Below, piece after piece: positions 1-31,708 of a DNA stretch of 31,708 nucleotides. A program made the position numbers and the translations under genes. Where the stretch lies: contig JALIHJ010000091.1 in assembly GCA_022984795.1 (NCBI GenBank), positions 1 through 31,708 on the forward strand, read 5' to 3'. The number at the start of each line of letters is the position of its first letter. Within the stretch, counting starts at the first letter, position 1. The notes beneath the pieces are model-generated. The model was not told the DNA's origin. It ran no database searches and was given only the letters and a program-made list of their open reading frames with translations. This DNA is from Fabrea salina (lineage: Eukaryota; Ciliophora; Heterotrichea; Heterotrichida; Fabreidae).

Positions 1-1271
1 TCTTTGTGTTCCTGTGATCATCGATATCAGTTGAATGAGGATAGCAATGACTGTGAGTTGGCTTACCCAAACGAACGCCACAGCCATCAGCACCAACAAG
101 AAAGGTTAAACAGACATTTAAAACTGAGATCGGCGCTGTTTGTCGATTCCATTAATCCGTCTGTTTAACCTAACGCCTGTCGCTCCTCTTCGGCGTCTGC
201 TTGAGTGCGCTTGATCGCGCATTTGTCAGCGGCGGCTTACTGGCTCTGAGGACACTTTAAGGATGAGTCTTTCGAGAAGAGGATTCTAAGGTCATTAACT
301 ACAGTCGAATTTAGCTCCTTCCCAAACACTCACTACTCTCAAATACGATTTGACTCCAACCTGCTTTGTGCTGGTGAGTGAAGCATCACTGTTCTTCCAT
401 GACTGCAACGATCTATGGGCGCCATTGCAGGTCTTCAGGTCTAAATTGATGCAGCCAAACAGGTTCCAACTGCCATTCTTCAGATAAATTCAAATTGTTG
501 TACTTATTAGGTTCTGGATTCAGACCTACCTTGGTTCAGATTGGCTATACTCTAATAATTCAACTTCACTTTAGAACAAGATAAGTAGTTTCGAACTTCT
601 TCAGTTGAGTCAGCTATTCTTGATTCCCAAATGTGGTATTCTCTACTAACACTCTGGTTATCTTCCTCTGTGATCAACAAAGACCAAGTGCAGTCAAACT
701 CAACTGACTCCAGGTTCTACGAAACTTTGGGAAGCTTGTTCCCACAGGTTCAAGTGTATTCTTCATGGACCCTCACCTGCAGTCTTCATTCTCAAAGAAC
801 TCCTGTTTGCAGCTAGTCTATTTACCAAGTGATTTCCACACTGCATTCAGGAGTAATTAACCTTTGTTCTTTAGGTTTCTGACATATTGGCGGTTAGACC
901 TACAAGAACCATGAGACCTCATGAGCAACATCCTTCCATTCTTTGAAACACAGGAGTAACTCAAGTCTTTTAATTTAAATGCTGCAACAGATTTAGGGGC
1001 TGGAGGCTTTAGAAACAGTCATTATATGCGGGTCTCAACGGGATCTTTGTTGATTCGGTCTAACACCGGTTCTGGCGGGACTCAATCACGAACTCACATC
1101 TTGCACCAAAGAAACAGCCTGACCGAAGTATGGCGCGGCAAATTACAGTCGATCTGTTAGTTGTGCAGTCCTGGCGCTCATATGGCGCAAAGGTCAATCA
1201 ATAACGAGATAATTCGGAAGCTACTTTTCGTTGTAGTCGTTGAAGTTGCTTGCTGCCTAACGCCTGGCGCA
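1..1271. other. Gene-less left region, first part
   Basis: I find no supportable gene in this stretch: open frames are short (61 codons at most before the microsatellite), lack recognisable domains and look unlike the dense coding that starts at 2438. The plus strand is rather pyrimidine-rich, and two patches (about 140-250 and 1020-1200) are rich in CpG compared with the rest. These patches contain short inverted repeats (see 103-221; also TTCGGTC at 1054-1060 with GACCGAA at 1121-1127). An 11-nt direct repeat, CCTAACGCCTG, occurs at 169-179 and 1256-1266. It could be an intergenic spacer, a decayed element or an RNA-bearing region; the sequence alone does not decide. Confidence 0.5.
103..221. 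repeat. Cluster of inverted repeats in a CpG-rich patch
   Basis: A perfect 13-bp inverted repeat, AGGTTAAACAGAC at 103-115 and its reverse complement at 159-171, encloses 43 bp. It is followed by two short hairpins: ACGCC/GGCGT (about 173-198) and TGCGC-ttgatc-GCGCA at 206-221. The cluster could be a structured RNA, a short inverted-repeat element or chance in a GC-rich patch. No other copy of the 13-mer is seen in the window. Confidence 0.4.
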
Positions 1272-1546
1272 CAACTTCTTTACTTTCTTCTTTCTTTTCT
1301 TCTTTTCTTTCGCTTTTCTTTCTTTCTTTCTTGCCTAGCACTTCTTTCAGCACTGTACTCTTTTGCTTTTCTTTCTTGCTACTTTTCTTTTCTTTTCTTT
1401 GCTTTCTTGCTTGCTGCTTTCTTCTTTAGCCTCTTTTCTTTTCTTTTCTTTTCTTTTCTTTTTCTTTTCTTTTCTTTTCTTTTCTTTTCTTTTCTTTTCT
1501 TTTCTTTTCTTTTCTTTCTTTTCTTTTCTTTTCTTTTCTTTTCTTT
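1272..1546. repeat. CTTTT microsatellite / polypyrimidine tract
   Basis: A long polypyrimidine tract becomes an almost perfect (CTTTT)n pentanucleotide array from about 1432 to 1546, preceded by a degenerate CTTT/TTCTT-rich leader. It is open in two frames only because it contains no stop-forming purines; the apparent Phe/Leu/Ser-rich proteins are low-complexity artefacts. Strand composition switches at its end: T-rich before, A/G-rich afterwards. Confidence 0.9.
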
Positions 1547-2437
1547 AACAAAACTAAATAAGGAAGCAATGATTAAACAGAACAGAGTAGCAAGTCTACT
1601 TTGTCTTTCTGTTAGAGATGCAAAGTCAGGAAAAGACTACTCAGTAGGAAGACAGTGCTCAAAGATAACTAGTGAAATGAACAGAAGCTCAGAAAGTGGA
1701 TTAGCTTAGTAGAATAGTAAGTCAATAAGCAATCCAAGCTCTAAAAGACACTGCATACGCCAAAGCCTAGCTGAAAGAACAACCACAGCCAAGACTCTAA
1801 ACCATCGAGAGATGCAAAGAAGACTTCAGAAGAAGTGAACTCGAAGAAGCTAGGAACGCTGCACAAAAGCTCAAAGGAACAGAGAAGCTACAACTAGTAC
1901 GCTGAAGAAGTAGAACCTCGGAGTAATACAAGACACTCAGCAGAGACTTAAGAAGCAGAAAAACAATCATGGTACGTAGCATAGCACCAACATTACTTAA
2001 GTATTGCTTTATGCAAAAGAACACGAAGAGTAGCTTAAACGCAATGTGCACAAAGGTAACATCTGATTACATCAAGAAACTAGCACTACAAAAGAGTTGG
2101 TTTGGACATGGCAACCTAGAAAACATTTCGAGTTGGAACACTCCAGAAGAAGCTACAGAGACCAAGAGTTGGAGTTAGAAATTCACCAACCTTTGCAACT
2201 TAGAATCAAGTTTGTAATAAACCACAAACTAATCAAACTATTCGATTGAAGCATCAGATTGAATAGAGCACTAAGCATACCAGTGGACTTATTTCTGACA
2301 AGAAGGCACTGGCATAGCTAAGGTAGTCTGGAATATCATGGATAAAGGATCAAGTATTAATTCATGACAACCCTAAGTCCTCAACATTTACAGATTCAAT
2401 TAAGTTATTTGAAGTAAATCAGGTGAATTAAGTAAAT
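1547..2437. other. Purine-rich region without a gene
   Basis: The plus strand is strongly purine-biased here, as plus-strand genes of this window are, but every frame is interrupted by TAA, TAG and TGA. The longest open pieces (69 codons plus, 84 codons minus) have no recognisable domain. In one plus frame (about 1801-2178) codons such as GAA, AAG and AGA give charged, helix-like stretches between stops, so a badly decayed gene is conceivable but not supportable. The last 30 bases before 2438 are A/T-rich and probably hold the promoter and leader of the beta-helix gene. Confidence 0.45.
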
Positions 2438-5400
2438 ATGAAGCTCTTTTTCGTCGCACTGCTTTGGAAACTAGTTCTATCTGAAGGACTCGAAAGTAAG
2501 ACAGTGGGCATTCCCGGAGATTTCCAGAGCCTCACGGAAGCTTTGAATTCAATCGAAGACAACAGCGAAGTTGAATTGGAGCTCAGTGACTATTGTTTTC
2601 CACCTTGCAGTACCATAGATTCATTTACTTGTCCCTTGAGTTTCAAGAATCTGAAAATAAAAGGACAAGGAGTTTATTCGACAATTATTTCTTTTGGTGA
2701 AAATGCTTTGCTAAACATTACTAAAGGCAATCTGACAATTGAAAGTTTGTCTGTTGCGCAATACCACGAAGGAGAAAAGTCTATTCTGGTAGAGACCCGA
2801 GACGAACTTAAGTTGACAAGCGTAAGGTTTACCGGAATATCAACTAGAGAAGTCATTAGTGCTAAAGGAAGCATCAAAATGCAAGACGTTCATTTTGATA
2901 AGATCAATGCTATAAAAATAGTTTCTTTAGAGGGTTCAGACTTCACGTATAGAGAAGGAACACTAAGAGAAATAAATTCCGCAAGCTTTCTAGACTTCAA
3001 AGGTAGTGGGAATGTCAACATCAGTGAAGTAGACTTTACTGAAGTTATCAACGGGGCTATATCGCTGAGGGAATTTGGAGGAGATTTCACCGCAACCTCT
3101 TTATCACTAGAAAATTTCAATTCAGAACTTTTTTTGGTAATTGAATCTAAATCACCCAATAGCAAATTCAATTTCAGAGACTTAAATGTAACAGAGTCAG
3201 TAGTTACAAGATTGATTTATTCCTTGCTATATACAAACCTGGATATAACTATTGAGAATATCAGAATTACTGATTCTGTGTTCCTGGATTACCCTATACT
3301 TGCGGCTTGCCCCTTTGAGAATGATTTGTCATCTAAGCTTAAGTTATCAAATATCGATTTATCAAACACAACTTATAGGCGGACTTTTTTCTCCATTTAC
3401 GGCATTAATGACGTAAGTGTAAGCAATATCAATGCCCAGAACATTGGAAAATACTCAGTCCAACTGGGAACGGGAGAGCTTTCTGGAGAGGGTTTAAGAA
3501 ATGTCAGTTGTAATTCCTTGATCATAATTCACGCAGCAGAAAGTGTGAATATTAACCAGGTTTTTGTGGATAATATGAGTTGCAGTAACGTTGGTGTGGA
3601 AAAGTCAGTATATCTCCCGGAAGAGTTTGCTATGGTGGTTTCTGTCTTTGGGTCTGGAAGCCTGAGCATATCAGACCTAGAATTGAGTAATATCGCAGGA
3701 GACCCAAAGAATGGTTTGGCCTTTAACTTCAACGGCTTCCAAAATCTTCATTTAGAAGAAGTAAACTTGAAGAATTTAACTAGTGATAAGGGTTCAATTG
3801 GAGTAATCAGTTCAGTTCAGAATGTTACGATAAAAAACTTCAAGTGTGAAGACTGCATTGAAAATCAAGCAGGAAATATCTGCATTCAACCAGTTGAGAG
3901 GCTCATGATACAAAATTTTACCTGCAAAAACTGTGAGTCTAGATCTGGAAACGGAGGGGCCCTTGCTCTGAAGCCATCAACCTACCGAGAAGAGGGCACA
4001 CTAATTGAATTGAAGGACTGCTCTTTCAGCAACTGTAAAGCTGAGAAGGGCCGAGGAGGTGCGATTCTTTTGGAATCCTTTTCTGTTGAGTTTCCACTTA
4101 AAGTGGAGCTTGAGAATATTGTTTTCAAAACAGTAACTGCTGAAAGGGGGTCTGGGATCTATATAAACAAGCTTGTTAATTTCGAGAAAGGAACTTTGAA
4201 AAAAATCCGATTTTCTGAAGCCCACAGTTCTGGAGGAGCTCCTATAGAAGATAACCATAGTTCCGGAACACTCCAAGTTAGTGATTGTGCTGTCAAAAAC
4301 TCGACAGGGGATTACTGTTTTCTGAGGGGCTCTTACTCCAAAGAATCAAAGGTTCTAGAGATTACTGACTCCCGAATCGAGGGGTCTAAGTGTGATAAAA
4401 GTGTGGTGTCTTTAGAGTCATTGCAAACAAACACTAAAGTAGTTTTGGAAAACTTGACTTTCACTTACGACTCAAATATCCTTGACTTAAAAAGCATCCA
4501 AGTCGGAGCTAACGAACTGGTTTTGAAGGATAATTCTGGGTATGTCATTTCAAGTAGGAGGGATTCAAACTTAGACTTCCAAAATCTCCACGTCGAAAAA
4601 CAAAGTGGTTCTTTGATAGAAGCTTCCAGGAGTTTCTTCAAGTGCACTCAGTGCTCATTCAACCAGAGTACAGGCTTGTTATCCTTCCAGATGATACAAG
4701 ATTCAGCATTTAACTTGAGCCACTTTAAACTCACAAAGAATAGTTTCAACGAGTCCGCAATTTTTATTTCGAACTCTGAGCAAAACAAAAGCTTTATTGA
4801 AAACAGCGTCTTCAAAGAGAACTACTCAGAAAAAGGCAGCTTGATAAACTTAGGGTACTCTAGTCTTGAGGTTTCGAATTCCAGCTTCGAAAGGAATTCG
4901 GGTGGCCCTGATTCTTTTAGTCCTGTGCTTGCTTTGAAAAATTCTGAATCTCGGATACTCAACTCGAACTTCAGCGAGAGTGAAGGACAGAAAGGAAGCT
5001 TTATTTATGCCCTGGAAAGCCACTATATTGAAATAGCCGGTTGCAAGTTCAACGACGGGAAAGCAAAAACTGGAGGGGGAATAGCCCTTGTAAATTCAAA
5101 CTTGCTAGTTCGAGACTCAGAATTCAAGGACCACTCAGCTGAAAAAGGGGGAACGATTTGGGGGATCGTTCAATCTTCTGTTGATTTGAAAAGGTGCAAG
5201 TTCACTAACTCAATGGCTAGCGATTTGGGAGGAGTTGTTTATACTGACGAAGGGCAACTAGTAGTAGAAGAAACTACAGTTACTGGCTCTAGTTCATCAG
5301 CTTTTTACTTGCAGGAAGCAAGCAACATCTTTGTAAAGGACTCGAAGTTTGAGTTTTGCTCTGGAGAAAAGGGGAGTGCTATTTACTCAAAAAACTCAGA

Positions 5401-7948
5401 GAAGTTCAAGCTAGAAAACTCAACTTTCAGTGACAACTTGGCTAGTGACACAGGAGGAGCCATAATGCTAGATTCCGAAGTAAAGCATAAGTTCCAGTTA
5501 GAGAATTCTAGCTTCTTCAACAACTCAGCTAGTTACGCAGGGGCAGTATATTCGTCAAACATTTCTTTGAATGTAACTAACTGCAGGTTTGAGAAAAACT
5601 ATGCTGGGTTAGACGGAGGCGCACTGCAAGTCACTTGTCCCAAAACTAAAGACTGCCAAAGCCGCTTAACTCAATCAACGTTTAGGTCCAACACTGCTGA
5701 ACGCAATGGAGGGGGGATTAAGTGGAGCAACGCAATACCTCAGATTTCAGGCAACAGTTTCCAAAACAACTCTGCTATCTACGGGCCAGACGTAGCTTCT
5801 TACCCAGTAAGTCTTCTGCGTTTGGATCAAAATGGAACCAGCAATAAAGTGACCCAAGAAACAAGCTTTGCTCCTGGCCAAGACATCGAAAAACCAATTA
5901 GGGTAGCCCTTGTTGACCACTACCAAAACGTAATTACAACGGACAATTCAAGCCAAGCTTCTATCCAAACTCCAACCCAATACTGTTCGATTTCTGGCGA
6001 AACCGAGGAAACAGCTTCTCAGGGAGTGTTTGTTTTTGATTCAATTAAAATTTTTGGGAGTCCTGCTTCTGAGGTAGAAATTGAGATTTCAACTGCTTCA
6101 ATTGAACAAGAAGGAACCAATAGCACTAATGGGCGGTCTCAAGGACTTTTGCTTACTAGCAGACTTAGAGAATGCCAATTGGGGGAGCATGAATCACTTT
6201 ATGCGTGCACTGTGTGTGAAAAAGGGACTTACAGCTTATCTGTCAAGGAGCCCTGTGAACAGTGCCCAACTCAGGCGGTGTGCTTAGGAAATTGGACCCT
6301 CTTCCCGAAGTCTGGGTACTGGAGACCTTCACCTAAAACAGACCAGTTCTACACTTGTCCCAACTCAGGTGCTTGCGTAGGGTCTCAAGACTACACCAAC
6401 TACCTAGGAAACTGTTCAAAGGGGTATAGGGGAAACATGTGCCAGTCTTGCAAGTTTGGCTACACAAGGACTTTGCCAAATGTGTGCTCGGAGTGTCCAA
6501 GTACTTTGGTAAATACCTTAAAGTTAGTTGGAATGATTGCTTTCATGGTAGGTTACAATGCATTTCAGTTAATAGGCAGCTTGAAATCGGCCTACAATCC
6601 TGAGTCTCTTTCTTCAATTTACATCAAAATATTCACCAATTACACTCAACTAGCTTACTTAACCACCCAGTTCAACTTAAACTGGCCTAGTTTATACTCA
6701 GGTTTGTTTTCGATCCAAGAACTAGTAGCAGCCTTACCAAACCAGATATTTTCGCTAGATTGCTACTTAGACGAAGAAAATCACGCAAACACAGTTTTTC
6801 TGAAACTGTTGATGGTGACAGTGCTTCCGGTGATTCTCTTTGCAATGACAGCATTTGCATGGGGGTTAATAGGAATCAAAAGGAAGGACGCTTCAGTAAT
6901 GAAAAAGGAAATGGTGGCTTCCGTGATAATAGTGTTTTTTACAATACACCCTTCGCTAGTAAACACGATGTTTTCTGTTTTTGTGTGCAGAGAAATAGAA
7001 GGAACAGGGGACTGGCTAGTCCAGGATCTGGAAGTGCAGTGCTGGGACAGCAGTCACACTTTCTACGCATTTGTTGTGGCCTTGCCTGGGATAATTGTCT
7101 GGGGAGTTGCAGCTCCAGGTCTTATTTGGCTTTTGATTTACAAACGCAGGAAGTATTTACACAGGCTAGAAAACAAACTGAGGTTTGGCTTCGTTTTCAA
7201 CGGGTACAGAGTGGATAAATTCTACTGGGAATTTGTGATAATGTACAGAAAGGTAGTCATTATCTCTTTGGCAGTTTTTCTTTCTACAATATCTGTTGTG
7301 ATCCAGACTCTACTTTGTCTGTTAGTTCTGGTGGTGTCCCTCTACTTGCAAGTGAAGGAGAAGCCCTTCATATTAAGCCACCTGAATAACATGGAAACTA
7401 TTTCAGTATTCACAGCTACAGTGACTATTTACTTTGGAATCTATTATGTGTCTGGAGGACTGGGAAAGACTTCAGAATTTTTTATTTTCATTTTGATTTT
7501 GTTGTGCAACTTGTGGTTTTTGACTTACTGGGCCTGGCAATTCGCGAAGTTAGAACTCTTCAAGTTACTAGATAGCTTTCCAAGGCTGAATTATTTTATT
7601 CGTAAAAGTGATGGCTTTGATGGGGACATGTACACCGAAGACACCTACAAGTTGGTGAGAATTAAGGAGAACGGATCGATTAGGTTTACTCTTCTGAAGC
7701 CCAAACCCCCAAAACCAGACCCTTTGCAAGGAATAGAGACCATGCTAGATCTGTACCGCGAAGCTTTTAAGTACATCGACGACGTAGGAAAGGAGCAGGA
7801 GATTGAAGAGATTGAAGAGATTGAAGAGATTGAAGAGATTGAAGAAGAAGAAAAGGAAGAGATTCAGGTTGAGCACTTAGATGTTCCGGGATTGAACCTG
7901 ACTACGACTTCTGAAAGAGTCTACACCAAGACATATGAAGAAACTTAA
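2438..7948 (+). CDS. Giant beta-helix, cysteine-rich, multi-TM surface protein
   Basis: This 1836-residue protein has an N-terminal signal peptide (about residues 1-17, hydrophobic run FFVALLWKLVL) and an extracellular region of about 1200 residues. That region consists of repeated short beta-strand turns rich in Asn, Ser and Gly, such as SNNSFxxN and GGxIxL-like units typical of right-handed parallel beta-helices (pectin-lyase-like fold). A cysteine-rich EGF/TNFR-like segment follows at about 1240-1360, then seven or eight hydrophobic spans between about 1363 and 1706. The cytosolic tail ends in an acidic Ile-Glu-Glu repeat encoded by a 9-nt tandem array. The arrangement matches large ciliate surface proteins of unknown role; an adhesin- or receptor-like function is inference. 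The start is the only ATG that gives the signal peptide. It is intact and the longest gene of the window. Confidence 0.85.
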   Translation: MKLFFVALLWKLVLSEGLESKTVGIPGDFQSLTEALNSIEDNSEVELELSDYCFPPCSTIDSFTCPLSFKNLKIKGQGVYSTIISFGENALLNITKGNLTIESLSVAQYHEGEKSILVETRDELKLTSVRFTGISTREVISAKGSIKMQDVHFDKINAIKIVSLEGSDFTYREGTLREINSASFLDFKGSGNVNISEVDFTEVINGAISLREFGGDFTATSLSLENFNSELFLVIESKSPNSKFNFRDLNVTESVVTRLIYSLLYTNLDITIENIRITDSVFLDYPILAACPFENDLSSKLKLSNIDLSNTTYRRTFFSIYGINDVSVSNINAQNIGKYSVQLGTGELSGEGLRNVSCNSLIIIHAAESVNINQVFVDNMSCSNVGVEKSVYLPEEFAMVVSVFGSGSLSISDLELSNIAGDPKNGLAFNFNGFQNLHLEEVNLKNLTSDKGSIGVISSVQNVTIKNFKCEDCIENQAGNICIQPVERLMIQNFTCKNCESRSGNGGALALKPSTYREEGTLIELKDCSFSNCKAEKGRGGAILLESFSVEFPLKVELENIVFKTVTAERGSGIYINKLVNFEKGTLKKIRFSEAHSSGGAPIEDNHSSGTLQVSDCAVKNSTGDYCFLRGSYSKESKVLEITDSRIEGSKCDKSVVSLESLQTNTKVVLENLTFTYDSNILDLKSIQVGANELVLKDNSGYVISSRRDSNLDFQNLHVEKQSGSLIEASRSFFKCTQCSFNQSTGLLSFQMIQDSAFNLSHFKLTKNSFNESAIFISNSEQNKSFIENSVFKENYSEKGSLINLGYSSLEVSNSSFERNSGGPDSFSPVLALKNSESRILNSNFSESEGQKGSFIYALESHYIEIAGCKFNDGKAKTGGGIALVNSNLLVRDSEFKDHSAEKGGTIWGIVQSSVDLKRCKFTNSMASDLGGVVYTDEGQLVVEETTVTGSSSSAFYLQEASNIFVKDSKFEFCSGEKGSAIYSKNSEKFKLENSTFSDNLASDTGGAIMLDSEVKHKFQLENSSFFNNSASYAGAVYSSNISLNVTNCRFEKNYAGLDGGALQVTCPKTKDCQSRLTQSTFRSNTAERNGGGIKWSNAIPQISGNSFQNNSAIYGPDVASYPVSLLRLDQNGTSNKVTQETSFAPGQDIEKPIRVALVDHYQNVITTDNSSQASIQTPTQYCSISGETEETASQGVFVFDSIKIFGSPASEVEIEISTASIEQEGTNSTNGRSQGLLLTSRLRECQLGEHESLYACTVCEKGTYSLSVKEPCEQCPTQAVCLGNWTLFPKSGYWRPSPKTDQFYTCPNSGACVGSQDYTNYLGNCSKGYRGNMCQSCKFGYTRTLPNVCSECPSTLVNTLKLVGMIAFMVGYNAFQLIGSLKSAYNPESLSSIYIKIFTNYTQLAYLTTQFNLNWPSLYSGLFSIQELVAALPNQIFSLDCYLDEENHANTVFLKLLMVTVLPVILFAMTAFAWGLIGIKRKDASVMKKEMVASVIIVFFTIHPSLVNTMFSVFVCREIEGTGDWLVQDLEVQCWDSSHTFYAFVVALPGIIVWGVAAPGLIWLLIYKRRKYLHRLENKLRFGFVFNGYRVDKFYWEFVIMYRKVVIISLAVFLSTISVVIQTLLCLLVLVVSLYLQVKEKPFILSHLNNMETISVFTATVTIYFGIYYVSGGLGKTSEFFIFILILLCNLWFLTYWAWQFAKLELFKLLDSFPRLNYFIRKSDGFDGDMYTEDTYKLVRIKENGSIRFTLLKPKPPKPDPLQGIETMLDLYREAFKYIDDVGKEQEIEEIEEIEEIEEIEEEEKEEIQVEHLDVPGLNLTTTSERVYTKTYEET
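7800..7845 (+). repeat. 9-nt tandem repeat in the coding tail
   Basis: About five in-frame copies of ATTGAAGAG encode an Ile-Glu-Glu repeat near the C terminus of the beta-helix protein. Because the unit is 9 nt, copy-number change would keep the frame, so the array is probably length-polymorphic. Confidence 0.85.
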
Positions 7949-7978
7949 ACAGGATTCACTAGGTTCGAGTCTTGTTGA

Positions 7979-10096
7979 CTAGAAGATTACACACCCGCAT
8001 GTTCTCTCGTCCTTTGAGTCTGGAGGGCTGATTTTGTCGTAGAATTGCTTGGTGGGAGTGAAGTCTAGTTCTTCTTCGTGGTCTTCCAAAGTAACCTCCC
8101 TTTTTTGTTTTTTGAGTTTCTTTAACTTGTTGTCAACCATGAACTTGAAAACCTCTGAGTACTTTGAGTTGCTTCCATTTTCTCTCAGATGTTGTTTGAG
8201 TTCTTTAACGTCTTTGCTGTTGATTCTTGAGTTTTCTAGCATAGGTAGCAGTATTTGGGGGTTTATTTCTTTGTTGTTTGGCAAGGCATTAGTTTCGGTT
8301 TCAGTTCTTGGAAAAGTTCTTTTTTTCTGGCAGTTTAAGTCAATAGCGTTGGCCTGGGCTTGCAAAAGAGTTAGTTTTTCTTCTAGGTCTTCGGAGTCTT
8401 CGGAGTCTTCGGAGTCCTCAAGACCCTTGGAGTGCTTTATTTCAATAGTAGTATTTCCAGTTGCTTCTTCGGTTCTTGGATTTTTTTCGTGCAAGTTTTC
8501 CATTACTCTGTTGAGTAAGTGGGTTCTCCTGATTTCTTGGCTATCTGGCTCTTTAAAGGCACTTTTGGAGTTGCTCAAACTAGTAAGGTTTTTGCTGAAT
8601 ATGGCTTTTTTGACTTCGTTAGATCTTATGGCTAAATCAAGTTCCTGCATCTTGGACTCGTAGAGACTGAACGTCTTATACAGTTCTGCTTGTTGAGGGT
8701 GCAACACAGTGTACAAAAAGAGCTCAATGCCTATGCTTACAGAGAACTCGTAAACTCTTTTCGAAATATCATCCTCAGTAAGTATCCTTGTTAAGTTGAA
8801 AGTGCTTCCTTCCAGGTAGTCTTTTAGAGAGTCAACAACGTAAACTGCCACTGGGCCTTTGGTAAATGGGTTGCACTTTTTCAAGGCCGAGTCAACTGCT
8901 ATGATTAAGAAACTTCTATTTGTTTTAGACGAATTCATGCACAAGTTTTCGATTTCTTTGTGAAGGTTTTCTTTATTGAAGTGCTCAGCAAAGGCAGCAG
9001 CGTTCCAGTGGACTTGTGAGTCGTACTTTTCAATTTCATAGTTTGTAGTTGAAGTGTTCCAGGAGATCTCAGTAGTTACTAAGGCAGCTATTGTAGGGAG
9101 TAACTCTTCTAGACTCATGGCTTTTTTGGTTACTCCACTGAAGTTGTCGACTTGCATTAGTTCTCTAGTGGTGCTGAGTATCCTTTCGACTGACTCGAGG
9201 GTGAGGGACTCTGAGAAACCAAAAGACCGATAAGTTGCTAAGGACTTTTGGACAGTTCTAAAGTCCACTGACTTGCTTAGGGTGTTAGACAAAAATGCTT
9301 TGTAGAGTCCGGATGGATTTCCTTCTAGGTTGAATACTTCTTTGCCTTCTTCGTTGACTTCGGAAGGGATTCCTAAATGGAACCTAAAAATTTGTCTTTT
9401 CTTGAACAAAGAGTTGAATTCGTACTCTAAAAAGAGTGCAAAGAACCAAGGAAAGATCTTTTTGAAGTCAACTGACTCTTTGGTTTTTTTAGAGAAGCTT
9501 TTTCGGAAAGAGGAAGTTCTGGAAACTGACTTTTCTTTGAAGTGCTCAAACAACATACTCCTAGTTTGGTCGTTAAGCACTTTGTTAGCTGAAGCTCCTT
9601 CTTGGAAGATGTTGGCAGACTTAGGTACTTCTATGTTGATCTTTTTGAGTGCTGCAGTTATTTTTTTCCTGCCTAGGTGTTCATCCTTTGCCAAGAACTC
9701 TATGCAGCTTTCGAGTTCTGCTTCCTGCATTCGTTTGTCGTCACTCCAGTCAAACTCTAAATAAAACAACTGAAACAGTCTGCTCAAACCTTTTGCTTCG
9801 TAAGAGTTAAGTAAGTAACTGGTAGCTGCCTCCCTAAACCCTTCAGTGCGGAGCTTCAACTCTGAAAGTAAGTTCCTGAGTTCAGTGGGTTTGACTCCCT
9901 TGGAAAGTATTTCTGTATACAAAAGAGAGTCTTCTCCACGGAACTCTTCAAGCACACCCAAAAGGGTATTTTTGGCTTCTAGTACTTGCTTGTAGGATTC
10001 ACTGAAGCTCTCTCTAAGGTCTTCTCTAAGTAGCTCTAAGTCAAAAGCTTCTTTAGTAGTTGAAGTTTTCTGAGGAACTCCAAACAAAACCTCCAT
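7979..10096 (-). CDS. Large protein, divergent VPS9-like region, C-terminal CaaX
   Basis: This 705-residue protein is mostly helical. Residues about 290-400 resemble a VPS9 (Rab5-family GEF) domain: a helix in the place of the family's P-x-DK helix, then the sequence SLEELLPTIAALV, which matches the family's ADDxLPxLIYxx core with the Pro kept and Asp replaced by Glu, then a hydrophobic segment where VPS9 proteins carry the Y-x-x-T-N motif. The C terminus is CGCVIF, a CaaX box with a neighbouring Cys that could be palmitoylated, so membrane anchoring is likely. A Ser-Glu-Asp repeat lies near residue 565. The VPS9 assignment rests on a motif-level match by eye and could be wrong; the family's substrate-contact Tyr/Thr are not obvious. 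It converges on the beta-helix gene across a 30-bp spacer. Confidence 0.7.
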   Translation of the reverse strand: MEVLFGVPQKTSTTKEAFDLELLREDLRESFSESYKQVLEAKNTLLGVLEEFRGEDSLLYTEILSKGVKPTELRNLLSELKLRTEGFREAATSYLLNSYEAKGLSRLFQLFYLEFDWSDDKRMQEAELESCIEFLAKDEHLGRKKITAALKKINIEVPKSANIFQEGASANKVLNDQTRSMLFEHFKEKSVSRTSSFRKSFSKKTKESVDFKKIFPWFFALFLEYEFNSLFKKRQIFRFHLGIPSEVNEEGKEVFNLEGNPSGLYKAFLSNTLSKSVDFRTVQKSLATYRSFGFSESLTLESVERILSTTRELMQVDNFSGVTKKAMSLEELLPTIAALVTTEISWNTSTTNYEIEKYDSQVHWNAAAFAEHFNKENLHKEIENLCMNSSKTNRSFLIIAVDSALKKCNPFTKGPVAVYVVDSLKDYLEGSTFNLTRILTEDDISKRVYEFSVSIGIELFLYTVLHPQQAELYKTFSLYESKMQELDLAIRSNEVKKAIFSKNLTSLSNSKSAFKEPDSQEIRRTHLLNRVMENLHEKNPRTEEATGNTTIEIKHSKGLEDSEDSEDSEDLEEKLTLLQAQANAIDLNCQKKRTFPRTETETNALPNNKEINPQILLPMLENSRINSKDVKELKQHLRENGSNSKYSEVFKFMVDNKLKKLKKQKREVTLEDHEEELDFTPTKQFYDKISPPDSKDERTCGCVIF

Positions 10097-10102
10097 TTAT
10101 AT
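10097..10102. promoter_or_regulatory. 6-bp head-to-head spacer
   Basis: Only TTATAT separates the start codon of the minus-strand CaaX protein from the start codon of the plus-strand SIAH-like gene. Any bidirectional promoter must consist of this TATA-like core plus flanking coding sequence, and at least one 5' end must lie inside the opposite gene or almost at its ATG. Confidence 0.6.
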
Positions 10103-10909
10103 ATGGAACAAAGTCTGAATTCGGAGTTTTTGTCCCACTTTAAATGCCCAGTTTGCACAGAGTTTTTTGACATTCCGGTTTTCCAGTGCGACAACGGACA
10201 CTCTCTGTGCAACTCATGTTCTCACAAAACCAACGCCTGCCCTACTTGTCGTGCGCCTATAAGACGCAAACTCAGGAACTACCTTTTGGAGCAGCAGATT
10301 TCTTCTATTGAGATTAAATGTGCTTTTCAGGGCTGCAGGGAGCAGTTTAAAATGTCAGAAAGACTAGAACATGAGCAAAGTTGTCTTTACTCGCCAAACC
10401 TGCCCTGTATACTCCAGAACTGTAGGTGGAATGGATCTCGAACTTCCTTGATAACTCACTTGACCCAGAAGCACAAGATTCCGCACTATGACATCTGTGG
10501 AAACACTGCAGAGTACTCTTCCAGACTTCGATCGTCTTCACTGCCGCCTACGGCAGGGTGTGTAAAGCTACTGCATACCTTTTTCATGGCAGAAAACGAC
10601 ACCTATACAATACTTACTTACATATTCATGGACTCCAACAACAACCGTTTTTACCCGCAGTTCAGGAGTCTTTCGAACTCAATTAAGTACTCGCTTAAGA
10701 TTTGGAACACTGAAGAAGAAGACGGTGACGAGTTAATGATTGTTGGGAAAGCACACACTATTCGGTACAGTCTGGAAGAAGAAAGGGAAAGTAAGTCCTG
10801 CATTGCAGTAGATCTAGAAAGTCTTATTTCTAAGTTTTCTTTCAAAGACCGCTTGGAAGAAGGCCACCGACTCCTTCACTACAAACTTAAAATTGAACCT
10901 AAGAAATAA
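10103..10909 (+). CDS. SIAH-type RING E3 ubiquitin ligase
   Basis: This 268-residue protein has the full Seven-in-absentia layout. The N-terminal RING starts at CPVC (about residue 15) with the SIAH spacing (C-x2-C-x10-C-x3-H-x2-C-x2-C, then CPTC). Next come the two SIAH zinc fingers (CAFQGC, HEQSC, then CILQNC and H-x4-H, about residues 72-130), and the C-terminal TRAF-like Sina substrate-binding domain (about 145-265). Family members transfer ubiquitin from an E2 to substrates for proteasomal degradation; the substrate here is unknown. Length is close to animal SIAH proteins (about 280). It leads a run of five plus-strand genes with gaps of 2-7 bp. Confidence 0.88.
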   Translation: MEQSLNSEFLSHFKCPVCTEFFDIPVFQCDNGHSLCNSCSHKTNACPTCRAPIRRKLRNYLLEQQISSIEIKCAFQGCREQFKMSERLEHEQSCLYSPNLPCILQNCRWNGSRTSLITHLTQKHKIPHYDICGNTAEYSSRLRSSSLPPTAGCVKLLHTFFMAENDTYTILTYIFMDSNNNRFYPQFRSLSNSIKYSLKIWNTEEEDGDELMIVGKAHTIRYSLEEERESKSCIAVDLESLISKFSFKDRLEEGHRLLHYKLKIEPKK

Positions 10910-10911
10910 AA

Positions 10912-11412
10912 ATGTGTAGTCGAGGAATTTTTCAGCTCCGAAAGATTAAACTAAAATTTTGTGAGTTCGGAGGAAGCTCTAAAGGAATAAGGGAAGTTTT
11001 GCAAGGAACTAAACTTGACGAATTCTTGGAAAAGAACCCCCACTTGGAGTTGGAAGCTTACATTAGCAACGGAGACCACCCTTACATCCGCACTGAGTAC
11101 ATCAATGGCTGGAGTCGGGACTTAAGTTTGCGCAACTTAGACTCAGAAGAAATTCTCAATGTCTTCGAACGGGTGAGGTCCCAAGGAGGCCACAAAGCAT
11201 TTAAACACTCAGGCAAAAAAGTAATTTCGTACAAAAATTCAGTCCAGGGTCCTTGGCGTCCAAATATGTGGCACTCCACTCCTGAATACGAAGACCAAAC
11301 CTTCAAGCCCCTGCCGCAGTTCCCTGACTTCAGCTTCAAACCAAAAACCGCCGAAGAACCAGACTCAGTCCACAAGTTAGATAAGTATATGCGTAAAAAG
11401 CTAAGAGACTAA
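10912..11412 (+). CDS. MRPL43: Mitochondrial ribosomal protein mL43
   Basis: This 166-residue protein matches mL43 of the large mitoribosomal subunit. The thioredoxin-like L51/S25/CI-B8 domain is plain: an opening QLRKIKLKFCEFGGSSKGIREVL, in the family's CxxxGxSxGxRxFL pattern, is followed by ELEAYISNGDHPYIRTEYINGW, the strand that leads to the conserved N-G. It ends in a Pro-rich tail with WRPNMWHS. The protein should assemble into mitochondrial ribosomes after import; no long presequence is seen, as is usual for this subunit. The start codon is only 2 bp after the SIAH stop. Confidence 0.85.
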   Translation: MCSRGIFQLRKIKLKFCEFGGSSKGIREVLQGTKLDEFLEKNPHLELEAYISNGDHPYIRTEYINGWSRDLSLRNLDSEEILNVFERVRSQGGHKAFKHSGKKVISYKNSVQGPWRPNMWHSTPEYEDQTFKPLPQFPDFSFKPKTAEEPDSVHKLDKYMRKKLRD

Positions 11413-11418
11413 ACTAAA

Positions 11419-13260
11419 ATGGACTTGCGGGAGTACTCAGAGCAAGTTTCGAAAGAACTAGAGAAGGTAGAGGACGAGAGTTTGGAAGACATTTTGAAGT
11501 GCCAGCAAGAAATAGCTGAACTCTGCAGAGAAATATCTGCTTCTTCAAACATACTGGGTTCACTTGAAGAAATGCTCACCAGTTTCCAAACTGACTTGGG
11601 AAGTGTCAGTGGAGAAATCAAGGCCCTGCAGGACCAGTCACTCAGCATGAGTATTTCTTTGAACAACAGAAAAAAACTAGAACAGAAACTAGACAACTAC
11701 CTGAAGCAAATCACAGTCTCCCCAGACTTGGTGCAAAACATTTGCAACAAACCTGTTGACGAAGAGTACCTTTATTTCGTCAACGAGTTGCGCGAAAAAA
11801 TGCGCTACTTCAGAACCGAAGGCAGAGTAGACATTGAAGGCCGGCAACTCACAGCAATCTCAATGCAAGAAATACTTCCAGAACTAGAAAAGCTCAGAAG
11901 CAAAGCTGCTGCCAAAATCAGGGGCTTTTTGCTCAGCCACATTCAAAACCTAACCAAGCCTAAAACAAACGTCCAACTCATACAGGAGTCTGTTTTGATC
12001 AAGTACAAAGACTTACTGGTATTCCTGCGGGAAGCTTCGCAGGAAACTTACGTAGAAGTGTGCATGACTTACACGGAAACTCTAAGCCAGGTTTACCTGT
12101 ACCACTTCAAGGTTTACTTAGCTTCTCTCAAAAAGCTGATTAAAGACACCACTTCTAAACACGACGTGGTGGTTTCGGACGCAACTGATCCCAAAAACCA
12201 CTACGTGCAGGGATTTGACTTGAAAGACAGGCACTCCATTGTTGACCAAATAGAAACTCTAGACCCAATAGTTTCGCACACTGCCAGAAAGTCCAACCAG
12301 AAGTTCCACTTGGAAAGAGTTTTCCAGAGTTTGTGCAGACTCTTAGTGGACACAGCTACTTTTAACTTTTTGTTTGTGCTTGAGTTCTTTTCGATTAAGC
12401 CAGAACAGTACCAGTCTGTTTTTGGGGAGGTTTTTTCAAAGACTTTCCAGCACATAATAGACACCCTAGCTAGTTTGTTTTCAGGAACCCACGACTTGTT
12501 GGCACTTTTGCTCATTTTGAAAATCAACTCTACTTTCCAACAAACAATGGAAAAAAGAGGAATCCAGTTCATGAACAGTTTTTTCGAAAAAGTAAGGATG
12601 ATTTTGTGGCCCAAACTGCAGCACTTACTTGACACCAACTTGAGTGAAATGGAAAAGGCTTCTTACTTAAGAACAAACGACCTGGGTCCGTTTTTCGTGA
12701 CTTACCGGTTTTCGCAACTAATAGTTTCTTTGCTGAAAGTGTTTCCAAGTGACGACATGTTTATCCAAAGACTTTCTTTGTTCAAAAAGGCCTTTGTGAG
12801 TTTGCTGCAGAGGTTGTCTCAAGAAATCAAAGACGAAAAAAACAGAGTGGTGTTTCTAATAAACAACCTAGAGTACCTGGTTGAAGAACTCCACAACCTA
12901 GAAAACTCACTGGAGGACTTCAACCAACTCGAAGTTGACTTGAACGAACTTGTTGAAACTTACATTGAGTTGCAGCTCAAAGAAGTCTTTGGGGGCTTCA
13001 TGGAAGAGCACATCAAAACTGACCCAGAAACACTGATTCAGGACTTCAACGCCAATTGGCGCAAAGGAGTCCAGATGGTTGAAACCCTTGAAAAGGACCT
13101 TTTCTTCAGTGAAGAAACGCAAAAGGACATTTTGCGAAGAACCTACGCCAAGTTCTTGATGAAGTACAACTCCTTCACAGACAACATCAAAAAAACCCAC
13201 CCCCACTTAGCCAAGAACTTAGTTTCCCAGCACACGATCATGGCAGAAATACAGCGTTAA
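11419..13260 (+). CDS. VPS52: VPS52, GARP/EARP tethering complex subunit
   Basis: The 613-residue product resembles VPS52, the central subunit of the GARP and EARP complexes that tether endosome-derived vesicles at the trans-Golgi network and recycling endosomes. The N-terminal half (about residues 1-110) is coiled coil with the family's EIAELCREISASSNIL and LQDQSLSMSISLNNRKKLE signatures. The VPS52/Sac2 helical-bundle region follows, including DEEYLYFVNEL and AAAKIRGFLLSHI. It is somewhat shorter than human VPS52 (about 720). No transmembrane segment is present, as expected. It sits 6 bp after mL43 and 7 bp before the RAB5IF gene. Confidence 0.88.
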   Translation: MDLREYSEQVSKELEKVEDESLEDILKCQQEIAELCREISASSNILGSLEEMLTSFQTDLGSVSGEIKALQDQSLSMSISLNNRKKLEQKLDNYLKQITVSPDLVQNICNKPVDEEYLYFVNELREKMRYFRTEGRVDIEGRQLTAISMQEILPELEKLRSKAAAKIRGFLLSHIQNLTKPKTNVQLIQESVLIKYKDLLVFLREASQETYVEVCMTYTETLSQVYLYHFKVYLASLKKLIKDTTSKHDVVVSDATDPKNHYVQGFDLKDRHSIVDQIETLDPIVSHTARKSNQKFHLERVFQSLCRLLVDTATFNFLFVLEFFSIKPEQYQSVFGEVFSKTFQHIIDTLASLFSGTHDLLALLLILKINSTFQQTMEKRGIQFMNSFFEKVRMILWPKLQHLLDTNLSEMEKASYLRTNDLGPFFVTYRFSQLIVSLLKVFPSDDMFIQRLSLFKKAFVSLLQRLSQEIKDEKNRVVFLINNLEYLVEELHNLENSLEDFNQLEVDLNELVETYIELQLKEVFGGFMEEHIKTDPETLIQDFNANWRKGVQMVETLEKDLFFSEETQKDILRRTYAKFLMKYNSFTDNIKKTHPHLAKNLVSQHTIMAEIQR

Positions 13261-13267
13261 TAACAAA

Positions 13268-13561
13268 ATGGTAGACTCTGGAAGGGGCTCAGAAACCACT
13301 AAGGAAGAACTAATGGACACTCTGCACTGGACGAAACAGATTCTTGGTTTAATTTTGGGTGCAGCTGCTGGAGTTTTGAAGTTCACTGGGTTTCCTACCA
13401 TAGTAGGCTTCGCTATAATACTATCTGGGATTTCACTTTTCTACGTGTGGAACGTAATCAAGGCCGACCACATTGAAGCCTGGGACATAGTTTCGGAGGC
13501 ATTTGGACCAGGGTTCTTCAGCTTTATGTTGGCCTGGGTTCTGTCATACACATTCCTTTAA
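13268..13561 (+). CDS. RAB5IF: RAB5IF/OPTI-like small membrane protein
   Basis: This 97-residue protein carries a Rab5ip/EMC6-type fold. An N-terminal polar segment with LHWTKQ is followed by two adjacent hydrophobic helices (about residues 25-62, GLILGAAAGVLKF and IVGFAIILSGISLFYVW), a polar loop with the family's acidic D-x-x-x-AWD motif, and a last helix near the C terminus (about 80-97). The spacing matches RAB5IF (C20orf24, OPTI/RCAF1), described in the multipass translocon of the ER and in respiratory complex assembly, better than EMC6. Which of these roles applies here cannot be read from the sequence. Confidence 0.78.
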   Translation: MVDSGRGSETTKEELMDTLHWTKQILGLILGAAAGVLKFTGFPTIVGFAIILSGISLFYVWNVIKADHIEAWDIVSEAFGPGFFSFMLAWVLSYTFL

Positions 13562-13567
13562 CTAATA

Positions 13568-15679
13568 ATGGCTCTTTCAAGTGGCAAACCGCCTTACGTC
13601 TCGAGTGTCTACAAAGCTAAGTATGTAAGTTATACTTAGATAAGTCAAGTATTTGACTCTTCCTACGACGGGGACTATTTAAATTTGAACTTTGGAAACA
13701 TTCAAGTGATCGACAGAGTCCCTTATGAATACACCAAAGCTAGGAAACTCAACTTGTCACACAACTACCTTCGGTGTTTGGACGGAATTTCTCAGTTCAG
13801 AAGTCTCACAAACCTGAACTTAAGTTACAACCGGATTGAGGACTTGGACGAACTCTTCAAAGTTTCTAACCGAGAAAACTTAGTTGCAATTAGTCTGGAG
13901 GGAAACCCCTGCAGTAGAAACCCTAACTTAACCATGCTTCTACTGTTGATATTTCCCAAACTCAAAGAAGTAGACAGCCAAAAAGTCACTCCCAAAGTCA
14001 GGGAGGACATTATAGACTCTGTGAACTTGTCAAGCAAACTTCTGCAGTACTTCTACCAGACAGAACAGGTCCTGATTAAACTCGACAGGGAAGTCAACAG
14101 TCTCAAAATCAAGTTTGAACTCTTCCAAAAACTCAGGAAAAGAATAAACGCCCAAACAGGGCCTTACTGGGAAGAAGTCAATTCACTCCATACTAGGGAA
14201 CTCAAGAGACTCGTGAAAGTTACTCCTGTAGGCAGTGCTCTTAAGAGTCAACAAGTAAGGCCTCAAACAATCCAAAACTACATCCAGGAGTCTAGTTCTT
14301 CACTCTGGAACCTCTACACTGAAAGTCAGCCTGACAAACAAGAACTTTTCAGACTTTACAAGTGGTTATTTTGCGAAATACTTTTGCTGCTACATAACTG
14401 GGGAAACCAGGACTTGCAGTGCTTTTTGCAGTGCCAAGCCGAAAAGTACTCGGACTTAGATGACTTGCAGGAGCATTTTGAAGCTGAACTGCGTCAGTTC
14501 TTTGTGCTTGGACTTATTGAAGACAAAAGTGGGTCACTTTTTTTAAAGAAAAAAACAGTTTACTCTGCAGATGTGTTTCCTGACTTGCAAACTGACTTAA
14601 GTCGCAAAAAGTCCCAGTATGAGTTGTTTCAGAACCAACTCGAAAGAGTTGAAGGTTTTGACTTCTGGGAGAAACAAACTCTAGACAAGTTTCCGGTGTT
14701 CGGGTTGTACCCAGAGTACCTAAGGGCTTTGCAAAGCATTTTGGAAACCCAGTTCAGCAAAGTAGTTGAACTCCAGCAAGAAAAAGAAGAACTGCTTTCT
14801 TATGACACCTCAGTACTAGGACTGCCTAGTGTGAGTGACTACAGACACACTCTAGCCATAAGACCTGCTAAAGAGCTTAGTTCAGAAACCTCCAATGTAG
14901 GAGTAAAGTCTCCCCAGAAAAGGTTCAGACGCAAACCAGTAGCAGACTTTGCAGTCACAGAAAAGCCCACTATCCACTTTTCGCCTCAAAAACTTCCACC
15001 CATCTCTGCTGAGTCAGTTAAAACTCCAGTGCAAACCACTGCCCAGCAAACCAACCAGCTCCAAAACACTGACCAGAAACTTTTGGAGTTTTATCGAATG
15101 AAAGCAAAGAAGCAAAAAGAAGTTTCAGTGAAAAAAAAGGTGTTTGGGGAGTTATTGGGACTTCTGAAGGAAAAGAAACTTGACTTCAAAGCAGCAGAAA
15201 TGCAGTACAAAAGAACTCTTTGGAAAGCATGGGTTTCTCAGTGTCACGAACCTCAAGTAGTTGATTCAGTCCACAATAAGCAACTCTTAAAGAAAGTTTT
15301 GAGTGCACTAGCTAGTAATACCTTAGCAATGCAGAACAGAACCCACAAAGCCCAGTCGTACAAAAAAGGTAAAACTCTGCTTGACTTCTTTTACAAGTGG
15401 AAGTCTTTTTACTTAACTGCTAAAAAACAAAAACTCACTAAAAAGAAAACCAGCAAAACCCAAATAAAACAAGAACTAGAGAAACTGCTCCAGAAGATCA
15501 ACAGAAGCGAGAAGTCAATAGACAAGCTGTGGCAAACACTCAAGAAAAAGAAAAAGTGTTTGTTCTGTGGAAACTACTCTTGTCGTTCCTGCAAACAAGA
15601 AAAAGCCCAAAAACTCACCAAAGAAATCTCCAAAATCAAAAAAACTCTTAAAGTGTACAAAAACAAAAACCTGTGCTAG
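13568..15679 (+). CDS. LRR plus coiled-coil protein with one 15-nt intron
   Basis: The gene begins at the ATG at 13568, 6 bp after the previous stop. Its reading frame carries a TAG at 13637 that is removed with a 15-nt intron (13625-13639), giving a 698-residue protein. Leucine-rich repeats of the SDS22/centrosomal type occupy about residues 52-135 (KLNLSHNYLRCLDG, LTNLNLSYNRIEDLDEL, then the cap NPCSRNP). Long helical and coiled-coil segments follow, very basic toward the C terminus, with a CxxC-x4-CxxC cluster (CLFCGNYSCRSC) near residue 658 that may bind zinc. The pattern recalls centrosomal or ciliary LRR proteins such as LRRCC1 and CEP97, but I cannot assign an orthologue. Its TAG stop overlaps the stop of the converging gene. 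Confidence 0.85.
13625..13639 (+). other. 15-nt spliceosomal intron
   Basis: GTAAGTTATACTTAG: exactly 15 nt with GT and AG ends, and it contains the only in-frame stop between the ATG at 13568 and the long frame. Removal keeps the frame. It shares T9-A10-C11 with the other 15-nt introns of the window, A10 being the likely branch-point adenine. Confidence 0.9.
15676..15679. other. CTAG palindrome serving as stop codon on both strands
   Basis: The palindrome CTAG gives TAG to the plus-strand LRR gene (15677-15679) and TAG to the minus-strand gene (15678-15676). The two convergent coding regions therefore overlap by 4 bp and have no room for independent 3' UTRs. Confidence 0.9.
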
Positions 15680-17238
15680 TGCTTAAGTTTAACTAAACTC
15701 CTTCTGTCTTTAGCCAGATTCCCCCCTTTTAGTTTCTTCAAGTAACTTTTGTAAGCTCGTTGTCCTTTAAACCTTACGTTTGGAAGTAGTTTTTCTTGAG
15801 GAAACAACTGGTTCGACAGGTTTTCGTAACCAATCTCCTCCACCCTTTCAGCTTTTATTTGAGGTTTAGGCAGTACTTCTTCATTCTCTTGCCTTTTAGT
15901 TTTTTCAGGACTGCTTTCAAGTTGCCTTTCACTCAGTTCCATTTCCAGCAAAACTTGGTTGATGTCGTTCAGCAGTTCGTCTAGGTTGTTGGAGTTGAGT
16001 CTTTTTTTAGCAGGTCTGGGAAGACTACTTGAAAGTTTAGGACTTTTTTCTTGGATGCTTTTTAGGAGTCTTTTGCTACTCAAAAGAGAGTAAACTTGGT
16101 AGCACCTGTCGCACACCAGCACTTGGCTGTAGTAGTTAAAAGAGTCAATTTTGGCCCTTGTTCTAAGTTGATCCATGCTAGTTTGGGACTCTCTGAAACC
16201 TTCCAGAGTGTCCATGACTTGCTTCAAGTCAGTTGAAAGTAGTTCTTTGGTAGGGAGTTTGCCTTCAGTGAGTTTTTCACCTAATAAAATGTATCTGTAA
16301 GGAATGTAGTTCATGGGCTTCCTGAGTTTGTGTTTGGTCCTGGTGTTGAGTTCCTTGTCCATGTTGATACTTAACTTGAGTTTTTGGATTTCCCTTTCGT
16401 CACCTGAGAAGTAAGAAGAGATCACTGAGTTAAGGAACTCGTCTATGTCAACTTCCTTGGACTTGAGTTCTTTGCTTTCCAAAACTAGGTTGCAAAAACT
16501 CCCTGAACATTCAAAGGGCTTTTTGCGGCTGAACCCTAGAGTTGAAGACACAGCTCTTCTCAGGGAGGAGTAAGTGGGTTTTGCAAGTTGGGGTTCGAGG
16601 TAACTTGTTGTGGTTGGAAGTGCCATTGGCTGTTTCCTATAACTAATTTCGCACAACTTGCTTCTGTTAAAGTAGATGTTTTTATCCTTGTCTTCAACAA
16701 AATACAGAACCATTTGGTCCACTGTACAACTATTGTTTTTTTGAATAGTAAAAATGATTTGACTTGAGTGGTTCCTGAGTTGCTCAACAATATAATTCCC
16801 GGACACCTTTACTCTTTCCTTCTTTTTGCCTACTTTGTATTGTTTAGAGAACCTCATAGGGCCTTTTCTACTGACTTCCACCACGTACTTGCTCAAGCTC
16901 TTTGTGTTGGGCATTTTCTGAATGACTTCGCTTTCACTAATAATTAAGTTCTTGATTTTTCCGTGCACTTGCTTTTTTGTGCTGAGGTATTCTTTGTTGG
17001 ATATTATGGTTCTCCCAATTAAGTCTTCGTCTTTGTAGTTATGGTTTCCTATGAAGGTTTCGTGCAAAGCTCCGTAGTCAGGCTTCCTAGTTTCCACAAG
17101 CCCCCTTGAGTTAGTGCACACCCATTTAACATTGTTGCCTACCGAAACTAGGAAGTCAGCTACCCGGACCTGGGCTTTGAAAAAGCAGTTTTCTTCAAAT
17201 AACTGCAAAAGCACCCACGCGCTATCTTTGGATTCCAT
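15676..17238 (-). CDS. Uncharacterised 520-residue protein with CxxC motif
   Basis: I do not recognise this family. The 520-residue protein is basic, has no signal peptide or transmembrane segment, and shows alternating strand-rich (about residues 1-210) and helical parts. A short Cys pair, LVCDRCYQVY, near residue 376 sits in a helical region and resembles motifs seen in several ciliary proteins, which is only suggestive. The last 130 residues are rich in Lys, Glu and Ser and look disordered. Its ATG lies 3 bp after the TAA of the upstream p24 gene on the same strand (TAATAAATG), an arrangement that suggests co-transcription or very short UTRs. Confidence 0.75.
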   Translation of the reverse strand: MESKDSAWVLLQLFEENCFFKAQVRVADFLVSVGNNVKWVCTNSRGLVETRKPDYGALHETFIGNHNYKDEDLIGRTIISNKEYLSTKKQVHGKIKNLIISESEVIQKMPNTKSLSKYVVEVSRKGPMRFSKQYKVGKKKERVKVSGNYIVEQLRNHSSQIIFTIQKNNSCTVDQMVLYFVEDKDKNIYFNRSKLCEISYRKQPMALPTTTSYLEPQLAKPTYSSLRRAVSSTLGFSRKKPFECSGSFCNLVLESKELKSKEVDIDEFLNSVISSYFSGDEREIQKLKLSINMDKELNTRTKHKLRKPMNYIPYRYILLGEKLTEGKLPTKELLSTDLKQVMDTLEGFRESQTSMDQLRTRAKIDSFNYYSQVLVCDRCYQVYSLLSSKRLLKSIQEKSPKLSSSLPRPAKKRLNSNNLDELLNDINQVLLEMELSERQLESSPEKTKRQENEEVLPKPQIKAERVEEIGYENLSNQLFPQEKLLPNVRFKGQRAYKSYLKKLKGGNLAKDRRSLVKLKH

Positions 17239-17241
17239 TTA

Positions 17242-17814
17242 TTATATTGACTGGGAAGTTTTCGCGAAGAACTTTGTAAGCATAATGACTTGGGTGAAGC
17301 TAATTCCGCAAAGAACCAAAATCTTAAAAACTCCACTCCAGAGTACTCGGTCACAGGTCCTCTCAGTTAAGTCTCTGTGGATTTTTTCACGTCTTTCGTA
17401 AAAGTTGATGTTTCTGAACACAGTGTCTAGGTTTCTGCTGAGGTGCTTGAGGTTGTTGCGCAGGGGCTCGATTTCTCCCTCAGTAGCCCAGTCTTCCTGA
17501 ACCTCACTTGAGAAGTTGATGCTTACTGTTTTGGGTTGCTTGTCTAACAAGCTAAAGCACAACTCGTAGTAACCACTTTGAGTAGCAACATAGTTGAAGG
17601 TGCCTTGTCTCGACTTAGGAGAGCTTTTGTAGAGAACAGCTTTTTCGGGACTGAAGACTTGAACTAAGACGTTTTGGTCGCCCTTTCCCGAAATTACGTA
17701 GTTGGACCAGAATTCTTGGTCTTGAACTACGTATTCTTTGAAGCACTGGTCTTCTTTGAGTTCAAAGAAAATAGCTTGACTCAAAGGAAGCACTGCTAGA
17801 AATAACCAGTTCAT
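17242..17814 (-). CDS. p24/TMED (EMP24/GP25L) cargo receptor
   Basis: This 190-residue type I membrane protein has a signal peptide (about residues 1-15, WLFLAVLPLSQAIFF). The GOLD domain (about 16-100) contains the two Cys of the family: DQCFKEYV and the GYYELCF strand that ends the domain. A coiled-coil stalk follows (about 110-155), with the family's NLDTVFRNINFYERREKIHRDLTE pattern. One transmembrane helix then leads to a short tail beginning KFFAK, carrying the FF motif known for COPII binding; a dilysine motif is absent. p24 proteins cycle between ER and Golgi and sort cargo. I start at the inner Met because it begins the signal peptide; the Met nine codons upstream would overlap the CEP70 gene. 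Confidence 0.9.
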   Translation of the reverse strand: MNWLFLAVLPLSQAIFFELKEDQCFKEYVVQDQEFWSNYVISGKGDQNVLVQVFSPEKAVLYKSSPKSRQGTFNYVATQSGYYELCFSLLDKQPKTVSINFSSEVQEDWATEGEIEPLRNNLKHLSRNLDTVFRNINFYERREKIHRDLTERTCDRVLWSGVFKILVLCGISFTQVIMLTKFFAKTSQSI

Positions 17815-17827
17815 AGTTATATAAAGT
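17815..17827. promoter_or_regulatory. 13-bp head-to-head spacer with TATA-like core
   Basis: AGTTATATAAAGT separates the ATG of the p24 gene (minus) from that of the CEP70-like gene (plus). The TATATAA core is the only promoter-like element available between the two coding regions. Confidence 0.55.
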
Positions 17828-19207
17828 ATGGAAGGAGGCAAGTTCCTAAGTGACGAAAGCAGCTATTCAGAGGACTACGCTTCAAAGTCTGAAGTAAGTG
17901 ACCAGGAGTTAGTTGGCGAGCCCAACATTTCTCCTTCGGTTCACGAATTTTTGAAACAGTCAAATGAAATCCAAGAAGAAATCAAAAAACTCAGTGTACT
18001 GTGCCAGCAAATATCCCCTCAAAAAGAAGACTTCGAAGTCAGAAGTTTCGACGAAGAAGAAATGGACTGGAGTGAGCAAGTAGAAACTTCACAGTCAGAA
18101 GGCGTCTGGGATGAAATTAATAAGTTGCTGGAAAAACATGGGTTTGGAGTCATAAGTCTTTACCAGGATGAAAACTACCAAGAGTCACCTGACTTGAACT
18201 CAGTTGCAGACACCTTCATTGAGGTGTTGACTGAGTACAGCAACTTGTCTCGGAACTACAAAGACACAGAAGAGCAAATAAGGCAACTTAAAGAACACAA
18301 CTCCCACCTCAGCCAGAACCTACAGAGTGCCAAGTCGCAAGACCTGCACTCCCACAACAAGTTGTTGCAAGAACAAATAGCTAAAACCAAACAAATGTGC
18401 AAAGACAAAGACAACCAAATCAAAAAACTCAAGAACCAATTGCACCTAGAGTCAGTTAGTTTGAACTTTAAGTCGGAAAAACAAGTTTCTATATTTTCAG
18501 CTTTCATGGGGAGGGACTACGACCCTTCAAGAACTTCAGACTCCAAAGTCATGGGCATCATCATGATGTATGAAGACCAAAAGAAAAAACTCTCAGAGGA
18601 CCTTGAAAGTCTGAGGTCAGAAACAAACGAGTTCCAAAAGTACTTTGAAGACCTCAACAAAAAGAACCAAGAACTCTCGAGTCAAGTAGAGTCTTTGCAC
18701 TCACAAAACTACAAAATGAAGACCCACTTAGACTCTTTGACCCAAAAGCCCCAAATCCTCACCAAAGTAATTGAAGAACTGCAACTCAAGTCAGAGCACG
18801 AAATCCTTCCTGCCTTGAAAAAAATGCAGCAAGTAATGCTTGCCCTGCCTAGTGTGGAGGAGTTCGTCAAAGGTGTCTGTGAAAACCTCATAGAAGAGGG
18901 AGCTTCTATGGAAGAAGTTGTTCCCAGGGTTACTTTCCTCAAAGAATTCAGGAACCACATCTGCAACTCTTTAGGAGAAACCTCTGCTGAACACATTGTC
19001 AAGTTAGTTTCTGCTGTGAGACACTTCACAAGGCTGTTCCAGGTGTCTGAGAACCAAAACTTAGTTCCAATTATAGAAAACATCTTTTTGTTTGTGCACG
19101 AAATGAAAGTCTTTCTAGGGTACGCTCGGAAAGCCTTAAGCATGCAGGACGCACCCATGAAGGACCTTCTTGGAACTTGCATGAGAAGACTGCAGTCCTG
19201 TGTTTAA
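17828..19207 (+). CDS. CEP70: CEP70-like centrosomal protein
   Basis: This 459-residue coiled-coil protein shows the CEP70 layout. After an acidic, Ser-rich N terminus comes WDEINKLLEKHGFGVISL (about residues 97-115), matching the family's W-x-x-(V/I)-N-x-L-L-x-x-x-G-x-x-P/S motif. A long coiled coil follows (about 130-310), then a conserved helical C-terminal domain (about 320-459). CEP70 binds gamma-tubulin and microtubules at centrosomes and basal bodies and is found in ciliated organisms, which fits a multiciliated cell. It is shorter than the human protein (about 600). The assignment depends mostly on the short N-terminal motif and overall arrangement. Confidence 0.7.
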   Translation: MEGGKFLSDESSYSEDYASKSEVSDQELVGEPNISPSVHEFLKQSNEIQEEIKKLSVLCQQISPQKEDFEVRSFDEEEMDWSEQVETSQSEGVWDEINKLLEKHGFGVISLYQDENYQESPDLNSVADTFIEVLTEYSNLSRNYKDTEEQIRQLKEHNSHLSQNLQSAKSQDLHSHNKLLQEQIAKTKQMCKDKDNQIKKLKNQLHLESVSLNFKSEKQVSIFSAFMGRDYDPSRTSDSKVMGIIMMYEDQKKKLSEDLESLRSETNEFQKYFEDLNKKNQELSSQVESLHSQNYKMKTHLDSLTQKPQILTKVIEELQLKSEHEILPALKKMQQVMLALPSVEEFVKGVCENLIEEGASMEEVVPRVTFLKEFRNHICNSLGETSAEHIVKLVSAVRHFTRLFQVSENQNLVPIIENIFLFVHEMKVFLGYARKALSMQDAPMKDLLGTCMRRLQSCV

Positions 19208-19216
19208 GTAATTTAA

Positions 19217-20539
19217 ATGGAAGAACTACTGCAACTCAATAACTACTGCGCAGACTGCTACGATGAAAGAGTGGAAACCATCAGCACTCACTTTGGAGTG
19301 TTTATTTGCAATGAGTGTGCTGAGGCCCACAAAGCTTTGGGACTTCCAGTGAAGTCAATAGGCTCAGCACTTCCCAAAGAAGAAATAGACATGCTTCTAG
19401 CTCAAGGCAACAGCAAAATAAACAACAAACTCCTGAGAGAAGTGCCTCCTTGGACTGCAGCTCCTTCTGAATTTAAGCTATCGTAAACTTTACACAGACA
19501 GGTCAGGATATTTTGGGTTGAAGCCAAGTACTTGGAGTTTGCTTTTTCCAGAAAGGCCGAAAGTGGGTACGTGGAGCACAACTTAGACAAGTACTGGTTT
19601 TACTTGGATGAAGTAAGCAAAGAATTCACCCAACTCAAAGGACCCTTCACTCGCGCAAACATGCAAACTCTTTTCAATGAAAAAGCACTTCTTAGGTCTG
19701 AGAGTTATATTTGGCACCCCTGCTTAGGCAAAAAGTGGGTAGAGTTCTCTAAAGGTCAGCACTTTATTTTTCCTCCTCAAAGCTTAACTGACTCTGCCAT
19801 CCACGAAGCCTGTCGCAAAAAACAAGCTTTGCTGCGCCAGAAGTATCCTCATCTGCGAGGCTGCATGGAAATGACTTTCAGAGGGAAGACAGGACGCAAG
19901 TGGTTGATCATTCTTCCTCAAAGACTTGCAGTGCTTTCAGATAACAAGTGCTCTGTTCCAGAAACTGAAATAAACCTAACTGACGTGAATCTTTCCCTAG
20001 CAGAGGTAAACAACTCCCTTGGCATAGTGATTTCTGCAGAGAGTTCAGAGTGGGTGTTTACTTCCAGGATTCTCAAAGAAGTTGTGGAGTGGTTCCAGGC
20101 ACTGCGATGTGCAAGGTACCTTTTGCTTTCCTTGGGAGATGACCTTGTGTTCCCGGAAATAGACTCTAGTGAGTTGCATGTGTGCAACGTACGCAACTCA
20201 GAAGACTACATGGGAGACAAAATCTTCGAAGGACTGCTGCGCAAAGAAGGCTCAGTGTGGAAAGTAGTGAGGTCGCGTTGGTTCATTTTGAGGACCCACG
20301 GGCTTTACTACTACCTCAACAAAACTGACAAAGTCCACCGAGGCATGATTTCGATCTTCCACAACTCAAGGGTAGAGGCTCTGGGAGAGTACAAGCACAG
20401 CCACCACTTCGAAGTTGTTAGCAAAAACAAAAACCTGCACTTGTGGGCTGACAACGTGTTCCAGAAGGAAGCTTGGGTTAAGGCCCTGAACGAAACTATC
20501 CACAAACTCAAAGAACTCAATAATAAAGTTAAGTTTTAA
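19217..20539 (+). CDS. ArfGAP-GYF_2-PH-PH protein with one 15-nt intron
   Basis: The frame carries one in-frame TAA that is removed with a 15-nt intron (19483-19497), giving 435 residues. The N-terminal ArfGAP domain (about 1-115) has the canonical zinc site C-x2-C-x16-C-x2-C (CADC...CNEC). The next motif is AEAHKALG instead of SGxHRxLG: the catalytic arginine finger is replaced by lysine, so GAP activity is doubtful. A GYF_2-like module follows (about 121-165, YWFYLDE...GPFTRANM...SYIWHPCLGKKWVEF). Two PH domains come next (about 210-285 and 330-429), the second clear (FEGLLRKEGSVWKVVRSRWFIL). The PH pair recalls ADAP-type ArfGAPs, membrane-recruited by phosphoinositides; the GYF_2 insertion is unusual. 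Confidence 0.88.
19483..19497 (+). other. 15-nt spliceosomal intron
   Basis: GTAAACTTTACACAG interrupts the Ser codon after the ArfGAP core. It holds the only in-frame stop of the gene, and its removal joins the ArfGAP core to the expected continuation, VEAKYLEFAF, which is part of the same domain. It has T9-A10-C11 like the other 15-nt introns. Confidence 0.92.
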
Positions 20540-20812
20540 TTATAGTATTGAGCAGCCACATGAACAGTTAGACCTTTTGCCTTCGTTTTCGATTTTCATG
20601 TGTCCTTCTGAAGTGAAAGCTGTTTCAGAAGTTTGGTTTTTGAGTTTTTGGAAGTTCAGGTTTTGAGTTCTAAGTAGTTCTGTCTCCTGGTACTGTTTGC
20701 TCCTGATTTCTTGAAGCACGTCTTCAATAAAATCTCCAGAGTTGCCTGATAAGTCCTTCATTTCTGAATTTTCACTTGGAGACTCAGAGTTATTGAGTGA
20801 CTGATGTCTCAT
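20540..20812 (-). CDS. Small coiled-coil protein with CaaX box
   Basis: This 90-residue hydrophilic protein has a Ser/Asn/Glu-rich N terminus, a short helix (about residues 28-58, DVLQEIRSKQYQETELLRTQ) and the C terminus CSCGCSIL. The last four residues form a CaaX box whose Leu favours geranylgeranylation, with two more Cys that could be palmitoylated, so it is probably membrane-attached, like Ras-type tails without a GTPase. No family is recognised. Its TAA abuts the TAA of the ArfGAP gene with no base between (TAATTA), and it lies 9 bp downstream of the SEC14-like gene on the same strand. Confidence 0.75.
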   Translation of the reverse strand: MRHQSLNNSESPSENSEMKDLSGNSGDFIEDVLQEIRSKQYQETELLRTQNLNFQKLKNQTSETAFTSEGHMKIENEGKRSNCSCGCSIL

Positions 20813-20821
20813 ATTTATAAG

Positions 20822-21547
20822 TTAACTTAACTGACCGTAAGTGTTGCCCTGGAAAAAGTACTGTCTGAGTCCTCCATATTCACTCAGTAGGTTGTCTACT
20901 TCTATATACTCAAACAAGTACTTTTTAAAGTCGCTTTTGAAAATCTTTAAGTGGGGAAGCTCCCTCAAAGCAGACCTGTCACTGAGAGTTAAGGAGTCTA
21001 TTTTCGACTTAACGACTAGGATGTGTTTGAGTTTGCAAGGATAGTGTTTGTGCATGAATTCATTTATTTCCAAAACAACACTTTTTTCAAGTGGGCCTTC
21101 CTGGAAGTCCACTAAAAGACAAAGTTTGTTTTTGAGTGAAATGCTGGGTTGGATATTTTCAATGAAGTAAGCTAAGAAGTCACAGCAACTGGCAATAAAG
21201 TCTTTTAGTGGGTGGCAGGGCTTAATTACAACTACAGGGTGTTCTTGTGAGTCTTTTTCGAATAAAAAGATTCTTTTGGTTTTAAGGATACTCTGCCACC
21301 TTTCAAAAGAAATAGGCAAGTGCTTGATTTTCCAGTTGATGTCACTCACTACTGCTTTTAGCGAAAGCTCAACGTTGTACTTGTTTGCTTTAAGGAACTT
21401 CCTTAGCCGTTTCCAAGTGTAAGTTTGGATAATGTTGTGGTCAATCGAAGGCTCTAGACTTAAAAGTCTCAGGGCTAGTTGCTCTTCAGCCGAAATTATG
21501 CTTTTTTTAGTTAGTAGTTCGTTTCCGCGTGAACAGCAAGTACCCAT
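20822..21547 (-). CDS. SEC14/CRAL-TRIO protein with dual-acylation N terminus
   Basis: From the Met at 21547 this is a 241-residue protein. It begins MGTCCSRG, a strong N-myristoylation site (Gly2) with adjacent Cys4/Cys5 for palmitoylation. Residues about 40-80 resemble the CRAL-TRIO N-terminal helices (WKRLRKFLKANKYNVELSLKAV). About 85-215 resembles the lipid-binding SEC14 domain, with LLVDFQEG and the helix-strand YPCKLKHILVVKSK, matching the family's D-x-x-G and YP-x-RL-x-x-x-x-(V/I)N pattern. Such proteins bind and transfer phosphoinositides or other lipids. Five codons upstream is another Met, but it would destroy the myristoylation site and overlap the SHQ1 start. Confidence 0.83.
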   Translation of the reverse strand: MGTCCSRGNELLTKKSIISAEEQLALRLLSLEPSIDHNIIQTYTWKRLRKFLKANKYNVELSLKAVVSDINWKIKHLPISFERWQSILKTKRIFLFEKDSQEHPVVVIKPCHPLKDFIASCCDFLAYFIENIQPSISLKNKLCLLVDFQEGPLEKSVVLEINEFMHKHYPCKLKHILVVKSKIDSLTLSDRSALRELPHLKIFKSDFKKYLFEYIEVDNLLSEYGGLRQYFFQGNTYGQLS

Positions 21548-21554
21548 TTTAATA
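21548..21554. promoter_or_regulatory. 7-bp head-to-head spacer
   Basis: TTTAATA is all that separates the ATG of the SEC14-like gene (minus) from the ATG of SHQ1 (plus). No room exists for separate leaders or promoters. Confidence 0.6.
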
Positions 21555-22718
21555 ATGATCACTCCAAGGTTTTCTCTGCACCAAGACGAAGACTTTCTTT
21601 ACATAAAGGTCTACATCAAGTACGCCAGAATCAGCGACCTTGAAGTAGAACTGAACGAAGACGAGTTTTTGCTTTACTTAAAACCCTACCTTTTGAGACT
21701 CCAGCTTCCAGGCAAAGTAGTTAGTGACGAGAACGAAAAAGCCACATACGACGTTGACAAAGGCCAACTCTTAGTGAAGCTTGCAAAAGCTACTCCTGGG
21801 GAGCAGTTCCAAGACTTAGAAATGCTTACTAAGTTACTTAACCCCAAAAAGACCCAACCAGCAAGTCAAATAGAAGTAGTTTCTGGAGGCGAGTTCCAAG
21901 AAATTGAGGGGTGCCCTGAGTTTGGGTACGGCTTCAACCGGAAGTTCACTGACTTTTTTCAGGACCGCTGGGAGGAGCAGTGCGAACTTTTGCACACTTC
22001 CCCGGAGGCAAGCTTTGAACTCAAAAAAGAACAAAAAGCACTTAAAGAAAACGAAGACTGGAACCTAGACAGGTACTTAGAAGACATGGACAGTGAAGAA
22101 GTCCAGTTAAAAGTTGCTTTGGACTTCGAAAGTTTGTACACAGAGTTCATTCCTAGTTTAGAGGAAGCTATGCAGGAGTTGAGTTTAGACGCTTTGAAGA
22201 AGCTAAGGTCAAGTGATGTTTTAGTGAGCAGAGGCTTCAGAGAGGTATTGCTCAACCAACTCCTAGACGTTGTTTTGGCTTTTTGTTACGAACAAAGGTC
22301 AATGGAAGGAGAACTCAGCAACGAGTCTGCTGTTTCAGTGAATATGCTGAGTTGGACTTTGAGTTGCTTGGTAGAGTACGAGTCTGTGAGGGAAAGCCTC
22401 AAGCACACCTTTAGAAGGTGCTTAGTTTATGCCTTGTACAGATCACATGACATGTGTGTAGTTGCCTTTGAAGACACCAAAGCACTGTTCCGTGAAGGAA
22501 AAGGTTGCCTTTTAAGAGTTCTGCTCAAGATAAAAAACATGTTTGAACACAGCGAACCAAGGTACCTTTTGAACAAACTTTTTGTTGACGACTTCTGCGT
22601 TTGGATTCAACATGTTGAGTTGGAAGCACTTGAGAGTTTCAAGGAGCAACTGGAGTTAGTGGGAGTTCCAGACATTTCGGAGTTAGAGTTAAGTTTTAGT
22701 TTGGACACACAAGAATAA
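21555..22718 (+). CDS. SHQ1: SHQ1, H/ACA snoRNP assembly chaperone
   Basis: This 387-residue protein starts MITPRFSLHQDEDFLYIKV, nearly identical in pattern to the SHQ1 N terminus. Its CS domain (about 1-90) includes YLKPYLLRLQLPG, KATYDVDKG and ETPGE-like TPGEQF before LEMLTKLL. The SHQ1-specific helical domain fills about 115-370 (EFGYGFNRKFTDFF is a family signature). SHQ1 binds dyskerin/Cbf5 before it joins H/ACA RNPs, which guide pseudouridylation and, in many eukaryotes, stabilise telomerase RNA. The match starts exactly at the chosen Met, so a longer upstream start is not needed. It is shorter than yeast (about 507) and human (577) because the tail is missing. Confidence 0.92.
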   Translation: MITPRFSLHQDEDFLYIKVYIKYARISDLEVELNEDEFLLYLKPYLLRLQLPGKVVSDENEKATYDVDKGQLLVKLAKATPGEQFQDLEMLTKLLNPKKTQPASQIEVVSGGEFQEIEGCPEFGYGFNRKFTDFFQDRWEEQCELLHTSPEASFELKKEQKALKENEDWNLDRYLEDMDSEEVQLKVALDFESLYTEFIPSLEEAMQELSLDALKKLRSSDVLVSRGFREVLLNQLLDVVLAFCYEQRSMEGELSNESAVSVNMLSWTLSCLVEYESVRESLKHTFRRCLVYALYRSHDMCVVAFEDTKALFREGKGCLLRVLLKIKNMFEHSEPRYLLNKLFVDDFCVWIQHVELEALESFKEQLELVGVPDISELELSFSLDTQE

Positions 22719-22723
22719 GTAAA

Positions 22724-23833
22724 ATGGGCATTCAGGACCGAATTAAGGAAATAGAAGATGAGATGGCCAGGACACAAAAGAACAAAGCTACTGAAGGACA
22801 CCTAGGACTACTCAAAGCCAGATTAGCCAAACTAAAAGGCCAAGCACTTGAGCCAGCTAAGTCAGGTGGCAAGTCCGAGGGCTTCGACGTAGGCAAGTAC
22901 GGAGACGCCAGAATAGCCCTTATAGGGTTTCCCAGTGTAGGAAAGTCGACCTTACTGAGTTCGTTGACTCCTACCAAGTCAGAAGCAGCTTCCTACGAGT
23001 TCACAACGCTTACGTGCATTCCAGGAATTCTGCATTACAGAGGTGCCAAAATGCAGTTACTGGACTTGCCTGGAATCATCGAAGGAGCTAGTGAAGGCCG
23101 TGGCAGAGGACGCCAGGTAATAGCAGTTGGAAGGTCTGCTGACTTGATTTTGATGGTACTTGACGCCCAAAACGCCCAGCAACACAAAGAAAAGATCACT
23201 AAGGAACTTGAAAACGTAGGGTTCCGACTCAACCAACGCAAACCTGACATTTCAATCAAGAAGAAAGCTTCTGACGGGGTGAAGTTCAACGCTACGTGCC
23301 AACTAACCCACATGAACCAAGAAATAGCTCGGAAGATCTGCCATGAGTATAAAATCTTCCACGCAGAAATCCTCTTCAGAGAAGACGCTACAGTAGACCA
23401 GTTCATTGACATGCTGGAAGGGTCTAACAGGAGTTACATTCCTTGTGTGTATGTGTACAACAAAGTAGACAACATTTCAATTGAAGAACTGGACGACCTG
23501 GCTAGACAATCTAACTCCATTGTGATCTCTTGCAACCTGAAACTTAACTTGGACTACTTAGTGGAAAGAATCTGGGAAAAGCTTAAAATGGTCAGAGTCT
23601 ACACAAAAAAACCTGGCCAAAAACCAGACTTCGCGGACCCTTTGATTCTCACACAACGGAGAGACGGCTACACCATCAAAGGTGCCTGTGCACAAATCCA
23701 CAACCAACTAGCCAAGGACTTCCGAACTGCTTTTGTCTGGGGCAAGTCAACTAAGTACCCTGCGCAAAGGTGCGGACTCAAGCACGAGTTGTGTGACGAA
23801 GATGTACTGCAAATCCTCAAAAAAAATAAGTAA
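22724..23833 (+). CDS. DRG2: DRG2, developmentally regulated GTP-binding protein
   Basis: This 369-residue OBG/DRG-family GTPase has all G motifs: GFPSVGKST (G1), the EFTTLT segment (G2), DLPGIIEGAS (G3) and NKVD (G4), plus ISC near G5. An N-terminal helical segment (DRIKEIEDEMARTQKNKATEGHLG) precedes it, and a C-terminal TGS domain lies at about 290-369. Residue patterns such as EGFDVGKYGDARIALIGFPSVGK and the VIAVGRSADLILMVLDA segment follow DRG2 rather than DRG1. DRG2 works in the cytosol with a DFRP2-type partner and is linked to ribosome function. Length matches the family (about 364). It begins 5 bp after SHQ1. Confidence 0.92.
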   Translation: MGIQDRIKEIEDEMARTQKNKATEGHLGLLKARLAKLKGQALEPAKSGGKSEGFDVGKYGDARIALIGFPSVGKSTLLSSLTPTKSEAASYEFTTLTCIPGILHYRGAKMQLLDLPGIIEGASEGRGRGRQVIAVGRSADLILMVLDAQNAQQHKEKITKELENVGFRLNQRKPDISIKKKASDGVKFNATCQLTHMNQEIARKICHEYKIFHAEILFREDATVDQFIDMLEGSNRSYIPCVYVYNKVDNISIEELDDLARQSNSIVISCNLKLNLDYLVERIWEKLKMVRVYTKKPGQKPDFADPLILTQRRDGYTIKGACAQIHNQLAKDFRTAFVWGKSTKYPAQRCGLKHELCDEDVLQILKKNK

Positions 23834-23834
23834 G

Positions 23835-25067
23835 TTATTCAGTTTCTAAAAGGAAGTAGTTGGACTTGTCTCTGTGGAGCAACTTAAACCTGATGCAAAA
23901 AGGTATGTACACACAACTAAAAACTAGTCCCACGCAAGACATCACCAGCATTGATGTTTCAAACCCTAGCCAGTGCACCATGAACCCAGAAACTAAAGGC
24001 CCTGCAATGTCTCCTATTGAAAACGCAAAAGTAAAGATTCCACTAATGGCGTCCTGGAGTTGGTCTGTTTTTTTGAAGCCTGCTATCTGAGCTATTTCAG
24101 CCATTGCTGTCATGGTAGCACTGAAAGGACAAGCTAATGACACTCCAATAGAGGCCAATGCTGCAAAGGTCAATACAGGACCTGTTTGGTACCAGGAGGG
24201 TACAAGTGCCATCATTAAACTGCAGACCACAAGCGACACTGACTGAACTAGTTTAATGTCTAGTTTGTCTATAGTAAAAGAAAGCACTAAACAAGTCACA
24301 CAGTAACCTAAACAACTCATCAGAAAAGCCACTCCAATCGTACTTACTGAGTAACCCAAACTGTCGAGGTAAGGACCTAAACTAGGGTCTAGAAAAGTGA
24401 TGCAAGTGTTTACGTACACTAACAACACTGCGTCTAGTATTATGTTTGTGTTTTTAAGCAGTCCGCTGAGTCTGAACTCACTAGAAGAAGCTTCGAGTGA
24501 ACTTCCAGGCTTAACAAACACCACTACTAAGACAACAAGCAACACAAAGGGTGCTGCTGCTGCCAGTGCTATTCCTGTGAAACCCAAAACTTGGTAGGCT
24601 GCTGCTCCTAAAGTAGGTCCAATAGTTAAGCCAATGCCTCCGAAGAACTCAGCAGCAGGCAAGTACTTTTGTGCATTTTCTGGGTAGTCTGAAGTGATTA
24701 TAGCGCACCCAGAAGTGTACACAAAGGCCATTGCTACACCCCCTACCATTCTTGAACCAAAGCTCATTACTACGAACCAAGTGTTGTCTAAGTAAACTAT
24801 GAACGCCAGCATCAATAGAGCTACTGAGGCTAGGAGTAAGCCTGCTGCAATTACTGTGCGTCTTCCTAAACTAGATAGGTTGTTTCCGACCCACAAAGAC
24901 AGTGGAATGCTGACAGCAGCCATAGAACTAAACACCATGCCAATGACCCAAGAAGGCACCCCTCTTGTTTGGGCAGTTACTGGGTAAATCACAGCTATGA
25001 GTGTGTACAGCAAGTTAATCAGCATAAGGGACAGAAAAATCACTCCTAGTTTGGGGTCGATTCCCAT
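23835..25067 (-). CDS. MFS transporter, SLC18B1-like
   Basis: This 410-residue protein has about twelve hydrophobic helices in two halves with a short central loop (VKPGSSLEASSSE), the major facilitator fold. The loop after helix 2 carries motif A in the form GNNLSSLGRRTV. Helices 4 and 5 hold small-residue motifs such as FFGGIGLTIGPTLGAAAY, close to antiporter motif C. The overall pattern fits the DHA1/SLC18 group, including the vesicular polyamine transporter SLC18B1; substrate and compartment are not determinable. Its stop lies 1 bp from the converging DRG2 stop. Confidence 0.85.
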   Translation of the reverse strand: MGIDPKLGVIFLSLMLINLLYTLIAVIYPVTAQTRGVPSWVIGMVFSSMAAVSIPLSLWVGNNLSSLGRRTVIAAGLLLASVALLMLAFIVYLDNTWFVVMSFGSRMVGGVAMAFVYTSGCAIITSDYPENAQKYLPAAEFFGGIGLTIGPTLGAAAYQVLGFTGIALAAAAPFVLLVVLVVVFVKPGSSLEASSSEFRLSGLLKNTNIILDAVLLVYVNTCITFLDPSLGPYLDSLGYSVSTIGVAFLMSCLGYCVTCLVLSFTIDKLDIKLVQSVSLVVCSLMMALVPSWYQTGPVLTFAALASIGVSLACPFSATMTAMAEIAQIAGFKKTDQLQDAISGIFTFAFSIGDIAGPLVSGFMVHWLGFETSMLVMSCVGLVFSCVYIPFCIRFKLLHRDKSNYFLLETE

Positions 25068-25079
25068 TTATAGTAGTCA

Positions 25080-25535
25080 TTATTTACAAAGCTTAATTAA
25101 CTGGAGTTGGGACTCTAGGTTCCTTAACTTCTTGGCAAGCACTGCAACTTTTTGGCACAGTTTAATTTTCAAAAGGTTCTTTTTGTTAGACTGAACACTT
25201 ACACTACTGGCTTGTTTGCTCACTGAGCACTGTTTGGAGTCCTTTCTGGCAGAATCAGACCTGAAGTCTTCAATGATCATGTTTTGCCTTTCAAGCTGAA
25301 CAAGCACTTCTTCGAGGTAGGGAAAAAACTCAGTCTCTTGAAAAGAAGTTACTAAAAAAGAGTCTGAGTCAGTTACTGAAAGGTCCTCTTCACAAGGAAT
25401 GCTTTTCAAGAAGCTCGAAGGAATGGATCTTCTGTGAAAAGGCTTCTTGATCACCCTTTCGATTTGTTTGTTCAAGGAGTCTAGTTTTTCTTCCAACTTG
25501 CAGTCTTCATCACTCAAAACCAGTTCTTCTTCCAT
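25080..25535 (-). CDS. Small coiled-coil protein, unknown
   Basis: Starting at the inner Met (MEEELVLSDEDC) this is a 151-residue protein with no recognised family. It has an acidic start, a first short helix (KLEEKLDSLNKQIERVIKK), a Ser-rich middle and a C-terminal basic coiled coil (KKNLLKIKLCQKVAVLAKKLRNLESQL). The Met ten codons upstream would overlap the stop of the upstream methyltransferase gene, whereas the chosen start leaves a 17-bp A/T-rich spacer (ATAATTTATA) like those before other minus-strand genes here. Confidence 0.7.
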   Translation of the reverse strand: MEEELVLSDEDCKLEEKLDSLNKQIERVIKKPFHRRSIPSSFLKSIPCEEDLSVTDSDSFLVTSFQETEFFPYLEEVLVQLERQNMIIEDFRSDSARKDSKQCSVSKQASSVSVQSNKKNLLKIKLCQKVAVLAKKLRNLESQLQLIKLCK

Positions 25536-25552
25536 ATAATTTATATTAGCAA

Positions 25553-26749
25553 TTACTTGTCCCAAAGGTCAGATTCTTTCATGGCTTCAGCCCACTTTCT
25601 AAACTCTTTTTCACTGTCTTTGGTTCTTGGACGCCCTTTCAAGGCTCTTTCGTACTGCTTAGCTTTTTCTTCGTGCTCGTGAACAGAGTCCTGGGTGAGG
25701 AAGTCTTCTGGTTGGAACCCTATTCCTTGGCCGGGTTCATGAAGGTCTCCTTGTTCCTCAGTAGCTTCTTGGGCCATTTCTTCCATGTCTTCCATTTCGA
25801 CTTGTTCTTGGAACTCGTCCTCTTCTGTTGTGTAGTCTTCGGAGGACTCAGGCAGTTTGGCTTTGCCTTCTTTGTATTCTTGAACGAGTTTTTCGATTTG
25901 TTCGTAAGTTTCAGGAATCTTCTGCATAAAGCTTGGTTTTTGTTTTCCTTCAAACAGCTTTTCAAGCATCTCGCTTTCGTCGTTTGCAAAACTGTATTTT
26001 TCTGGGTTGATTTCGAAGCCTTTGGACCTGACCCCTTCCTCAAATTTTGGGTCGATTTCTATGTTTGCAGCTTTGGAAATACTTAAGAGTTCTGCAACTT
26101 TATCTTCATTAGAAGTTTCAACTTTTGGACCAGTGCCTAGTTTCCAGCCCCTGCACAGGTAGTACAACTCGCGCGACTGAGGTCTTGAAGCGTTTGGCTT
26201 CACTCTGTGAATGGACTTGAAAAAGGGTTTGAAGGAGCTAAAAGTCTCAGCTTCGTCAACCCCGCCTAGCATCTTAATTAAAGCAGTCCCTCCAGGCTTG
26301 AGTGTGTAATTAGCAATCTTAAGTGCTTCCCAGTTAAGATTTGCAATGAAAGCACAGTCTATGTCTTTGTTTCCAGAGTGGTTTGGAGACATGTCGCTCA
26401 GCAAAACGTCTACAGGGGACTTCCACACGTTGAGTATCTCGTCAATGGAGTTTTCAGAAGTAATGTCAAGTTCCAAAACAACAGCTCCAGGAACCTCTTT
26501 GATGGGAAGCAAGTCCACTGCCAGAACTAAAGGAGCCTCAGGTTCAGACCCAACAGCTTTCACTGCAACTTGAGTCCAACCCCCTGGAGCTGCTCCTATG
26601 TCCAGAACTTTCATGCCACCGTGCCTTTTGTTGATTTCAAGTAACTTGTAAGCACTTCTGCTTCGGTAGCCTTCTTTTTTAGAGAGTTTCACGTAAGGGT
26701 CTGAAGTGTGTCTTTTCATCCACTGGTTGAAGAACCTCCTTATTTTCAT
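25553..26749 (-). CDS. MRM2: RlmE/FtsJ-family rRNA 2'-O-methyltransferase (MRM2-like)
   Basis: This is a 398-residue protein with an FtsJ domain at about 10-215: YRSRSAYKL (catalytic Lys), the SAM-binding VLDIGAAPGGWTQVA, LLSDMSPNHSG (catalytic Asp), GTALIKML (Lys) and SRELYYLCRG (Glu), so the K-D-K-E tetrad is complete. The basic, amphipathic N terminus (MKIRRFFNQWMKRH) could be a mitochondrial presequence, which favours MRM2, methylating the large mitochondrial rRNA A-loop, over Spb1 or Trm7. A C-terminal extension of about 180 residues is acidic and Gln/Glu-rich and absent from typical MRM2 (about 245 residues). The open frame runs on upstream to 26995, but that part lies over the Claspin-like gene and is not needed. 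Confidence 0.85.
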   Translation of the reverse strand: MKIRRFFNQWMKRHTSDPYVKLSKKEGYRSRSAYKLLEINKRHGGMKVLDIGAAPGGWTQVAVKAVGSEPEAPLVLAVDLLPIKEVPGAVVLELDITSENSIDEILNVWKSPVDVLLSDMSPNHSGNKDIDCAFIANLNWEALKIANYTLKPGGTALIKMLGGVDEAETFSSFKPFFKSIHRVKPNASRPQSRELYYLCRGWKLGTGPKVETSNEDKVAELLSISKAANIEIDPKFEEGVRSKGFEINPEKYSFANDESEMLEKLFEGKQKPSFMQKIPETYEQIEKLVQEYKEGKAKLPESSEDYTTEEDEFQEQVEMEDMEEMAQEATEEQGDLHEPGQGIGFQPEDFLTQDSVHEHEEKAKQYERALKGRPRTKDSEKEFRKWAEAMKESDLWDK

Positions 26750-26782
26750 GGAAGTATGACTTAGTAATTCGGGGTTTAAAAA
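26750..26782. promoter_or_regulatory. 33-bp head-to-head spacer
   Basis: An A/T-rich spacer lies between the methyltransferase ATG (minus) and the proposed ATG of the Claspin-like gene (plus, 26783), ending in GTTTAAAAA, an A-rich start context like those of other plus-strand genes in the window. Confidence 0.4.
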
Positions 26783-28325
26783 ATGGAGGGAGAATCCCCT
26801 AAAAAGGCGCTTAAAGCGTACTTCAGAAGTTACTGGGCAAACAAACCCTGCTGAAGGCATAGAAAACCAACCTGACCCCAACATTCCTAGGGAAAGCTTA
26901 GTTTCCGAGAAACCCACTAAAAAGAAACCAAAAACCAACAAAAAGATTAAAGCTCCTAAGTTCGAAGTACTCAACAAGTTAGTTGACCCACACAAAACTG
27001 AAGAACAAATAACTGAATTCGAGTTTTTGAGAGACCAGCCTCTTCAACTCGAGTCTAAGTCTAGAAAGTCCAAAGACTTCACTCAACTACTTCAAAAGTT
27101 CAAACAACATAAACAAGACAAAGTTAGTTTCTACTTAGCCAAAGGCGTTCTGACTAACAACCAAAGCGAAGACTTACTGGAGATAAGTACTCCACAAAAA
27201 ATAGAGGGCTTTATTAGTAAAAAAAAGGTCTCCGATCCCAGAGAACTTTTAAGGGAACGTCTTAAGTTTTCAGTCAACGAAAGGAAGACCGGACACCTAG
27301 ACCCTCAAAACGTGTTTGAAAAGTCTAAAACAGACTTAGAAGGAACTAAAAAACAAGAAGAAGAAGACAGCGACTTTTTGCCTGAAAGTGAAGAAGAACA
27401 AGCTGCTGAACTCCAAAGACTAATAGACATCGAAGAAGGCAATCAAAAAGACCCTGAAAACCAAACAGCCGAACCAAAGGAAGCTGAGTCTGAGCTCCAA
27501 GAAGTTGAGTCAGAGCAGTCTGAGCTAGAACAAGATGAGTTGGAAGAAAACAAATGGGAACAGACTGACCAAAAAGAACTTAAGGAAACCGAAGAAACCC
27601 ACTTGCCAGTGTTTGCTCCGAACTTAGTACCAAAAGCAATTACTAAGAAAAGGTACTCTTCCAAGTTCTTTGACGAAGAAGCAGAGTTAGGGTCTGACCA
27701 CGAAGAACACGACAACATAGTAAAGCGTTCCAACGAGTCCGAAGAAGAAAGACCAGAAGACGACCAAGACTTACCTGAACTTGTAGACTACTCCCAAGTA
27801 GAACTCAGCCAAGAAGACCTTGCAAACAAGCACATGGGAGACATGATAGCCCAAGACCAACTGGACCTGAAAAAGGTTATAAACGCAGACTTCAAAAGGA
27901 AAAGGTTTGAGTTTCTCGAAGACACTTCTGGACTAGTTTCTAAGAAGATGAAACTAATCCAACAGAGAAAAGACCAACTCGAAAGCAGGGAAAACGGAGT
28001 GTTCACCAAAACCACAGAAGTCTTTTCAAAAGCTCAAGTAGACCCTGAAGACGAAGACTACGAAAGTGTAAAGTTGCTCCAAAGCTCTTTAGAAATGAAA
28101 CTCCTGAGCAACCAGTTTGCTCCAAGTTTTGTAATTGACGAAAAGTCCAAAAGCTTACTTAACCTAATCGGGGCTCCTGAAGTCAGAACAGGCAGCAGGA
28201 GTCTTTTAGGCGACTCTGAAAAGTCTGAAAGTCTCAGAGTGTTTTCTGGGTCAACTAACTTTGCATCCAACAAGTCGTATGTGTTCTCTAAAGACAAAAA
28301 ACTGCACAATGCTAGAAGTAATTAG
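26783..28325 (+). CDS. Claspin/Mrc1-like replication checkpoint protein, frame break near start
   Basis: The product, about 513 residues, is highly acidic and rich in Glu, Lys and Ser. Residues about 290-390 (SSKFFDEEAELGSDHEEHD, ELVDYSQVELS, DLKKVINADFKRKRFEF) match the MRC1-like domain of Claspin/Mrc1, with its DEAE-x-SD-x-E acidic core and downstream basic helix. The C terminus contains the segment TNFASNKSYVFSK. Claspin couples replication forks to checkpoint kinase signalling. The long frame is open from 26760 but has no ATG before about residue 350. The best start, ATG at 26783, is one base out of frame; one A fewer in the AAAAA at 26801-26805 would join them (MEGESPKRRLKRTSEV). No 15- or 16-nt GT-AG intron fits there. 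Confidence 0.6.
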
Positions 28326-28608
28326 TAACAGTTCTTAAAGTATTCAAATTAGTTGGAAAGTAATAAATATGAACCCCTTGGCAGACTGTGTCAAGCAGTA
28401 AGTGTTGCTCAAATAGCCACTCCGAACAGACAGACTACTAGTTTTGTGTGTTTGTGGCCTGAGTAGTCTGTTCTCATTTGGTTTCCCCAAAATGACTCAG
28501 AATCAAACAACTACTGAACTGAGTTATAGAAGGCAAATCCAAATCCTGCAAGGACAGACGAAATTGGATGCATCACTCCTTTTAGAATGGTGCTGTTAAA
28601 AACCCTAA
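28326..28608. other. 283-bp convergent spacer with hairpin
   Basis: This is the longest spacer of the gene-dense part; other convergent gene pairs here are separated by 0-30 bp or overlap. It has an AATAAA about 40 nt after the Claspin-like stop (28364-28369) and a hairpin whose arms GACAGACTACT (28429-28439) and AGTAGTCTGTT (28462-28472) pair over 11 positions with one G-U and a 22-nt loop. No open frame longer than a few codons stands out, and no tRNA or known snRNA signature is visible. A small RNA gene or 3' UTRs are the likely contents. Confidence 0.5.
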
Positions 28609-29562
28609 TTAACTAATTTTAAGCGTATATATATAGCCTTCTAGTGTACTTAAAAACACGTTTTCTTGCCTCACACAAGCACTCTAAGTAACTATTACTG
28701 AAAACATGACTTCACAAGGTAGTTTTTCAACTAACTCTAAGTGGAGACTCTTAGTGTCCACCACAAACACAGTTGAGTTGCCGGCTGCAACTAATTTGTC
28801 TTTAACAAACACACAAACTTCCACCAGCACAAACTCTTCTCCTGACCTTTTGAAAACTCCCTTAGTGACAGTTAGAGGCACTTCCACTACTTGCCAAGTT
28901 CCTAGTTTAACCAAGGTAGCACAGCCTTCTCCCGTGACCCCGCTTCTCGTTCCGCTTAAGCATACCCAGTCTCCATTGCAGCTTGGAACCTGAGTGGGGT
29001 TGAAGCTTTCTGTGGATTCTACGTACTCAAGCACAAAAACCAGTTCTTCTCTGTGCCAAACTCTGGTGCAAAAGTCACTTCCCTGGGAAATCAAGTAGTC
29101 TCCACTCACACAAATTCCTTTCACCCAGCCTTCATGGGCCTTTATTTGGCTTTAGGCTCCACTGCACACTCTTCCTCAGAAACTCTTACAGAGAAAAACT
29201 TAACGAAGTTGTCGAAAGAACAAGTAATCAGGGACTCCTGAGTCCAAACTACAGTACTTATGTCTAGCACATGCAAATTCAAGCGCAAAGTACTTTTCCA
29301 CTCAGACCTGATTTTTCTCACAATGAAAAGACATCCCATAGAGCACCCTGCAGCAATACAATTGGCCTTAAAAGGACTCCAAGAAACGCTCAGAATTTCC
29401 GTTCCTAGGTTCAACTTGTGCCTCAACACTGCAGTCTTGAAGCAAGTAAACACCAACTGCACTTTCTTCTGCAGTGCACAGCTTCTTGGAATCGCACCTG
29501 ACATCTAGAGAATTGATTCCTGAAGCACTATTTATGCCTTCTAGCCATTTTCCTGCCATCAT
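28609..29562 (-). CDS. Short HIRA/CAF-1 p60-like WD40 protein, with intron and frame break
   Basis: The gene, about 308-313 codons, encodes WD40 blades: GTEILSVSWSPF...AAGCSMGCLFIVRK, TVVWTQESLITCSFDNFVKFFSV, AHEGWVKGICVSGDYLISQGSDFCTRVW, and a last blade ending ENVFLSTLEGYIYTLKIS. The order and the KAHEGWVKG segment resemble HIRA and CAF-1 p60 (CHAF1B), histone H3-H4 chaperone subunits, without their long tails. A 15-nt intron (28684-28698) is needed for the last blade and the TAA at 28609. The frame also changes twice upstream. Near 29451 this is explained by a 16-nt intron or one extra A in GAAAG. Near 29145, one A missing in CTAAAG would restore VEPKSQIKAHEGW. I start at the Met at 29562; earlier Met codons would overlap the neighbour. 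Confidence 0.68.
28684..28698 (-). other. 15-nt spliceosomal intron
   Basis: On the minus strand GTAATAGTTACTTAG holds the in-frame TAG; removing it extends the WD40 protein by 24 residues that form the expected last blade. It has T9-A10-C11 and a CTTAG end like the intron at 13625. Confidence 0.85.
29436..29451 (-). other. Possible 16-nt intron
   Basis: On the minus strand GTTTACTTGCTTCAAG is 16 nt, starts at a codon boundary and would bring the first exon into the frame of the next blade. It lacks the T-A-C at positions 9-11 seen in the three 15-nt introns, and removing it deletes a strand that looks like part of a WD blade, so a single-base indel in a nearby A run is an equal alternative. 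Confidence 0.35.
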
Positions 29563-29599
29563 GTAATTCCTAGTAATTAACTTGTTGAATAATTGGATA
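29563..29599. promoter_or_regulatory. 37-bp head-to-head spacer
   Basis: A strongly A/T-rich spacer (TAGTAATTAA, TTGAATAATTGGATA) lies between the WD40 gene start (minus) and the IPT/PA14 gene start (plus). It probably holds the bidirectional promoter. Confidence 0.4.
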
Positions 29600-31293
29600 A
29601 TGGTTTTTTCTTTATTGATCATGTTTGTGCTAAGCAATGCTGTTCAAATAGACAGAATGGCTACTCCTTACAAAGGCAAACAGGATCCAGACTCATTTTA
29701 CGGTCTCAGCAGTGTGTTTTTTAGTGGGACTTTTGACTTAGACAGTTCCCACTACACCGTTACAATCGGAGGGGGAGAATTGCGAAATAATCTCTTTGAG
29801 TCAGACCGAGCTTGAGTGTCTGATTCCTCCGTGGGACTCTGGCGACGCCAGCAATGCTGAACTGAGAGTTGAGCACAATGGCTCTGAAGTATACTCAAAA
29901 AATCTTAACCATGGCGATGCCTACCCCATCATTACCCTTACCAGAAATGAAGCCTCAGCTAGGGATGAATTTCACGTTTTCCAGCTTTGGAGCAATAGTG
30001 ATGAGGTTTCCACAGGGCTAGTAAACAATGAGCCTTTGGTAACTAAACCAGGGTGGGACCAAGCACACTTCATTGGAGGGGAAAGCTGAACTCGGAAGTA
30101 ATGTTCACGGAGATTCTAAAATCAACCTTGAAGTTAACGGAAACAAAGAAGCTGATTTGATGTGGACAGGGGCTGGCTATACGCTTGAAGGGGAAGAATA
30201 CTTCTTTAGAACTATTGCTTCGGTAGACAGCATCTCTCATAGTGAAGGCAGCAGCTTAGGGGGACTAGAAGTAACTATTAACGGAAGGTCGTTTCCAAGT
30301 GAAGTCAGCAGAATCAAAGTAGAGATAGATGGAACTAGCTGTGAGGTGAGCAGTGCTAGTTTTAGTAGCATCACTTGCATAACTGGACCTTACTACAAGA
30401 TTAATCAGGAAAGCCACTATGAAGGAAGTGCTGGGCTGTTTAGGGAGGTATATGATTATCATAATAACACCCTAGATTTGAAAGGGTGTATTCCTAACTC
30501 TAATTCCCACTATTCCTTGAGAAAGAACTTGAAAATTTACGGCTACTTTAAAGCTCCGAGAACAGGAGAATACACTTTTTATGCAGGTACGAATACTGAA
30601 GCCCAAATTTTTCTAAGCACAGATGCTGATCCTTCGAATAAACATGAAATTCTGCGTGTAAGTCCTTGGTCAGTCCCTTCACTGCATTTCTACGGCTCAT
30701 ATAAGTCTGATAAAATACTATTATCAAATGACCAGTTGTACTACTTAGAAGTAGACCACGAAAACTGTTGTGACATTGGATTCTTCTCACTAGGGGTAGA
30801 AATTTCAGGCGACGGAAATCTTCACAGAAACAAAATGCCTTTAGTTAAGAAAGTAAGCACTTCTAGCTTGCATCCCTCTACCCCTATTGAGTACGAAGGG
30901 CATCTTAAGGATATAGGCAACTTTAATTGTAGTGATCTAGATGCAAAAAGATACTATCAAGAACAAGTAGCTTCCCAATACTTCAACCTTTACACTTATT
31001 GCGCAAGTGGGCATCTTTATGTAGTAGTGCCCGGGTACATGAATCCTCAACCAGAAGACTTGAAGTTCAGGGACGCTAGTGGCAATACAGTAGACGGAGA
31101 ACTCCTTCACCAGCCCTCGGACTCTCAATTCTGGTTTGTGATCCCTTCTGACTTCTTAGGAACATACCCGAAACCAAGCCTCAACTCAGGATCTGGAGTA
31201 GACGACAGACTAGCTATGTGCACAGGGGATTGTTCTTTTGAGTACAAGAATGTGCCTGTAATAAGAGGAGGTGTTAGGGTGTTAGGGTGTTAG
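29600..31293 (+). CDS. IPT/TIG-PA14 surface protein (PKHD1L1-like), truncated by telomere
   Basis: The protein begins with a signal peptide (MVFSLLIMFVLSNAVQ). An IPT/TIG domain follows, with the typical GGENCEIISLSQTELECLIPP ending. The next region contains a second IPT domain (SVDSISHSEGSSLGGLEVTINGRSF...CEVSSASFSSITC). Then comes a PA14 domain (YSLRKNLKIYGYFKAPRTGEYTFYAGTNTEAQIFLS...LYYLEVDHENC), the fibrocystin-L pattern of large ciliary or surface glycoproteins. The frame shifts twice by one base, in GGGGG (29771-29775) and GGGG (30076-30079). One G fewer at each site gives a continuous 563-codon frame that scores as IPT throughout. The coding sequence then runs into telomere repeats after VPVIRGG, where the next IPT domain would start, and takes its TAG from the repeat. 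It is therefore a 5' fragment of a larger gene. Confidence 0.82.
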
Positions 31294-31708
31294 GGTGTTA
31301 GGGTGTTAGGGTGTTAGGGTGTTAGGGTGTTAGGGTGTTAGGGTGTTAGGGTGTTAGGGTGTTAGGGTGTTAGGGTGTTAGGGTGTTAGGGTGTTAGGGT
31401 GTTAGGGTGTTAGAGATTGTTAGGGTGTTAGGGTGTTAGGGTGTTAGGGTGTTAGGGTGTTAGGGTGTTAGGGTGTTAGGGTGTTAGGGTGTTAGGGTGT
31501 CAGGGTGTTAGGGTGTTAGGGTGTTAGGGTGTTAGGGTGTTAGGGTGTTAGGGTGTTAGGGTGTTAGGGTGTTAGGGTGTTAGGGGTGTTAGGGGTGTTA
31601 GGGTGTTAGGGTGTTAGGGTGTTAGGGTGTTAGGGTGTTAGGGTGTTAGGGTGTTAGGGTGTTAGGGTGTTAGGGTGTTAGGGTGTTAGGGTGTTAGGGT
31701 TAGGGTTA
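31271..31708 (+). repeat. Telomere: TGTTAGGG repeats, G-rich strand to the right
   Basis: About 54 tandem copies of the 8-nt unit TGTTAGGG run to the end of the window in the orientation of a right-hand chromosome end. The unit equals CCCTAACA on the other strand, known as the heterotrich ciliate telomere. A few units vary: TTAGAGATTG near 31411, GTCAGGG at about 31499-31505 and two 9-nt units (TTAGGGGTG) near 31581-31598. The last 15 bases are TTAGGG hexamers rather than octamers. Confidence 0.97.

Follow-up and report, generated by a model that had tools for sequence, protein, structure and literature searches.

A telomere joined directly to the coding sequence of a membrane-protein family gene at a contig end of the heterotrich ciliate Fabrea salina

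Chromosome ends that fall imprecisely within genes are already known in ciliates. For the heterotrich Blepharisma stoltei, which has a gene-dense macronuclear genome and telomeres of the 8-base unit CCCTAACA, the available part of the genome report (PMC9942806) describes telomeres at many internal sites and counts 46,705 potential alternative telomere addition sites (ATAS), of which 38,686 occur on one read. About 30% of telomere addition sites lie in coding regions in Paramecium bursaria, alongside heterogeneous minichromosomes (PMC7702705, in its accessible sections), and in Tetrahymena and Euplotes programmed breakage associated with the CBS and E-CBS motifs, respectively, is healed by a de novo telomere, as described in the accessible portion of PMC7599177. 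Telomeres of Fabrea are not treated in the available sections of PMC11308186.

Here we describe a probable further case of an in-gene chromosome end, in Fabrea salina. The window that we analysed spans contig C94 from end to end (31,708 bases), one of the 103 contigs that make up the 18,328,466-base assembly. The macronuclear genome of this species is among the smallest in free-living ciliates. Between positions 2400 and 28330 of C94, where 17 long ORFs were picked from the ORF list, stop-to-stop frames cover 96% of the sequence; the stops of these ORFs (2432–28325) are TAA in 13 cases, TAG in four and TGA in none. No tRNA gene was found in the window. The neighbour of the cut gene discussed below is a WD40-repeat gene on the minus strand (28684–29643), read in three overlapping frames that reflect either tiny introns or frame errors; we dropped these shifts as a sign of low coverage, since tiny introns could explain them.

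At the right end of C94, the telomere array (31269–31708, plus strand) consists of TGTTAGGG units with a few variant units (53.4 copies over 31270–31700, 97% match). This is the repeat present at other contig ends, and on the opposite strand it reads CCCTAACA, as in Blepharisma. The junction reads ...GTGCCTGTAATAAGAGG|AGGTGTTAGGGTGTTAGGG, with the array directly abutting IPT/TIG-family coding sequence and no spacer between them. As at ATAS, the telomere repeat of the species is joined to internal, non-subtelomeric sequence. The paralog on contig C54 shares with the window every one of the 70 bases that end at 31268, and the two then diverge (CTTCTCTCAG against AGGTGTTAGG). The boundary thus falls at about 31268/31269, two bases to the left of the position marked in the preliminary description of this DNA, whose claim of a direct join between gene and telomere otherwise stands. 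Because the C54 copy carries on in frame at the very point where the window turns telomeric, this 70-base identity indicates that a longer gene has been cut here. The earlier proposal that the residues VPVI at the edge begin a further IPT repeat is supported by the C54 copy, where the residues go on VPVIRGFSQSSNTVRITGGNFP; Pfam recognises three TIG stretches in the protein of that copy, whereas two window frames have one apiece, with the match in the first of these frames scoring below the Pfam cut-off.

The last frame of the gene (30043–31293) is open across the junction and ends at a TAG, at 31291–31293, that lies within the array. Reading TGA as tryptophan (table 4) adds no length to the frame at the junction, and computation shows that each phase of the telomere unit, on either strand, runs into a stop within eight codons. 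We infer that chance does not account for a frame that stays open for about 400 codons at the contig edge and aligns to longer paralogs.

The earlier statement that the gene is open up to the telomere holds for this last frame, but the gene as a whole needs three, which tblastn with the C54 protein and the related protein P0001 as queries places at about 29600–29770, 29775–30086 and 30079–31287. The first frame (29600–29815, plus strand) opens with an ATG at 29600 and, by eye, a signal-peptide-like start (MVFSLLIMFVLSNAVQ), aligns to C54 residues 1–58 and ends at the stop at 29815. The second (29775–30089, plus strand, from tblastn and Pfam), which contains the IPT/TIG stretch below the Pfam cut-off, has a frame shift at a run of five G residues, as against four in the copy on contig C24. 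The third (30079–31268, plus strand, within the stop-to-stop ORF that runs out into the array) carries an IPT/TIG stretch and a weak PA14/GLEYA match. PA14 is listed for four of six relatives (P0001–P0006), but neither the window piece (E 0.038) nor the C54 protein reaches the Pfam cut-off for this domain.

Alignment by eye with C24, C54 and P0001 located four frame changes, each a small insertion of G or C and none of them a stop made by substitution; relative to C54, a two-base insertion at 31167–31168 and a one-base insertion at 31198 cancel each other. Either consensus error or pseudogene decay could have produced the breaks. Since the gene is split over three frames, no long protein can be read from its ATG as assembled, and since two of the breaks lie between the signal-peptide-like start and the rest, we find no support for a functional product in the form of the shortened secreted protein suggested earlier. 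In its truncated form this copy probably does not work as a gene.

The cut gene is a member of a large family of IPT/PA14/laminin-G/TRP-like membrane proteins. The assembly search scored the best candidates alone and its match lists are lower bounds: there are at least 109 protein matches at E 0.01 or better, in places several to a gene and in some cases containing stops, and at the DNA level close to the full 1.7 kb is matched in at least seven other places, with 68–77% identity. Many paralog frames measure 1150–1570 aa (shorter, longer and stop-bearing ones also occur), as compared with 416 aa in the window, and the C54 copy can be read in one frame over at least 1053 aa. None of P0001–P0006 is a covering copy of the cut gene, the best match over the 393-aa window piece being 69.5% (P0001). 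P0006 comes from transcriptome MMETSP1345, which the accessible part of PMC6859813 assigns to Fabrea salina; its best matches among the compared loci, the copies on C99 and C68, are 86% identical over 617–618 aa, and against the window piece it covers 77 residues at 79% identity.

When the whole assembly was searched by DNA, by protein and by pattern, the best-scoring candidates included other family members but no uninterrupted version of the cut gene, and no second copy of its flank (25500–29600) was found. The search for a continuation elsewhere in the genome, as previously proposed, thus recovered longer paralogs that run through the junction, as well as the 3′ half of a family gene on contig C79 (see below), but no continuation of this copy, which goes halfway towards the outcome that the preliminary description had named as its own refutation. 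An orphan continuation of this copy may go unrecognised in such searches.

The sequence immediately before the junction is itself a mosaic. Over the tract at 31019–31268 (plus strand), the alignment of the window with C54 has 250 columns and shows three substitutions and two insertion events, whereas upstream of 31019 the two are 41–87% identical in 80-base bins. Two of the three substitutions are shared with other family members, which rules out our earlier candidate reading of the tail as C54 sequence with errors and makes the tract look like a product of gene conversion. Comparable mosaics, likewise suggestive of gene conversion, are seen among the copies on C72, C3 and C99, which are 61–87% alike in 200-column bins from alignment columns 2000 to 3800 and 93–99% alike over about 800 columns further downstream.

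To place this end among others, we drew a sample of 28 left contig ends, 20 by contig number and eight from small contigs. Telomere was present at 24 of the 28 and the junction was visible in 22; with C95 and C96 (junction not reached) and C98 (25 bases past the junction) left out, 21 ends were judged. An ORF of at least 100 aa was open at the telomere at one of these, on C5, and at 20 of the 21 there was none; the left ends of C22 and C101, with 90 and 62 open codons, are borderline cases. At the left end of C5, a 398-aa frame runs out into the telomere; a copy on C39 matches the last 99 bp of this frame with two mismatches and then goes on for at least 134 codons, to the limit of the sequence compared. 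The C5 sequence (C5:1–2200, L061) represents a second multicopy family, found in at least 16 further places at 77–88% DNA identity and telomere-cut at C5; by eye, the C39 copy extends to an apparent membrane span.

A targeted look at 11 ends added the left end of C79, where telomere is followed by the 3′ half of a gene from the same family as that on C94, open for at least 506 codons; the other 10 showed no clear in-gene telomere end. The left ends of C47 and C54 are without telomere, and that of C72 has 92 open codons. By eye, broken family copies start about 100–140 bases from the telomere at the left end of C78 and the right end of C67, and a family gene ends about 120 bases from the telomere at the left end of C99. 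No in-gene telomere was found at the right ends of C72, C78, C79 and C99, and no long frame is open at the telomere at the right end of C1. We also noted, at the left tip of C102, which is without telomere (C102:1–1000, L097), a 321-aa ORF that by eye resembles the end of a LINE reverse transcriptase.

The three in-gene ends lie on small contigs (C94, 31.7 kb; C79, 62.7 kb; C5, 11.0 kb) and all fall in multicopy families. GC content over the 300 bases beside the telomere separates them from ordinary ends only partly, with 0.22–0.46 at the 20 sampled ends measured (C5, at 0.41, among them), 0.40 at C79 and 0.47 at C94. With homology reaching the junction at C94, and with C79 and C5 as further in-gene telomere sites in the same genome, as is also typical of ATAS, the earlier conclusion that the telomere was added within a gene and not in a spacer is supported.

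How does this locus compare with the described systems? The ATAS of Blepharisma, as presented in the available part of PMC9942806, were seen on single HiFi reads and are typically in the minority at a given site, whereas C94 is known as an assembly end alone and no uncut version of it was seen. P. bursaria belongs to another class and has another telomere repeat (PMC7702705, accessible sections); in-gene ends look rarer in Fabrea than coding-region addition sites do there, although contig ends and reads are different samples. Unlike in breakage of the CBS and E-CBS types (PMC7599177, accessible portion), neither motif lies near the C94 junction: in a search of the window, the closest match to the Tetrahymena core (one mismatch) was at 26864 and the closest E-CBS at 24015, with counts near chance. 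According to the same portion of PMC7599177, the Tetrahymena motif is itself eliminated with flanking DNA and would thus be absent from a macronuclear window in any case.

Taken together, these data make it somewhat likely, in our judgement, that the telomere at the right end of C94 is genuine and was added de novo within a family gene, where the site is imprecise or alternative. A macronuclear chromosome would have broken inside the gene, presumably during macronuclear development, at an imprecise or alternative site as opposed to a programmed intergenic one, and telomerase may have been primed by G residues at the broken end. At such a site other copies in the polyploid macronucleus would probably keep the whole gene, so that cut and uncut forms would coexist and the C94 telomere may sit on only some copies of the chromosome. 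The direct junction between gene and telomere, the homology of longer paralogs that runs through it, the shared telomere repeat and the two similar ends on C79 and C5 speak for this explanation. That 20 of 21 judged ends lack a long open ORF, in a genome where frames fill nearly all of the C94 interior, favours alternative addition, and together with the heterotrich precedent (PMC9942806, available part) makes alternative macronuclear fragmentation the better supported of the two options offered in the preliminary description. Against it, no uncut gene and no second copy of its flank was found in the assembly, although uncut copies, if in the majority, would be expected to extend the assembly; the frame breaks of the gene and the indels of the left tip (see below) suggest that the contig ends may be weakly supported by reads or poor in sequence quality; three in-gene ends are few, and C79 came from a targeted look; and GC beside the telomere does not cleanly divide the classes of end.

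A version of the second of these options appears unlikely to us: a fixed end at which every macronuclear copy stops, leaving a pseudogene that is truncated for good and tolerated because its family is large and redundant. It would account for the lack of a continuation in the assembly, for the contig stopping where it does and for the three frames needed to read the gene, but it sits poorly with the 20 of 21 judged left ends at which no long ORF is open at the telomere, and the frame changes, as small G or C insertions unaccompanied by substitution stops, are more like consensus error than decay.

We regard as similarly doubtful an assembly artefact, in which the contig tip would derive from a few noisy reads at a repeat, joined to a telomere-bearing read from another copy of the family. 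Both tips of C94 do fall in this one family: the left tip (244–1061, plus strand), which has no telomere, is an indel-ridden relative of the family's 3′ coding part. Its DNA matches at least 13 other stretches of the assembly, one of which, on C30, is open coding sequence, while the six family proteins gave no tblastn match to it at E 1e-3. A CTTTT-type pyrimidine microsatellite lies further in, at 1275–1546. Non-triplet gap events reach 6.56 per 100 bp in the left tip, as against 0.43–2.05 in five comparisons between family members, although these controls cover the 5′ part of the family and the tip its 3′ part. The left tip is raw-read-like or badly decayed; the leap in identity to C54, to 97–98% for the last 250 bp alone, also fits a misjoin. 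However, the right side of C94 has 0.89–2.23 nucleotide gap events per 100 bp (seven comparisons), about the control level, and we therefore no longer took indels in the right tail as showing that coverage is low. The substitutions that the tract shares with other family members (two of three) mean that it is not simply C54 with errors, gene conversion can account for it as for the similar mosaics in three other copies, and C79 and C5 show the same pattern with long intact frames.

A wider reading, that large multicopy membrane-protein families are preferred sites of breakage in this macronucleus, at which telomere addition would keep making 5′-only and 3′-only genes, with the telomere as a universal stop, strikes us as quite improbable. 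That the right end of C94 and the left end of C79 are halves of one gene, cut once and healed at both ends with the loss of about 240 bp, is very unlikely: they do hold the 5′ and 3′ parts of one family with a gap that fits, by eye, at about 75–80 codons, but their nearest relatives differ (C24:196900 at 77% for the C94 part, C31:63602 at 75% for the C79 part; the latter reaches only 67% against C24:199147, the 3′ part of the same C24 gene), even if such differences are not decisive in a mosaic family.

The right end of C94 offers a concrete junction between gene and telomere that can be checked, in a heterotrich whose macronuclear genome is very small. It also carries a warning for annotators that gene models at the contig ends of this assembly may be truncated: with the telomere repeat itself supplying the stop, they should be left out of counts of complete genes.
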